Positions 1 to 64,000 of a stretch of 64,000 nt of DNA are shown here, piece after piece; positions within the stretch are counted from its first letter, which is position 1, and every line of letters starts with the position of its first letter. Under the pieces are notes generated by a model. That model ran no database searches. It was not told the origin of the DNA and was given only the letters and a program-made list of their open reading frames with translations. Source of the stretch: Streptacidiphilus sp. PB12-B1b (GTDB lineage Bacteria; Actinomycetota; Actinomycetes; Streptomycetales; Streptomycetaceae); the NCBI RefSeq assembly GCF_014084125.1, contig NZ_CP048405.1:6882001-6946000 (forward strand). The letters run 5' to 3'. The position numbers were made by a program, and so were the translations under genes.

Positions 1-1155
1 GCCAAGCACGTGGCAACCGGCCGGCTCCGCTTCACCACCTCCTACCAGGAGGCCGCGGCCTTCGGCGAGGTGCACTTCTCCTGTGTGGGCACCCCGCAGA
101 AGAAGGGCGAGCCCGGCGCCGACCTGCGCTACGTGGACGCCGTCATCGACTCGCTGGCCCCGCACCTGACCCGGCCCACCGTGCTGGTGGGCAAGTCCAC
201 CGTGCCGGTGGGCACCGCCCAGCGGCTGGCCGAACGGCTCGCCGAACTGGCGCCCGCCGGGGCCGGGGCCGAACTGGCCTGGAACCCCGAGTTCCTGCGC
301 GAGGGCTTCGCGGTCGAGGACACCCTGCGTCCCGACCGGCTGGTGTTCGGGCTCGCCGGGAGCGGCTCCCGCGCCGAGGCCGTGCTGCGCCAGGTGTACG
401 CGCCGCTGCTGGAGGCCGAAGTCCCGCTGGTGGTGGCCGACTTCCCCACCGCGGAGCTGGTGAAGACCGCCGCCAACGCCTTCCTGGCCACCAAGATCTC
501 GTTCATCAACGCCATGGCCGAGGTCTGCGAGGCGGCCGGAGCCGATGTCACGCTGCTGTCCACCTCGCTCTCCTACGACACCCGGATCGGCGGACGCTTC
601 CTCAACGCCGGCGTCGGCTTCGGCGGCGGCTGCCTGCCCAAGGACATCCGCGCCTTCATGGCCCGTGCCGGGGAGCTGGGCGTGGACCAGGCGCTGACCT
701 TCCTGCGCGAGGTCGACTCGATCAACATGCGCCGCCGCGACCGGATGGTGGAGCTGGCCCGGGAGCACTGCGAAGGCAGCCTGCTCGGTCGCCGGATCGC
801 CGTCTGGGGCGCGGCGTTCAAGCCCGACTCGGACGACATCCGCGACTCGCCCGCGCTCAACGTCGCGGCCCGGCTGCAGCTGCTCGGCGCGGAGGTCACC
901 GTCTACGACCCCAAGGCCATGGACAACGCCCGCAAGATGTACCCGGGCCTCGGCTACGCCGCGAGCGCGGTGGAGGCGGCCCGGGGCGCCGAGGTGGTGC
1001 TGCACCTGACGGAGTGGCCGGAGTTCCGCGCCATCGACCCGGTGGAGCTGCGCCCGGACGTCGCCCGGCCGCAGATCATCGACGGCCGCAACGCCCTCGA
1101 CCGCGAGCGCTGGCGGGCCGCCGGCTGGACCTACCGGGCCCTGGGAAGGCCCTGA
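1..1155 (+). CDS. UDP-glucose/GDP-mannose dehydrogenase family protein (5' partial)
   Basis: The frame is already open at base 1, so the N-terminal Rossmann GxGxxG segment (roughly 60 residues) lies outside the window. The visible part has the family marks: STVPVGT, NPEFLREG, the catalytic-cysteine motif GGGCLPKD near base 630, and the C-terminal NAD/UDP-binding segment FKPDSDDIRDSP. Such enzymes oxidise the C6 hydroxyl of UDP-glucose or a related nucleotide sugar to the acid in two NAD-dependent steps, for cell-surface polysaccharide. An internal GTG at base 10 should not be taken as the start, because conserved sequence continues upstream of it. The exact sugar substrate cannot be told from sequence. 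Confidence 0.9.
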   Translation, partial: AKHVATGRLRFTTSYQEAAAFGEVHFSCVGTPQKKGEPGADLRYVDAVIDSLAPHLTRPTVLVGKSTVPVGTAQRLAERLAELAPAGAGAELAWNPEFLREGFAVEDTLRPDRLVFGLAGSGSRAEAVLRQVYAPLLEAEVPLVVADFPTAELVKTAANAFLATKISFINAMAEVCEAAGADVTLLSTSLSYDTRIGGRFLNAGVGFGGGCLPKDIRAFMARAGELGVDQALTFLREVDSINMRRRDRMVELAREHCEGSLLGRRIAVWGAAFKPDSDDIRDSPALNVAARLQLLGAEVTVYDPKAMDNARKMYPGLGYAASAVEAARGAEVVLHLTEWPEFRAIDPVELRPDVARPQIIDGRNALDRERWRAAGWTYRALGRP

Positions 1156-1231
1156 TCCCCGCACGGAGACGGTTGGTTCCGGGTCTGGGAGACTGACAGC
1201 CCGATTCGTACGAGCGAGCGACTGGAAAGGT

Positions 1232-2407
1232 GTGTCGGAGGCTGTGACCGATCCCCAGAACCCGCGTCAGCCCCAGGATCCGCGGATCCCCCCGGGCGAC
1301 GCACAGCCCGCGGACCCGCGCCAGCCCGAGCCCTCGCCGCCGCTGCACCAGCCGGTCTGGCAGGGGTACGGCACGCCGCCGCCCACCGACCCGGCCCGCC
1401 CCGCACAGCCGGGGGTTCCGGAGAACCCGGACCACACCCTGGTCATGGGCGCGCGCCCGACGCCGCAGGGCCGGCCGCACCAGCAGCCGGTCCAGCCGCC
1501 CGCGCCGCAGCCCCCGGCCCAGCCGTCCGCGCCCGCCGCCCAGCCGGGCTACGGCTACCCCCAGCCCGGCTCCCCGGCCCCGGGGCCGTACCTGCCGCCG
1601 TACGTGCAGCCGACGCCCCCGCCGCAGGCCCTGCCCAACCAGCTCCCGGCGCAGCTCGGCACCGGCCCCGCCGAGCCGGACTGGTCGGCGCTGGCCGCCG
1701 CCAACGAGTCCCGCGGCAAGCGCAGGCGGGTGCTGCTGACGGTGAGCGGCGTGGTCGTCCTGGCACTGGTCGCGGGCGGGGCGGTGTACGCCTCCGGCGC
1801 CCTCGGCGGCTCCAAGGGCAAGCACCAGCAGGCACAGGGACACACCACCGCCACCGCCGCCCCCAGCCCCTCGCAGACGCCCCCGGCCAAGCCCACCGGC
1901 TCAGCCGCGCCCACTCCCCCGGCCCAGACCGGCACCCTGACCGGGGCCGGGGTGTTCAGCGCGCAGACGCTGACCGTGGGCAGCACCACCTTCACCCGCA
2001 AGCTCACCGACACCGCCTCGCCCTGCTGGAAGGCGACCGGCAGCGGTCTGGGCACCGTGCTGAACACCGACCACTGCACCCAGCTGCTGCGCGCCACCTA
2101 CATCTCGGGCGGCGTGGCTGTCACCGTCGGCATCGGCGTCTTCAGCTCCCGGACCGACTCCGCCGCAGCGGCGGCCCACAACACCGGCACGCTTGACCCG
2201 CTCTACGGCGACAACGCCGGAGTGGACGCCTTCTGCCAGAAGGCGGCCTGCGCGGTCTCGCACTCCGCGTACAGCCACTTCACCTACTACACCGTCGCCG
2301 GGCCCACCAGCGGCGCCGCCGGGGCCAAGGACGGCGCCGCGACGACGGCCTCCAACGACCTGGCCGCGTACGCACTGACCCGGATCAAGCAGCTGGTCGG
2401 CGGCTGA
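1232..2407 (+). CDS. Pro-rich membrane-anchored protein with a four-Cys extracytoplasmic domain
   Basis: The product is 391 aa. Residues 1-160 are Pro/Gln/Ala rich and presumably cytoplasmic. A basic RGKRRR leads into a single membrane helix at about 167-188, followed by a Thr/Pro/Ala linker and a folded domain at about 230-391 with four Cys (in SPCW, DHCT, AFCQ and AACAV). The domain is clearly related to the C-terminal domain of the gene at 44308-45396; all four Cys and the blocks LLRATY, VTVG and TVAG-TSG match, which suggests two conserved disulfides. The function is unknown. The start is uncertain: GTG 1232 has GGAAAGG only one base upstream, and in-frame GTG 1244 would be preceded by GGAGG at two bases. 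No gene of known function is obviously linked. Confidence 0.75.
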   Translation: MSEAVTDPQNPRQPQDPRIPPGDAQPADPRQPEPSPPLHQPVWQGYGTPPPTDPARPAQPGVPENPDHTLVMGARPTPQGRPHQQPVQPPAPQPPAQPSAPAAQPGYGYPQPGSPAPGPYLPPYVQPTPPPQALPNQLPAQLGTGPAEPDWSALAAANESRGKRRRVLLTVSGVVVLALVAGGAVYASGALGGSKGKHQQAQGHTTATAAPSPSQTPPAKPTGSAAPTPPAQTGTLTGAGVFSAQTLTVGSTTFTRKLTDTASPCWKATGSGLGTVLNTDHCTQLLRATYISGGVAVTVGIGVFSSRTDSAAAAAHNTGTLDPLYGDNAGVDAFCQKAACAVSHSAYSHFTYYTVAGPTSGAAGAKDGAATTASNDLAAYALTRIKQLVGG

Positions 2408-2436
2408 CCTCAGGCGGTCGCGTCAGGCCGCCCGCG

Positions 2437-3828
2437 TCAGGCCGCGACCAGGTCCTGCAGGGCCTGCCCCACCGAGCGGTGGAAGGTCGGGTAGGCCCAG
2501 ATGGTCGCGTCCAGCTCCGCCAGCGGCGTCCGGGTCTGCACCGCGAGGGTGAGCAGGCCCAGGATCTCGCCGCCGGACGGCCCGGCGGCGGTCGCGCCGA
2601 CCAGGTGGCCGTCGGCGGCGACCAGCTTGACGAAGCCGTCGCTGCCCCTGCCGTGGACGAAGCCCCGGCTGCCGGAGGCCAGCTCGGTCCAGCCGGTGCG
2701 CACCGCCAGCCCCTCGTCCCGGGCCTGGGCCTCGGTGAGGCCGACCGCGCCGATCTCCGGATCGGTGAAGGTGACCCTGGGCACGGCGTGGTACTCGGCG
2801 GTGCGCCCGCCTTGGCCGAGGATGGCCCGGACGGCGATGTCCGCCTGGTACACGGCCAGGTGCGTGAAGGCGCCCCGGCCGGTGGCGTCGCCGACCGCCC
2901 ACACCCCGGGCACACCGGTCACCCGCATCCGCTCGTCCACCGGCAGCGCCCGCGCACCGGGCGGCAGGCCCAGCACGTCCGCGCCGATCCGGTCCAGGTC
3001 GACCAGGCGTCCGACGGCGACCATCAGCCGCTGCGCGCTCAGCCGGTCGCCCCGGCGGCAGGCGACGTGGAAGCGCCCGTCGGCGTGGGTCACCGAGGCC
3101 ACCTCGGCGCCGGTGCGGACGTCCAGGCCGTCGGTGGCCAGCACCCGGGTGAGCAGCTCGGCGGCCTCCGGCTCCTCCCTCGGCAGCAGCCGCGACCGGG
3201 CCTCCAGCACGGTGACCGCGCAGCCCATCCGCTGGAGCGCCTGCCCCAGTTCCAGGCCGACCGCGCCGCCGCCGAGGACCAGCAGCGACTCCGGCAGCTC
3301 CGGGGTCTCGACCAGCTCGCGGTTGGTCCAGTACGGGGTGCCCGCCAGGCCGGGCACGGGCGGGGCGACGGGCTGCGAGCCGACCGCCAGCACCACCGCC
3401 CGGCGCGGCCGCAGCACCGTCTCGTCGTCGCCGCCGCTGTGCAGCACGGTGACCTCGTGCGGGCCGGTCAGCCGTCCGGTGCCGTGCAGGACGGTGGCGC
3501 CGCGGGTGTTCAGCCTGTCCACCGCGGCCTTGTCGTCCCACCCGTCGGTGGCGGCGCGCACCCGCCGGGCGACCGGCCGCCAGTCCGGCTGCACCCGGCA
3601 GATGCCGGCGTTGCCGGGGATGCGGTGGGCCTCGCCGACCAGGTTCCCGGCCCGCACCATGATCTTCGAGGGGATGCAGCCCCAGTACGGGCACTCCCCG
3701 CCGACCAGGCGTTCGTCGACGCCGACGACCTCCAGGCCCGCGTCCGCGAGGCGCCCGGCGACCTCCTCACCGCCGGGGCCCAGGCCGATCACGACGACAT
3801 CAGGGGTGGGAACAGCGAGGACGACCAT
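2437..3828 (-). CDS. Pyridine nucleotide-disulfide oxidoreductase (FAD, NAD(P)H)
   Basis: A 463-aa flavoprotein of the lipoamide dehydrogenase/mercuric reductase class. An N-terminal FAD site (GLGPGG) is followed by the redox disulfide motif GGECPYWGCIPSK, then the NAD(P) site (LGGGAVGLELG) and the second FAD site (VWAVGDATG). The C-terminal interface domain has YPTFHRSVGQ where classical members have HPT followed by Ser-Glu, so the usual acid-base His-Glu pair is not in its normal place. ATG 3828 has GGGAG at good spacing; the frame stays open far upstream, but that stretch is antisense to the kinase gene. Substrate unknown; a role in thiol or quinone reduction is inference. Confidence 0.88.
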   Translation of the reverse strand: MVVLAVPTPDVVVIGLGPGGEEVAGRLADAGLEVVGVDERLVGGECPYWGCIPSKIMVRAGNLVGEAHRIPGNAGICRVQPDWRPVARRVRAATDGWDDKAAVDRLNTRGATVLHGTGRLTGPHEVTVLHSGGDDETVLRPRRAVVLAVGSQPVAPPVPGLAGTPYWTNRELVETPELPESLLVLGGGAVGLELGQALQRMGCAVTVLEARSRLLPREEPEAAELLTRVLATDGLDVRTGAEVASVTHADGRFHVACRRGDRLSAQRLMVAVGRLVDLDRIGADVLGLPPGARALPVDERMRVTGVPGVWAVGDATGRGAFTHLAVYQADIAVRAILGQGGRTAEYHAVPRVTFTDPEIGAVGLTEAQARDEGLAVRTGWTELASGSRGFVHGRGSDGFVKLVAADGHLVGATAAGPSGGEILGLLTLAVQTRTPLAELDATIWAYPTFHRSVGQALQDLVAA

Positions 3829-3938
3829 GACCGGCTCCCTGGGGTGGGGGGTTTGGCCTTGTCGTTCCACCGTACTCGGGACCGGGCGGGGCGTCTCGCC
3901 GTCGGCGGGGACTTCCGCGCGGGCGGTCGCGCGGGCGG

Positions 3939-5753
3939 TCAGGGCGTGCTGAAGCCGTTCAGGACGGCCAGGAAGCGCTCGTAGCAGGTGGTCCACTGGT
4001 CGGCCGGGTAGTCGACCATGATGTCGTACTCGGTGCCGGTGCCGTCCTTGTACAGCTGCTCGATGGCGTGGTGCTCCTCCTGGCTGCCGTCCGGGAGCAG
4101 CTTCACGTACGTCCAGTCCCAGCGCGCGCCCGGGTAGCCGTGGAAGACGTCCTGGCCGGAGTCCTGCACGACGAAGGTCTTGTCCTTGACGCTCTGCTTC
4201 ATCTGCAGCAGGTGCTGGATCGGGGTGAGGTTCTGCCCGGCGGTCACGCCGAAGCGGATCAGGTGGTCCTCGTCGCTCTCCGGCGAGTAGTCGGTGGTGG
4301 TCAGCGTGCTCCCGGCCACCCGCTGGAACGGCGGCGAGGTGATCGGCAGCGGGAAGCTGAAGCCGTCCGGGTCCTTGGTCAGCACGAAGCCGGCCGGGAC
4401 CACCGGGGCCGAGGGCGAGGCCGAGGCGGAGGGGCTGCCGCCGGGTCTCGGCGTGCCGCCGCCGGAGGCGGAGCGGTGCCTCATGATCGTGTAGTCGTAC
4501 GCCACCCCGCCGCCGGCCAGCGCCGCCAGCAGCGCGGCCACCACCAGCCACGGCCAGAGCCGGCGGCGACGGCGGCGCGGCTGCGGCCGCTGGTACGACT
4601 GCTCGTTCTGCTGGGACTGCTGGTACGGGTGCTGGTGCGGCTGCTGGTGCTGCGGCCCGGCCGGCTGCTCCAGCGTCGGCTGCTGGGACACCGCGCGCAC
4701 CGGCTCGGTCCGGTACTCGGACTCGACCAGCGCCGGGCGGGTCGGCTCGGTGCGCACGGCCGGGGCCGGGGTGTGCTCGTTGCGGTCCACCAGCGGGACG
4801 GTGCTGGTGGGGGTGCGCAGCGGGCTCGGCGGCTGGCCGATGGTGGTGGTGTCCCCGGCGGCGACCCGCTGCAGCATCCGGATCGCCTCCGGCGCCGAGG
4901 GGCGCTCGTCCGGGTCCTTGCTGAGCAGCGCCTGCAGCACCGGGGTGAGCGCGCCCGCGTTGCGCGGCTCCGGCAGCGGATCGGTGACCACGGCGGTGAG
5001 CGTGGTCAGCGGCGAGTCGCGGCGGAACGGCGACTCGCCCTCGACCGCCGCGAACAGGGTCGCGCCCAGGCCCCAGAGGTCCGAGGAGGGGCCGGGGCGC
5101 GAGCCGTGGACGCGCTCGGGGGCGAGGTAGTCCGGCGAGCCGATCAGGTCGCCGGTGCGGGTGAGGGCGGAGTCGCCCTCGTAGGTGGCTATGCCGAAGT
5201 CGGTCAGCACGACCCGGCCGGTGCCCTGCTCCAGCAGCACGTTGGCGGGCTTCACATCGCGGTGGATCACCCCGACCAGGTGGCCCCGGTGCAGCGCGGC
5301 CAGCACCTGCGCGCCGATCCCGGCGGCCTCACGCGGGTTCAGCGTGCCTTCCTGCTCGACCAGTTCGGCCAGCGAGCGGCCGCTGATCAGCTCCATCACG
5401 ATCCACGGCTTGCCGTCCTGCTCCAGCACGTCGTGGATGGTGATCACACCGGGGTGCCGGATGCGTGCGGCGGCGCGGGCCTCCTGCTTCATCCGGGACT
5501 GGACGATCTGCAGGTCCTCCTCGGCGAGGTGACCCACGGACAGCTCCTTGACCGCGACCTCGCGGTCCAGCATCTCGTCCACGGCGTGCCAGACCGTGCC
5601 CATGCCGCCGCGCCCCAGCCGCGTGCCCAGCCGGTAGCGCCCGGCCAGCATTCTCGCGGGCGGCTCCACGGTGGCCGCGCCCCCCGACGCGGTGCCGTGC
5701 GGTGGCGTCCCTCCGCGCACCGACTCGCCGGCCGAACCTTCTTCCGTGCCCAC
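3939..5753 (-). CDS. Membrane Ser/Thr protein kinase with extracytoplasmic sensor-like domain
   Basis: A 604-aa Hanks-type kinase. The Gly-rich loop GRGGMG is at 47-52, the ATP-anchoring Lys at 69 (VAVKE), the catalytic loop HRDVKPAN with Asp166, DFG at 185 and APE at 211, so it should be active. A Gln/Pro-rich juxtamembrane linker (about 305-395) and RRRRRR precede one membrane helix at 399-421. The outer domain (about 450-604) resembles that of the kinase at 7183-8832 and is not PASTA. GTG 5753 is chosen because AGGGGGAG lies about five bases upstream; an ATG at 5885 would add 44 unconserved residues and has no good ribosome site. It is third in a leftward kinase/pseudokinase/kinase cluster. 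Confidence 0.9.
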   Translation of the reverse strand: MGTEEGSAGESVRGGTPPHGTASGGAATVEPPARMLAGRYRLGTRLGRGGMGTVWHAVDEMLDREVAVKELSVGHLAEEDLQIVQSRMKQEARAAARIRHPGVITIHDVLEQDGKPWIVMELISGRSLAELVEQEGTLNPREAAGIGAQVLAALHRGHLVGVIHRDVKPANVLLEQGTGRVVLTDFGIATYEGDSALTRTGDLIGSPDYLAPERVHGSRPGPSSDLWGLGATLFAAVEGESPFRRDSPLTTLTAVVTDPLPEPRNAGALTPVLQALLSKDPDERPSAPEAIRMLQRVAAGDTTTIGQPPSPLRTPTSTVPLVDRNEHTPAPAVRTEPTRPALVESEYRTEPVRAVSQQPTLEQPAGPQHQQPHQHPYQQSQQNEQSYQRPQPRRRRRRLWPWLVVAALLAALAGGGVAYDYTIMRHRSASGGGTPRPGGSPSASASPSAPVVPAGFVLTKDPDGFSFPLPITSPPFQRVAGSTLTTTDYSPESDEDHLIRFGVTAGQNLTPIQHLLQMKQSVKDKTFVVQDSGQDVFHGYPGARWDWTYVKLLPDGSQEEHHAIEQLYKDGTGTEYDIMVDYPADQWTTCYERFLAVLNGFSTP

Positions 5754-5903
5754 CCCTGCTCCCCCTTGCCTGATCCCCGCCGCGTGTCGAGCCAGCGGCA
5801 GGGCGCCAGACGCCGCGCGTAATCCCCGTTGCTCTGGGGACAGACTAGGGAACGGTCGGCCCGACGGGAACGGCGGGGCGGCCATGTGATCCCGCTGTGA
5901 TGC

Positions 5904-7118
5904 TCACTTCCCGATCAGCGCGGCCATGACCAGAGCCGATGTGACGATCAGAAGTATTGCCGTCACCAGAACAACGCCCAACCGTCCCGCGTGTCGCCGG
6001 GGCGCGGCGTGGTGGTGCGCGTCCTGGCGCGCCACCACGGCCCGGTCGGCCGCCGCCGCGCGGTCGGACCGCCCGGGCAGCTCGGTCCGGCGCGGGCCGG
6101 GCAGCAGCGCGGCCACCGCCAGCACCGCCTCCTGGTTCACCGGCTCCGGCGCGCGCAGCAGCAACTCCCTTATCTCCTGCTGGACTTCCGGCAGCGACGG
6201 CCGGGCCTGCGGATCCGCCGCCAGCAGCCGGCCGACCAGCGGGCCCAGTGGCCCCGACACCGCCTCCGCCGGCTCCCGGGCCGCTTCCGGCAGCGCGTCC
6301 AACGGTGTTTCCGGGTCCGCCCCTGGCAGCGGTTCGCCGGTCAGCGCCCGGTGCAGCAGCGCGCCCAGCGCCCAGGCGTCCGCCGCCGGGCCCACCGCCG
6401 CGACCGCCCCGGCCGGTCCGCCGGGGCCGCGCTGCTCCGGCGCCCAGCGCTCGGGGGCCTCGCCGACCACCACCGCCCGCGCGTCCCGGGCCCGAACCCG
6501 CGCCGGGCTCCAAGGGGATGACGGGACGCCCGCTCCCGGGGTGTCGCCGCCCGGGCCGCCGCACAGCGCCTCCTGCGCCGCGCCCACGGCCAGCCCGCCC
6601 AGCAGTGCCGTGCCGTCGTCGCAGACCAGGACGGTGTCCGCGGTGACATTGCCGTGCACCAGGCCCACCGCGTGCACCGCGCGCAGCGCCGCCACCAGAT
6701 CCCCTGCCAACTCGGCCGCCCGGTACGGCCCGAGCGGGCCGCCGCGCTCCAGCACCGCGCCCAGCGGCGCGCCCGGCACCGCCTCCCCGGCGACCCACAG
6801 GTAGCCGTCCTCGTCGAAGACCTGGAACACCTGGCTCAGCCGGGGGTGGTCGGGCACCGCCCCGGCCACGAAAGCGGCCTGGACCAGGGCCCGTTCGGCC
6901 GTGTCGTCGCCCCGGACCGGCTGCCGGTCCTGGTCGAAGGGGGTGACCAGCTCCGGCAGCGGCACCGCGTCCAGCTGCACCGCCGCGCCGCTGCGGGTGT
7001 CCACCGCCGCGACGCCGGTGGCTACCTGGCGGCCGGTGAGCCGGTAGCGGGACGCCAGCAGCCGCCCGGAGCCGTCGCCGGGGACGCCGGGGACGCCGGG
7101 GTTCGCTGCTCTGCCCAC
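5904..7118 (-). CDS. Tail-anchored protein-kinase-like protein, predicted catalytically dead (pseudokinase)
   Basis: The 404-aa product follows the kinase fold in outline but lacks the catalytic residues. The Gly-rich loop is degenerate, the VAIK-type Lys is Gln (AAVQLD, about residue 48), HRDxKPxN reads HGNVTADTV (155-163), so the catalytic Asp is Asn, and DFG reads LGG (173-175). Later kinase features remain (WAPEQRG, then DAWALGALLHRALTG). The C terminus has a basic/His stretch and a membrane helix at about 379-403 with almost nothing beyond it, so it is tail-anchored with the fold in the cytoplasm. GTG 7118 follows GGGAGG by six bases. It sits between two active kinases and may scaffold or regulate them; that role is inference. 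Confidence 0.85.
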   Translation of the reverse strand: MGRAANPGVPGVPGDGSGRLLASRYRLTGRQVATGVAAVDTRSGAAVQLDAVPLPELVTPFDQDRQPVRGDDTAERALVQAAFVAGAVPDHPRLSQVFQVFDEDGYLWVAGEAVPGAPLGAVLERGGPLGPYRAAELAGDLVAALRAVHAVGLVHGNVTADTVLVCDDGTALLGGLAVGAAQEALCGGPGGDTPGAGVPSSPWSPARVRARDARAVVVGEAPERWAPEQRGPGGPAGAVAAVGPAADAWALGALLHRALTGEPLPGADPETPLDALPEAAREPAEAVSGPLGPLVGRLLAADPQARPSLPEVQQEIRELLLRAPEPVNQEAVLAVAALLPGPRRTELPGRSDRAAAADRAVVARQDAHHHAAPRRHAGRLGVVLVTAILLIVTSALVMAALIGK

Positions 7119-7182
7119 GCCGTCCCTCCCTGTGCGGTGCGGTGGTGCTGTCGTACTGCCGTGCGGTGCTGCTGCCACCATG

Positions 7183-8832
7183 TCAGGTCGCGGGCTGAAA
7201 ACTGCTGAAGAAGGCGTTCATCAGTTCGTGGTTGCGGGCGCCGCCCCAGCCGGCGGCGGCGGACGTCCAGTCGATGGTGTAGCCGTGGTGGCCGTCGGTG
7301 GCGAAGCCGCGGTCGAGCGAGCGCAGGGCCGAGCCGTCGCCGCCGGTGTAGGTCCACTCCCAGTCGGCGGCGTCCCAGCCCCGGTAGCCGACCTTCTGCA
7401 GGTCCACCCGGTGGTAGTGCGGGTAGCTCGCAGCGGTCCGGCTCTCCTCGGTGCGCAGCGCCGCGACCGCGCTGCTGCCGGGCGTACCGGTCCAGGCCAC
7501 GTCCAGGTAGCCGGACGGGCCCCGGTAGCGCCAGTGCTCGGCCGACAGCCGGGTCAGCGTCCAGCCCTGGGGGATCTCGATGGTGGCGCCGCCGGGCATG
7601 GCCACCCGCTCGTAGCCGGGGAGCGGGGTGTTCGGCTTGTCCTGCTGCGCCATCGCCACCCACACCCCGCCGCCCGCCACCACCAGCAGCACCAGCAGGG
7701 CCACCAGCAGCCGGGCCGCGCGCCGCCCGCTGCGGGTGCCGAGCACGGTCACCGACTCGGTGGTCGGCAGCGGCTCGAAGCCGGTGCCGGGCATCGGCAT
7801 GGCCGCGGTGGCGGACTGCGAGCGCGGGCGCGGCGCGGGCCCGGGCGCCGGGAAGGGGTCGCGCGGCCGCGCCCCGCCCGGGTACGCCGGGCCGTCGGCG
7901 GCGGTCGCGGGGGCCGCCCCGAACGGCGGGCGGGCGGAGGGCCCGGCGGCCTGCTGCGCGGCGGACGGCGCGGGCGGCTGTGCCGGCTGCGGGGAGCTGT
8001 CGTCCTGGTTCAGCACCTGCAGCAGCAGGTGCCGGGCGGTGTTCTCGTCGAAGCGCTCCTGCGGGTCCTTGCGCAGCAGCCCGGCGATCACCGGGACCAG
8101 CGGGCCGCCGTTGGCCGGGGGCGTCAGCTCCTCGGTCATCACCGCGGTGAGCGTGGACAGTGCCGAGCCCTTGTCGTACGGCGGCCGCCCCTCGACCATC
8201 GCGTACAGGGTCGCCCCGAGCGACCACAGGTCGGAGGGCGCGCCCGGGATCCGGCCCCGCGCGCGCTCCGGCGAGATGTAGGAGGGCGCGCCGACCAGCA
8301 TGCCGGTGGAGGTCACCGAGGGGTCGCCCTCGACCCGGGCGATGCCGAAGTCGGTGAGCACGACCCGCCCGTCGTGCCCGATCAGCACGTTGGAGGGTTT
8401 GACGTCGCGGTGCAGGATGCCGGAGCGGTGCGCCTGCGAGAGCACCGCCAGCAGCTCCAGGCCGATCTCCGCCGCGCGCTTCGGCGGCAGCACGCCGTCG
8501 GTGGCGATGACCTCGCTCAGCGAGCGGGACTCCACCAGCTCCATCACGATCCACGGCCGGTCGTCCTCCTCGACCACGTCGTAGACGGTGATGGCGGCGG
8601 TGTGCCGGACCCGGGCGATGGCCTTGGCCTCGGTCAGGGTGCGGGCGATCAGCCGCCGCCGCTCGTCCTCGTCCATGCCTGCGGCGAAGCGCAGCTCCTT
8701 CACCGCGACCGGGCGGCCCAGGATCTCGTCCACGGCCCGCCAGACCGTGCCCATCCCCCCGCGCCCCAGCTCGGACACGAGCCGGTAGCGCTCCGCCAGC
8801 AGCCTCCCCGACGTGTCCTGATAAGCGGTCAT
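7183..8832 (-). CDS. Membrane Ser/Thr protein kinase with extracytoplasmic sensor-like domain
   Basis: A 549-aa Hanks-type kinase with all catalytic residues: GRGGMG at 23-28, Lys45, HRDVKPSN with Asp143, DFG at 161. A Pro/Ala-rich linker (about 280-370) leads to a membrane helix at about 374-394 and an outer domain of about 150 residues ending in SSFQP. That domain shares the pattern Y-x-G-x-x-A/W...W-D/E-WTY with the kinase at 3939-5753. ATG 8832 is preceded by GGAGGGG, at rather long spacing. It is the first gene of the kinase cluster and ends 64 bases before the pseudokinase start. The signal it senses is unknown. Confidence 0.92.
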   Translation of the reverse strand: MTAYQDTSGRLLAERYRLVSELGRGGMGTVWRAVDEILGRPVAVKELRFAAGMDEDERRRLIARTLTEAKAIARVRHTAAITVYDVVEEDDRPWIVMELVESRSLSEVIATDGVLPPKRAAEIGLELLAVLSQAHRSGILHRDVKPSNVLIGHDGRVVLTDFGIARVEGDPSVTSTGMLVGAPSYISPERARGRIPGAPSDLWSLGATLYAMVEGRPPYDKGSALSTLTAVMTEELTPPANGGPLVPVIAGLLRKDPQERFDENTARHLLLQVLNQDDSSPQPAQPPAPSAAQQAAGPSARPPFGAAPATAADGPAYPGGARPRDPFPAPGPAPRPRSQSATAAMPMPGTGFEPLPTTESVTVLGTRSGRRAARLLVALLVLLVVAGGGVWVAMAQQDKPNTPLPGYERVAMPGGATIEIPQGWTLTRLSAEHWRYRGPSGYLDVAWTGTPGSSAVAALRTEESRTAASYPHYHRVDLQKVGYRGWDAADWEWTYTGGDGSALRSLDRGFATDGHHGYTIDWTSAAAGWGGARNHELMNAFFSSFQPAT

Positions 8833-8879
8833 CTGGCTGAGGTCCCCTCCGCGTATGAAACTCCCGCCCCCATCGTCCC

Positions 8880-10589
8880 CTACCGGAGCGGGACGATGTC
8901 CTCCGCCCCCAGTCTGGCGGCGTCGGCGGTGAGGTCGTCCGGCTGCTGCTGGGACTCCCGCTCGGCCTCCACCCGCTTGCGGTAGTGCTCCACCTCGCGG
9001 TCGATCTGACCCTTGTCCCAGGCCAGTTCACGGGCCATGAGCTCGGCGGCCTCGCGCATGCAGACGGTGCCCCGGTCGAAGGTCTCCATGGAGATCCGGG
9101 TGCGCCGGGCCAGCACGTCGTCCAGGTGCCGGGCGCCCTCGCTGCGGGCGGCGTGGACGACCTCGGCCCGCAGGTAGTCGTCGGCCCCGCCCAGCGGCTC
9201 GGCCAGCGACGGGTCCTCGGCGACGAGTTGCAGCAGTTCGCCGACCAACGAGCCGTAACGGTTCAGCAGATGCTCGACCCGGGCGATGTGCAGGCCGCTG
9301 CCGCGGGCCAGTTCGGCCCGGCCGTTCCACAGCGCCTGGTAGCCCTCGGCCCCGGCCAGCGGCACCTTCTCGGTGCAGCTCGGCGGCACCCGCTGGTCCA
9401 GGCCGTGCACCGCCTCGTCCACCGCGTCCCGGGCCATCACCCGGTAGGTGGTGTACTTGCCGCCGGCCACCACCACCAGGCCGGGGACGGCGTGCTGCAC
9501 CACGTGCTCCCGGCTGAGCTTGGACGTCGCCTCGGACTCCCCGGCCAGCAGCGGACGCAGCCCGGCGTACACGCCCTCGACGTCCTCCCTGGTCAGCGGG
9601 ACCGCCAGGACCGAGTTCACGTGGTCGAGCAGGTACTCGATGTCGGCGCTGCTGGCCGCCGGGTGGTCCTTGCCCAGCGTCCACTCGGTGTCGGTGGTGC
9701 CGACGATCCAGTGCCGCCCCCAGGGGATGACGAACAGCACGCTCTTCTCGGTCCGCAGGATCAGCCCGGTGGCCGAGTGGATCCGGTCACGCGGGACGAC
9801 CAGGTGGATGCCCTTGGACGCGCGGACGTGGAACTGCCCGCGCTCGCCGACCAGCGCCTGCGTCTCGTCCGTCCACACGCCGGTCGCGTTGACGACCTGC
9901 CGGGCGCGTACCTCGAACTCACCCCCCTGCTCCAGATCATGCACCCGGGCACCGACAACCCGCTCCCCCTCGCGCAGGAAGCCCACCACCCGGGCCCGGT
10001 TGGCGGCCAGCGCGCCGTACCCGGCGGCGGTGCGGACCAGGGTGGTGACGAACCGGGCGTCGTCCATCTGCGCGTCGTAGTACTGCACCGCGCCGACCAG
10101 GGCGTCCTTGCGCAGGCAGGGCGCCAGCCGCAGGGCCCGGCGGCGGCTCAGGTGCCGGTGCAGCGGCAGGTCGGTGCCGTGGCCGCCGGAGACCGACATG
10201 GCGTCGTACAGGGCGACGCCGGAGCCCACGTACGGGCGCTCCCAGCCGCGGTGCTGCAAGGGGTAGAGGAACGGCACCGGCTTCACCAGGTGCGGGGCCA
10301 GCGTCTGCAGCAGCAGGCCGCGCTCCTTCAGGGCCTCCTGGACCAGCGCGAAGTCCAGCATCTCCAGGTATCTCAGGCCGCCGTGGATCAGCTTGCTGGA
10401 GCGGCTGGAGGTGCCCGAGGCCCAGTCCCTGGCCTCGACGATCCCGGTGGCCAAGCCTCGGGTCACCGCGTCCAGGGCCGTCCCCGCGCCGACCACGCCG
10501 CCGCCGACGACCAGCACGTCGAGCTCCCGCTCGGCCATCCGGGCGAGGGACTCCGCCCGCTGGTCAGGTCCCAGTTCCGAGCTGCGCAT
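8880..10589 (-). CDS. glpD: Aerobic glycerol-3-phosphate dehydrogenase
   Basis: A 569-aa FAD enzyme oxidising sn-glycerol 3-phosphate to dihydroxyacetone phosphate and passing electrons to quinone at the membrane. Seen: the FAD-binding N terminus VVGGGVVGAGTALDAVTRGL, SSRSSKLIHGGLRYLE typical of GlpD, GLRPLL, VVVAGGKYTTYRVMA, and the C-terminal helical domain that all GlpD proteins carry. ATG 10589 has GGAGG five bases upstream. It is divergent from the membrane protein at 10848; no glycerol uptake or kinase gene is in the window. Confidence 0.95.
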   Translation of the reverse strand: MRSSELGPDQRAESLARMAERELDVLVVGGGVVGAGTALDAVTRGLATGIVEARDWASGTSSRSSKLIHGGLRYLEMLDFALVQEALKERGLLLQTLAPHLVKPVPFLYPLQHRGWERPYVGSGVALYDAMSVSGGHGTDLPLHRHLSRRRALRLAPCLRKDALVGAVQYYDAQMDDARFVTTLVRTAAGYGALAANRARVVGFLREGERVVGARVHDLEQGGEFEVRARQVVNATGVWTDETQALVGERGQFHVRASKGIHLVVPRDRIHSATGLILRTEKSVLFVIPWGRHWIVGTTDTEWTLGKDHPAASSADIEYLLDHVNSVLAVPLTREDVEGVYAGLRPLLAGESEATSKLSREHVVQHAVPGLVVVAGGKYTTYRVMARDAVDEAVHGLDQRVPPSCTEKVPLAGAEGYQALWNGRAELARGSGLHIARVEHLLNRYGSLVGELLQLVAEDPSLAEPLGGADDYLRAEVVHAARSEGARHLDDVLARRTRISMETFDRGTVCMREAAELMARELAWDKGQIDREVEHYRKRVEAERESQQQPDDLTADAARLGAEDIVPLR

Positions 10590-10847
10590 GACTGCCTCCG
10601 CACTGTGCCGACCGGCCCCGTGCTCCGGCGGCCGGTTCCGCTGGTCACTGATCACCAGTCTGCCCGGTATCTGCCCACTCGGGGCGGTGCCAGTCACGGC
10701 CGGGGGCACAGCCGGGCATCGAACCCGTAATCCACTCGGGAACACCAGGCCGTAGCTGCTAGCCTGCGGCGACTCCACGGCGCAGGGCCCCTCGCGGGCC
10801 GCTTTCCGTGGCACGCCCATGCTCTCTTCACCCCCGGGGGACACCAC

Positions 10848-11480
10848 ATGACCGACTCCACCACGCCGCCCGCAGCACCGGCCGCAGCACCGGCCGCCGG
10901 GCCGGCCCCGCAGGGCTTCGGCGCGCCCGTGCCGCCGCAGGCCGCCGCCGTCCCGCCGCAGGGCGGGCCGCAGGGCTGGGGCGGGCCGGGGCAGCCGCAG
11001 ACCCCCTACGGCGGCTACCCGGTCACCGCCGCCGGCCGTCCGGAGCAGGAGACCGGCCGGCCGGGCCTGGCGGTCGTCGCCGGGATCGGGGCCATGCTGG
11101 TCTCGGCCGCCGTCTACGCCGGGGTCATCGACCTCACCAAGCACGAGATCGGCTACCTGGCCCTGGCCGTGGGCCTGCTGATCGGCCTGGCCCTGGGCAA
11201 GCTCGGCGGCAGGCACCCGGCGCTGCCGGTGGTCGGCGTGGTGCTGGCGCTGCTCGGCATCTTCCTGGGCGAGATGCTCGGCATCGCCCTGCTGGCCAAC
11301 AAGCTGGACGGGGTGCCGCTGGGCACCGTCCTCGGCCACCCCGGCGACCTGTTCTCGGCCTGGAAGGAGAGCTCGGACGCCATGTCCTTGCTGTTCTTCG
11401 CCATCGGCGGCCTGGAGGCGTTCGTCTTCACCCGCCGCTTCAGCGGGGCCGCGGTGCCGACCCGGCGCCGCCGCCGCTGA
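10848..11480 (+). CDS. Four-helix membrane protein with Pro/Ala-rich N terminus
   Basis: The 210-aa product has a flexible cytoplasmic N terminus (1-70, Pro/Ala/Gln/Gly) and four predicted membrane helices at about 73-94, 101-119, 126-149 and 179-195, ending in an Arg-rich tail. No enzymatic motif is visible. GGGGGA lies six bases before ATG 10848. It converges on guaB3, with a strong shared stem-loop between them. I do not recognise a characterised family. Confidence 0.78.
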   Translation: MTDSTTPPAAPAAAPAAGPAPQGFGAPVPPQAAAVPPQGGPQGWGGPGQPQTPYGGYPVTAAGRPEQETGRPGLAVVAGIGAMLVSAAVYAGVIDLTKHEIGYLALAVGLLIGLALGKLGGRHPALPVVGVVLALLGIFLGEMLGIALLANKLDGVPLGTVLGHPGDLFSAWKESSDAMSLLFFAIGGLEAFVFTRRFSGAAVPTRRRRR

Positions 11481-11511
11481 CCCCCGCGCGGCGTCCGCTC
11501 CCGGACGCGGC

Positions 11512-11546
11512 GGAGGCCCCCGGCGCGATGCGCGCCGGGGGCCTCC
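11512..11546. terminator. Bidirectional terminator between the 10848 gene and guaB3
   Basis: A perfect 16-bp GC-rich stem (11512-11527 pairing with 11531-11546) with a three-base loop lies 31 bases after one stop codon and 18 bases after the convergent one. It has no long T-run, which is usual for Streptomyces terminators. Confidence 0.85.
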
Positions 11547-11564
11547 GGGTGCCGTCCGCGCGGG

Positions 11565-12680
11565 CTACTTGTGCGCGACCGTGACCTCGACCCGCTGGAA
11601 CTCCTTGAGCTCCGAGTAGCCGGTGGTGGCCATCGCCCGGCGCAGCGCGCCGAACAGGTTCATGGTGCCGTCGGGGGTGTGCGAGGGGCCGGAGAGGATC
11701 TCCTCGGTGGTGCCGACGGTGCCCAGGTCCACCCGCTTGCCGCGCGGCAGCTCCTCGTGCACGGCCTCGGCGCCCCAGTGGAAGCCCCGGCCGGGGGCGT
11801 CGTTGGCCCGGGCCAGCGCCGCGCCGATCATGACCGCGTCCGCGCCGCAGGCCACGGCCTTGGCCAGGTCGCCGCTGTAGCCGACGCCGCCGTCGGCGAT
11901 GACGTGGACGTACCGGCCGCCGGACTCGTCCATGTAGTCGCGCCGGGCCGCGGCCACGTCCGCGACCGCGGTCGCCATCGGCACCTGGATGCCGAGCACG
12001 GTGCGGGTGGTGTGCGCCGCGCCGCCGCCGAAGCCGACCAGGACGCCGGCCGCGCCGGTGCGCATCAGGTGCAGCGCCGCGGTGTACGTGGCGCAGCCGC
12101 CGACGATCACCGGGACGTCGAGCTCGTAGATGAACTGCTTGAGGTTGAGCGGCTCGGCCGCGCCGGAGACGTGCTCGGCGGAGACGGTGGTGCCGCGGAT
12201 GACGAAGATGTCCACCCCGGCGTCCACGACCACCTTGGAGAACTCGGCGGTGCGCTGCGGGGACAGCGCGGCGGCGGTGACCACGCCGGAGTCGCGGATC
12301 TCCTTGAGCCGGCGGCCGATCAGCTCGGCCTTGATCGGCTCGCGGTAGATCTCCTGGAGCCGGCGGGTCGCCAGCGCCTCGTCCTTGACCTCGGTGATCT
12401 CCTGCAGCAGCGGCCGCGGGTCCTCGTAGCGGGTCCACAGGCCCTCGAGGTTGAGCACGCCGAGGCCACCGAGCCGGCCGAAGGCGATGGCCTGCTCGGG
12501 CGAGACCACACTGTCCATGGGCGCGGCCAGGAAGGGCAGTTCGAAGCGGTAGGCGTCGATCTGCCAGGCGATCGAGACCTCCTTCGGGTCCCGGGTCCGG
12601 CGGCTGGGTACGACGGCGATGTCGTCGAAGGCGTACGCCCGCCGGCCCCGCTTGCCCCGCCCGATCTCGATCTCGGTCAC
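11565..12680 (-). CDS. guaB3: GuaB3-type IMP dehydrogenase-related protein lacking the catalytic Cys loop
   Basis: The 371-aa TIM-barrel protein of the IMP dehydrogenase/GMP reductase superfamily has no CBS domains. It begins IEIGRGKRGRRAYAFDDIAVVPS and carries AAPMDSVVSPEQA, VIVGGCATYTAA, ADGGVGYSGDLAKAVACGADAVM and GTVGTTEEIL. At the loop where true IMPDH has GPGSICTTR it reads GFGGGAAHTTR, with no Cys, so ordinary covalent IMP chemistry is not expected. Actinobacteria keep this paralogue beside guaB; its biochemical role is not settled to my knowledge. It lies 107 bases downstream of guaB, with a stem-loop between them. Confidence 0.88.
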   Translation of the reverse strand: MTEIEIGRGKRGRRAYAFDDIAVVPSRRTRDPKEVSIAWQIDAYRFELPFLAAPMDSVVSPEQAIAFGRLGGLGVLNLEGLWTRYEDPRPLLQEITEVKDEALATRRLQEIYREPIKAELIGRRLKEIRDSGVVTAAALSPQRTAEFSKVVVDAGVDIFVIRGTTVSAEHVSGAAEPLNLKQFIYELDVPVIVGGCATYTAALHLMRTGAAGVLVGFGGGAAHTTRTVLGIQVPMATAVADVAAARRDYMDESGGRYVHVIADGGVGYSGDLAKAVACGADAVMIGAALARANDAPGRGFHWGAEAVHEELPRGKRVDLGTVGTTEEILSGPSHTPDGTMNLFGALRRAMATTGYSELKEFQRVEVTVAHK

Positions 12681-12729
12681 GTCCCAGCCCTTCGTTCAGC
12701 CTGCTACTGCCGTGGACCAGTATCCCGCA

Positions 12730-12768
12730 CGCGGCGCGGGGGCCGCCTGGGCAGCCCCCCGCGCCGCG
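12730..12768 (-). terminator. Stem-loop after guaB
   Basis: A perfect 13-bp GC stem (12730-12742 with 12756-12768) and a 13-base loop lie 20 bases beyond the guaB stop codon, before the guaB3 start. It could end guaB transcripts or attenuate read-through into guaB3. Confidence 0.7.
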
Positions 12769-12787
12769 AAGCCGGGACGGTGTGCGG

Positions 12788-14416
<1,629 letters not shown>

Positions 14417-14475
14417 CTACCGGTACCCGGCGGCTCTCCTTCCGGCCCGCGAGCAGGGCGGCCGGGGCGGGGGCG

Positions 14476-15114
14476 TCAGGCCGACAGGCCCTCGTGGTTG
14501 TCGCCGGCGAGGGCGCGCAGCCGGCTCAGCGCGCGGTGCTGGGCCACCCGGACGGCCCCGGCGGACATGCCCAGGACCTCCCCGGTCTCCTCGGCGGTGA
14601 GCCCGGCGGCGACCCGCAGCAGCACCAGCTCGCGCTGCCGGTCGGGCAGGCAGGCCAGGAGCTCCCGGGCCCAGGCGGCGTCGCTGCTGAGCAGGGCGCG
14701 CTCCTCGGGGCCGAGCGCGTCGTCCGGCTTCTCCGGGAGCTCCTCGGCGAGCGAGAGCGGCTGGCCGGGGCCCTTCATCGCGGCCCGCTGCAGGTCGGCG
14801 ATCTTGTGCGCGGCGATGCCGTAGACGAACGCCTCGAACGGGCGGCCCTCGTCGCGGTAGCGCGGCAGCGCGCAGAGCACCGCCAGGCAGACCTCCTGGG
14901 CGACGTCGTCCACGTGGTGCCGGGCGCCGCCCGGGAGCCGGACCAGCCGGGCCCGGCAGTAGCGCAGCACCAGCGGGTGGACCTGGGCCAGCAGTGCGTC
15001 GGTCGCGCCGGCGTCGCCGCCGACGGCGCGGACCACCAAGGCGCCGATGGGCACGGGCACCCCACCGGCAGGCTGTCCGCTGCCGGGGGCAGCAGTCACG
15101 TCGTCGTCGCGCAC
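14476..15114 (-). CDS. shbA: RNA polymerase sigma factor, ShbA/SigD-like
   Basis: A 212-aa group-4-like sigma factor. Region 2 spans about 45-95 (core [19 protein letters not shown], then [14 protein letters not shown]), followed by an acidic linker and region 4 with [12 protein letters not shown] and the helix-turn-helix [19 protein letters not shown]. Its position between guaB and bldM matches ShbA, the sigma factor reported to drive hrdB transcription in Streptomyces and related to mycobacterial SigD. The start is uncertain: GTG 15114 gives the length usual for this family, while an in-frame ATG at 15228 would add 38 poorly conserved residues; neither has a well-spaced ribosome site. The symbol rests on synteny. 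Confidence 0.8.
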
Positions 15115-15250
15115 TGCTCCATGGTGCCTGGTCACATCAGGAAACGTGGCACCGGACCCCGACTTGTGCATCGGAACGTTATGCGCCACCGCCGCCCACC
15201 CCCGCCAGCCACTGCCTGAGAGACTCATACCCCCATGGTGCGTCCTCGAC

Positions 15251-15277
15251 GAGGAAGCGGGCCATGCCCGCTTCCTC
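15251..15277 (-). terminator. Stem-loop after bldM
   Basis: A perfect 12-bp stem (15251-15262 with 15266-15277) and a three-base loop lie 33 bases past the bldM stop codon, upstream of the sigma-factor gene. A probable bldM terminator. Confidence 0.75.
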
Positions 15278-15309
15278 TCAACGAGGATTCCCCGCGGCGA
15301 CCGCGGTAC

Positions 15310-15921
15310 TCAGCGGACCAGGCCCCAGCGGAAGCCCAGCGCCACCGCGTGCGCGCGGTCGGAGGCGCCGAGCTTCTTGAACAGGCGCCGGGCGTGCGTC
15401 TTGACGGTGTCCTCGGAGAGGAACAGCTCCCGCCCGATCTCGGCGTTGCTGCGGCCGTGGCTCATGCCTTCGAGCACCTGGATCTCACGGGCGGTGAGGG
15501 TCGGCGCGGCGCCCATCTCGGCGCAGCGGAGCCGACGCGGGGCGAGCCGCCAGGTCGGGTCGGCCAGCGCCTGCGTGACGGTGGCCCGCAGCTCGGCGCG
15601 GGAGGCGTCCTTGTGCAGGTAGCCGCGGGCGCCGGCGGCGACCGCGAGCGCGACGCCGTCGAGGTCCTCGGCGACGGTGAGCATGATGATGCGCGCGCCC
15701 GGGTCGGCGGACAGCAGCCGCCGCACGGTCTCCACCCCGCCGAGGCCGGGCATCCGCACGTCCATCAGGACCAGGTCGGAGCGGTCGGCCACCCAGCGGC
15801 GCAGCACCTCCTCGCCGTTGGTCGCCGTGGTCACCCGGTCCACTCCGGGAACAGTCGCCACCGCGCGGCGCAGCGCCTCGCGGGCAAGCGGTGAATCATC
15901 ACAGACGAGAACGGATGTCAT
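15310..15921 (-). CDS. bldM: Developmental response regulator BldM
   Basis: The 203-aa protein equals the known BldM length. Receiver domain 1-120: VLVCDDSPL, phospho-acceptor position Asp54 in LVLMDVRMPG, and Lys104 in YLHKDAS. LuxR/FixJ-type HTH 138-203: LTAREIQVLEGMSHGRSNAEIGRELF, split by the usual turn. In Streptomyces BldM acts as a homodimer, or as a heterodimer with WhiI, on genes for aerial growth and sporulation and is regarded as an atypical response regulator. ATG 15921 has GGAGGA five bases upstream. A sigma-BldN-like promoter lies about 120 bases upstream. Divergent from whiD, as in S. coelicolor. Confidence 0.96.
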   Translation of the reverse strand: MTSVLVCDDSPLAREALRRAVATVPGVDRVTTATNGEEVLRRWVADRSDLVLMDVRMPGLGGVETVRRLLSADPGARIIMLTVAEDLDGVALAVAAGARGYLHKDASRAELRATVTQALADPTWRLAPRRLRCAEMGAAPTLTAREIQVLEGMSHGRSNAEIGRELFLSEDTVKTHARRLFKKLGASDRAHAVALGFRWGLVR

Positions 15922-16317
15922 GATCGTCCTCCGCAGCTGATCCGCGTCACGTTGAGCCTCCTGGCTGGTACGAATCGTCACCGATGCGATCACGACGGCT
16001 GGGGTCTTCCCCGACGCCAGCGCTGTCGACCGCCTCAGCACTCCCAACGACCGTCACTCGAATGAGTTACGGGGTCGGCAACCGCCTTCAGCACTCTACG
16101 TGGTCACACCACTACAGACGCTGCACCACGTCGGGCAATCGGTCCTGCATGCGGAGGTACGCGCCCGGTTCGGGCGGCGGCCCTTCGGCGCAACCCGGCG
16201 GTAACCCCGCCGAGTGGCGGGATTTACGTGCCTTTTGTCCCTTTCCCTCACTTTTTGGGGTTATATGACTTGTATCCACCGCTGACCGTCGCACCTGAAC
16301 CCCTGAGGGAATGAGCA
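15922..16317. other. bldM-whiD divergent regulatory region (396 bp)
   Basis: This intergenic region holds the bldM promoter described separately and the whiD upstream region. On the whiD side there is a T-rich block (16230-16266) and a 6-bp inverted repeat with a four-base loop (CCCGCC 16206-16211 with GGCGGG 16216-16221). I could not assign a convincing -35/-10 pair to whiD. Confidence 0.5.
16044..16071 (-). promoter_or_regulatory. Predicted sigma-BldN promoter of bldM
   Basis: Read on the minus strand, CGTAAC (16071-16066), a 16-base spacer and CGTTGG (16049-16044) match the published sigma-BldN consensus CGTAAC-N16-CGTTGA in 11 of 12 positions with the correct spacer. The start site would fall near 16037, giving a leader of about 116 bases. 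bldM is the classical sigma-BldN target. Confidence 0.8.
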
Positions 16318-16632
16318 ATGGCAGACTTCTCCCGCCTCCCCGGCCCGAACGCGGACCTCTGGGACTGGCAACTTGCCGCCGCCTGCCGCGGTGTCGACAG
16401 CTCGCTGTTCTTCCACCCGGAAGGCGAGCGCGGGGCGGCCCGCAGCTCGCGCGAGCAGTCCGCCAAGGAGGTTTGCTCTCGCTGCCCCGTCCGCGCCCAG
16501 TGCGCGGCCCACGCCCTGACCGTCCGCGAGCCCTACGGCGTCTGGGGCGGGCTCACCGAGGACGAGCGCGAGGAACTCCTCGGACGCGCCCGGCAGCGTC
16601 CGATGGACCCGGCCACCCTGATCAGCAACTGA
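16318..16632 (+). CDS. whiD: WhiB-like [4Fe-4S] sporulation regulator WhiD
   Basis: The 104-aa Wbl protein has the four cluster ligands Cys23, Cys53, Cys56 and Cys62 (CSRCPV pattern) and the beta-turn signature GVWGG with the basic residues after it. WhiD is needed for late sporulation and, like other Wbl proteins, is expected to bind region 4 of the principal sigma factor through its cluster. GAGGGA lies about eight bases before ATG 16318. It is divergent from bldM, the conserved Streptomyces order. Ends SN after a short tail. Confidence 0.95.
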   Translation: MADFSRLPGPNADLWDWQLAAACRGVDSSLFFHPEGERGAARSSREQSAKEVCSRCPVRAQCAAHALTVREPYGVWGGLTEDEREELLGRARQRPMDPATLISN

Positions 16633-16643
16633 CGGACCCCCAG

Positions 16644-16684
16644 CGCGCCGGGGTGCGACCCGCCCGACGGGGCACCCCTGCGCC
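16644..16684. terminator. Probable terminator after whiD
   Basis: A stem of GGGGTGC (16650-16656) with GCACCCC (16672-16678), extended by GCGC arms past one mismatch, lies just downstream of the whiD stop and next to the convergent LysR gene end. Confidence 0.5.
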
Positions 16685-16692
16685 CGGACGCC

Positions 16693-17784
16693 TCAGCCGG
16701 CGTCCGCGCGCCGCGCGGCGACCAGGGCCAACCGGTCCAGCATCAGCGCCACCGCCGGAACCGGCAGCAGATCCGGCAGGGTCAGCGCGACCACCTCCCG
16801 GTGGACGACGGGGGCCAGCGGCAGCACCTCCACCCCGGACGGGTGCACCGACGCCAGCGCCAGCTCCGGCAGCACGGCCACCCCCAGCCCGGCGGCGACC
16901 AGCCCGAACACCGCCGGGTAGTCGTCGGTGGCGAAGTCGATGCGCGGGGTGAAGCCCTCCCCCTCGCACAGCTCCACCAGATGGCCCCGGCACTGCGGGC
17001 AGCCCGCGATCCACTGCTCCCCGGCCAGCTCCGCCAGCCGCACCGGCGCGGGCCCGGCACCGCCAGGCCCGTCCGACCCGCCAGGCCCGTCGCGCCCGTC
17101 CGGCCCGTCCGCCCGCTGCGGCAGGGCGCGTCCGGCCAGCGGGTGGCCGGACGGGACGACGCAGACCAGCCGGTCCCGCAGCAGCGGCCGCACCGCCAGC
17201 CCGCCCCAGTCGCAGCCCGCCGCCGAGGCCGCGGCCTCGACCACCGCCGCCGCCCGCGCCTGCCACCGCGATCCGGCGACGCCGCCCGGCAGCCGCACCC
17301 CGCCCGGCCCGCCCGGACGGCCCGGCTCACCCGGATAGCGGAACGCCAGCGCGACATCGCAGTCGCCGCCGCGCAGCAGCGCCAGCGCCTGCGGCGGCTC
17401 GGCCTCGGTCAGCGACACCCGCACCCCCGGCTCGGCCGAGCGCACCTCGGCCACCGCCGACGGCACCAGCGCCGAGTTGGCCGTGGGGAAGGACGACAGC
17501 CGCACCCGCCCCGAGCGCAGCCCGGTGATCGCCGCCAGCTCCTCCTCCGCCGCCGTCAGCCCGGCCAGGATCACGCCCGCGTGCCGAACCAGCACCTCCC
17601 CCGCCTCGCTCAGCCGCACGCCCCGGCCCGCCCGCACCACCACGGGCGTCCCCACCGTCTTCTCCAGCGCCCGCATCTGCTGGCTCACCGCGGGCTGGGT
17701 GTAGCCCAGCTCGCGGGCGGCCGCCGAAAGCGAACCGGTCCGGGCGACGGCGCGGAGCACGCGGAGATGGCGGGCCTCGATCAC
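16693..17784 (-). CDS. LysR-family transcriptional regulator with Gly/Pro-rich insertions
   Basis: The 363-aa product has the LysR winged HTH at 1-60 (LRVLRAVARTGSLSAAAREL, followed by TQPAVSQQMRALE) and a periplasmic-binding-like effector domain. Two low-complexity Gly/Pro/Asp insertions (around residues 150-170 and 225-245) make it about 50 residues longer than usual and break the effector domain at loops. A CPQC pair in the effector half could bind metal or redox signals, but that is speculation. GTG 17784 begins MIEARHLRVL as in the family. The effector and targets are unknown; it converges on whiD and is divergent from the MOSC gene. Confidence 0.85.
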   Translation of the reverse strand: MIEARHLRVLRAVARTGSLSAAARELGYTQPAVSQQMRALEKTVGTPVVVRAGRGVRLSEAGEVLVRHAGVILAGLTAAEEELAAITGLRSGRVRLSSFPTANSALVPSAVAEVRSAEPGVRVSLTEAEPPQALALLRGGDCDVALAFRYPGEPGRPGGPGGVRLPGGVAGSRWQARAAAVVEAAASAAGCDWGGLAVRPLLRDRLVCVVPSGHPLAGRALPQRADGPDGRDGPGGSDGPGGAGPAPVRLAELAGEQWIAGCPQCRGHLVELCEGEGFTPRIDFATDDYPAVFGLVAAGLGVAVLPELALASVHPSGVEVLPLAPVVHREVVALTLPDLLPVPAVALMLDRLALVAARRADAG

Positions 17785-17860
17785 GGCTTCAGCATAAGCC
17801 CGGCTTGGGACACCGGGTAAAAGTTGTCCACAGGCTTATACCCGCCGGGCGCGGCCGGAC

Positions 17861-17866
17861 TACCCT
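17861..17866 (+). promoter_or_regulatory. -10-like hexamer of the MOSC gene (leaderless type)
   Basis: TACCCT is followed by six bases and then ATG 17873, and there is no Shine-Dalgarno sequence. This places the expected transcription start at the start codon. No good -35 is seen. Confidence 0.45.
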
Positions 17867-17872
17867 CGGCCC

Positions 17873-18535
17873 ATGGGGAAGCTGCTCTCTCTCAACCTCG
17901 GCCGCGCGCGGGCCTCGGCCCACACCGACATCGGCCGCACCGCCATCGACAAGCGCCCGGCCCGGGGCAGCGTCGCCGTCGCCGCGCCGGGCCCGCGCGG
18001 CACCGCGGGCAGCAGCGGCAGCGGCATCGCCGGCGACGAGGTCTGCGACCACCGCTTCCACGGCGGCGACGACCAGGCCGTCTACGCCTACGGCCGCGAG
18101 GAGCTGGACCTGTGGCAGCGCGAGCTGGGCCGGGAGCTGGCGAACGGCGTCTTCGGCGAGAACCTGACCACGCTGGGCGTGGCCACCAGCGACGCGCTGA
18201 TCGGCGAACGCTGGCGGATCGGCCCGCAGGTGGTGCTGGAGGTGTGCGCGACCCGCATCCCCTGCCGCACCTTCGCGGGCTGGCTGGAGGAGCGGGGGTG
18301 GATGAAGCGCTTCACCCAGCGCGCGCTCCCCGGCGCGTACCTGCGGGTGATCACCCCCGGCGAGATCACCGCCGGGGACGAGGTGACCGTGCTCTCCCGC
18401 CCGGACCACGCGCTGACCAGCGGCATGGTGTTCCGCGCGCTGACGCTGGAGCCCGACCTGCTGCCGCTGCTGCTGGACGTCCGGGAGCTGGGCGCGCACC
18501 AGCGCGAGCACGCCGCCCAGCGGCTGCGCCGCTGA
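17873..18535 (+). CDS. MOSC domain protein, YiiM-like
   Basis: The 220-aa protein begins GKLLSLNLG and contains the MOSC core: HRFHGGDDQAVYAY, ELGRELANGVFGENLTT, DALIGERWRIG, and the conserved Cys in ATRIPCRTFAGW that binds sulfur or molybdenum cofactor in this family, followed by GAYLRVITPGEITAGD. YiiM-type members reduce N-hydroxylated compounds or act in sulfur carrier reactions. The ATG has no ribosome site, and a -10-like TACCCT is seven bases upstream, so translation is probably leaderless. It stands alone. Confidence 0.88.
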   Translation: MGKLLSLNLGRARASAHTDIGRTAIDKRPARGSVAVAAPGPRGTAGSSGSGIAGDEVCDHRFHGGDDQAVYAYGREELDLWQRELGRELANGVFGENLTTLGVATSDALIGERWRIGPQVVLEVCATRIPCRTFAGWLEERGWMKRFTQRALPGAYLRVITPGEITAGDEVTVLSRPDHALTSGMVFRALTLEPDLLPLLLDVRELGAHQREHAAQRLRR

Positions 18536-18543
18536 AAAGCCCG

Positions 18544-18581
18544 AGGGGCGCGGCGGACGGGGTTCCGTCCGCCGCGCCCCT
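18544..18581. terminator. Bidirectional terminator between the MOSC gene and groEL1
   Basis: A perfect 17-bp GC-rich stem (18544-18560 with 18565-18581) with a GGTT loop lies between two convergent genes. Confidence 0.9.
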
Positions 18582-18636
18582 GGTCAGGCGCGTGCCGTGG
18601 CCGCCGACCCCAGGTCGGCGGCGGTACTGACCGAGG

Positions 18637-20316
<1,680 letters not shown>

Positions 20317-20385
20317 TCAGTGACTACTGGGGCCCGGGTTGGTCACGACTCTGCGGTCAGCGTCGCAGCTGCAGACAGCTGGGTC

Positions 20386-20694
20386 TTACTTCTGGACGAT
20401 TGCGAGGACGTCGCGCGCCGAGAGGACGAGGTACTCCTCGCCGTTGTACTTGACCTCGGTGCCGCCGTACTTGCTGTACAGCACGACATCGCCGACGGCG
20501 ACGTCGAGCGGCAGGCGCTGGCCGTCCTCGAACCGGCCCGGACCCACGGCCAGGACGACGCCCTCCTGGGGCTTCTCCTTGGCAGTGTCCGGGATGACCA
20601 GGCCAGAGGCCGTGGTCTGCTCGGCTTCGAGCGGCTGGACCACAATGCGGTCCTCGAGCGGCTTGATGGCAACCTTGGAGCTGGTGGTCGTCAC
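20386..20694 (-). CDS. groES: 10-kDa co-chaperonin GroES
   Basis: The 102-aa Hsp10 has [22 protein letters not shown] (mobile loop region), [11 protein letters not shown] and [24 protein letters not shown] 20694 is chosen because GGGGGAGG lies seven bases upstream; the upstream in-frame ATG at 20733 has no such site. First gene of the groES-groEL1 operon, with a HrdB-like promoter framed by CIRCE operators. Confidence 0.96.
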
Positions 20695-20802
20695 GTTCCG
20701 ACCTCCCCCTTCGGAGATCACGGGGTGATTCATGTCTTGGGTCGCGGAGAGATTGGTATGGCGCAGCCGTCGTCGCGGTGCCGGACGCGCCCTCTTCGCG
20801 GG

Positions 20803-20829
20803 TTAGCGCTCTCCAGTGGAGAGTGCCAA
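20803..20829 (-). promoter_or_regulatory. CIRCE operator 1 (HrcA site) of groES-groEL1
   Basis: TTAGCGCTC, nine bases, GAGTGCCAA: a CIRCE-type inverted repeat (consensus TTAGCACTC-N9-GAGTGCTAA) with two or three mismatches. It covers the predicted transcription start, just downstream of the -10. Confidence 0.92.
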
Positions 20830-20834
20830 CGACG

Positions 20835-20863
20835 ACACTAGGCCGCCGTTAGCACTCAGTCAA
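20835..20863 (-). promoter_or_regulatory. groES-groEL1 promoter, HrdB type
   Basis: On the minus strand, TTGACT (20863-20858), a 17-base spacer and TAGTGT (20840-20835). CIRCE 2 overlaps the -35 and much of the spacer, and CIRCE 1 covers the start site, so HrcA should block polymerase directly. Confidence 0.82.
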
Positions 20864-20875
20864 CCAGAGTGCCAA
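20849..20875 (-). promoter_or_regulatory. CIRCE operator 2 (HrcA site) of groES-groEL1
   Basis: TTAGCACTC, nine bases, GAGTGCCAA: the left arm is a perfect match to the CIRCE consensus and the right arm differs at one base. It overlaps the -35 of the promoter. Confidence 0.95.
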
Positions 20876-20912
20876 CGACGCGCCCGAACTCCTCCGCTCC
20901 GGTGCCCCCGTG

Positions 20913-20918
20913 GACAAT
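20913..20918 (+). promoter_or_regulatory. -10-like hexamer of the methyltransferase gene (leaderless type)
   Basis: GACAAT ends exactly seven bases before GTG 20925. The same element and spacing occur before the genes at 32190 and 37496. No clear -35. Confidence 0.5.
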
Positions 20919-20924
20919 GGGCGC

Positions 20925-22127
20925 GTGGAGATCGACGACTTCCGGGCGCTGCTGACCGACGAGGGCCAGGCACTGCTGGCCGAGCTGCGCGACCACGCGC
21001 CCGGGCAGGAGCTGGCGGTGGCGACCCGGCTGCGCCGCACCCACCCGGCCGCGCTGGTGTCGGCCGCCATCGGCCAGGCCCGGCTGCGGCAGCGCGCGGC
21101 GGCCAAGTTCGGCCCGGACGCGCAGCGCATGTACTTCACCCCGGACGGCGTCGAGCAGGCCACCCGCGGCAGCGTGGCGCAGTGGCGCGCGGCCCGCTTC
21201 GCCGCGCTGGGCGTGAAGCGGCTGGCGGACCTGTGCTCCGGGGTCGGCGGCGACGCCATCGCCCTGGCCCGGGCCGGGATCTCCGTCCTGGCCGTCGACC
21301 GCTCCCCGCTGACCTGCGCCGTCGCCGAGGCCAACGCGGCGGCGCTGGGGCTGGACGGCCTCATCGAGCAGCGCTGCGCCGACGTCGCCGACATCGACCT
21401 GACCGGCTTCGACGCGGTCTTCGTGGACCCGGCCCGGCGCGGGGCGCGCGGCGGCGCGGGCCGGGGCGGCGGCCGGATCTTCGACCCGGAGGCCTACTCG
21501 CCGCCGCTGAGCTGGGCCGTCGGCGCGGCCCGGCAGACCCCGTACGCCGCGCTGAAGGTCGCCCCGGGCATCCCGCACGAGGCCGTGCCCGAGGGCGCCG
21601 AGGCCGAGTGGGTCTCCGACGCCGGGGACGTCAAGGAGGCCGTGCTGTGGTTCGGCACGCAGCCGCAGCCGCAGCAGCCGCACCGGGCCACGCTGCTGCC
21701 CTCCGGCGCCAGCCTGGTCGGCGGGCGCCTGCCCGACCCGGAGCCGGGCCCGGTCCTGCGCTACCTGTACGAGCCGGACGGCGCGGTGATCCGCGCCCAC
21801 CTGGTCGCCGAGGTGGCCCGGGAGCTGGACGCGACGCTGATCGACCCGACCATCGCCTACCTGACCGCCGCCGAGCTGCGCCCCAGCGCGTACGCCACGG
21901 CGTACGAGATCACCGACGTGCTGCCGTTCGGCCTGAAGAAGCTCAAGGCGGTGCTGCGCGAGCGCGGCGTGGGCACGGTCGTCATCAAGAAGCGCGGGTC
22001 GGCGATCGAGCCGGAGGAGCTGCGCCGGAAACTCCGACCCGAAGGAGTGAACTCCTGCACGGTGGTCCTCACCCGGGTGGGCGGCGCCCCGATGATGCTG
22101 CTGGGGCAGCCGGTCCGCACGCCCTGA
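20925..22127 (+). CDS. SAM-dependent methyltransferase with THUMP-like domain
   Basis: The 400-aa product has a Rossmann methyltransferase core with motif I LADLCSGVGGDAIALA, an acidic residue after strand 2 (LAVDRSP), and FVDPARRG as the motif IV equivalent, followed by a C-terminal THUMP-like module (ITDVLPFGLKKLKAVLRERG, VVIKKRG). Members are presumed RNA or protein methyltransferases, but the target is not known. GTG 20925 is preferred over GTG 20910 because GACAAT sits seven bases upstream, consistent with a leaderless message; neither has a ribosome site. Divergent from groES, with the CIRCE region between. Confidence 0.82.
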   Translation: MEIDDFRALLTDEGQALLAELRDHAPGQELAVATRLRRTHPAALVSAAIGQARLRQRAAAKFGPDAQRMYFTPDGVEQATRGSVAQWRAARFAALGVKRLADLCSGVGGDAIALARAGISVLAVDRSPLTCAVAEANAAALGLDGLIEQRCADVADIDLTGFDAVFVDPARRGARGGAGRGGGRIFDPEAYSPPLSWAVGAARQTPYAALKVAPGIPHEAVPEGAEAEWVSDAGDVKEAVLWFGTQPQPQQPHRATLLPSGASLVGGRLPDPEPGPVLRYLYEPDGAVIRAHLVAEVARELDATLIDPTIAYLTAAELRPSAYATAYEITDVLPFGLKKLKAVLRERGVGTVVIKKRGSAIEPEELRRKLRPEGVNSCTVVLTRVGGAPMMLLGQPVRTP

Positions 22128-22146
22128 GGAGACGGCTGACGGGGGC

Positions 22147-23037
22147 TCAGGGCTTCTGGATGTAGTCGTCCAGCCGGGCGACGGCGAAGCCCTGCTCGTG
22201 GATGCGCTTGAGCAGGTTGGCGAACATGGCGGTCATGGTCTCGCCCTTCAGCTCGGACGGGCCGCGGAAGTGGGCCAGGATGATGTCGCCGTCCTGGAGC
22301 TTGCGGCTGGGCGTCTGGTACTCCAGGCCGGTGATCTCCATGGTCTCGGTCCAGTAGACGATGGCGCGCGGCCCGCAGTCCTGGACGGCGGTGTTCAGCG
22401 CGGTCGAGTAGGCGCCGGCGCCGTAGGGCGGCCGGAACAGGAACGGCGCGGTGCCGTACTGCCGGGTGAGGATCTGCTGGTCGCCGCAGATCTCCTGCTT
22501 CTGCCGGGCCTCGCTGATGGTGTTCATGGCCGGGTGGTGCAGCGTGTGGTTCTGGATGCTGTTGCCCATGGCCTGCAGCGGCTTGAAGTACGCGTAGTCG
22601 TTCTTGATCGCGTCGTTCATCAGGAACATGGTGATCGGGACCTTGAGGTCCTGCATCATCCGGATGAACGCCGGGTCCTTCTCTGCGCCGTCGTCCACGG
22701 TGATGAAGACGACCTTCTGGTCGGTGGGCACCTGCTTGATCACCGGGACCTTGCCGTTCCGGGTCAGCTTGACCGGCCGGTCGGCGGGCGGGGCGGGCGC
22801 GGGCGGCAGCGGGGTCAGGCCCCACTTCGCCCAGGCCGCCGCCTGCGCCGAGGCGGAGGCGGCGGGGTCGGCGGAGGCGGACGCGGAGCCGGTGGCGGCG
22901 TCCCCGGCCGCCCCGGACGCCGACGGCGGGGCGGAGGCCGCCGCGCCCGCGGAGGCCGCGCTGCCGCATCCTGCGGCCAGTGCCGCGAGGACGAGCGCCC
23001 CGGCCGTGCTGACGAGGGTCCTGCCGTGCCGCTTCAC
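22147..23037 (-). CDS. Polysaccharide deacetylase (NodB-type) lipoprotein
   Basis: The 296-aa product has a lipoprotein signal peptide (KRHGR, hydrophobic stretch, lipobox LAAGC with Cys24), a long Ser/Ala/Gly linker (25-75), then a NodB fold with TVDDG (metal Asp), HTLHHP (metal His pair) and RPPYGAGAY. Such enzymes de-N-acetylate peptidoglycan or another cell-wall polymer outside the membrane. GGGAGC lies eight bases before ATG 23037. It is 111 bases beyond tsaD and probably its own unit. The polymer substrate is not determinable. Confidence 0.88.
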   Translation of the reverse strand: MKRHGRTLVSTAGALVLAALAAGCGSAASAGAAASAPPSASGAAGDAATGSASASADPAASASAQAAAWAKWGLTPLPPAPAPPADRPVKLTRNGKVPVIKQVPTDQKVVFITVDDGAEKDPAFIRMMQDLKVPITMFLMNDAIKNDYAYFKPLQAMGNSIQNHTLHHPAMNTISEARQKQEICGDQQILTRQYGTAPFLFRPPYGAGAYSTALNTAVQDCGPRAIVYWTETMEITGLEYQTPSRKLQDGDIILAHFRGPSELKGETMTAMFANLLKRIHEQGFAVARLDDYIQKP

Positions 23038-23148
23038 GCTGTGTGCTCCCGGGGGTGTCGACTACTCCGGCACAGACGCTAGCCGCTGCCAGGGAGTTCC
23101 CAGGACACCCCCAGGAACGGGTGTGGCGTGGGCCTCACTGCGTGGGCC

Positions 23149-24234
23149 TCACTCGGAGAGCCGGTGCAGGTCCTCGTGCGAGAGCGGCTCCGCGGCGGGC
23201 ACGTGGGTCTCCGTGACCGGCAGCGAGGAGTCGGCGGACAGGTCGAAGGAGGAGGGTCTGCGGTTGCGCCACACCATCTCCGCGCCCAGCGCGGCCACCA
23301 TCGCCCCGTTGTCCGTGCACAGCTTCATCCGCGGCACCCGCAGCTCGATCCCGGCCCGCTCGCAGCGCTCCTGGGCCATGGCGCGCAGCCGGGAGTTGGC
23401 CGCCACCCCGCCGCCGATCATCAGGTGCTCCACGCCCTCGTCCCGGCAGGCCCGGACCGCCTTGCGGGTGAGCACGTCCACCACCGCCTCCTGGAAGGAC
23501 GCGGAGACGTCCCGCACCGGCACCTCCTCCCCGGCCCGGCGCCTGGCCTCGACCCAGCGGGCCACGGCGGTCTTGAGGCCGGAGAAGGAGAAGTCGTAGG
23601 CGGGATCGCGCGGGCCGCTGAGGCCGCGCGGGAAGGCGATCGCCGCCGGGTCGCCCTCGGCGGCGTAGCGGTCGATCACCGGGCCGCCGGGGAAGCCCAG
23701 GCCGAGCACCCGGGCGACCTTGTCGAACGCCTCACCGGCGGCGTCGTCGATGGTCGCCCCGAGCGAGCGGACGTCGCTGGTGATGTCGGAGGTGAGCAGC
23801 AGCGAGGAGTGCCCGCCGGAGACCAGCAGCGCCATCGTCGGCTCGGGCAGGCGGCCGTGCTCCAGCTGGTCCACGCAGATGTGCGAGGCCAGGTGGTTCA
23901 CCCCGTACAGCGGCTTGTCGAGGGCGTAGGCGTACGCCTTGGCGGCGGAGACGCCGACCAGCAGCGCGCCGGCCAGGCCGGGCCCGGCGGTGACGGCGAT
24001 GCCGTCCAGGTCGCCCGCCTTGATCCCGGCCTCGTCCAGCGCGCGCTGGACGGTGGGCACCATGGCCTCCAGGTGGGCCCTGCTGGCGATCTCCGGGACG
24101 ACGCCGCCGAAGCGGCCGTGCTCCTCGACGCTGGTGGCGACGGCGTCGGCGAGCAGGGTGGTGCCCCGGACGATGCCGACGCCGGTCTCGTCGCAGGAGG
24201 TCTCGATGCCGAGGACCAGCGGTTCGTCAGCCAT
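23149..24234 (-). CDS. tsaD: tRNA N6-threonylcarbamoyladenosine transferase catalytic subunit TsaD
   Basis: The 361-aa ASKHA-fold protein has [12 protein letters not shown], the metal-binding HLASH (HxxxH) motif, [34 protein letters not shown] and [11 protein letters not shown], ending with NGAMVAALG. With TsaB and TsaE it transfers threonylcarbamoyl from TC-AMP to A37 of ANN-decoding tRNAs. ATG 24234 starts six bases after the rimI stop, so tsaB-rimI-tsaD is one operon. Length is normal for actinobacteria. Confidence 0.97.
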
Positions 24235-24240
24235 GGCGGG

Positions 24241-24747
24241 TCATGCTCCTACGTTGTCTGCGGTGTTCGGCCGGGGCAGCGCGTCGGCCGGGTGGTCCAG
24301 CCGCATCACCAGGGCGTCGACCCCGGACGGCTGGTAGTAGTTGCGGCGGATGCCGATCGGCTCGAAGCCGAAGCGCTCGTAGAGCCGCTGGGCGCGGTCG
24401 TTGTCGACCCGGACCTCCAGCAGCAGCCCCTCGCAGCCGGCCTCGACGGCCTGCCGGACGAGCCGGGTGAGCAGCCGGGCGCCGAGGCCGCCGCCCCAGT
24501 GCTCGCGGGCCACGGCGATGGTCTGCACGTCGCCCTCTCCGGCGATGGCCATCAGCCCGGCGTAGCCGACGATCCGGCCGTCCGGGGCCTCGGCCACGGT
24601 GTACCAGCGGGTGGCCCGGGGGTGCCGGGCGTCGGCCAGCTCGGACCAGAACATGCCGACCGACCAGGCGTCCTCGGGGAACAGCCCGGACTCCAGCTCC
24701 AGCACGGCGGGCACATCCCACCAGCGCATCTCGCGCAGGATGATCAT
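24241..24747 (-). CDS. rimI: Ribosomal-protein-alanine N-acetyltransferase RimI
   Basis: The 168-aa GNAT acetyltransferase has IREMRWWDVP-type N terminus, the acetyl-CoA segment IAVAREHWGGGLGARLL and the C-terminal LLEVRVDNDRAQRLYERFGF pattern of RimI. It is expected to acetylate the N terminus of S18, though actinobacterial members can have wider targets. ATG 24747 overlaps the tsaB stop by four bases (ATGA), indicating coupling; tsaD follows after six bases. Confidence 0.92.
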   Translation of the reverse strand: MIILREMRWWDVPAVLELESGLFPEDAWSVGMFWSELADARHPRATRWYTVAEAPDGRIVGYAGLMAIAGEGDVQTIAVAREHWGGGLGARLLTRLVRQAVEAGCEGLLLEVRVDNDRAQRLYERFGFEPIGIRRNYYQPSGVDALVMRLDHPADALPRPNTADNVGA

Positions 24748-25418
24748 GCGGGCAGGACCGTCTTGTAGTTCTTCGGGACCTCGGCGTCGGGCCGGCGCAG
24801 GTACAGCGGCACCGGCTCCAGCAGGGCCTCGCCGGCGGCGAGCCGCCGGGCCGCCCAGTCGGCCAGGGCGGCCGCCGACTGGTGCTCGGGCATGCCGGGC
24901 GCGGGCTGCCGGAACACCTCCGGGTAGAGCAGCGCGCCCGCGCCCACGGCGGGCAGCCCGGCGACCCGCTCGGCGATGTCGGCGGGGCGGTCCACGTCCG
25001 GCCCGGACGTACGGCGGCCCTCGGCGTCGTAGCAGGCCCAGTAGACCTCCTTGCGGCGGGCGTCGGTGGCCGCGACGAAGGGGCCGGTGAGACCGGCCGT
25101 GCGGGCGGCGTGCGCGACGCCGTCCAGCGTGCACACGCCGTACACCGGGATGCCCAGGGCGTGGCCGAGCGCGGCGGCGGTGGCCAGGCCGACCCGCAGC
25201 CCGGTGTACGGGCCCGGTCCGGTCCCGACGGCGATGCCGCCGAGGTCCTCCTTGGCGGCCCCGGCGGTGCGCAGCACCTCGTCCACGGCCGGGAGCAGCA
25301 GCTCGCCGTGGCGGCGGGCGTCGATCCGGTCGCAGGAGGCCAGGGTGAGCTGCCGTTCCGTGTCGTGGAGGGCAGCGGTGACGGCGGGGGTGGCGGTGTC
25401 GAACGCGAGGAGCAGCAC
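24744..25418 (-). CDS. tsaB: tRNA t6A synthesis protein TsaB
   Basis: The 224-aa TsaD paralogue begins LLLAFDTATPAVTAAL and has GTGPGPYTGLRVGLATA and ATDARRKEVYW, but lacks the metal-binding His pair, as expected for the scaffold partner that dimerises with TsaD. GTG 25418 is the first codon of the conserved start. It opens the tsaB-rimI-tsaD operon and is divergent from the gene at 25532. Confidence 0.95.
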   Translation of the reverse strand: MLLLAFDTATPAVTAALHDTERQLTLASCDRIDARRHGELLLPAVDEVLRTAGAAKEDLGGIAVGTGPGPYTGLRVGLATAAALGHALGIPVYGVCTLDGVAHAARTAGLTGPFVAATDARRKEVYWACYDAEGRRTSGPDVDRPADIAERVAGLPAVGAGALLYPEVFRQPAPGMPEHQSAAALADWAARRLAAGEALLEPVPLYLRRPDAEVPKNYKTVLPA

Positions 25419-25531
25419 CCATCCAGGTTAGAGCGTCCCGCCAACCGGACCGCCCGGGTCCTCCCTTGCGGGCGGGCCTGGCAGGATGGGCACGCTGTTC
25501 ATCGGAATGTCAGTCAGGCGCAGGAGGACTC

Positions 25532-26104
25532 GTGGCGAAGATCGGTTCCGGCATCGTCGTCACCGGGCTGACGGCTTCGGCGCTGGCCGTGGTCACCATG
25601 CTGGCGTTGCAGGCCAAGAGCTCCGCGACGGCCGCCACCGCGGCGGGCCCCAGGGCGGGCACGGTGGCAAGCGGTCCGGCCAAGCCCGGCAAGGGCGGCA
25701 GGGGCGCGAACGCGCCGGTGGCGGTGCCGGGCGATTCGGGCACCGGCCGCCGGGTGGTGTACTCGCTCGGCCAGCGGCGGGTGTGGCTGGTGGACCCGTC
25801 CTCGAAGACCGCCGCGCCCAGCTTCCCGGTGCAGGCCAGCGCGGTCAGCCCGCCGCTGGGGAGCTACGCGGTCAACGGCGGCAAGGCCGCCCCGCACCCG
25901 GGCTCGGACGGGGTGGAGATCGAGAACTCGGTGCTGTTCACCATGCACGACGGCGTGGAGATCGGGTTCAGCTCGGCGGTGGACGGCTCCATGGCCTCGC
26001 CCGACCCGTCCAAGCACACCGGCGGCATCCGCGAGTCGATCGCGGACGGCAAGGAGATGTACGCCTTCGCCTCCCAGGGCACCCCGGTCGTCGTCATCGC
26101 CTGA
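25532..26104 (+). CDS. Membrane-anchored protein resembling a degenerate YkuD L,D-transpeptidase
   Basis: The 190-aa product has an uncleaved signal anchor at about 7-26, a Gly/Ala/Lys linker, then a domain at about 73-190. RRVWLVDPSS, SPPLGSYAVN and the terminal GIRESIADGKEMYAFASQGT-type layout followed by VVVIA follow the YkuD pattern, where a catalytic motif HxxGCIR precedes a helix and GTPV strand. Here the motif is KHTGGIRE: Gly165 stands where the nucleophilic Cys should be, so crosslinking activity is not expected. GTG 25532 has AGGAGG four bases upstream. The family call is by eye and needs a profile search; function unknown, perhaps wall binding. Confidence 0.72.
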   Translation: MAKIGSGIVVTGLTASALAVVTMLALQAKSSATAATAAGPRAGTVASGPAKPGKGGRGANAPVAVPGDSGTGRRVVYSLGQRRVWLVDPSSKTAAPSFPVQASAVSPPLGSYAVNGGKAAPHPGSDGVEIENSVLFTMHDGVEIGFSSAVDGSMASPDPSKHTGGIRESIADGKEMYAFASQGTPVVVIA

Positions 26105-26117
26105 CGGACGGGCTGCA

Positions 26118-26163
26118 CCCGGGCCGGTCTGGGCGGTCTGGGCGGTCTAGGCGGCGGCCCGGG
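26118..26163. terminator. Stem-loop with triple 9-bp repeat between two convergent genes
   Basis: A 9-bp stem (26118-26126 with 26155-26163) encloses three near-identical copies of a GGTCTGGGC-like 9-mer. It overlaps the end of the small gene at 26147 and follows the 25532 gene. Confidence 0.5.
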
Positions 26164-26377
26164 AGCTCTGCGGCAGCGGGCCGCCGTGCTCGCCGCAGTC
26201 GCCGGGCGCGTCCGACGGCGCCTGGGCGGTCAGCCCGGGCGTGCGGCCCGGCGCGGGCACGGCGTCCGGCGGCGGCGTGGAGACCGCCCTGACCGCGCCG
26301 GAGGCGGCGAGCAGCGCGGCGATGCCGGAGCCCGTTCCGGTGCCGGTACGTGTGCCACGGGGGGTCGTGCCGGACAT
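26147..26377 (-). CDS. Small hypothetical protein
   Basis: A 76-aa product beginning with Ser-Gly-Thr-Thr-Pro, a Thr/Gly-rich N terminus, a short hydrophobic stretch (GIAALLAASGAV, about 18-29) too short for a clear membrane helix, then a Pro/Ala tail. No family recognised. In its favour, GGGAGG sits four bases before ATG 26377. It follows tsaE in the same direction after 94 bases. Composition alone does not rule out a chance frame. Confidence 0.45.
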   Translation of the reverse strand: MSGTTPRGTRTGTGTGSGIAALLAASGAVRAVSTPPPDAVPAPGRTPGLTAQAPSDAPGDCGEHGGPLPQSSRAAA

Positions 26378-26471
26378 GTCGCCTCCCGGAATCGTCCTGT
26401 GACGGCCTCGTTCCTTACCTCACCCATCTTCCCGACACAGCGTCGGAATAACAACTGCCGATGCCATCGGG

Positions 26472-26975
26472 TCAGACCCGGTCGGCCCGCAGCGGCTCCC
26501 AGTCGGCCCCGGCCCAGCGCTCGCCGAGGCCGGTGAGGGTGACCGTGCGCGGGTCCGCGGCATCGTCCGCCGGGGGATCCTCGCCGCCCAGCGCCCGCTC
26601 GATCCGGACCTCCAGCCGGGAGTCGGACAGCTCCTCGACCTTGCCCTCGCCCCACTCCACGACGATCACCGACTCGGGCAGCGAGACGTCCAGGTCGAGG
26701 TCCTCCATCTGGTCCAGGCCGCCGCCGAGGCGGTAGGCGTCCACATGGACCAGGGCCGGGCCGCCGGTCAGCGAGGGGTGCACCCGGGCGATGACGAAGG
26801 TGGGCGAGGTGACCGCGCCGCGCACGCCCAGGCCCTCGCCGAGGCCCCGGGTGAGCGTGGTCTTGCCCGCGCCCAGCTCTCCGGAGAGGAGCACCAGGTC
26901 GCCCGGGCGGAGCAGGGCGGCCAGGGCGCGGCCGAGATCCCGCATGGCTTCCGGGTCGGAGACGGTGAGCCGCAT
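26472..26975 (-). CDS. tsaE: tRNA t6A synthesis ATPase TsaE
   Basis: The 167-aa P-loop protein has Walker A SGELGAGKTTLTRGL at about 31-45, SPTFVIARVH, the Asp/His block LVHVDAYRLGG and IVVEWGEG as Walker-B-like segment. TsaE drives turnover of the TsaB-TsaD complex. It is the distal member of the acpS-nnrDE-alr-hydrolase-tsaE run, about 1 kb from tsaB and separated from it by a gene on the other strand. Confidence 0.94.
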   Translation of the reverse strand: MRLTVSDPEAMRDLGRALAALLRPGDLVLLSGELGAGKTTLTRGLGEGLGVRGAVTSPTFVIARVHPSLTGGPALVHVDAYRLGGGLDQMEDLDLDVSLPESVIVVEWGEGKVEELSDSRLEVRIERALGGEDPPADDAADPRTVTLTGLGERWAGADWEPLRADRV

Positions 26976-27007
26976 GGGGGTCCTTTCAGGTGGGACGGCG
27001 CGGGCGG

Positions 27008-28864
27008 TCAGGCCCGCGCCTCCGGGGTGTCGGGGGTCGCCGGGCCGGTCCCGGGGCCGGGTTCAGGGTCGGGTTCGGGGTCCGGGTCGGGTTCGGGGTC
27101 CGGGTCGGTTGCGGGAGCGGCGTCGGACGGCACGACTTCGGCCGTCCCGGCCAGCTCGCGGACGGACTGCGGCAGCGGCGCGCCGGACCGCCGGGCGGCC
27201 TGCTCCAGCAGCACCGCCAACCGGCCGTTGACCAGCTCCGGGCACTCCAGCATGACCAGGTGCCCGGCGTCCTGGACGACGGCCAGCTCCGCGCCGGGCA
27301 GCTCGGCGGCGATCACCTCGCTGTGCGAGGGTGGCGTCAGCAGGTCGCGGGTGCCCACCAGGACCAGCGCCGGGAGGTCCCGGAAGGCCGCCAGCGCCGC
27401 GACCTTCTCGTGCAGGTCGAAGGCGGGGAAGAACTCGGCGACCACGTCGATCGGGGTGGACTCCAGCATCCGCTGGGCGAAGCGCTCCAGGGCCGGGTCG
27501 ACCTGCTCGGTGCCGAAGGAGTACTTGCGGTACAGCGCCGAGGTCAGCTCGCTGCCCAGGCGGCGGGTGCGCTCCACCAGCTCGGCCTGCCTGCCGAGCG
27601 CGCGCAGTACCCCGGGGGCGACCCGGTGCAGCATCTTGGCGCCGTAGGAGGGCAGGCCCAGGCTGTTGCCGCTCCAGCCGCCCGCCGTGGTGCCGATGAA
27701 CGCGACGCCCGCGACCCGCTCGCGGACCAGCTCGGGGTACTGGTCGGCGAGGGCCATCACGGTCATGCCGCCCATGGAGTGGCCCACCAGCACCAGCGGG
27801 CCGGTGGGGGCGACGGCGTCGATCACGGCCTTCAGGTCGCCTCCGAGCTGGTCGATGGAGGCGGGCTCACCTGCGGTCTGGGAGCGCCCGCGCTCGGAGC
27901 GGCCGTGGCTGCGCTGGTCCCACAGCACCAGCCGCAGGCCGTCCTGGAAGGCGGCGCGCTGGAAGTGCCAGCTGTCCTGGTTCAGGCAGTAGCCGTGGCA
28001 GAAGACCACGGTCAGCGGCGGGGTGGGGGCCAGCCCCAGCCAGCTGCCGACGGCCCCGGACAGCACACCGCCCAGCGGCCCGCCGCCGCGCGCGGACGCG
28101 GGAGCGGGGCCCGGCGCGGCACCGCGCAGCCGCCCCAACCACCCCCGCCGCCCGTCCTCAGCCCCATCGGCCCCGGCCCCGGCGGCCCCATCCGCAGCGG
28201 CGGCACCGTCACCGACGCCGTGCCGCCCGGCCGGAGCGGTGCCGCTGGCAGGAGCGCTCGCGTCGGCGGAGGCGGGGCGGGCCGCCTGCGCCGACGGGCG
28301 GCCGGGGGCAGCCCCACCGCCGGGGCCGTCGGCCGGGTCGGCGGTGGCGGTGCCGTTGGCAGGAGCACTGGCGCGGGCGGAGCCGGGACGGGCGGCAGGA
28401 GGCGACGGGCGGGCGGCGCTGCCGCCGGGGCCGTCGGCCGGGTCGGCGGTGGCGGGGGTCGGGCGGGCGGCCGGGGCCGACGGTGGGCCGGGGGTGACGG
28501 TGGGGGCCGGAGGGGTGGCGGTTTTGCGGGCGAAGGGGGTGCCTGCCCAGCCGGTGCCGTCCAGTTCCACGTACAGCTCGGTGCCGTCGGCCGCGGCCAC
28601 GGTGTACGGCACCCCGCGCAGCGCGCCGAACGGCGCGGCCGCGTCCACCTCGGCGCGTGCCCTGCGGCGCATGTCGCGGCCGACGGTCATCCGCTCCACC
28701 GCCACGCCCGCCGCCGCGCCCGCGGCGACCACGCCCAGCGACAGCCCGACCAGCCCGGCGCGCCGCCAGCGCCCCGCGGCCATGTCGCCGACGACCGACC
28801 CGGCCACCTCCCGCACCTGCTGGACGGCGTCGGCCGCGGCCGAGCGCCCCTCGTCGGCGCTCAT
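27008..28864 (-). CDS. Alpha/beta hydrolase with a long low-complexity insertion
   Basis: The 618-aa product has a membrane helix at about 35-55, a start of hydrolase fold at 76-107, then about 170 residues of Ala/Pro/Gly/Asp-rich sequence before the fold resumes with LTVVFCHGYCLN. The nucleophile elbow is GHSMGG (Ser363); DAGHLVMLE supplies the catalytic His and VGTRDLLTPP the acid. Residues 138-209 are two tandem copies of a roughly 36-residue unit starting ATADPADGPGG. The tail is a DPEP-type repeat. ATG 28864 overlaps the alr stop by four bases, so it is coupled to alr. Substrate unknown; the family is lipase/esterase-like. Confidence 0.85.
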   Translation of the reverse strand: MSADEGRSAAADAVQQVREVAGSVVGDMAAGRWRRAGLVGLSLGVVAAGAAAGVAVERMTVGRDMRRRARAEVDAAAPFGALRGVPYTVAAADGTELYVELDGTGWAGTPFARKTATPPAPTVTPGPPSAPAARPTPATADPADGPGGSAARPSPPAARPGSARASAPANGTATADPADGPGGGAAPGRPSAQAARPASADASAPASGTAPAGRHGVGDGAAAADGAAGAGADGAEDGRRGWLGRLRGAAPGPAPASARGGGPLGGVLSGAVGSWLGLAPTPPLTVVFCHGYCLNQDSWHFQRAAFQDGLRLVLWDQRSHGRSERGRSQTAGEPASIDQLGGDLKAVIDAVAPTGPLVLVGHSMGGMTVMALADQYPELVRERVAGVAFIGTTAGGWSGNSLGLPSYGAKMLHRVAPGVLRALGRQAELVERTRRLGSELTSALYRKYSFGTEQVDPALERFAQRMLESTPIDVVAEFFPAFDLHEKVAALAAFRDLPALVLVGTRDLLTPPSHSEVIAAELPGAELAVVQDAGHLVMLECPELVNGRLAVLLEQAARRSGAPLPQSVRELAGTAEVVPSDAAPATDPDPEPDPDPEPDPEPGPGTGPATPDTPEARA

Positions 28865-30027
28865 CCGCCGCCGCCGTCAGCCCCGCCGAGGCCGACGTAG
28901 CGGCGCGGCACCCGGGGCCCGATCCGGGTCACGATCTCGTACGAGATGGTCCCGCAGGCGCGGGCCCAGTCCTCGGCGGTGGGCTCGCCGTGGTCGCCGG
29001 GGCCGAACAGCACCACCCGGTCACCGACCTCGGCCGGGTCGCCGCCCAGGTCGACGACGAACTGGTCCATGGCCACCCGCCCGGCGATGGTGCGCCACTT
29101 CCCGCCCAGCCACAGCGGCCCGGTCCCGCTGGCGTGCCGGGGGACGCCGTCGGCGTAGCCCACCGGGACCAGCCCGAGCGTGGTGGCGGTCGGCGTGACG
29201 TAGCTGTGGCCGTAACTGACGCCGTGTCCGGCCGGGACGCTCTTCACCCCGGCCAGCCACGCCTGGAGCGTCATCACCGGCCGCAGCCCGAAGTCGGCCG
29301 GGCTGCCGACCTCCGGCACCGGCGACAGGCCGTACTGCGCCAGGCCCGGCCGGACCAGGTCGAAGTGCGCCTCCGGCAGCAGCAGCGTGGCCGGGGAGTT
29401 GGCCATGTGCCGCACCTCGGGGCGCAGCCCGGCCGCCTCGGCCACGGCCAGCGCCTCGCCGAAGCCGGTGAGCTGCGCCTGGATGGACGGGTGCCCCGGC
29501 TCGTCGGCGCAGGCGAAGTGCGACCAGAGGCCGGTGACGGAGACCAGGCCCTCGGCCTCGGCCGCGCGGGCGGCCCGGACCAGGCCGGGCCAGTCGTGCG
29601 GCTGCGCACCGTTGCGGCCGAGGCCGGTGTCGGCCTTCAGCTGGACCCGGGCCGGACGGCCGGTGGCCCGGACGGCGGCGACCACCCGGGCGAGCGCCCA
29701 CTCACCGCTGACGGTGATGTCGATGTCGGCGGCGACCACCTGCTCCCAGGGGGCGTCCGGCGTCCACAGCCAGCACAGCACGCGGGCCTGGTCGGGGGTG
29801 ATCCCGGCGGCGCGCAGCGCCAGCGCCTCGTCCGGGGTGGCCGTGCCGAGCCAGGTGGCGCCCGCCTCCAGGGCCGCCCGGGCGCACGGGACCATGCCGT
29901 GGCCGTAGGCGTCGGCCTTGACCACGGACATGACGGAAGCCGACCCGGCTCGGTCGCGCAGGGCACGGATGTTCCCCCGCAGCGCCGCCAAGTCGACCAC
30001 GGCTTCGGCACGCATCGCAGATTCCAT
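28861..30027 (-). CDS. alr: Alanine racemase
   Basis: The 388-aa PLP enzyme interconverts L- and D-alanine for peptidoglycan. The Schiff-base Lys lies in VVKADAYGHG; GLWSHFACAD, HMANSPATL, RPGLAQYGL and the catalytic Tyr region SYGHSYVTP followed by GYADGVPR are all present. ATG 30027 has GGGAGA ten bases upstream; an in-frame ATG four codons later (30015) with GGAA six bases upstream is an equally good start. Lies between nnrDE and the coupled hydrolase gene. Confidence 0.96.
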   Translation of the reverse strand: MESAMRAEAVVDLAALRGNIRALRDRAGSASVMSVVKADAYGHGMVPCARAALEAGATWLGTATPDEALALRAAGITPDQARVLCWLWTPDAPWEQVVAADIDITVSGEWALARVVAAVRATGRPARVQLKADTGLGRNGAQPHDWPGLVRAARAAEAEGLVSVTGLWSHFACADEPGHPSIQAQLTGFGEALAVAEAAGLRPEVRHMANSPATLLLPEAHFDLVRPGLAQYGLSPVPEVGSPADFGLRPVMTLQAWLAGVKSVPAGHGVSYGHSYVTPTATTLGLVPVGYADGVPRHASGTGPLWLGGKWRTIAGRVAMDQFVVDLGGDPAEVGDRVVLFGPGDHGEPTAEDWARACGTISYEIVTRIGPRVPRRYVGLGGADGGGG

Positions 30028-30135
30028 TGCCGGTCAGTCTCCCAGACCGCGGCGCCGCCGGACCAACCTCCCGGCGCGCTCGCGGACGATCACGGTCGGC
30101 GGCCGTCCGGCGACCGCACCGGACAGTACGGTCCG

Positions 30136-31668
30136 TCAGCGGTCGACGACATTGCGCCACGCCGCGGGCAGCGCCGCCGCCACGTCCGAGGCGGTGACCG
30201 GCGCCTGCCCGCCGCCGGAGGCGATCCGCGCCGCCAGGCCGTGCAGGTAGGCGGCGACGCTGCCGGCGTCCAGCGGCGCCAGTCCGGCCGCCAGCAGCGA
30301 ACCGGCCAGGCCGGAGAGGACGTCCCCGCTGCCCGCCGTGGCCAGCCACGGCGTCCCGGTCGGGTTGACCCGCACCGGCGCGGCCGGGTCCGGACCGGCG
30401 ACCACGGTGGTCGAGCCCTTCAGCAGCACCGTGCAGCCGTACAGCTCGGCGATGCGCCGGGCGTACCGCAGCCGGGCCGCCTCCACCTGCTCCGGGGTGG
30501 CCGTCTCGCACGCCCCGGCGAGCAGCGCCGCCGCCTCGCCGGCGTGCGGGGTCAGCAGCAGCACGCCGTGCTCGCGGGCGAGCCCGCCCGGCCCGTCCGG
30601 GCCGCCGCGCCGGGCCAGCAGCCGCAGGCCGTCGGCGTCCACCAGCGTGGGCACGCCCGCCGCCAGCGCCTCCTCCAGGGTGCGCTCGGCCTCGGACCCG
30701 TCCGCGAGCCCCGGGCCGACCACCCACGCCTGGGTGCGGCCCGCCGCCTTGGGGCCGCCCTGCGACACCAGCGTCTCCGGGTGCGCCCGGACCACCTCGC
30801 GGGCCGCCGACCCGGCGTAGCGGACCGCGCCCGCGCCGCCGCGCAGCGCCGACGACACCGCCAGCACCGCCGCGCCCGGGTAGCGCTCGGAGCCCGCGGC
30901 GACACCGACCACCCCCCGGCGGTACTTGTCGCTCTCGGCGGAGGGGCGCGGCAGCAGCGCGGCCACGTCGGCGTGTTGCAGCACTTCCACGGCCGGAACG
31001 GGCGGGCGGATGCCGATCTCCACCAGCCGCACGGCGCCGGCGTGCTGGGCGCCCGGGTCGACGAACAGCCCGGGCTTGTGCGTGCCGAAGGTCACCGTGA
31101 GCGCGGCCCGCACCGCCTCGCCCGCGACCTCGCCGGTGTCGGCGTCCACGCCGCTGGGCAGGTCCACCGCCACCACCGGCACCCCCGCCCGCCGCGCCGC
31201 CCGCGCGTACGGCAGGGCTCCGGCCCGCAGCCCGCCCTTCCCCCCGATGCCGACGATCCCGTCCAGCACCAGATCCGCCCACCCGGCCAGCCGATCGGCT
31301 GCGGCCCCGTCCGGCTCCGCCTCCGGGCCGGGTGCGGCGACCGTGCCGCCCGCGGCGAGAAGCGCGGCCAGACCGGCGGCGTGGGCGCGGTCCGGTGCGA
31401 GCAGCACCGCCCGCACCGCGACCCCCCGGGCCGCCAGCCGGGCCCCGGCGTACAGCGCGTCACCGCCGTTGTCGCCGCTGCCCGCGAGCACCAGCACCCG
31501 GCTGCCGCGCAGCCCGCTCCGGGGCCCCGGGCCGCCGCCGGTGAGCAGCTCGACGCAGGCCGCGGCCAGCCCGGCCGCCGCCCGCTGCATCAGCGTGCCC
31601 TCCGGCACCCGTGCCATCAGCGCGGCCTCCGCCGCCCGTACCTGCTCGACCGTGTGCGCGTACCGCAT
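30136..31668 (-). CDS. nnrDE: Bifunctional NAD(P)HX epimerase/dehydratase
   Basis: The 510-aa fusion repairs hydrated NAD(P)H. The N-terminal YjeF_N epimerase domain (about 1-220) has SGDNGGDALYAGARLAARG and VVAVDLPSGVDADTG; the C-terminal ribokinase-like ADP-dependent dehydratase domain (about 230-510) has VVGPGLADG, LLTPHAGEAAALL, TVLLKGSTTVV and GSGDVLSGLAG. GGAGGGGG is seven bases before ATG 31668. It lies 34 bases after acpS and before alr, a conserved actinobacterial order. Confidence 0.95.
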   Translation of the reverse strand: MRYAHTVEQVRAAEAALMARVPEGTLMQRAAAGLAAACVELLTGGGPGPRSGLRGSRVLVLAGSGDNGGDALYAGARLAARGVAVRAVLLAPDRAHAAGLAALLAAGGTVAAPGPEAEPDGAAADRLAGWADLVLDGIVGIGGKGGLRAGALPYARAARRAGVPVVAVDLPSGVDADTGEVAGEAVRAALTVTFGTHKPGLFVDPGAQHAGAVRLVEIGIRPPVPAVEVLQHADVAALLPRPSAESDKYRRGVVGVAAGSERYPGAAVLAVSSALRGGAGAVRYAGSAAREVVRAHPETLVSQGGPKAAGRTQAWVVGPGLADGSEAERTLEEALAAGVPTLVDADGLRLLARRGGPDGPGGLAREHGVLLLTPHAGEAAALLAGACETATPEQVEAARLRYARRIAELYGCTVLLKGSTTVVAGPDPAAPVRVNPTGTPWLATAGSGDVLSGLAGSLLAAGLAPLDAGSVAAYLHGLAARIASGGGQAPVTASDVAAALPAAWRNVVDR

Positions 31669-31702
31669 CCGCGAACCCCCTCCGGTTCCGTCAGCCCTCG
31701 GT

Positions 31703-32071
31703 TCAGCCCTCGGCGATCACCACTGCCGACGCTACGCCCGCATCGTGGCTGAGCGAGAGGTGCCACGACCGAACGCCCAGCTCCTCGGCGCGGGCCGCGA
31801 CCGAGCCGCGCACCTCCAGCCTCGGCTGCCCGGAGGGCTCGGTGCACACCTCGGCGTCGGTCCAGGCCAGCCCGACGGGCGCGCCGAGCGCCTTGGCCAG
31901 GGCCTCCTTGGCGGCGAACCGGGCCGCCAGCGAGGCGACGCCGCGCCGCTCGCCGCTCGGCAGCAGCAGCTCGGAGCCGGTGAACAGCCGCTCGGCCAGG
32001 CCCGGCGTCCGCTCCAGCGACGCCTCGAAACGGTCGATCGCCGCCACGTCGATCCCGACCCCGATGATCAC
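31703..32071 (-). CDS. acpS: Holo-[acyl-carrier-protein] synthase
   Basis: The 122-aa 4'-phosphopantetheinyl transferase activates ACP for fatty-acid and possibly polyketide synthesis. It begins with [14 protein letters not shown], has the Mg/CoA motif [14 protein letters not shown] and the C-terminal [16 protein letters not shown] 32071 follows GGGAGG by four bases; a longer open frame upstream overlaps the divergent regulator and is not used. First gene of the leftward acpS-nnrDE-alr block. Confidence 0.95.
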
Positions 32072-32177
32072 ATTGCCTCCCTCTGTCCCGGGCCCGACGC
32101 CCCGGTTCCGGCCCTCATCGTCCACCACGGCACCCCCGCTCCCAAGAAACGCGTTCCCGTCGCGCCGCCGTTGCCTG

Positions 32178-32183
32178 GACAAT
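32178..32183 (+). promoter_or_regulatory. -10-like hexamer of the SARP regulator gene (leaderless type)
   Basis: GACAAT ends seven bases before GTG 32190, the same element and spacing as at 20913. No clear -35 and no Shine-Dalgarno sequence. Confidence 0.5.
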
Positions 32184-32189
32184 GGCTCC

Positions 32190-35100
32190 GTGCGGATACG
32201 ACTGCTCGGCCCTCTGACCGTCATTGACGCCGACGGCTCGGCCGTCGAGCTGGCCGGTGCCCGGCTGCGTACGCTGCTGGCGGCGCTGGCGCTGGAGGCG
32301 GGCCAGCCGGTGTCCTCCGCCCGGCTGATCGACACGTTGTGGCCGGATGCCCGGCCCGGCAACCCCGCCAACGCGCTCCAGGCCCTCGCCTCCCGGCTGC
32401 GCGGGGCCATCGGCCGGGATCTGGTGGCCGCCACGCCCGCGGGCTACCGCCTGGAGCTGGACCGGGCGCAGATCGACGTGCACCGGTTCGAGGCGCTGCT
32501 GCGGCAGCCGGGGGACGCCGTGCCCCGGCTGGGCGCCGCGCTGGCGCTGTGGCGCGGCCCGGCCCTGGCGGACGTGCCCGGCTTCGCCGAGGAGGCGGCC
32601 CGACTGGAGGCGCTGCGCGAGAACGCCCGCGAGGACCTGCTGGAGGCCCGGCTGGAGCAGTCCGACTGCGCCCGGCAGCCGGACGCCGACCTGGTCGCGG
32701 AGCTGGTCGCGGAGCTGGGCGCGCGCACCGCCGCCGCCCCGCTGCGGGACCGCCCCCGGGCGCTGCTGATGCGCGCCCTGCACCGGTCCGGTCGCAGCGC
32801 CGAAGCCCTGGCCGTGTACGAGGAGGGCAAGGCGCTGCTGGCGAAGACGCTCGGCACCGACCCCTCCCCGCTGCTGCGCCGGGCCCACCTGGCGGTCCTC
32901 TCCACCGACGCGGACACCGACCCCCCGCAGACCCGGGACACCGACAGCACGGACGCGCCGCAGTCGGCCGCCGCCACCCGGTCGGCGCAGCCGGGACGGT
33001 CGGCGCAGCCCGCGCCCCGCGCCCTGCCCGCGCCGCTCACCAGCTTCCTCGGCCGGGAGGCCGACCTGGCCGCCGTCCGCGCCGCGCTGGCCGCCGCCCG
33101 GCTGGTCACGCTGACCGGGCCCGGCGGCGCCGGGAAGACCCGGCTGGCGCTGGAGACCGCGTCCGGCAGCGACGCGCCGCACGTGGGCCTGGTGGAGCTG
33201 GCCTCCGTGGGCAGTCCCGGCGACGTCCCCTCCGCCGTCCTGGCCACGCTGCACCTGCGCAGCTCCGCCGGGGCGCAACGGCCGACCGCCGTGCCGCACC
33301 CGGTGGCCGAGGTCACCGAGCGGATCGTGACCGCGCTGGGCAACCGGCCGCTGCTGCTGGTGCTGGACAACTGCGAGCACGTCGTCGAGGCGGTCGCGGT
33401 GCTCGCCGCCCGGCTCCTCGCCGACTGCCCCGGGCTGCGCATCCTGGCCACCAGCCGGGAGCCACTGGGCATCACCGGCGAGCAGCTGCACCCGGTGCCG
33501 CCGCTGGCGTTCCCCGACGACCCGCCCGGCGGCGCCGCCCTGACCGTGGACGCGGCCTGCGGCTTCGCCGCCGTCCGGCTGTTCGCCGACCGCGCCGCCG
33601 CCGTCCGCCCCGGCTACGCCCCGACCGAGGCGGACCTGCCCGCGGTGCTGCGGATCTGCCGCGCCCTGGACGGCCAGCCGCTGGCGATCGAGCTGGCCGC
33701 CGCCCGGATGCGCAGCCTCTCCCCCGACCAGATCGACCAGCGGCTGGCCCGCCGCTTCCACCTGCTCACCGGCGGCAGCCGGACCGTCCTGCCCCGGCAC
33801 CGGACCCTGCGCGCCGTCGTGGACTGGAGCTGGGAGCTGCTGGAGAAGCCGGAGCGGACGCTGCTCGCCCGGATGTCGGTGTTCGCCGGTGGCGCGGGCC
33901 TGGAGACCGTCGAGGAGGTGTGCGCGACCCCGGACCTGCCCTCGGAGGAGGTCCTGGACGTGCTGTCCTCGCTGGTCGACAAGTCGCTGGTGACGCGCTC
34001 CGGCAACGGCCGGTACCGGCTGCTGGAGACCATCCGGGTGTACGCGGCCGAGAAGCTGGACGCGGCCGGCTGCACCGCCGCCGCCCGCGACGCCCACGCC
34101 GCGCACTTCCTGGCCCTGGCCGAGGAGGGCGAGCCGCACCTGTTCACCGGCGAGCAGGTCGCCTGGTTCGCCCGCTTCCTGACGGACCACGACAACCTGG
34201 TCGCCGCGCTGCGCCGGTCGGTGGAGCAGGGCGACGCGCCGACCGCGCAGCGGCTGGTGGCCGCGCTCGGCTGGTACCTGTGGCGGCGCGGCGAGCGCGG
34301 CGAGAACTTCGAGCTGGCCACCGCGGCGCTGGCCATGCCCAGCGACGCCACCCCGCCGGTCGCCCGCGCCGTGACCAGCGGGATCACCGCCCTGTACAGC
34401 CTGGACACCCACTGGGATCTGGGCGCGTCGCTGGAGCTCATGCAGGCCGGTATCGCGCTGCGGGACCGGCTGGACGATCCGTTCGCGCACCCCGTGCTGC
34501 CGCTGCTCGACCTCATGGCGGCCATCTTCGAGTCCGACGACCAGGCCGTCGAGCGGCGGGCCTTCGCCCTGTTCGACGCCCCCGACCCGTTCGTCCAGGC
34601 CACCGCCCGGCTGTTCATGGGCTTCTCGTTGCAGAACGTCGGCCGCACGGACGAGTCCGAGGCGTACCTGAACGAGGCCGCCGAGCGCTTCCGGGCCATC
34701 GGCGACCTGTGGGGCCAGTCGTTCTGCGCCGCCGGCATGGCCGACTACGCCCAGTGGCGGGGCGACATCGACGAGGCGCTCCGGCTGTGGCAGCTGGCGA
34801 TCTCCTGCGAGGAGCGGCTGGGCGTCAACGGGGACATCGGCGACTACCGCTCGCGGATCGTCCACGCCGTGGGGCTGCGCAGCGGCTTCAGCCCGGCGGC
34901 GGTCGAGACCCTGGAGGAGGAGGCCGCCGCCGCGCTGCGCGAGGGCTCCTGGACGATGGTGCTGGCCAGCCACACCGCGCTCGCCGACGCCTACCGGCTG
35001 ATCGGCAGCCCCGAGCGCAGCCGCCCGCTGCTGCGGGAGGCCGCCGAGCTGGTGCGGGGCCGCAGCAACGGCGCGCCGCAGGTGCGGTCGCTGCTCGCCG

Positions 35101-35501
35101 GGGCGGCCGGGTACGTCGAGGCGGCCTGCGGCGACTTCGAGGCCGCCGCCGAGCAGCACCGGACCGCCCTGGAGTCGGCGGTGTTCGCGCACGACGGCCC
35201 GATCATCGCCGCCTGCCTCCAGGGCTGGGCCGATCTGGCGCTGCGCCGGGGCGATCCGCTGCGCGCCGCGGAGCTGCTGGGCGCCGCGCACCTGCAACGC
35301 GGCCTGCCCGACCTGTCCTCGCCGGACGTGGCCCGGATCGCGGCCGGGGCCCGGGCGGCGCTGGGCGAGGCCGGCTACGCGCAGGCGTACGAACGCGGCC
35401 GGGCCACCCCGCGCGAGGTCACCAACGCCTCGCTCGGGGTGGCCGTCGGCCGCCTCGGCGCACCCGTACCCGCGCCCGAACCCGCGCCGCCCGGCCGCTG
35501 A
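32190..35501 (+). CDS. AfsR/SARP-type regulator: winged helix, BTAD, NB-ARC, TPR
   Basis: The 1103-aa protein begins [12 protein letters not shown] with an OmpR-like winged-helix domain (1-90), then a bacterial transcriptional activation domain (about 95-235). After a Thr/Asp/Gln-rich linker comes an STAND ATPase: P-loop [15 protein letters not shown] near 307, Walker [12 protein letters not shown] near 389, [11 protein letters not shown], and [16 protein letters not shown]. The C-terminal 450 residues are helical repeat, probably TPR. Such proteins activate pathway or global secondary-metabolism genes after ligand and ATP binding. Possibly leaderless (GACAAT seven bases upstream). No biosynthetic cluster is adjacent; the nearest genes are acpS (divergent) and a DrrAB exporter. 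Confidence 0.9.
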
Positions 35502-35544
35502 GCCCGGGCGGCGGCCGGGCCGGGCCGCGCAGGGACGGGCCGGG

Positions 35545-36351
35545 TCAGCTGCGCCGCTGGTAGGCGCGCAGGGCCAGCGGGAAGAAGACCGCCGCGAAGG
35601 CCGCCGCCCACAGCAGCGTGTGTATCACCGGGACGGCCACGGCCCCGCCGTCGAGCATCGCCCGCATGGCGTTCACCAGCGAGGTCACCGGATTGACCTT
35701 GACCCACGCCTGCAGCCAGCCCGGCATGGAGGCCACGCTGACGAACGCGCTGGAGGAGAAGGTCAGCGGGAACATCACCACGAAGCCCAGCATCTGCACC
35801 TTCTCCGGGTTGGCGGCGACCATCCCGACCAGCACCATCATCCAGGACATGGCCAGCGCGAAGACGATCATCAGCGCCATCGCGCCGACCACCCCGAGCG
35901 CGCTGTGCGGCCGGAAGCCCAGGGCCGTGCCGACGCCCAGCATCAGCAGCAGCGACCACGCCTGCTTGCCCAGGTCGGCCACGACCCGCCCGGCCAGCGG
36001 CGCGGAGCGGGCGATCGGCAGGCTGCGCAGCCGGTCGAAGACGCCCTTCTGGATGTCGCTCTTCAGCCCGACCGCGGTGTTCATGGTGGCGAACAGCCCG
36101 TTCTGGACCACGATCCCGGCCAGCGCGTACTGCAGGTAGGCGTGGGTCGAACCGGACAGCTGTCCGCCGAAGACGTAGGTGAACAGCAGCAGGAACATGA
36201 TCGGCTGGACGCTGAGGTCCATCAGTTCCATCGGGTTGTGCTTGATCTGGACGAGGTTGCGCCAGGCCAGTGTGGCGGTGTGGCCCAGCCCGGCGAGGAG
36301 GCCGACCCGGCCCGAGGCGGGCCGGGCGGGGGTTGCGGTGAGCGTTGCCAT
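35545..36351 (-). CDS. ABC-2 type exporter permease (DrrB-like)
   Basis: The 268-aa membrane protein has about six helices. Recognisable segments are LAWRNLVQIKHNPMELMD, QPIMFLLLFTYVFGG, DIQKGVFDRLRSLPIARSA and NPVTSLVNAMRAML, all typical of daunorubicin-resistance-type permeases. AGGAGT lies six bases before ATG 36351, which comes two bases after the ATPase stop. With the adjacent ATPase it should export a lipophilic compound or lipid; substrate unknown. Confidence 0.93.
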   Translation of the reverse strand: MATLTATPARPASGRVGLLAGLGHTATLAWRNLVQIKHNPMELMDLSVQPIMFLLLFTYVFGGQLSGSTHAYLQYALAGIVVQNGLFATMNTAVGLKSDIQKGVFDRLRSLPIARSAPLAGRVVADLGKQAWSLLLMLGVGTALGFRPHSALGVVGAMALMIVFALAMSWMMVLVGMVAANPEKVQMLGFVVMFPLTFSSSAFVSVASMPGWLQAWVKVNPVTSLVNAMRAMLDGGAVAVPVIHTLLWAAAFAAVFFPLALRAYQRRS

Positions 36352-36353
36352 GG

Positions 36354-37346
36354 TCAGACTCCTGCCTTCTCGGTCTCGTCGGCGGACGCCGCCAGGTCGG
36401 CGGTCCGTTCGGGTTCGGCCCGGTGCCCGGTCAGGGTCAGGAAGACCTCGTCCAGACTGGAGCCGCGCAGCGACATCTCGCCGACGGCCAGCCCGGCCTC
36501 CTCCAGCCGCCGGACCACCGCGGGCATCAGCGCCACGTCCCGCACCGGGACGCTGACCAGGCCGTTGGGGGTGATCTCGGCGGACGCCCCGGCCAGCTCC
36601 GCGACCTGCCGGTGGACCGCGTCCAGATCCGCCGGGCGCACCGGCCGCAGCTCCAGCACCTGCCCGCCGACCTGCGCCTTCAGCGCCTCCGGGGTGCCCT
36701 CGGCGATGACCCGGCCGTGGTCCACCACCACGATGTCGTCGGCCAGCTGGTCGGCCTCCTCCAGGTACTGGGTGGTGAGCAGCACCGTGACGCCGTCGCC
36801 GACCAGGCCCCGGACGGTGTCCCACAGCCCGTTGCGGCTGTGCGGGTCCAGGCCGGTGGTGGGCTCGTCCAGGAACAGCACCTGCGGTCGGCCGACCAGG
36901 GAGGCCGCCAGGTCCAGCCGGCGGCGCATGCCGCCGGAGAAGGTCCCGGCCGCGCGCCCCCCGGCCTCGGTCAGGTCGAACCGCTCCAGCAGCTCGGCGG
37001 CGCGGGCCCGGGCGTCCCGGCGGCTGAAGCCCAGCAGCCTGCCGATCATCAGCAGGTTCTCCGTGCCGGTCAGCATCTCGTCCACGGCCGCGTACTGGCC
37101 GGTGAGGCCGATCTGCGCGCGGACCGCGCCCGCCTCCCGGACCACGTCCAGGCCGCCGACCAGCGCCCGGCCGGAGTCGGGCCGCAGCAGCGTCGCCAGG
37201 ATGCGCACCACCGTGGTCTTGCCCGCGCCGTTGGGCCCGAGCACGCCCAGCACCGTCCCGGTGCGGGCCACCAGGTCCACCCCGGCCAGGGCCTTGGTCT
37301 CCTTGAAGGTCTTGACCAGGCCCTCTGCCTGGATCGCGTACGTCAT
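36354..37346 (-). CDS. ABC exporter ATPase (DrrA-like)
   Basis: The 330-aa ATPase has Walker A LGPNGAGKTTVVR, Q-loop GQYAAVDEMLTG, signature FSGGMRRRLDLA, Walker B VLFLDEPTTGLD and H-loop TTQYLEEAD, plus the C-terminal DrrA extension ending with SLDEVFLTLTG. ATG 37346 follows GGGGAG by six bases; an ATG 17 codons upstream is less well placed. It is coupled to the permease gene. Confidence 0.94.
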   Translation of the reverse strand: MTYAIQAEGLVKTFKETKALAGVDLVARTGTVLGVLGPNGAGKTTVVRILATLLRPDSGRALVGGLDVVREAGAVRAQIGLTGQYAAVDEMLTGTENLLMIGRLLGFSRRDARARAAELLERFDLTEAGGRAAGTFSGGMRRRLDLAASLVGRPQVLFLDEPTTGLDPHSRNGLWDTVRGLVGDGVTVLLTTQYLEEADQLADDIVVVDHGRVIAEGTPEALKAQVGGQVLELRPVRPADLDAVHRQVAELAGASAEITPNGLVSVPVRDVALMPAVVRRLEEAGLAVGEMSLRGSSLDEVFLTLTGHRAEPERTADLAASADETEKAGV

Positions 37347-37483
37347 CGCGGTCTCCCCGTTGTCGTGCTGTCCGTCCGTGCCGTCCTGCGTCACCGACTC
37401 TCCTCCCGGGCACTGACATTCCGCTGAGACGAATCTCTCGCCGCTGACAGCGCCCTGACACGCCACACCGCGGCGGCTGGCCG

Positions 37484-37489
37484 GAGAAT
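37484..37489 (+). promoter_or_regulatory. -10-like hexamer of coaA (leaderless type)
   Basis: GAGAAT ends seven bases before GTG 37496; no Shine-Dalgarno sequence. Spacing is identical to 20913 and 32178. CTGACA lies upstream, but the 23-base distance is too long for a normal -35. Confidence 0.5.
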
Positions 37490-37495
37490 GGGGGC

Positions 37496-38476
37496 GTGCC
37501 GACCACGCTCGAAGCCCAACGCCGCGCTGACGCGTCCCCGTTCGTCGACCTCGACCGGGCGGAGTGGAGCGCGCTGCACCAGCGCACGCCCCTCCCGCTC
37601 TCCGCCGAGGAGGTGGAAGGGCTGCGGGGCCTCGGCGACGTCATCGACCTCCAGGAGGTCCAGGACGTCTACCTGCCGCTGTCACGGCTGCTGAACCTGT
37701 ACGTCACCGCGACCGGCCGGCTGCGCGGCGCGCTGAACGACTTCCTGGACGACAACGAGCACACCCACACCCAGGCCGGGACGCCGTTCGTGATCGGCGT
37801 CGCCGGCAGCGTCGCCGTCGGCAAGTCCACCACCGCCCGCGTGCTGCAGGCCATGCTGGCGCGCTGGCCGGAGCACCCCCGGGTGGAGCTGGTCACCACC
37901 GACGGCTTCCTGCTGCCCAACGCGGAGCTCCAGCGCCGCGGCCTGATGTCCCGCAAGGGCTTCCCCGAGTCCTACGACCGCCGGGCGCTGACCCGCTTCG
38001 TCGCGGACGTGAAGTCCGGCAAGGACGAGGTCACCGCGCCGGTCTACTCCCACCTGGTGTACGACATCGTCCAGGACGAGCGGTTGGTGGTCCGCCGCCC
38101 CGACATCCTGATCGTGGAGGGCCTGAACGTCCTCCAGCCCGCGCTGCCCGGCCTGGACGGGCGCACCCGGGTCGCCGTCGCCGACTTCTTCGACTTCTCC
38201 ATCTACGTCGACGCCCGCGCCGACGACATCGAACGCTGGTACCTGCAGCGCTTCCGCAAGCTCCGCGAGACCGCCTTCCAGGACCCCTCCTCCTACTTCC
38301 GGCGCTTCACCGAGGTCCCCGAGGAGGAGGCCGTCGACTACGGCCGCCAGGTCTGGCGCACCATCAACCGCCCCAACCTGATCGAGAACGTCGCCCCCAC
38401 CCGGGGCCGCGCCAGCCTGATCCTGCGCAAGGGCAGCGACCACAAGGTCCAGCGGGTCCGCCTGCGGAAGCTCTGA
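37496..38476 (+). CDS. coaA: Pantothenate kinase, type I
   Basis: The 326-aa enzyme phosphorylates pantothenate in the first step of CoA synthesis. P-loop [17 protein letters not shown] (about 101-117), [47 protein letters not shown] and FRKLRETAF are classic prokaryotic CoaA segments. GTG 37496 has no ribosome site and a -10-like GAGAAT seven bases upstream, suggesting a leaderless message. The kinase-fold gene at 38478 follows after one base. Confidence 0.96.
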
Positions 38477-38477
38477 C

Positions 38478-39548
38478 ATGGCGCACGGTGCGCGTCTGGC
38501 CGATTACCAGGCCGCCTCCGGCTCACTGGCCCGGTGCAGCGACAGCGAACTGGGCGCGCTGGTGGACGCCGCCGCGCCGATGGGCTCCGGCATCGGCGGC
38601 ACCTCGGCGCTGCTCCAGGTCGACGGCGTGCCGGTCTTCGTCAAGCGGGTGCCGCTGACCGACCTGGAGCGGCGGCCGGAGAACGTCGGGTCCACGGCGA
38701 ACCTCTTCGGGCTGCCCGCCTTCTGCCACTTCGGCGTCGGCACCATCGGGGGGCCGGGCTTCGGCGCCTGGCGGGAGCTGGCCGTGCACACCATGACCAC
38801 CGACTGGGTGCTGGCGGGGGAGCACGAGGGCTTCCCGCTGATGTACCACTGGCGGGTGCTGCCGCACCCCGGGCAGGCGCTCCCCCGGGAACTGGCCGAC
38901 GTGGAGCAGGCACTCGCCTACTGGGGAGCCGGACCGGGCATGCGCCGCCGGATCGAGGCGCTGCGGGACTCCTCGGCGAGCATCGCGCTGTTCCTGGAGT
39001 ACATCCCGCAGAACCTGCACGACTGGCTCGGCGCCCGGATCGAAGCCGGGGACGAAGCCGCCGACCGCGCCTGCGCCATGGTGGCGGGGCAGTTGGAGGC
39101 GGGCGTCTCCTTCTTCAACGCCCGCGGCCTGCTGCACCTCGACACGCACTTCCAGAACATCCTGACCGACGGCCGGCGCCTGTACTTCGCGGACTACGGC
39201 CTCTCCCTCGCCTCCGGCTTCGACCTCTCCGACGAGGAGGCCGGCTTCTTCGCCCGGCACCGGAGCTACGACCGCTGCTACACCGCCACCCACCTGGTGA
39301 TCTGGCTCGTCACCGCCCTGTACGGCCACCGGCAGGACGAGCGCAGCGCGTTCGTCCGCGCCTGCGCCCAGGGGCTGCGCCCGACGGGCATCCCCGCGCG
39401 GGCCGCCGCGCTCATCGCCCGGCACGCCCCGGTCGCCGCGGTGATGACCGACTTCTACCGGGCGTTCCAACGCGACAGCAGGCAGACCCCGTTCCCGCTG
39501 GAGGCGCTCCGCCGCATCGACGGGCCGGACACCGCGCTCACCGACTGA
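38478..39548 (+). CDS. Protein-kinase-fold protein of unknown function, coupled to coaA
   Basis: The 356-aa product shows a minimal eukaryotic-like kinase/aminoglycoside-phosphotransferase pattern: GSGIGGTSALLQVDG as a possible Gly loop, Lys56 in VFVKRVPL, catalytic loop HLDTHFQNIL (His220, Asp222, Asn227) and FADYG at 237-241 as a DFG equivalent. It lacks the Hanks HRDxKPxN consensus and has no membrane segment, so it may be a small-molecule or lantibiotic-like kinase or a protein kinase of unusual type. ATG 38478 comes one base after the coaA stop with GGAAG seven bases upstream, so it is translationally linked to coaA. I do not recognise a named family member. Confidence 0.8.
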   Translation: MAHGARLADYQAASGSLARCSDSELGALVDAAAPMGSGIGGTSALLQVDGVPVFVKRVPLTDLERRPENVGSTANLFGLPAFCHFGVGTIGGPGFGAWRELAVHTMTTDWVLAGEHEGFPLMYHWRVLPHPGQALPRELADVEQALAYWGAGPGMRRRIEALRDSSASIALFLEYIPQNLHDWLGARIEAGDEAADRACAMVAGQLEAGVSFFNARGLLHLDTHFQNILTDGRRLYFADYGLSLASGFDLSDEEAGFFARHRSYDRCYTATHLVIWLVTALYGHRQDERSAFVRACAQGLRPTGIPARAAALIARHAPVAAVMTDFYRAFQRDSRQTPFPLEALRRIDGPDTALTD

Positions 39549-39584
39549 CGACCCCGGCAGCCTTTTCGGCGGCTGCCGGGGTCG
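39549..39584. terminator. Bidirectional terminator between the kinase-fold gene and glmM
   Basis: A perfect 14-bp stem (39549-39562 with 39571-39584) with an eight-base loop including TTTT lies directly after one stop codon and before the convergent glmM stop. Confidence 0.88.
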
Positions 39585-39608
39585 CGGTGGGGTCGAGCTG
39601 CTTGCGGA

Positions 39609-40967
39609 TCAGCCGAGTTGCTTGCGGACGACGTCGGCGAGGCGCTCGGCGACGGCGTGCACGCGGTCCACGTCGGCGGCTTCGACCATGACCCGGACCA
39701 GCGGCTCGGTGCCCGAGGGACGGAGCAGGACGCGGCCGGTGGTGCCGAGTTCGGCCTCGGCCTCGGCGACGGCGGACAGCAGCACGGCATCGGTCGCGGC
39801 GCGGGACTTGTCCACGCCCTTGACGTTGACCAGGACCTGCGGCAGCCGGGTCATCACCGAGGCCAGCTCGGACGCCGACTGCTTGGTCGCGGCCAGCCGG
39901 GCGGCCAGCATCAGGCCGGTGAGGGTGCCGTCGCCGGTGGTGGCGTGGTCCAGGAAGATCACATGCCCGGACTGCTCACCGCCCAGGTTGTAGCCGTGCT
40001 CCTTCATGGACTCCAGCACGTACCGGTCGCCGACCGCGGTCTGCACCAGGTCGATGCCCTCGCGCTCCATCGCCAGCTTGAAGCCCAGGTTGGACATGAC
40101 CGTGCCGACGACGGTGTTCCGGCTCAGCGTCCCGGCCTCGCGCATGGCCAGCGCCAGCACCGCGAGGATCTGGTCGCCGTCGATCTCGTTGCCCTCGGCG
40201 TCCACCGCCAGGCAGCGGTCGGCGTCGCCGTCGTGGGCGATGCCCAGGTCGGCGCCGTGCTCGAGCACCGCGGCACGCAGCGGGGCCAGGTGGGTCGAGC
40301 CGATGCCGTCGTTGATGTTCAGGCCGTCGGGGGCGTCGCCGATGGTGTGCACCACCTCGGCCCCGGCCCGCCGGAACACCTCCGGCGAGACCTTCGAGGC
40401 CGCGCCGTGGGCGCCGTCGATGACCACCCGCAGGCCGTCCAGCCGGTTGGGCAGCACCGACAGCAGGTGCGCCAGGTACTGCTCGAAGCCCTCGCCGTGG
40501 TCCCGGACCCGGCCCACGGCCTCGCCGGTGGGGCGCTGCCAGTCCTGCCCGCCGAAGCGCTCGAAGTACGCCTCGATGGCGTCCTCGATCTCGTCGTCGA
40601 GCTTGTGGCCGCCGCGCGCCAGGAACTTGATGCCGTTGTCAGGCATGGGGTTGTGGCTGGCCGACAGCATCACCCCGAAGTCCGCGCCGAGCAGCCCGGT
40701 GAGGTACGCCACGGCCGGGGTCGGCAGCACGCCGACGCGCAGCACGTCCACGCCGGACCCGGCCAGGCCCGCGATCACCGCGGCCTCCAGGAACTCACCC
40801 GAGGCCCGTGGGTCCCGACCGACCACCGCCGTCGGGCGGTGCCCCTCGAAGGCTCCGGCGTCGCCCAGCACGTGCGCCGCCGCCACCGACAGCCCCAGCG
40901 CCAGTTCGGCGGTGAGGTCCGCATTGGCAAGGCCGCGCACGCCGTCGGTGCCAAAGAGTCGTCCCAC
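39609..40967 (-). CDS. glmM: Phosphoglucosamine mutase
   Basis: The 452-aa enzyme interconverts glucosamine 6- and 1-phosphate on the way to UDP-GlcNAc. It begins [11 protein letters not shown], has the phosphoserine loop [13 protein letters not shown], the Mg loop DGDADRCL, the sugar-binding GGEQSGHV and phosphate-binding [14 protein letters not shown] 40967 follows GGAGGAA by six bases. It lies downstream of rplM-rpsI, the usual actinobacterial order. Confidence 0.97.
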
Positions 40968-41061
40968 TGATCATTCCTCCGCGACTCGTCTATCCACAAG
41001 GCGGTGCCACTGCACGCGCCCTCCCCCGAGGTCCATCGAACCAGGCCCATCGAACGCACAA

Positions 41062-41092
41062 CACGCCCCGGGAGCCGTGCTCCCGGGGCGTG
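41062..41092 (-). terminator. Terminator after rpsI
   Basis: A perfect 14-bp stem (41062-41075 with 41079-41092) with a three-base loop. A second, imperfect stem-loop (41101-41127) lies between it and the rpsI stop, so two hairpins in a row follow the operon. Confidence 0.8.
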
Positions 41093-41136
41093 ATGTCCAG
41101 CCTCGGCCCCACGAGGGGGCCCCGAGGCAGGGAGGC

Positions 41137-41637
41137 TTAGCGCTTGCTGTACTGCGGCGCCTTGCGAGCCTTCTTGAGACCGGCCTTCTTGCGCTCGACG
41201 GCGCGCGGGTCACGGGTCAGGAAGCCGGCCTTCTTCAGCGCCGGGCGGTTGGCGTCGACGTCGACCTCGTTCAGCGCGCGGGCGACGCCCAGGCGCAGGG
41301 CGTACGCCTGGCCGGAGATGCCGCCGCCGTTGATGCGGGCGATGATGTCGTAACGACCGTCCAGCTCAAGGAGCTTGAACGGCTCGTTGACGATCTGCTG
41401 GTGCACCTTGTTGGGGAGGTACTCCTCCAGGGTGCGACCGTTGATCTTCCACACGCCCGTGCCGGGGACGATGCGCACGCGGGCGATCGCCTCCTTGCGG
41501 CGGCCGAGGCCGGCGGCCGGAACGGCCTCGGCGAAACGGCCCACAAGGGACTCGGTGGTGTACTCGGTGGGCTCCTCGGCCTCGATCTCGAAGGTCTCGT
41601 CGACCTCGAGCGCGGTCTCGGCAGTGGTCTCGGCCAC
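41137..41637 (-). CDS. rpsI: 30S ribosomal protein S9
   Basis: The 166-aa protein has the S9 core from [17 protein letters not shown] to the conserved basic end [12 protein letters not shown], whose last residues contact P-site tRNA. The first 40 residues are an acidic Glu/Thr-rich extension typical of actinobacterial S9. It follows rplM after 44 bases in the rplM-rpsI operon. Confidence 0.98.
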
Positions 41638-41681
41638 GGTTCTCCTCAGCTACGTTCTTCTAGATTCGGGGGTGGCCGGTA

Positions 41682-42125
41682 TTACTGCGCGACCTGGGTG
41701 ATCTCGAACGGCACCGGACGCTGGGCAGCGTGCGGGTGCTGGTCGCCCGAGTAGACCTTCAGCTTCGAGAGCATCTGACGACCCAGGGAGTTCTTGGGGA
41801 TCATGCCCTTGATGGCCTTCTCGACGGCCTTCTCCGGGTTCTTCTCCAGGAGGTCGTCGTAGCGCACGGAGCGCAGGCCGCCCGGGTAGCCGGAGTGGCG
41901 GTAGGCCAGCTTCTGGGTCTTCTTGTTCCCGGAAAGGTGCACCTTGTCCGCGTTGATGATGATGACGAAGTCACCCATATCAAGGTGCGGCGCGTACACC
42001 GGCTTGTGCTTACCCCGGAGGAGGTTAGCGGCCTGAGAGGCCAGACGGCCGAGAACGACGTCTTCGGCATCGATGACGAGCCACTGACGCTGGACGTCGC
42101 CGGGCTTGGGGCTGTACGTACGCAC
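41682..42125 (-). CDS. rplM: 50S ribosomal protein L13
   Basis: The 147-aa protein contains [52 protein letters not shown] and [15 protein letters not shown] 42125 follows GAAGG by eight bases. It leads the rplM-rpsI operon, with a HrdB-like promoter about 180 bases upstream. Confidence 0.98.
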
Positions 42126-42306
42126 GGTCGTAGCCTTCGCTTTTCAGTGAGTGAGTCCTGACAGGACCACCCGGACGATCAGAAGCAGCCAGGACGAGCT
42201 TCCCCGGACGCAATCGGATGGGCACGTCGCTGCTTATCGGCCCGGTGGACCGGCGTACCGACCTCTCACGTGAGATGGAGCGAGCCAATACGCACAACGA
42301 ACTAGC

Positions 42307-42336
42307 AGGATACCGGGACGGACCCGTACGGGTCAA
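42307..42336 (-). promoter_or_regulatory. rplM-rpsI promoter, HrdB type
   Basis: On the minus strand, TTGACC (42336-42331), an 18-base spacer and TATCCT (42312-42307). The expected start near 42300 gives a leader of about 175 bases before GTG 42125. Confidence 0.75.
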
Positions 42337-42388
42337 AATGCCCGCCCGGGACCGCAGTACCCTGCCAGGTCCTTCAGCCCATACTACG

Positions 42389-42533
42389 CCCACCCGTCGC
42401 CCGGCCACCGCCCCCGAGGGAAGCGCTACGCGCCCAGCCCACCCGTCGCCCGGCCACCGCCCCCGAGTGAAGCGCTACGCGCCCAGCCCACCCGTCGCCC
42501 GGCCAGCCCGGCCAGCCCGGCCAGCCCGACCGC
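42389..42533. repeat. 49-bp tandem repeat (about 2.4 copies) followed by a 9-bp tandem repeat
   Basis: Copies start at 42389, 42438 and 42487 (the last is only about 19 bases) with one visible difference between the two full copies. It then runs into three copies of CCCGGCCAG and a degenerate fourth. Each full 49-bp unit includes GAAGCGCTACGCGCCCAG. It is intergenic, between the ABC-F stop and the rplM promoter. Confidence 0.9.
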
Positions 42534-42557
42534 CTTAGCCAAGCCCGGCCCCGGCGG

Positions 42558-44240
42558 CTACCGGTCGCGCTGTACGCGGGTCTCGTCCCAGACCGGCTCG
42601 GGGGCCTCGTACACCCGGCCGTCCGAGCCGAAGACCACGAAGCGGTCGAAGGTCCGGGCGAACCAGCGGTCGTGGGTGACCGACAGCACCGTGCCCTCGA
42701 AGCTCTCCAGCCCCTCCTGAAGTGCCTCCGCGCTCTCCAGGTCCAGGTTGTCGGTCGGCTCGTCCAGCAGCAGCGCGGTCGCACCGGACAGCTCCAGCCG
42801 CAGGATCATCAGCCGGGCCTGCTGGCCGCCGGAGAGATCCTGGAAGCGCTGCTCCTCCTGGCGGTGCAGCTCGTAGCGGCGCAGCACGCTCATCGCGGCC
42901 TTGCGGTCCAGCGCGTGCTCCGACTCCAGGATCTCCCGGGTGGTGCGGCCGAACAGCTCCGGGTGCGCGTGGGTCTGCGCGAAGTGCCCGGGCACCACCC
43001 GGGCGCCGAGCCGGAATCCGCCCCGGTGGGCCACCTGCTCCCCGGCCAGCAGCCGCAGGAAGTGCGACTTCCCGGAGCCGTTGGAGCCCAGCACCGCGAC
43101 CCGCTCGCCGTAGAAGACCTCCAGGTCGAACGGCTGCATCAGCCCGGTCAGCTCCAACTGCTCGCAGGTCAGCGCCCGGACGCCGGTACGGCCGCCCCGG
43201 AGCCGCATGCTGATGCTCTGCTTGCGCGGCGGCTCCGGCGGCGGTCCGATCTCCTCGAACTTGCGCAGCCGGGTGGTGGCCGCCGCGTAGCGCGAGGCCA
43301 TGTCGTGGCTGCGGGCCGCGTAGTCGCGCATGTCCAGCACCAGCTTCTTCAGCTGGGCGTGCTTCTCGTCCCAGCGGCGGCGCAGCTCGTCGTAGCGGGC
43401 GAAGCGGTCCTCGCGGGCGGCGTGGAAGGTGGCGAAGCCGCCGCCGTGCACCCACACCTCGCTGCCAGCCGCGCCCGGCTCCACGCTGACGATCTTCTCG
43501 GCGCTGTTGGCCAGCAGCTCCCGGTCGTGCGAGATGTACAGCACGGTCTTGGCGGTGGTCCGGATCTGCTCCTCAAGCCAGCGCTTGCCGGGGACGTCCA
43601 GGTAGTTGTCGGGCTCGTCCAGCAGCAGCACCTCGTCCGGGCCGCGCAGCAGGGCCTCCAGCACCAGCCGCTTCTGCTCGCCGCCGGAGAGGGTGTTCAG
43701 GCCGCGCCACTGGGCCCGGTCGTAGGGCATGCCCAGGGCGGCCGTGGTGCAGACGTCCCAGATGGTCTCGTACTCGTAGCCGCCGACGTCGGCCCAGTCG
43801 GCGAGCGCCTGGGCGTAGGCGAGCTGCGCCTTCTCGTCGTCCTGGGCCATCATGGCCAGCTCGGCGGCGTCCACCGCGCGGGCGCCGGTGCGGATGCGCG
43901 GGGGCGCGACGGACACCAGCAGGTCGCGTACCGAGGCGTCGTGCGCCAACGCGTGCCCGCTGTCGGCGTCGTCGTCGCGGGCCGCCCCGGCGGCGTCCGC
44001 GCCACGGCCGGTGGTGCCGACGAACTGCCGCATCACGCCCAGCCCGCCGCTGACGGTGACCGAGCCGCCGTGCGGCTGGAGATCACCGGCCACCATCCTG
44101 AGCAGCGTGGTCTTGCCCGCGCCGTTGGCGCCGACCAGGGCGACCGAGGCGCCCTCGCCGACCCGGAAGGACGCGTCGTCGAACAGCACCCGTCCGTCCG
44201 GCAGGTAGTACTCCAGGTGTGAAATCTCGACGTGTCCCAT
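42558..44240 (-). CDS. ABC-F family ATPase
   Basis: The 560-aa protein has two ABC domains and no membrane segment. Domain 1: Walker A GANGAGKTT (37-45), signature LSGGEQKRL, Walker B VLLLDEPDNYLD. Domain 2: GSNGSGKSHFLRLL, signature LSGGQQARL, ALLLDEPTDNLD. The inter-domain linker is basic and helical (RRRWDEKHAQLKKLVLDMRD). ABC-F proteins act on the ribosome as translation factors or give antibiotic resistance; which applies here is not clear. ATG 44240 has no ribosome site, but a GACAAT hexamer ends nine bases upstream, so the message may be nearly leaderless. Divergent from the 44308 gene. Confidence 0.92.
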   Translation of the reverse strand: MGHVEISHLEYYLPDGRVLFDDASFRVGEGASVALVGANGAGKTTLLRMVAGDLQPHGGSVTVSGGLGVMRQFVGTTGRGADAAGAARDDDADSGHALAHDASVRDLLVSVAPPRIRTGARAVDAAELAMMAQDDEKAQLAYAQALADWADVGGYEYETIWDVCTTAALGMPYDRAQWRGLNTLSGGEQKRLVLEALLRGPDEVLLLDEPDNYLDVPGKRWLEEQIRTTAKTVLYISHDRELLANSAEKIVSVEPGAAGSEVWVHGGGFATFHAAREDRFARYDELRRRWDEKHAQLKKLVLDMRDYAARSHDMASRYAAATTRLRKFEEIGPPPEPPRKQSISMRLRGGRTGVRALTCEQLELTGLMQPFDLEVFYGERVAVLGSNGSGKSHFLRLLAGEQVAHRGGFRLGARVVPGHFAQTHAHPELFGRTTREILESEHALDRKAAMSVLRRYELHRQEEQRFQDLSGGQQARLMILRLELSGATALLLDEPTDNLDLESAEALQEGLESFEGTVLSVTHDRWFARTFDRFVVFGSDGRVYEAPEPVWDETRVQRDR

Positions 44241-44248
44241 GGTCAGCA

Positions 44249-44299
44249 ATTGTCCGCTGACCAGCGCCGCCACCCAAACCGGTTTTCCCGGGCTATGCT
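44249..44299. promoter_or_regulatory. Divergent -10-like elements of the ABC-F gene and the 44308 gene
   Basis: Within 67 bp between the two start codons, GACAAT on the minus strand (44254-44249) and TATGCT on the plus strand (44294-44299) each end nine bases before their start codon, and neither gene has a Shine-Dalgarno sequence. The -35 elements are not clear. Confidence 0.45.
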
Positions 44300-44307
44300 C
44301 GCGGCCC

Positions 44308-45396
44308 ATGAGCAACGGGCCAGTGTCGGACCAGAGCACAGAACCGCTCCCCCGGCGGGGGGTGGACACCCAGGGGCGCATCCCCACGTCGTACGGGCCG
44401 GAGAACCCGGTGCGGGAGCACCCGGACACGGGTCACTACCGGGTACGCCCCGGAGCACCGAACCTGCCGATCCCCGAACCGCAGCGGGCCGCCCCGCTCC
44501 CCGGCCAACTCCGGGGCGAGGAACCGCAGTCGGCGGACTCCCGCAGCGCCGAACCGGCGGCCGCCGGGTACGTGATACGACCGGGCGCACCGGGCGACCC
44601 CGCCCACGCCGCGTTCGAGGCCATGGCCGAGCGCAAGCACGTGCTGGACCGGCGCCGACGCCGAATCCGCTGGGGCGCGGCCGGGTTGGTGCTGTGCTGC
44701 CTGGTGGCGGTGTGCGTCGCGCTGCTGACGCCGTCCGCCACGAAGAAGCGTCAGGCCGCCGCGCCGAGGCCGACCTTGGCCCCCAGCGCCCCCGGCGGCG
44801 TCTCGCTCCCCGCACCGACCACGGCCGCTCCCAGCACCTCTGACGAACCGTCAACAACGCCGTCGCCGACCTCGCTGGTGGCCCTGCTCTCCAGCGCCGC
44901 CACCGACCGGGCGCCGATCACCGCGGCCGGCTTCTTCCCCGGACGCACGGTCTCCCTCAACCACCGCTCCTACACCCGGGCGGCGACCGCCGACTCCGGC
45001 TGCGCGGCCGCCGCCTCCCAGGCCCTGGCCGCGGTGCTCACCAGGAACGGCTGCCGCGAGGTGCTCCGGGCCACCTACACCACCGGGACGACCGCGGTGA
45101 CGGTCGGCGTGGCCGTCTTCGACGACGCGGCCCAGGCCGCCGCCGTACGGCAGCAGGCCGCCGGCAACCTGACCTCCCTGCCCGGCGGCGGGGTGGCCGC
45201 CTTCTGCCGGGGCGTGGTGTGCCGACTGTCGGTGAACGCCGTGGGCCGCTACGCCTACTTCACCGTCGCCGGGTACACCAGCGGCAAGCCGGTCCCGGCC
45301 GACGACACCGCGGCCTTCGACGCCGGGAACGACATGAACCAGGTGGTGCTGACCGACCTGGGCACCCGGGCCGGCGCCGAGGCCGCCGCGCACTGA
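44308..45396 (+). CDS. Membrane-anchored protein with four-Cys extracytoplasmic domain (paralogue of the 1232-2407 gene)
   Basis: The 362-aa product has a cytoplasmic Pro/Arg-rich N terminus, RRRRRIR before a single membrane helix at about 122-140, a Pro/Ser/Thr linker, then a domain at about 205-362. The domain contains DSGCAAA, RNGCREVLRATY, VTVGVAVF, AAFCRGVVCRL and YFTVAGYTSG, which align with the 1232-2407 gene including all four Cys. ATG 44308 has no ribosome site and TATGCT ends nine bases upstream. Function unknown; it converges on truA. Confidence 0.8.
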   Translation: MSNGPVSDQSTEPLPRRGVDTQGRIPTSYGPENPVREHPDTGHYRVRPGAPNLPIPEPQRAAPLPGQLRGEEPQSADSRSAEPAAAGYVIRPGAPGDPAHAAFEAMAERKHVLDRRRRRIRWGAAGLVLCCLVAVCVALLTPSATKKRQAAAPRPTLAPSAPGGVSLPAPTTAAPSTSDEPSTTPSPTSLVALLSSAATDRAPITAAGFFPGRTVSLNHRSYTRAATADSGCAAAASQALAAVLTRNGCREVLRATYTTGTTAVTVGVAVFDDAAQAAAVRQQAAGNLTSLPGGGVAAFCRGVVCRLSVNAVGRYAYFTVAGYTSGKPVPADDTAAFDAGNDMNQVVLTDLGTRAGAEAAAH

Positions 45397-45430
45397 CGCC
45401 CGCAGCGCGCGAGCAGCCCGCGAGCGCCCC

Positions 45431-45465
45431 GCGGCGGCCGGTGCCTACCCGGCGTCGGCCGCCGC
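45431..45465. terminator. Possible terminator overlapping the truA end
   Basis: A 10-bp stem (45431-45440 with 45456-45465) with a 15-base loop spans the truA stop codon and follows the convergent 44308 gene. Confidence 0.5.
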
Positions 45466-46374
45466 GCCCGCGCCCCGGGGCGCCAGCACCCGCAGGTTGC
45501 GGGCGGCCCGGCTGCGGGCGGCCAGGTCCTCGTCGGCCGGGTAGCCGACCTCCTCCAGGGTCAGCCCGTGCGGCCGCACCACGCTGACGGCGGAGTTGCG
45601 CACTCCCCCGGCCAACACCTCGGCCGGGAAGCCCACCGGCCGCTGCCCGCCGCCGACCAGCAGCATCGAGCCGACCAGGGCGCGCACCATGTTGTGGCAG
45701 AAGGCGTCGGCCCGGACCGTGCCCACCACCAGCCCGGGCAGCGCCGGGCCGAGCAGCGCGTCCCCGGGGAGCCGCTCCCAGCGGAAGTCCAGCAGCTCGC
45801 GGATGGTCGTGGCGCCCTCACGCTTCTTGCAGTACGCCGCGAAGTCGTGCTCGCCGACCAGCAGCCGCGCCGCCTCGTTCATCAGCTCCACGTCCAGCGG
45901 CCGGTCGTGCCAGAGCACGTGCCCGCGCCGCAGCGGATCCACCCCCGCCTGCGCGTCGCAGACCCGGTAGGCGTACCGGCGCCAGACCGCCGAGAAGCGC
46001 GCGTCGAAGCCGTCCGGGGCCTCGGCGACCCGCCACACCCGGATGTCCCCGGGCAGCCGCCCGGCCAGCCGGCGCCGCAGCTTGTCGCCCTCGGCGGCCC
46101 AGACCTCCCCGGGCAGGTCGACGTGGGCGACCTGGCCCCGGGCGTGCACCCCGGCGTCGGTGCGCCCGGCGACGGTCAGCGGGAAGACCTCGGGCTGCCG
46201 CAGCACCACCCGGACCGCGTCCTCCAGCTCGCCCTGCACGGTCCGCCGGCCGCTCTTCTGCTTGGCCCAGCCGGAGAAGTCCGTGCCGTCGTACGACAGG
46301 TCGAGCCGTACCCGCACCAGGCCCGGCGCCGGGCCGTCCCGGCGCTCCGGCCGCTGCTCGCACTCGCTGGTCAT
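45445..46374 (-). CDS. truA: tRNA pseudouridine(38-40) synthase
   Basis: The 309-aa enzyme isomerises uridines 38-40 of the anticodon arm. [16 protein letters not shown] and the catalytic Asp in [17 protein letters not shown] are present, with [10 protein letters not shown] and [13 protein letters not shown] later. The tail is Ala/Gly-rich and not conserved. It lies downstream of rplQ, with a strong stem-loop between them, as commonly found in bacteria. Confidence 0.96.
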
Positions 46375-46404
46375 CGCTGCTCTTCTCCTCGGTGCGGATA
46401 CGGC

Positions 46405-46441
46405 GACGGGCCCGCCTCCCCGAGGGGAGAGCGGGCCCGTC
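46405..46441 (-). terminator. Terminator after rplQ
   Basis: An 11-bp stem (46405-46415 with 46431-46441), a one-base bulge and five more inner pairs with a four-base loop lie 26 bases past the rplQ stop and 31 bases before truA. It should end or reduce alpha-operon transcription. Confidence 0.8.
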
Positions 46442-46467
46442 GACGGACGGTGTGTCGTCCGCGGACC

Positions 46468-46956
46468 TTACTCGGCGGCCTCGGCCGGAGCAGCGTCCTC
46501 GGCCGGAGCGGCGTCCTCGGCGACCGGAGCGGCAGCCTCGGTCTCCTTCACGGAGCGCTTGGTCGCGGCCTCGGCCTCGCCGACAGCGGTCTGGGCCACG
46601 GTGAGGGCCTCGACCAGCTCGATGACGGCCATCGGGGCGTTGTCGCCACGACGGGGGCCGATCTTGGTGATGCGGGTGTAGCCACCGGGGCGGTTCTCGT
46701 AGCGGGGACCGATCTCGGTGAAGAGGGTGTGCAGCACAGACACGTCGGTGATGGTCTTGCGGACCTCACGGCGGTTGTGGATGTCACCCTTCTTGGCCTT
46801 GGTGATCAGCTTCTCCGCCACCGGGCGCAGGCGGCGGGCCTTGGCCTCGGTGGTGGTGATGCGGCCGTACTGGAACAGCTCACGGGCCAGACCGGCGAGC
46901 AGCAGACGCTCGTGGGACGGGCCGCCGCCGAGGCGGGCACCCTTCGCGGGGCGGGG
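46468..46956 (-). CDS. rplQ: 50S ribosomal protein L17
   Basis: The 162-aa protein begins [20 protein letters not shown] and has the L17 core up to [21 protein letters not shown]. The last 45 residues are an acidic Ala/Glu-rich tail common in actinobacteria. ATG 46956 has AAGGAG five bases upstream. Confidence 0.97.
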
Positions 46957-47056
46957 CATGGTGTCTCCTTGTATCTCCGACCCCCGGCCGTACCAGGTAC
47001 CGGGGCGGGCGCAGCAGCACGGTTGCCGCTGCGACTTCTGCACACAGCTGTCAAGA

Positions 47057-47084
47057 GTACGGGACCGCCGGAGCGGTCCCGTAC
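47057..47084 (-). other. Stem-loop between rpoA and rplQ
   Basis: A perfect 12-bp stem (47057-47068 with 47073-47084) with a four-base loop lies 20 bases after the rpoA stop and ahead of rplQ. No T-run follows, so it may be an mRNA processing, stability or partial-termination element. Confidence 0.7.
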
Positions 47085-47103
47085 CGAGGTCGTGCGGTGG
47101 GGC

Positions 47104-48123
47104 TCAGTACTGCTCGGTCTCCGCGAAGCCCGGGTCGTCGTCGTCGGCGCCGAAGGCGTCGGCGGCGGCGGTCGGGTCGAATCCGGGCGGGCTGTCCTTG
47201 AGGGCCAGGCCCATGCCGGCCAGCTTCGCCTTGACCTCGTCGATCGACTTCGCACCGAAGTTGCGGATGTCGAGCAGGTCGGCCTCGGAGCGGGCGACGA
47301 GCTCACCCACGGAGTGGATGCCCTCGCGCTTGAGGCAGTTGTAGGAGCGGACGGTGAGTTCCAGCTCCTCGATCGGCAGGGCGAGGTCGGCGGCCAGGGC
47401 GGCGTCCGTGGGGGACGGGCCCATGTCGATGCCCTCGGCGTCGATGTTCAGCTCGCGGGCGAGACCGAACAGCTCCACCAGGGTCTTGCCGGCCGAGGCC
47501 ATGGCGTCGCGCGGACGCATGGCGGGCTTGGTCTCGACGTCGACGATGAGCTTGTCGAAGTCGGTACGCTGCTCGACTCGGGTCGCCTCGACCTTGTAGG
47601 TGACCTTGAGCACCGGGCTGTAGATGGAGTCGACCGGGATGCGGCCGATCTCCTGGCCCGACTGCTTGTTCTGCACGGCGGAGACGTAGCCGCGACCGCG
47701 CTCGACGGTCAGCTCCATCTCCAGCTTGCCCTTGCCGTTGAGCGTGGCCAGGACCAGCTCGGGGTTGTGCACCTCGACACCGGCCGGGGGCGCGATGTCG
47801 GCGGCGGTGACCAGGCCCGGGCCCTGCTTGCGCAGGTACATCACGACCGGCTCGTCGTGCTCCGAGGAGACGACCAGCTGCTTGATGTTCAGGATGAGGT
47901 CGGTGACGTCCTCCTTGACGCCCGGCACGGTGGTGAACTCGTGCAGGACACCGTCGATCCGGATGCTGGTGACAGCGGCTCCGGGGATCGAGGAGAGGAG
48001 CGTGCGACGGAGCGAGTTGCCGAGGGTGTAGCCGAAGCCCGGCTCCAGCGGCTCGATGACGAACCGGGAGCGGAACTCGTCGACGACCTCTTCGGTCAGC
48101 GACGGACGCTGAGCGATCAGCAT
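47104..48123 (-). CDS. rpoA: RNA polymerase alpha subunit
   Basis: The 339-aa subunit has the N-terminal assembly domain ([37 protein letters not shown]), linker and C-terminal DNA-binding domain ([40 protein letters not shown]). The tail is acidic. It starts with ATG at 48123 and normally follows rpsD in many bacteria; here it follows rpsK. Confidence 0.98.
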
Positions 48124-48180
48124 GGGGGGATTCCTCCAGAGAGATCTTCGGCACCCACTATTTGATGCCGACGAAGCAAG

Positions 48181-48212
48181 GATACGGCCCCTGCGCGAAC
48201 AGGGGCCGTATC
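48181..48212 (-). other. Stem-loop between rpsK and rpoA
   Basis: A perfect 13-bp stem (48181-48193 with 48200-48212) with a six-base loop lies 36 bases after the rpsK stop, at the place where rpsD is found in other actinobacteria. Possible partial terminator or mRNA-processing site. Confidence 0.72.
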
Positions 48213-48248
48213 CCGGTGGCTACGTGTGCCGTAGCGAGGCGAAGCGCG

Positions 48249-48655
48249 TCAGACGCGGCGGCGCTTCGGCGGGCGGCAGCCGTTGTGCGGGGTGGGCGTG
48301 ACGTCCTGGATCGAGCCGACCTCCAGGCCGGTGGCCTGGATGGAGCGGATCGCGGTCTCGCGGCCGGAGCCCGGACCCTTCACGAAGACGTCGACCTTGC
48401 GCATGCCGTGCTCCTGGGCGCGACGCGCGGCGGACTCGGCGGCCATCTGCGCGGCGAACGGAGTCGACTTGCGGGAGCCCTTGAAGCCGACGTGGCCCGA
48501 GGACGCCCACGCGATCACGTTGCCCGAGGGGTCCGTGATCGAGACGATGGTGTTGTTGAACGTGCTCTTGATGTGCGCGTGGCCGTGAGCGACGTTCTTC
48601 TTTTCCTTGCGGCGGATCTTCTTCGCGCCGGCAGCCTGACGACCCTTGGGGGCAT
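48249..48655 (-). CDS. rpsK: 30S ribosomal protein S11, with an apparent 1-nt deletion near the start codon
   Basis: The conserved S11 sequence is intact from [18 protein letters not shown] through SFNNTIVS-type core to [14 protein letters not shown]. The obvious start, ATG 48655 with GGAG upstream, is followed by five C before AAGGGT; six are needed to read Met-Pro-Pro-Lys-Gly. As given, the ATG is out of frame with the rest, the true frame has TAG at 48671-48669 and no ATG or GTG until GTG 48518, which would lose about 45 essential residues. A missing C in the run at 48648-48652 (sequencing or assembly error) is the likeliest cause. S11 is essential, so a real pseudogene is unlikely. Confidence 0.9.
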
Positions 48656-48730
48656 AAGTCTGTTTCTCCTACTGAGGTGGTCGGTCCGCTAGCCCAGCGG
48701 GCCGGATTGGAGTCCGGTTAGTGGGGCGGA

Positions 48731-49111
48731 CTACTTCTTGCCGGGCTTCTTCTTGCCGGCAATCGCGCGACGCGGACCCTTGCGGGTACGAGCGTTGGTG
48801 TGCGTGCGCTGACCGTGGACCGGCAGGCCGCGGCGGTGGCGCAGACCCTGGTAGCAGCCGATCTCGACCTTGCGGCGGATGTCGGCGGCGACCTCACGGC
48901 GAAGGTCACCCTCGACCTTGTAGTTGCCGTCGATGTACTCGCGCAGCTTGACCAGGTCGTCCTCGGTGATGTCACGAACGCGCACGTTCGGGTTCACACC
49001 GGTCTCGGCCAGGGCCTTCTTGGAGAGCGTACGGCCGATGCCGTACACGTAGGTGAGGGCGATCTCGATCCGCTTTTCGCGGGGGAGATCAACGCCGGCG
49101 AGGCGTGCCAT
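48731..49111 (-). CDS. rpsM: 30S ribosomal protein S13
   Basis: The 126-aa protein begins [20 protein letters not shown] and ends with the basic [15 protein letters not shown] tail that contacts tRNA and the subunit head. GIG RTL and [20 protein letters not shown] are intact. It lies between rpmJ and rpsK in the alpha operon. Confidence 0.98.
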
Positions 49112-49205
49112 GAATGTGGCTCCTGTGTTCCTTCGGAGGTCTGGCGCGATGCCTCTCGTACGACTCTCGTCGATCGAGCCCCGGCCTCCGGACCGAGGGT
49201 GGCAG

Positions 49206-49248
49206 TCCGCTCACCTTCCCTGGGGCGTGCCAGGGAGGTATGAGCGGA
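49206..49248 (-). other. Stem-loop between rpmJ and rpsM
   Basis: Near-complementary arms (49206-49223 with 49230-49248; a few bases unpaired) form a stem of about 15-16 pairs in the 203-bp gap between rpmJ and rpsM. Function unknown; could be regulatory or a partial terminator. Confidence 0.6.
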
Positions 49249-49314
49249 TCGGGCATCCCGCTTCATGTTGTTTTTCGCGTCGCGCGAAGAGTTACGACCC
49301 GTGCGGAGGTGCGA

Positions 49315-49428
49315 TCAGCCCTGGCGCTGCTTGTGGCGCAGGTTCTCGCAGATCACCATGACGCGCCCGTGACGGCGAATCACCTTGCACTTGTCGCAGA
49401 TCTTCTTGACGCTCGGCTTGACCTTCAT
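49315..49428 (-). CDS. rpmJ: 50S ribosomal protein L36
   Basis: The 37-aa protein reads [16 protein letters not shown] followed by [20 protein letters not shown], with the zinc ligands Cys11, Cys14, Cys27 and a following His. It is the zinc-binding (C+) form. GGAG lies about 12 bases before ATG 49428. It sits between infA and rpsM. Confidence 0.97.
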
Positions 49429-49485
49429 GGGATTCAGGTTCTCCGGGTCGAGCGCACCCCGGCGAAGGGGCACGAGATCTGCTGC

Positions 49486-49707
49486 TTACTTGTACCGGTA
49501 GACGATACGTCCCCGGGTCAGGTCGTACGGGCTCAGCTCGACGACGACCCGGTCGTCCGGGAGGATACGAATGTAGTGCATCCGCATCTTGCCGCTGATG
49601 TGCGCGAGGACTTTGTGTCCGTTTTGAAGCTCTACCTTGAACATGGCGTTCGGCAGAGACTCGATGACGGTGCCCTCGATCTCGATGGCGCCTTGCTTTT
49701 TGGCCAT
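49486..49707 (-). CDS. infA: Translation initiation factor IF-1
   Basis: The 73-aa S1/OB-fold protein reads [20 protein letters not shown] and ends with [11 protein letters not shown]; it binds the ribosomal A site during initiation. ATG 49707 has only a close AGGAC upstream. It lies 57 bases before rpmJ. A TAGACT -10-like element upstream suggests its own promoter. Confidence 0.97.
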
Positions 49708-49833
49708 GTCCTGCGGGTATCGCCTTCCGGATTCGACTACCGTAGTCGGCACTCACGCAGGGACCGCTAAGTCCACCCCGCCACTGGTCGTGCGAGGACG
49801 TGCGGATGCAAGCTACGAGTGAGCCGACACAGC

Positions 49834-49839
49834 AGTCTA
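49834..49839 (-). promoter_or_regulatory. -10-like hexamer upstream of infA
   Basis: TAGACT on the minus strand, about 127 bases before the infA ATG. A weak TTCGCT lies 18 bases further upstream. It would let infA-rpmJ-rpsM-rpsK be made apart from secY-adk-map. Confidence 0.4.
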
Positions 49840-49875
49840 CGACACGGGGCAAGCGATAGCGAAATCGCGCGCCGG

Positions 49876-50709
49876 TCAGGCCAGCGGGTCGGGGGCGGCG
49901 GTGATGCCCAGCTCGGCCAGCTTGGCCCGGCCGCCGTCGAAGGCGGTCAGCACCAGCGGGCCCTCCTCGGTGACGGCGATGGAGTGCTCCCAGTGCGAGG
50001 CCCAGCTGCCGTCGTTGGTCTTGACGGTCCACTCGTCCTCGAGCGTGTGGGTGCGCGGGGTGCCGAGGCTGACCATGGGCTCGATGGCGATGCAGAAGCC
50101 GGGCACCAGCTTCACCCCGCGGCCGCGGCGGCGGTCCACGTAGTTCAGCAGGTGCGGGTCCATGTGCATCTCGGAGCCGATGCCGTGGCCGCCGAAGTCC
50201 TCGATGATGCCGTACTTGCCCTTGGGCGGCAGCGGCTGGCGGCGGATGTAGGACTCGATGGCCCGGCTCAGGTCGGACAGCCGGTTGTTCTTCTTCACCT
50301 GGGCGATGCCGGCCCACATCGACTCCTCGGTGACCCGGCTGAGCTGCAGCAGCTCCTCCGGGTGGCCCTCGCCGACGAAGACGGTGATGGCGGCGTCGCC
50401 GTGCCAGCCGTCGACGATGGCGCCGCAGTCGATGGAGATCATGTCGCCGTCCTTCAGCGCCCGGTCGCCGGGGATGCCGTGGACCACCTCGTCGTTGACC
50501 GAGGCGCAGATCACCCCGGTGAAGCCGTGGTACCCGAGGAAGTTGGAGGTCGCCCCGTGGTCGCCGATGACCTTGGCGGCGATGGCGTTCAGCTCGCCGG
50601 TGGTGATCCCGGGCGCCACCGCCTCCCGGCACGCCTTCAGCGCCTCGGCGACGACCAGGCCCGCCTCCCGCATCTTTGCGATCTGCTCCGGGGTCTTGAT
50701 CTCAACCAT
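49876..50709 (-). CDS. map: Methionine aminopeptidase, type I
   Basis: The 277-aa metalloenzyme removes N-terminal Met. Seen: GYHGFTGVICASVNDEVVHG (substrate His), DGDMISIDCGAIVDGWHGDA (metal Asp pair), GHGIGSEMHMDPHLLNY (metal His) and IEPMVSLG (metal Glu), then SWASHWEHSIAVTEEGP (Glu). GGGAAGG is nine bases before ATG 50709; a longer in-frame GTG at 50733 lacks such a site. Follows adk in the secY-adk-map unit. Confidence 0.97.
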   Translation of the reverse strand: MVEIKTPEQIAKMREAGLVVAEALKACREAVAPGITTGELNAIAAKVIGDHGATSNFLGYHGFTGVICASVNDEVVHGIPGDRALKDGDMISIDCGAIVDGWHGDAAITVFVGEGHPEELLQLSRVTEESMWAGIAQVKKNNRLSDLSRAIESYIRRQPLPPKGKYGIIEDFGGHGIGSEMHMDPHLLNYVDRRRGRGVKLVPGFCIAIEPMVSLGTPRTHTLEDEWTVKTNDGSWASHWEHSIAVTEEGPLVLTAFDGGRAKLAELGITAAPDPLA

Positions 50710-50849
50710 GCTCGCTCGCCTTCCCGCTACCACTGGATCGTTCCGTCACTGCCCGGCGCACCGTTCCACGGTACGGCCGCTCGCCCGAACGCGCTCCGGC
50801 CGTGACACCCCTGCGGGCGTCACGGCCGGTTAGCGCTTCGCGCCTCGAC

Positions 50850-51520
50850 TCACACGGAGTCGACTGTGTCCTTGTTCTGCCGCAGCGCGGCGATGGCGCG
50901 CTGCGTGACCTCGTCCACCTTGCCCAGCGCGGGGATGGTGGTGACCAGCCCCTGCTTCTGGTAGTACGCGATGATCGGCTCGGTCTGCGTGTGGTAGACC
51001 TCCAGCCGGACGCGCACGCTCTCCTCGCTGTCGTCCCCGCGCTGGTACAGCTCCCCGCCGCAGACGTCGCAGACGCCCGGGACGGCCGGGGGGTTGTACT
51101 CCACGTGGAAGATGTGGGAGCTCTCGTTGCGGCACACCCGGCGGCCCGCGATGCGGCGGACCACCTCGTCCTCGGGGACCTCGAGGTCCAGCACGCCGTC
51201 GAGCTCGATCTCCCACTCGGCGAGGATCTGGTCCAGCGCCACGGCCTGGGCGACGTTCCGGGGGAAGCCGTCGAGCAGGAAGCCGTCGGCGGCGTCCGGC
51301 TGGGCCAGCCGGTCCTTGGCCATGGCGATGGTGACCTCGTCCGGTACGAGCTTGCCGGAGTCCATGATGCTCTTCGCGGCAAGGCCCAGCTCGGTGCCCT
51401 GACTGATGTTGGCGCGGAACAGGTCACCGGTGGACACGTGCGGGATGGACAGGGTCTTGGCCAGCAGCGTGGCCTGAGTACCCTTCCCGGCCCCGGGCGG
51501 CCCGACGAGGACGATTCGCA

Positions 51521-51521
<1 letters not shown>
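50850..51521 (-). CDS. adk: Adenylate kinase
   Basis: The 223-aa enzyme makes 2 ADP from ATP and AMP. P-loop GPPGAGKGTQATLLA, AMP site STGDLFRANI, DGFPRN and the long LID with Cys residues in RRVCRNE and VCDVCGG, indicating a zinc-type lid. ATG 51521 overlaps the secY stop by one base (TGATG). Confidence 0.98.
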
Positions 51522-52834
<1,313 letters not shown>

Positions 52835-53215
52835 GGTGCCTCCTGCAGCTCCCTGCCGAGAGCGGCGGGAGGGACGGTGTATCTGGGCCCAGCACGGATG
52901 GGAGCGGGGCCGGACGATGGTGGGTACCACCCGAGGGCGGCGGCTCGCAGACAGAGAGTGCGCCAGCCTACAAGTGGACTCCACGGACTCTAACAGTCCG
53001 TGGCCACTCGAATGAAGCGCGTGCCCGCATGCATCTCGACGTCTTCGGCGCTCCCGGGCCCGGTGCGGCCCGCCGTGGACGCAGTTGTCACCCTTCGTCC
53101 CGGGCCCGGCGGCGACCCGCCGAACGACGACAAGCCTCGGGCCCGCCCCTCGAAAGAGGGACGGGCCCGAGGCCGTGCGCTGCGACGGCGGTCAGCCGGG
53201 CTGGGAGGCGGTGCC
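52835..53215. other. rplO-secY intergenic region (381 bp)
   Basis: It holds the terminator-like hairpin at 53135-53172 and, about 150 bases before secY, another hairpin (9-bp stem 52981-52989 with 52995-53003, extended by AGTGG/CCACT arms past a bulge). It should contain a separate secY promoter, but I could not identify one with confidence. No gene seen. Confidence 0.6.
53135..53172 (-). terminator. Terminator between rplO and secY
   Basis: A 17-bp stem (53135-53151 with 53156-53172; one wobble pair) closed by a GAAA tetraloop lies 43 bases after the rplO stop. It probably ends the spc operon, leaving secY-adk-map to its own promoter. Confidence 0.85.
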
Positions 53216-53671
53216 TCAGATCAGCTCGGTGACCGTGCCGCCGGCGGCGGTGATCTTCTGCGCGGCGGAGCCGGAGACGGCGTCAACCGAAACCTGCAGC
53301 GCCACGGTCAGCTCACCGGTGCCCAGCACCTTGACGAGCGAGTTCTTGCGAACCGCGCCCTTGGCGACCAGGTCCTCGACGGTGACCTCGCCACCCTCGG
53401 GGTAGAGCGCACCGAGCTTGTCCAGGTTCACGACCTGGAACTCCACGCGGAACGGGTTCTTGAAGCCCTTGAGCTTCGGCAGGCGCATGTGGAGGGGCAT
53501 CTGGCCACCCTCGAAGCGCGCGGGAACCTGGTAACGCGCCTTGGTGCCCTTGGTACCACGACCGGCGGTCTTGCCCTTGGATGCCTCACCACGACCGACA
53601 CGGGTCTTGGCGGTCTTGGCACCGGGGGCGGGCCGCAGGTTGTGGATCTTCAGCGGGTTCTGCTCCGCCAT
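53216..53671 (-). CDS. rplO: 50S ribosomal protein L15
   Basis: The 151-aa protein has [20 protein letters not shown], the Gly-rich basic N-terminal tail and [20 protein letters not shown]. It starts one base after the rpmD stop and is the last gene of the spc unit. Confidence 0.98.
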
Positions 53672-53672
53672 T

Positions 53673-53855
53673 TCAGTCCACCTCCTCGACCGTGACGAGG
53701 TGGCGGACGGTCTGGGCCATCCCGCGGATCTCGGGACGGTCCTCCTTCACGACCACGTCGTGCATGCGCTTGAGGCCAAGCGAACGCAGGGTGTCACGGT
53801 GGTTCTGCTTGCTGCCGATGTAGGACTTGGTCTGCGTGATCTTCAGGCGAGCCAT
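53673..53855 (-). CDS. rpmD: 50S ribosomal protein L30
   Basis: The 60-aa protein reads [20 protein letters not shown] and continues [18 protein letters not shown], a complete bacterial L30. Its ATG overlaps the rpsE stop by one base (TAATG), and AGGGGG is seven bases upstream. Confidence 0.98.
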
Positions 53856-54481
53856 TACGCAGCCCCCTGCCCGGCAGCACGCGCACGCAGCAGGGCTGCG
53901 GGAGCGACATCCTCGAGCGGCAGCCCACGACGGGCGGCGATCTCCTCGGGGCGCGAAAGGCCCTTCAGCGCCGCGACCGTGGCGTGCACGATGTTGATCG
54001 CGTTGTCGGAGCCCAGGGACTTCGACAGGATGTCGTGGACACCGGCGCACTCGAGCACGGCGCGCACGGGACCACCGGCGATGACACCGGTACCCGGCGA
54101 AGCCGGCTTGAGCAGGACGACGCCCGCGGCCTTCTCACCCTGGATCGGGTGGGGAATGGTGCCCTGGATGCGGGGAACCTTGAAGAAGTTCTTCTTCGCT
54201 TCCTCGACACCCTTGGCGATGGCCGCGGGAACTTCCTTGGCCTTGCCGTAACCGACACCTACGGTGCCGTCACCGTCGCCCACCACGACCAGCGCGGTGA
54301 AGCTGAAACGACGACCACCCTTGACAACCTTGGCGACACGGTTGATTGCGACAACGCGCTCGACGTACGCGGTCTTCTCGACGACGGGAGCGCCGTCACG
54401 ACCATCCCGCTTACGGTCTCGCCGCTCGCCACCGCCGGTGCCGCCGCCGGCGCCGCTACCGCGGCGCTGGGGTCCAGCCAT
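53855..54481 (-). CDS. rpsE: 30S ribosomal protein S5
   Basis: The 208-aa protein has a Gly/Arg-rich N-terminal extension of about 35 residues, then the double-stranded RNA-binding domain [20 protein letters not shown] and the C-terminal [20 protein letters not shown]. Normal for actinobacteria. Follows rplR. Confidence 0.98.
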
Positions 54482-54526
54482 TGGATTTACCTCTCTCGTT
54501 TACGTCCGCCAGCTTGGGCGAGCGGG

Positions 54527-54910
54527 TCAGAAGTCGAGCCCGGCCTCGCGGGCGGCGTCCGCCAGAGCGGCGATGCGCCCGGCGTACTGGTTGCCCGCGC
54601 GGTCAAAGACGACCGACTCGACACCGGCAGCCTTGGCGCGCTCAGCGACCAGGGCCCCGACCTTCTTTGCCTGCTCGGTCTTGTCACCTTCGACGCCCTT
54701 GATGGACACGTCGAGGGTGGACGCCGAAGCCAGCGTGTGGCCCGCGAGGTCGTCGATCACCTGCGCCACGATGTGGCGGTTGGAACGAGACACGACCAGG
54801 CGCGGACGCACCGGCGTACCGGAGACGCGCTTGCGGACGCGGATGGCGCGGCGCTTGCGGGCGGCGGCCTTGTAACCGTTGCCCTTGCCGATCTTCACAC
54901 CGACACTCAT
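54527..54910 (-). CDS. rplR: 50S ribosomal protein L18
   Basis: The 127-aa 5S rRNA-binding protein has [40 protein letters not shown] and ends [20 protein letters not shown]-type, followed by EAGLDF. It begins three bases after the rplF stop. Confidence 0.98.
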
Positions 54911-54913
54911 GGG

Positions 54914-55453
54914 TTACTTACCACTCTTTCCGACCTTGCGGCGGATGACCTCGCCGGCGTACTTGACACCCTTGGCCTTGTACGGGTCGGGCTTACGCAG
55001 CTTGCGAATCTTCGCAGCCACCTCGCCAACCTGCTGCTTGTCGATGCCGTCCACGTGGAACTTGGTGGGCGACTCGACCACGAAGGCGATGCCTTCGGGG
55101 GCCTCGATGATGATCGGGTGGCTGTAGCCGAGCGCGAACTCCATGGAGGAGCCCTTCGCTGCGACGCGGTAGCCGACGCCGCTGATCTCGAGCGACTTGC
55201 GGTAGCCCGCGGTCACGCCGGTGATCATGTTCGCCACCAGCGTGCGGGTCAGGCCGTGCAGGGCCTTAGACATACGCTCGTCGTTGGGGCGGGTGACGAG
55301 CAGAGTGCCGTCCTCACCCTTGGCGATGTCGATCGGCGCGGCAACGGTGTGGGCAAGGGAACCCTTGGGGCCCTTGACCGAGACCGTGCGGCCATCGATG
55401 GTGACGTCCACGCCGGCGGGAACCGGGATGGGCAGCCGTCCAATGCGAGACAT
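54914..55453 (-). CDS. rplF: 50S ribosomal protein L6
   Basis: The 179-aa protein has [20 protein letters not shown] at its start and the signature [18 protein letters not shown] near its end. Two L6 repeats are intact. Follows rpsH after 23 bases. Confidence 0.98.
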
Positions 55454-55476
55454 TGCTGTACCTCCGTTTCCCTTAG

Positions 55477-55884
55477 TTACCAGACGTAGGCGAGGACTTC
55501 CCCACCCACGCCCTTCTTGGCTGCCTGCTGTCCGGTGAGCAGACCGGCGGACGTGGAGATGATCGCCACGCCCAGACCGCCGAGCACCTTCGGCATGCTG
55601 GTGGACTTGGTGTAGACCCGCAGACCCGGCTTGGAGATCCGCTTGATGCCCGCGATCGAGCGCTCACGGTTGGGGCCGAACTTGAGGTCGATGGTCAGCT
55701 TCTTGCCGACCTCGCCCTCCTTGGGCTCCTCAACCTTCCATCCCGTGATGTAGCCCTCCTGCTGGAGGATCTCGGCGATGTGGGTCTTGATCTTGCTGTG
55801 GGGCATCACGACAGTGTCGTGGTAGGCCGAGTTCGCGTTTCGCAGACGCGTCAGCATGTCTGCGATCGGGTCGGTCATGGTCAT
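55477..55884 (-). CDS. rpsH: 30S ribosomal protein S8
   Basis: The 135-aa protein has [20 protein letters not shown] and the RNA-binding signature [20 protein letters not shown]. Two ATG codons (55884 and 55878) are possible; the first is used. It is preceded by a 229-bp gap with a long-range inverted repeat. Confidence 0.97.
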
Positions 55885-56008
55885 GATGGCCTGTGGCCTC
55901 TCTCACCGCGGTTTCCCGAAGCGCGCAGCCCGGGGATGAACCAGAGCGGGCGCGGCGCGGGGACCTGCGGCGTAGTTGATCATGTACTGCGTAAGACGAA
56001 TCAGGGGC

Positions 56009-56083
56009 GCAGGGCCCCGACCCCACTACCTTACGGGAATCCCTGCGGAGTTCCCAAAACGGTCGTGGGGCCGGGGGCCCTGC
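56009..56083 (-). other. Long-range stem-loop between rpsN and rpsH
   Basis: Arms at 56009-56026 and 56065-56083 pair over about 16-17 bases with one bulge and one mismatch, enclosing 38 bases that contain a further GGGAA/TTCCC stem. It lies in the only sizeable gap inside the spc operon and could be a regulatory leader, processing site or attenuator. Confidence 0.65.
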
Positions 56084-56113
56084 GGACCCGCGTGCGTACC
56101 GCGAACTACCTGA

Positions 56114-56299
56114 CTACCAGGAGCTCTTGGTGACGCCCGGCAGCTCGCCGCGGTGGGCCATCTCACGAAGGCACACACGGCACAGGCCGAACTTGCGGTA
56201 CACGGAGTGCGGGCGGCCGCAGCGCTGGCAACGGGTGTAACCCCGGACGCCGAACTTCGGCTTGCGCTCCGACTTCGCAATGAGGGACTTCTTAGCCAT
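56114..56299 (-). CDS. rpsZ: 30S ribosomal protein S14 type Z (zinc form)
   Basis: The 61-aa protein reads [20 protein letters not shown] and then [22 protein letters not shown] region, with two CxxC zinc pairs. This is the zinc-binding S14 usual in the spc operon; a zinc-free paralogue, if any, is elsewhere. Overlaps none; four bases after rplE end region. Confidence 0.97.
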
Positions 56300-56303
56300 G
56301 TGC

Positions 56304-56873
56304 TCAGTTCTCCTTGAACGGGAAGCCAAGGGCACGCAGCAGCGCCCGGCCCTCGTCGTCGGTCTGGGCAGTGGTGACCACGGTGATGTCCATGCCCCGC
56401 TCGCGGTCGACCTTGTCCTGGTCGATCTCGTGGAACATGACCTGCTCGGTCAGACCGAAGGTGTAGTTGCCCTTGCCGTCGAACTGCTTCGGCGACAGGC
56501 CGCGGAAGTCGCGGATACGCGGGAGCGCCAGCGAGACCAGACGGTCCAGGAACTCCCACATGCGGTCGCCGCGGAGCGTGACGTGGGTGCCGATCGGCTG
56601 GCCCTCACGCAGCTTGAACTGCGCGATGGACTTCCGGGCCTTGGTCACGGTCGGCTTCTGGCCGGTGATCGCGGTGAGGTCCTTGACGGCGCCGTCGATC
56701 AGCTTGGAGTCGCGGGCGGCGTCGCCCACACCCATGTTGACCACGACCTTGACCAGGCCGGGGATCAGCATGACGTTCTCGTAGGAGAACTGCTCCTGCA
56801 GCTGGCCCTTGATCTCGGAGCGGTAGCGCTCCTTGAGACGGGGGGCCACCTTCTCAACAGAGGTGTCGGTCAT
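56304..56873 (-). CDS. rplE: 50S ribosomal protein L5
   Basis: The 189-aa 5S rRNA-binding protein has [40 protein letters not shown] and [20 protein letters not shown]. The ATG overlaps the rplX stop by one base. Confidence 0.98.
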
Positions 56874-57208
56874 CAGATGTCCTCACCGGTTCGCTTGGCA
56901 ACGCGGATCTTGTTGCCCTCGTCATCGAAGCGGTAACCGACGCGGGTGACGACCTTCTTGCCGTCCTTCTCCACGACGAGCTGAACGTTGCTCACGTGGA
57001 TCGGGGCCTCAGTGGTCACGATGCCGCCGGTCTGGGCACCACGGGCGGTCTGGCCGACCTTGGTGTGCTTCTTGACCCGGTTGACACCCTCGACCAGGAC
57101 GCGGTTCTCAGTGGGGATGGCCTGGATGACCTTGCCCTGCTTGCCCTTGTCCTTGCCGGTGATGACCTGGACCAGGTCACCCTTCTTGATCTTCATGCTG
57201 TTCGCCAT
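56873..57208 (-). CDS. rplX: 50S ribosomal protein L24
   Basis: The 111-aa KOW-domain protein has [20 protein letters not shown] and [20 protein letters not shown]. It starts two bases after the rplN stop. Confidence 0.98.
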
Positions 57209-57210
57209 GG

Positions 57211-57582
57211 TTAGAGCACCTCCGGCGCAAGCGAGATGATCTTCATGAACTTCTTGTCGCGCAGCTCGCGGCCCACCGGGCCGAAGATGCGGGTTCCGCG
57301 CGGGTCACCATCGGTGTTCTTGAGGATGACCGCGGCGTTCTCGTCGAAACGGATGTAGGAACCGTCCGGACGACGGCGCTCCTTCACGGTGCGGACGATG
57401 ACGGCCTTGACCACATCGCCCTTCTTCACGTTGCCACCGGGGATCGCGTCCTTGACGGTGGCGACGATGACGTCACCGATGCCCGCGTAGCGTCGGCCGG
57501 AGCCACCGAGAACACGGATGCAAAGGATCTCCTTCGCACCAGTGTTGTCGGCGACACGCAGTCGCGACTCCTGCTGGATCAC
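57211..57582 (-). CDS. rplN: 50S ribosomal protein L14
   Basis: The 123-aa protein starts (GTG) with [20 protein letters not shown] and ends with [19 protein letters not shown]; fully conserved. It follows a 106-base gap after rpsQ, the usual S10/spc operon boundary. Only a short 6-bp hairpin (GATCGT/ACGATC, about 57595) was noticed in that gap. Confidence 0.98.
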
Positions 57583-57688
57583 AGCTTTCTCCTGATCGTC
57601 AACGATCGGGACCGGGCCGGCCCGCTGCTCACCCGAGCGCTCCTGGGAGCCCCGGGCACATACGAGCCGCGCCCAATCGCGTTCGTTA

Positions 57689-57964
57689 CTACTTGGCCTT
57701 CTCGAGGATCTCGACGACGCGCCAGCGCTTCGTCGCGGACAGCGGCCGGGTCTCCATGAGGAGGACGCGGTCGCCGATACCCGCGGCGTTGGCCTCGTCG
57801 TGCGCCTTCAGCTTGTTCGTACGGCGGATGACCTTGCCGTACAGCGCGTGCTTGACGCGGTCCTCGACGGCGACGACGACGGTCTTGTCCATCTTGTCGC
57901 TGACGACCAGACCCTCACGGGTCTTGCGGAAGCCGCGTGCTTCTTCGTTGGTGTTCTCAGTCAT
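57689..57964 (-). CDS. rpsQ: 30S ribosomal protein S17
   Basis: The 91-aa OB-fold protein has [20 protein letters not shown] and [20 protein letters not shown]. The ATG overlaps the rpmC stop by one base. Last gene of the S10 unit. Confidence 0.98.
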
Positions 57965-58188
57965 CAGGCGTTCTCCACCGTCTCGATGCCCAGCTCGCGC
58001 TCGCGCATCAGGGTGTAGATCCGCGCGATCTGCTTCTTCACGAGCGGAAGCCGTCCGTGGTTGTCGAGCTGCCCGGTCGCCGCCTGGAAGCGGAGGTTGA
58101 ACAGCTCCTCCTTCGCCTCACGGAGCTTGGCGACGAGTGCCTCGTCGTCCAGCTCGCGAAGCTCTGCAGCCTTGGTGGTGGCCGACAT
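57964..58188 (-). CDS. rpmC: 50S ribosomal protein L29
   Basis: The 74-aa helical protein has [20 protein letters not shown] and [15 protein letters not shown]. Starts overlapping the rplP stop by one base. Confidence 0.98.
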
Positions 58189-58607
58189 CAGCTCTCACCT
58201 GCCTCGCGCCGGACAATCCGGCACTTCATCGGAAGCTTGTGCGCGGCGCGGGTGAGCGCCTCGCGGGCAATCTTCTCGTTCGGGTACGACAACTCGAACA
58301 TCACGCGTCCGGGGTGCACGTTGGCGATCCACCACTCCGGCGAACCCTTGCCGGAACCCATGCGGGTCTCGGCCGGCTTCTTGGTGAGGGGACGGTCCGG
58401 GTAGATGTTGATCCAGACCTTGCCGCCACGCTTGATGTGACGGGTGATGGAGATACGAGCGGACTCGATCTGCCGGTTCGTCACGTACGCCGGGGAGACG
58501 GCCTGCAGGCCGTACTCGCCGAACGCCAATTCGGTACCGCCCTTAGCCATGCCACGCCGCTTGGGGTGGTGCTGCTTGCGGTGCTTGACCCTGCGAGGGA
58601 TCAGCAT
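58188..58607 (-). CDS. rplP: 50S ribosomal protein L16
   Basis: The 139-aa protein has [20 protein letters not shown] and [20 protein letters not shown] with [19 protein letters not shown]. It follows rpsC after four bases. Confidence 0.98.
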
Positions 58608-58611
58608 GGGG

Positions 58612-59451
58612 TCAGGCCTCCGATCCAGTGTCAGTCGAGGGAGCGGCCTCGGCCGGAGCCTCGGTCACCGCGGCCGGAGCCTCGGTGGCGGGACGACGGC
58701 CACGGCCACCGCGCTCGCCGCCGGCGGGGCGCTCGCCACCGCGACGGGGGCGCTCGCCCGGGCCGCCCGCGCGGGGCGGACGGTTGCCGGCCTTGGCGGC
58801 GGCGTTGTCGGCACGGACCTCGGCGATGTTCTTGACGTCGCCCTTGTAGATCCAGACCTTCACGCCGATGCGGCCGAAGGTGGTCTTGGCCTCGAAGAAG
58901 CCGTAGTCCACGTTGGCGCGCAGGGTGTGCAGGGGCACGCGGCCCTCGCGGTAGAACTCGGAGCGGGACATCTCAGCGCCGCCGAGACGACCGGAGCACT
59001 GGATCTTGATGCCCTTGGCGCCGGACTTCATCGTGCCCTGCATGCTCTTGCGCATGGCCCGACGGAAGGAGACGCGGGAGGACAGCTGCTCCGCGACGCC
59101 CTGAGCCACGAGCTGGGCGTCCAGCTCGGGGTTCTTGACCTCGAGGATGTTCAGCTGGACCTGCTTGCCGGTCAGCTTCTCGAGGTCGCCGCGGATGCGG
59201 TCGGCCTCGGTGCCGCGACGGCCGATGACGATGCCGGGACGGGCGGTGTGGATGTCCACCCGCACGCGGTCACGGGTGCGCTCGATCTCCACCTTCGAGA
59301 TGCCGGCGCGCTCCATGCCGGACGTCATCATCCGACGGATGGCGACGTCTTCCTTGACGTAGTCCTTGTACAGCTTGTCGGCGTACCAGCGGGACTTGAA
59401 GTCCGTGGTGATGCCGAGGCGGAACCCATGCGGGTTAACCTTCTGGCCCAT
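58612..59451 (-). CDS. rpsC: 30S ribosomal protein S3
   Basis: The 279-aa protein has [20 protein letters not shown], the KH domain ([20 protein letters not shown]) and the C-terminal domain [20 protein letters not shown]. The last 60 residues are an Arg/Gly/Pro then Ala/Glu-rich tail, typical of Streptomyces. ATG overlaps the rplV stop by one base. Confidence 0.98.
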
Positions 59452-59798
59452 TACCGGGTCCCTTCCTTCGACGCGAGAACCACGGTGATGTGGCTCGTCC
59501 GCTTGCGGATCCGGTACGCGCGGCCCTGGGCCCGCGGACGGAAACGCTTCAGAGTCGGGCCCTCGTCGACGTACGCCTCAGCGACGTACAGCGATTCCAC
59601 GTTGTTGTGGTTGTAGTTGTGCTTGGCGTTGGCAATGGCGCTGTCGAGCACCTTGCCGACCGGCACGCTGGCGGCCTGCGGAGCGAAACGCAGGACCGCC
59701 TGGGCCTCCGTGGCATTCATGCCACGGATGAGGTCCACCACGCGGCGGGCCTTCATGGGCGTTACACGGATGTACCGTGCCGCTGCCCTGGCTTCCAT
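59451..59798 (-). CDS. rplV: 50S ribosomal protein L22
   Basis: The 115-aa protein has [20 protein letters not shown] and [23 protein letters not shown] 59798 is chosen because AAGGGGA lies five bases upstream and the length equals the Streptomyces protein; an ATG nine codons upstream (59825) has a weaker site. Confidence 0.95.
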
Positions 59799-59844
59799 GG
59801 TTGTCCCCTTGTTGGTGTCTGTCATGGTCTTCGCTTTCCGCAGA

Positions 59845-60126
59845 TCAGCGACGACGCGACTTACGGTCGTCCTTCTCGTGGCCGCGGAAGGTGCGGGTCG
59901 GCGCGAACTCGCCGAGCTTGTGGCCGACCATCGACTCGGTGACGAACACCGGGACGTGCTTGCGACCGTCGTGCACCGCGAGGGTGTGGCCCAGCATCGC
60001 CGGCACGATCATGGAGCGGCGGGACCAGGTCTTGATGACGTTCTGGGTACCTGCTTCGTTCTGTACGTCCACCTTCTTCATCAGGTGGTCGTCGACGAAG
60101 GGCCCCTTCTTGAGGCTGCGCGGCAT
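59845..60126 (-). CDS. rpsS: 30S ribosomal protein S19
   Basis: The 93-aa protein starts [20 protein letters not shown] and has [23 protein letters not shown] 60126 follows AGGAG by eight bases; an in-frame ATG further upstream is inside rplB. Confidence 0.98.
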
Positions 60127-60137
60127 CGAGACTGCTC

Positions 60138-60974
<837 letters not shown>

Positions 60975-61016
60975 GGCTTCTTCTGTCCTCGTCCGTTTCG
61001 GTTATCCGACTCGCCG

Positions 61017-61346
61017 TCAGGCGGAGGTCGGCGTCCCGAAGATGTCGATGGGCTTGCTGCCCTCTGCCAGCGTCACGATGGCGCGCTTGGTGTCCTTGCG
61101 CTTGCCGAAACCGGTCTTGGAGCGCTTGCGCTTGCCCTGACGGTTGATCGTGTTGACGTTGGCGACCTTGACCGAGAAGACCGCCTCGACGGCCTGCTTG
61201 ATCTGGGTCTTGTTGGAGCCCGGCGCCACGATGAACGTGTACTTGCCCTCGTCGAGGAGCGCGTAGCTCTTCTCCGAGATGACCGGCTTGACCAGGACGT
61301 CACGGGGGTCCGTGAACGTCTTGCTGGTGATCGTTGCGTCGCTCAT
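61017..61346 (-). CDS. rplW: 50S ribosomal protein L23
   Basis: The 109-aa exit-tunnel protein has [20 protein letters not shown] and the conserved [20 protein letters not shown]. Its ATG overlaps the rplD stop by one base. Confidence 0.98.
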
Positions 61347-62023
61347 CAGGCGTCGCTCCCTTCGAGCTCGCTCGAGGAGGCAACGGCCTTCGCGGACGCG
61401 GCGGGGCCGGTCACGAAGCGCTCGAAGGCGGCCTGGGTGAAGACCACATCGTCGGAGACGAGCACGTCGTAGGTGTTGAGCTGACCGGCGTCCAGGATGT
61501 GCACCTCGGGCAGGTTACGGGCGCTCCTGATCGCCAGCTCGTCGTCGCGCTCGACCACGAGGAGGACGTTCTTGCGCTCGCTGATCTTGCCGATCAGGGT
61601 GCGGGCAGCCTTGGTGGACGGCGCCTCGCCCGCGGTCACGCCGGTGATGACGTGGATGCGGGAGTTGCGGGCCCGGTCGGTGAGGGCGCCACGCAGAGCG
61701 GCGGCCTTCATCTTCTTGGGGGTGCGCTGCGAGTAGTCGCGCGGCACGGGGCCGTGCACGACGCCACCGCCGGCGAACTGCGGAGCGCGGGTCGAACCCT
61801 GGCGGGCGCGGCCGGTGCCCTTCTGGCGGTACGGCTTGCGGCCACCGCCACGGACCTCGGCGCGGGTCTTCGTCTTGTGCGTACCCTGGCGGGCCGCGGC
61901 CAGCTGGGCGACGACGACCTGGTGGATCAGCGGAATGCTGACCTTGGCGTCGAAGATCTCGGCGGGCAGCTCGACGGTGCCGACGGTCTCACCCGCAGGG
62001 GAGAGAACGTTGATGGTGCTCAT
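61346..62023 (-). CDS. rplD: 50S ribosomal protein L4
   Basis: The 225-aa protein has the extended loop [20 protein letters not shown] with [16 protein letters not shown] and [20 protein letters not shown]. In other bacteria L4 can repress the S10 operon through its leader; the leader here is long enough to be considered. Confidence 0.98.
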
Positions 62024-62027
62024 TGCT

Positions 62028-62672
62028 TCAGGCCCCCTTCGCCGCAGTGCGGACCAGGATGAGGCCGCCGTTCGGACCAGGGATCGCTCCCTTGATCAGG
62101 AGCAGGCCCTTCTCCGCGTCAACGGCGTGGACGGTCAGGTTCTGGGTGGTCACGCGCTCGTGGCCCATGCGACCAGCCATGCGCATGCCCTTGAACACAC
62201 GACCCGGGGTGGCGCAGCCACCGATCGAGCCGGGCGAGCGGTGCTTGCGCTGCACGCCGTGTCCGGCGCCCAGACCGTGGAAGTTGTGGCGCTTCATGAC
62301 ACCCGCGAAGCCCTTGCCCTTGCTGGTGCCGGTCACGTCGACCTTGACACCGGCCTCGAAGAGCTCGGCCGTGATCTCCTGGCCCAGGGTGTACTCGCCG
62401 GCGTCGCTGGTGCGCAGCTCGACGAGGTGGCGACGGGGGGTGACGCCGGCCTTGGCGAAGTGGCCCGCGAGGGGCTTGTTCACCTTGCGCGGGTCGATCT
62501 CGCCGAAGCCGATCTGCACGGCGTCGTAGCCGGTGCCATCAGCGGTGTGGACCTGGGTGACGACATTGGGCCCGGCCTTGACGACGGTCACCGGAACGAT
62601 CCGGTTGTTCTCGTCCCAGACCTGGGTCATGCCGAGCTTCTCGCCCAGGATGCCCTTCATCTGCTTAGCCAT
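62028..62672 (-). CDS. rplC: 50S ribosomal protein L3
   Basis: The 214-aa protein has [20 protein letters not shown] and the W/central loop [20 protein letters not shown] with [20 protein letters not shown]. Follows rpsJ after 15 bases. Confidence 0.98.
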
Positions 62673-62687
62673 CTTCGTTCAGCCCCT

Positions 62688-62996
62688 TCAGAGCTTGATC
62701 TCGATGTCGACGCCGGCCGGGAGGTCGAGTCGCATCAGAGAGTCAACGGTCTTGGGGGTCGGGTCGAGGATGTCGATCAGACGCTTGTGCGTGCGCATCT
62801 CGAAGTGCTCGCGCGAGTCCTTGTACTTGTGCGGCGAGCGGATGACGCAGTACACGTTCTTCTCAGTGGGCAGCGGCACCGGGCCCGCGACCTGCGCACC
62901 AGTACGCGTCACCGTCTCGACGATCTTCTTCGCCGAGGAGTCGATGACCTCGTGGTCGTAGGCCTTGAGCCGGATGCGGATCTTCTGTCCCGCCAT
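62688..62996 (-). CDS. rpsJ: 30S ribosomal protein S10
   Basis: The 102-aa protein reads [20 protein letters not shown] and [20 protein letters not shown]. It is the first gene of the S10 unit. A HrdB-like promoter about 400 bases upstream and a 9-bp stem-loop at 63042-63063 belong to its leader. Confidence 0.98.
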
Positions 62997-63730
62997 GGCT
63001 TCTTCGTAGTCCTTCTGTGTGGTCTTGCTGCTTCTGCGGCCGGATCCTCCGGGTGGAGGCTCCGGTGGCGTTCCTTCGACCCACGCGGTCGGGCGTGTCG
63101 CGCTGCCCGCCATAAGAAAGCCTTGGTCGAACTCCTGGCCCCGCTGGCAGACCCTGAGGTCCGCCGGGGCGAAACGCCGGACCGAGCGCCTGCATGCACT
63201 TCCCGGAAGATTCCCGTACGTCCGCGCCGCAGCTGCCGCGCTTCGTCAACATCAACTAGGCAACGGCCGTACACGGGCACGACGAGTACTGTGGGACTCG
63301 CTTCCGGTCCCCCCGCATGGGAGGCGCGCAGCATCGGCACTCAACCGAGCAACTTGGCTAGTGTGCCATACCGGACACGGTGCACGCCAATTGAGCCGAC
63401 GAGCGTACCCAGGTCGCCCACCATGTCAAACCAGGGCCGGGGCCGGACGGAGCAGTGCCCCCGGCGCGGCCGGGCCGGACCGGGGCCCTCGCCGCACGCG
63501 ACCGGCGGAGGCCGCCGACGCGGTGATTCGCGGACGTCGTGTCGGCCCGAATGGTTGCGCTCCCGCGGATTCCCGAACGCGATTATTACCTTCGAACACC
63601 CGAAGGCAGGTCGCCGGGGATTTCCGCCGGGGGTGGGATAGGGTGACGCCGCCGCATGGGGGGTATGCGCCGCCCGCGGATTCCAGCGGGACGCGTTCCC
63701 GGTACGTGTGAAAAACCAGGGGACGCCCAC
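62997..63730. other. Upstream region of rpsJ and of the divergent gene at 63731 (734 bp)
   Basis: It contains the predicted S10 promoter, a possible leader of about 400 bases with a near-perfect 9-bp stem-loop (63042-63050 with 63055-63063), and on the plus strand a TAGGGT -10-like hexamer near 63648 that could serve the 63731 gene. Several open frames cross it but none has a supporting start or family likeness. Confidence 0.55.
63402..63429 (-). promoter_or_regulatory. Predicted S10 operon promoter, HrdB type
   Basis: On the minus strand, TTGACA (63429-63424), a 16-base spacer and TACGCT (63407-63402). The start would be near 63395, giving a leader of about 400 bases before rpsJ. Confidence 0.6.
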
Positions 63731-64000
63731 GTGAGCAGCATGACCCTTCCCGGCCCGGTGGCCGCCCCGAGACCCCGACGGGGACTGCTGCGGCTCGGGG
63801 CCGACCGCGCCTGGAAGCTCACCGCCGCCGAGGCCGCCGTCGCCTTCGGCTCCTGCCTGCTGCTGCCGCTGCTGGTGCGGCACCTCGACGTCGACCCGAT
63901 GAGCAGGCTCGGCGCGGTCAGCGGACTGGCCGCCATCCAACTGCGCTTCGCCCTGCTCGGCCTGGTCCTGGTGGCCGCGCTGGTGGCCGCCCGCAGGCTC
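63731..64000 (+). CDS. Membrane protein (3' partial)
   Basis: The first 90 codons are visible and run off the window. After SSMTLPGPVAAPRPRRG and a basic segment there are two hydrophobic stretches (about 32-49, AAEAAVAFGSCLLLPLLV, and about 66-88, IQLRFALLGLVLVAALVAAR). GTG 63731 has AGGGGAC about seven bases upstream and is preferred over ATG 63740. It is divergent from the S10 operon. The function cannot be told from this part; polytopic membrane proteins such as glycosyltransferases often begin this way. Confidence 0.75.
   Translation, partial: MSSMTLPGPVAAPRPRRGLLRLGADRAWKLTAAEAAVAFGSCLLLPLLVRHLDVDPMSRLGAVSGLAAIQLRFALLGLVLVAALVAARRL

Follow-up and report, generated by a model that had tools for sequence, protein, structure and literature searches.

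What function can a kinase-like membrane protein serve when its catalytic residues are gone and intact kinases are encoded on either side of it? Such a protein is encoded at 5904..7118 on the reverse strand of the window, by which we mean the whole 64,000-nucleotide stretch of Streptacidiphilus sp. PB12-B1b DNA analysed here. The gene opens with a GTG at 7118, preceded by GGGAGGG, and specifies 404 residues; an in-frame ATG further upstream, at 7181, would lengthen the protein by 21 residues to 425 and touches the end of the upstream gene, termed K1 (7183..8832, reverse strand). Between the K1 stop codon and the GTG lie 64 bases, and the downstream gene, K2 (3939..5885, reverse strand), has its first ATG 18 bases past the pseudokinase stop; the true start of K2 may lie downstream of 5885. 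Both neighbours are single-pass kinases that retain the VAVK, HRDVKPxN and DFG motifs in an alignment with PknB, in agreement with a preliminary description of the locus that had been made from the DNA sequence.

A kinase fold without its catalytic residues

The pseudokinase scored 34.5 bits against the Pfam profile PF00069, just over the cut-off of 31.7, and no NCBIfam profile matched it above cut-off. An AlphaFold2 model (42 sequences) had a mean pLDDT of 79 and a pTM of 0.76. Its kinase core was modelled confidently and its loops with low confidence; the tail is disordered, and a C-terminal helix spans residues 377 to 403. When the model was compared with known structures using VIA-align, all 50 listed entries were kinases (Z 21.9-24.6), including PknA (4ow8, Z 24.2) and PknB (2fum, Z 23.5), and Foldseek likewise matched it to PknA, PknB and many other kinases. 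The C-terminal membrane helix (5910..5990, reverse strand) was modelled with pLDDT block means of 91-98 from residue 381, and the hydropathy maximum lies near the end of the protein. Only one residue follows this helix, and the window protein is thus predicted to be tail-anchored. The kinase fold and C-terminal membrane helix proposed in the preliminary description are therefore supported by the model.

Alignment with K1, K2 and PknB revealed that all three hallmarks of an active PknB-type kinase (the beta-3 lysine, the HRD aspartate and the DFG aspartate) are missing. The beta-3 motif reads VQLD (residues 47-50; 6969..6980, reverse strand), with Asp50 at the lysine position according to the alignment and column counts. 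The same three losses had been noted before, with the lysine said to be replaced by glutamine; Gln48 lies two positions away from the aligned lysine and this reading was rejected. HRD is replaced by HGN (residues 155-157; 6648..6656, reverse strand) and the asparagine that follows HRD by a threonine. LGG (residues 173-175; 6594..6602, reverse strand) occupies the expected DFG site, where the reading depends on the alignment: the site is GGL if ungapped, or else a deletion has left the glycine only. The deletion suits the relatives better (LT--GLA versus LTDFGIA). The glycine loop is missing from the window protein and from the seven family members inspected. The equivalent of PknB Arg10 is Arg24, and that of PknB Asp76 is a glutamine.

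Orthologues were collected by searching 100 genomes, among them that of the window, with the whole protein; 61 of the genomes are from the Streptomycetaceae. Orthologue-level matches (E 5e-27 or better) were found in 53 of these 61 without the use of any motif. The remaining eight genomes, one of which is a 5.4 Mb draft, gave only values of 7e-13 to 4e-18, approximately those of an ordinary kinase match or weaker; likewise, 15 genomes from other families of the same order gave E values of 5e-17 or weaker, the size expected of ordinary kinases. A pattern scan of named genomes supplied the best 80 of at least 502 relatives, all from the Streptomycetaceae and 14 of them duplicating sequences from the other search. 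One of its two patterns spans the DFG-less stretch, biasing the scan, and the 53-genome sample was for this reason taken from the whole-protein search, although there, too, sequences were ranked by their similarity to the window protein. Together, 110 loci yielded 96 distinct orthologue sequences.

None of the 96 carries the beta-3 lysine or the HRD aspartate, and none of the 53 from the motif-free search carries the beta-3 lysine, the HRD aspartate or D-F-G, with the masked sequence L139 and the divergent L153 (whose motifs, HLA and TGT, are doubtful) both counted. Orthologues with intact catalytic residues, which according to the preliminary description would speak against a pseudokinase, were thus sought and not found in either set. 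The beta-3 position is occupied in the 53 by Arg (23), Glu (11), Asp (8), His (8), Phe, Ala or Thr (one each), and in the 96 by Arg (67), Glu (11), Asp (8), His (5) or another residue (5). Asparagine replaces the HRD aspartate in 94/96 sequences, and the motif among the 53 is HRN (27), HGN (24), HGH (1) or HLA (1). An aspartate stands at the DFG aspartate site in six of the 96 and nine of the 53 if the site is read ungapped (DGL), never in the window protein and never together with the phenylalanine. Judged by its sequence, the window protein is almost certainly catalytically dead, and this state is conserved.

Other parts of the domain have been kept. The ERWAPEQ motif of the APE region (residues 223-229; 6432..6452, reverse strand) is among the best-preserved parts of the family, reading ERWPLD in Kitasatospora types; E223, R224, W225, P227, E228 and Q229 are invariant in a 22-row alignment. 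The ERW tryptophan is present in 93/93 orthologues with a letter at this position and the APE glutamate in 79/93, while the Arg-Tyr pair at the start of the domain is kept in 96/96. A cysteine just past the catalytic loop (residue 166; 6621-6623, reverse strand) is found in 95/96 orthologues and is absent from K1, K2 and PknB.

Kinase-related sequences were also seen elsewhere. An open reading frame at 38478-39548 (forward strand, 356 residues) has a weak kinase match of 20.9 bits, keeps HLDTHFQN and DYG, and resembles a small-molecule or lipid kinase-like enzyme. The G+C content is 0.66-0.68 between 48001 and 64000, lower than the 0.71-0.80 seen over the remainder of the window.

Gene neighbourhood and two forms of the pseudokinase

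The pseudokinase had been described as lying between two kinases. Among the 77 loci of named genomes with at least about 3 kb of upstream sequence, a K1-type frame carrying HRD and DFG was the nearest same-strand upstream kinase in every case, which makes K1 the likely partner. Its stop codon lies less than 400 bases from the matched pseudokinase start in 60 of the 77 loci and 412-1477 bases away in the other 17, in some of which the distance is due to a broken K1 frame and where a small intervening gene is possible. The linkage was counted from the matched start, as an over-long open frame at L063 obscures K1 if the count is made from the frame. A downstream kinase was found within 3 kb in only 68/77 loci, and K2 was dropped as the constant partner on account of the other nine; one of these (L033) may reflect a frame break, since the identical sequence L007 shows K2. 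Hence the pseudokinase is better described as lying behind K1 than between two kinases.

The wider gene order is similarly regular. Forty-five Streptomyces loci have a single K1-type gene separating a GlpD-type gene from the pseudokinase; K1 occupies two frames in two of them and one frame in the other 43. In Streptomyces scabiei (L068) the order is GlpD, K1, pseudokinase and then three more kinases. In 12 loci, from Actinacidiphila, Streptantibioticus, Wenjunlia and some Streptomyces, a second kinase is inserted between the GlpD-type gene and K1.

The 96 orthologues fall into 33 anchored and 63 non-anchored proteins. The anchored proteins come from Streptacidiphilus, Kitasatospora, Kitasatospora-like strains labelled Streptomyces and one further genus; they possess the motif HG[NHA], an activation segment of 33-47 residues (46 in the window protein) and, in complete frames, only 2-8 residues past the most hydrophobic stretch. 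The non-anchored proteins possess HRN and, in complete frames, 184-225 residues past this stretch. The tail-anchored layout proposed for the window protein therefore applies to this protein and its clade, not to the family in general. In six of the 96, an assembly end or break truncates the frame ahead of the membrane helix (the non-anchored L045, L079, L085, L099 and L104, and the anchored L015), and that of L060 is cut within its ectodomain. Activation segments of 226-571 residues were found in 43 named Streptomyces orthologues, and of 50-89 residues in the non-anchored proteins of Actinacidiphila, Streptantibioticus, Wenjunlia and a few others; the expanded Streptomyces segments that were inspected (for example, L065 and L088) are of low complexity. 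Between beta-3 and the HP loop there are 40 residues in the window protein and 51-76 in Streptomyces orthologues with the loop insert.

The two forms also differ within the kinase domain. The equivalent of PknB Asp76 is an aspartate in 63/63 non-anchored proteins and in 1/33 anchored proteins. An acidic residue occupies the likely aC glutamate site in 59/63 non-anchored proteins (Glu or Asp) and a glutamate in 2/33 anchored ones, assuming a two-residue gap; a loss of the aC glutamate throughout the family was consequently dropped, the acidic residue of the 59 lying two residues further from the histidine. The arginine after the HRD histidine is replaced by glycine in 33/33 anchored proteins. 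The beta-3 arginine is absent from 26 of these and kept in seven, while the 63 non-anchored proteins have arginine (60) or histidine (3) at this position.

A quick tree containing 40 pseudokinase rows grouped these in a single clade (SH-aLRT 100) next to the cluster kinases, and in a second containing 53 pseudokinases the anchored forms (25 rows) constitute one clade (SH-aLRT 98). Both trees were built from chosen rows without the loop insert and ectodomain, and both gave long-branch warnings. The nearness of the pseudokinases to K1 is weak (support 88, drawn open, with a long branch). L143, which has a 45-residue tail, stands apart with an unsure place, and L153, with a tail of 11 residues, was left out of the second tree as no ERW motif was found in it and is unplaced; these may represent further ectodomain losses. 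One other kinase of the window's genome (L121; G000:C1:3019002-3019748) groups with K2, apart from the other kinases of this genome that were used.

The long pseudokinases, the Streptomyces counterparts among them, have ectodomains with homology to those of K1 (hhalign probability 98.0) and K2 (99.0), and these two are in turn homologous to one another (99.8). A Pfam search listed no family for the K1 and K2 ectodomains. That of K2 (3939-4406, reverse strand) was modelled at a pLDDT of 95 with a PsbP/LpqN/Mog1-type fold; the model resembles the structures of PsbP (2vu4, Foldseek E 8e-8), LpqN, Mog1 and DcrB, with structural Z values of 14.4 for both 2xb3 and 3lyd and 12.5 for LpqN (6e5d). The ectodomain is present in the cluster kinases and in the sister group, so its loss in the anchored clade would be simpler than repeated gain.

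Published pseudokinase families and alternative explanations

Several bacterial pseudokinase families have been described as being of unknown function, among them ActPs2 (O'Boyle et al. 2025, PMC12599244). In ActPs2 the beta-3 lysine is replaced by arginine in almost all members, the HRD aspartate is replaced by asparagine and DFG is deleted in most; approximately 90% possess a 32-residue insert between beta-3 and aC together with a 250-residue insert in the activation loop, and there is a C-terminal membrane region. The ActPs2 section, with WP_053198479.1 as representative, gives neither a gene cluster nor a function, and the word 'Streptomyces' is absent from the main text (PMC12599244). The Streptomyces orthologues are a close fit to this description, including the beta-3 arginine and the long activation segment. 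The window protein shares with ActPs2 its actinobacterial origin, the HRD aspartate to asparagine change, the lost DFG and the C-terminal membrane helix, but differs in its beta-3 aspartate, HGN in place of HRN, short activation segment, short beta-3/aC linker and missing ectodomain. Its link to ActPs2 would rest on these shared features and on its position in one clade with the Streptomyces proteins. As it lacks the beta-3 arginine and both inserts, we provisionally assign it, by sequence, to a divergent sister branch rather than to ActPs2 in the standard sense.

The preliminary description compared the protein in principle with MviN. MviN has been assigned to a different family, ActPs3, and serves as a PknB substrate to which FhaA binds (PMC12599244). 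Both proteins have a dead PknB-like fold within an actinobacterial membrane protein; unlike MviN, which is multi-span in Mycobacterium tuberculosis, the window protein has 404 residues and one membrane helix and does not form part of a transporter, and the family hallmarks differ. The comparison thus stands in principle, with ActPs2 being the better fit. It nevertheless raises the possibility that the neighbouring kinases phosphorylate the loop or juxtamembrane tail of the pseudokinase, which then recruits an FHA protein to the membrane. MviN provides a precedent as a bacterial pseudokinase of the same fold with a described role (PMC12599244), active-type kinases lie on both sides of the window gene, and its tail is disordered in the model. 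However, a 42-row alignment contained no conserved serine or threonine in the tail or activation segment; the sole invariant or near-invariant such residue was T159, within the remnant of the catalytic loop. We consider a phospho-scaffold of this type unlikely.

A nucleotide-sensing switch, in which ATP or another nucleotide is bound without catalysis and changes the shape of the protein, appears less likely again. An AlphaFold3 model of the ActPs2 representative sets ATP against R42 and R177 (PMC12599244), which we infer to be the arginines of the beta-3 and HRN columns. The 63 non-anchored orthologues keep HRN and a beta-3 arginine or histidine, as would suit such a switch. In the window protein, however, both sites are changed (to Asp and Gly), and elsewhere in the anchored clade these candidate ATP-binding arginines are mostly replaced, alongside the missing glycine loop noted above; nucleotide control is therefore improbable there.

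Is the gene simply decaying? The identity of the window protein to its relatives is lower than that of K1 and K2, and some frames are broken in draft assemblies. The dN/dS of the pseudokinase core was 0.44 and 0.52 in two Kitasatospora-type pairs. Against this, the remaining 12 of the 14 close pairs gave ratios of 0.03-0.18, the gene is kept in most genomes of the family, and its motifs and membrane helix are conserved; K1 gave values of 0.07-0.51 in the 10 pairs where the ratio was computable. The pseudokinase is under purifying selection, and decay without function is very improbable.

Some kinases once called dead, in other families, do show catalysis, and the occasional DFG-site aspartate of the orthologues might favour residual or unusual activity through another set of residues, but the window protein has neither this aspartate nor the lysine, the HRD aspartate, the asparagine that follows it or D-F-G, leaving this the least probable explanation of all.

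A predicted partner of the sporulation kinases

In Streptomyces coelicolor, SCO4775 (pkaH), SCO4776, SCO4777 (pkaD), SCO4778 (pkaI) and SCO4779 (pkaJ) form a sporulation kinase cluster (PMC4416010). The common gene order at the Streptomyces pseudokinase locus is that of SCO4775-4779, with the pseudokinase at the position of SCO4776 and K1 as the positional counterpart of SCO4775/PkaH. The window gene stands at the same place, directly after a PkaH-type kinase. A GlpD gene is a neighbour in S. coelicolor as well. By position, SCO4776 would be the pseudokinase, its dead state included. The cluster paper treats SCO4776 as one of five eSTPKs, compared with three such genes in a row in the window, and it does not contain the term 'pseudo' (PMC4416010). 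A literature search covering titles, the openings of abstracts and few subscription papers found none that calls SCO4776 a pseudokinase or puts ActPs2 in this cluster.

Aberrant, vancomycin-sensitive spores were reported both when the entire cluster was deleted and when any of its genes except pkaI was present in a second copy, an outcome that the authors read as a kinase imbalance (PMC4416010). If SCO4776 is indeed dead, this effect of dose must act through binding, and the disturbance of the spore wall by its second copy fits a non-catalytic action. The cluster genes were reported to be transcribed separately, with pkaH mRNA undetected and SCO4776 constant, although another data set is cited for high pkaH expression (PMC4416010); SCO4776 and PkaH were both detected as proteins elsewhere, and PkaH phosphorylates MreC (PMC9739823). 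The cluster partner reported for PkaI in a two-hybrid screen was PkaD and not SCO4776 (PMC4416010). A simple one-to-one complex with PkaH is not what separate transcription and an undetected pkaH transcript would lead one to expect.

As its relatives across the family share the catalytic losses yet remain under selection, the protein most likely acts through contact with its neighbours and not by phosphorylation. The best explanation of these observations, to which we assign a probability of approximately 0.55, is that the pseudokinase works without catalysis as a membrane-bound partner of the kinases in the cluster, K1 in particular. The regulator or scaffold proposed in the preliminary description thus remains the best reading and is partly supported, the beta-3 lysine and the HRD aspartate being absent from every orthologue examined. 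We rate the chance that it regulates K1 specifically as about even, gene order being indirect evidence and the mechanism an inferred one. The gene may have originated in a tandem duplication of a K1/K2-like receptor kinase, followed by the loss of catalysis. The retained kinase-shaped surface at the membrane would then bind the cytosolic domain of K1, with the well-conserved ERW region as a candidate contact surface, and perhaps also other cluster kinases or substrates in spore-wall synthesis; the amount of pseudokinase would set the output of the cluster kinases.

The contact is not likely to be a PknB-like back-to-back dimer. The window protein shares its fold and the domain-start Arg-Tyr with PknA and PknB but lacks their catalytic residues, and the equivalent of Asp76 is absent from 32/33 anchored proteins, which argues against a dimer of the PknB type. 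Asp76 of PknB is a dimer-interface residue; PDB entry 3orm is annotated in the VIA-align listing as the PknB D76A mutant.

In the Streptacidiphilus/Kitasatospora clade the pseudokinase would probably be a tether or dose-dependent modulator without an external signal of its own, as these proteins are without the ectodomain, the HRD-adjacent arginine, mostly the beta-3 arginine, and the aspartate of the PknB-type dimer. A more tentative extension, which we regard as possible but not probable, is that the anchored clade is a second-step pseudokinase. The ancestor would have been a receptor-type form that sensed through its ectodomain, dimerised in the manner of PknB and perhaps held a nucleotide; stripping of the ectodomain, the pocket arginines, the aC glutamate and the dimer aspartate would then have left a signal-independent inhibitor or tether of K1 that sets a threshold for the spore-wall kinases.

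The most useful result is that the window pseudokinase appears to be a reduced form of a published but functionally blank pseudokinase type, to which a constant partner gene and a link to a cluster with a spore phenotype can now be added. If placed correctly, SCO4776 gives the ActPs2-like proteins a constant candidate partner (K1/PkaH), a spore-wall pathway and an existing phenotype in a tractable strain, and the anchored clade allows naturally occurring forms of one pseudokinase to be compared with and without the ectodomain and pocket arginines.
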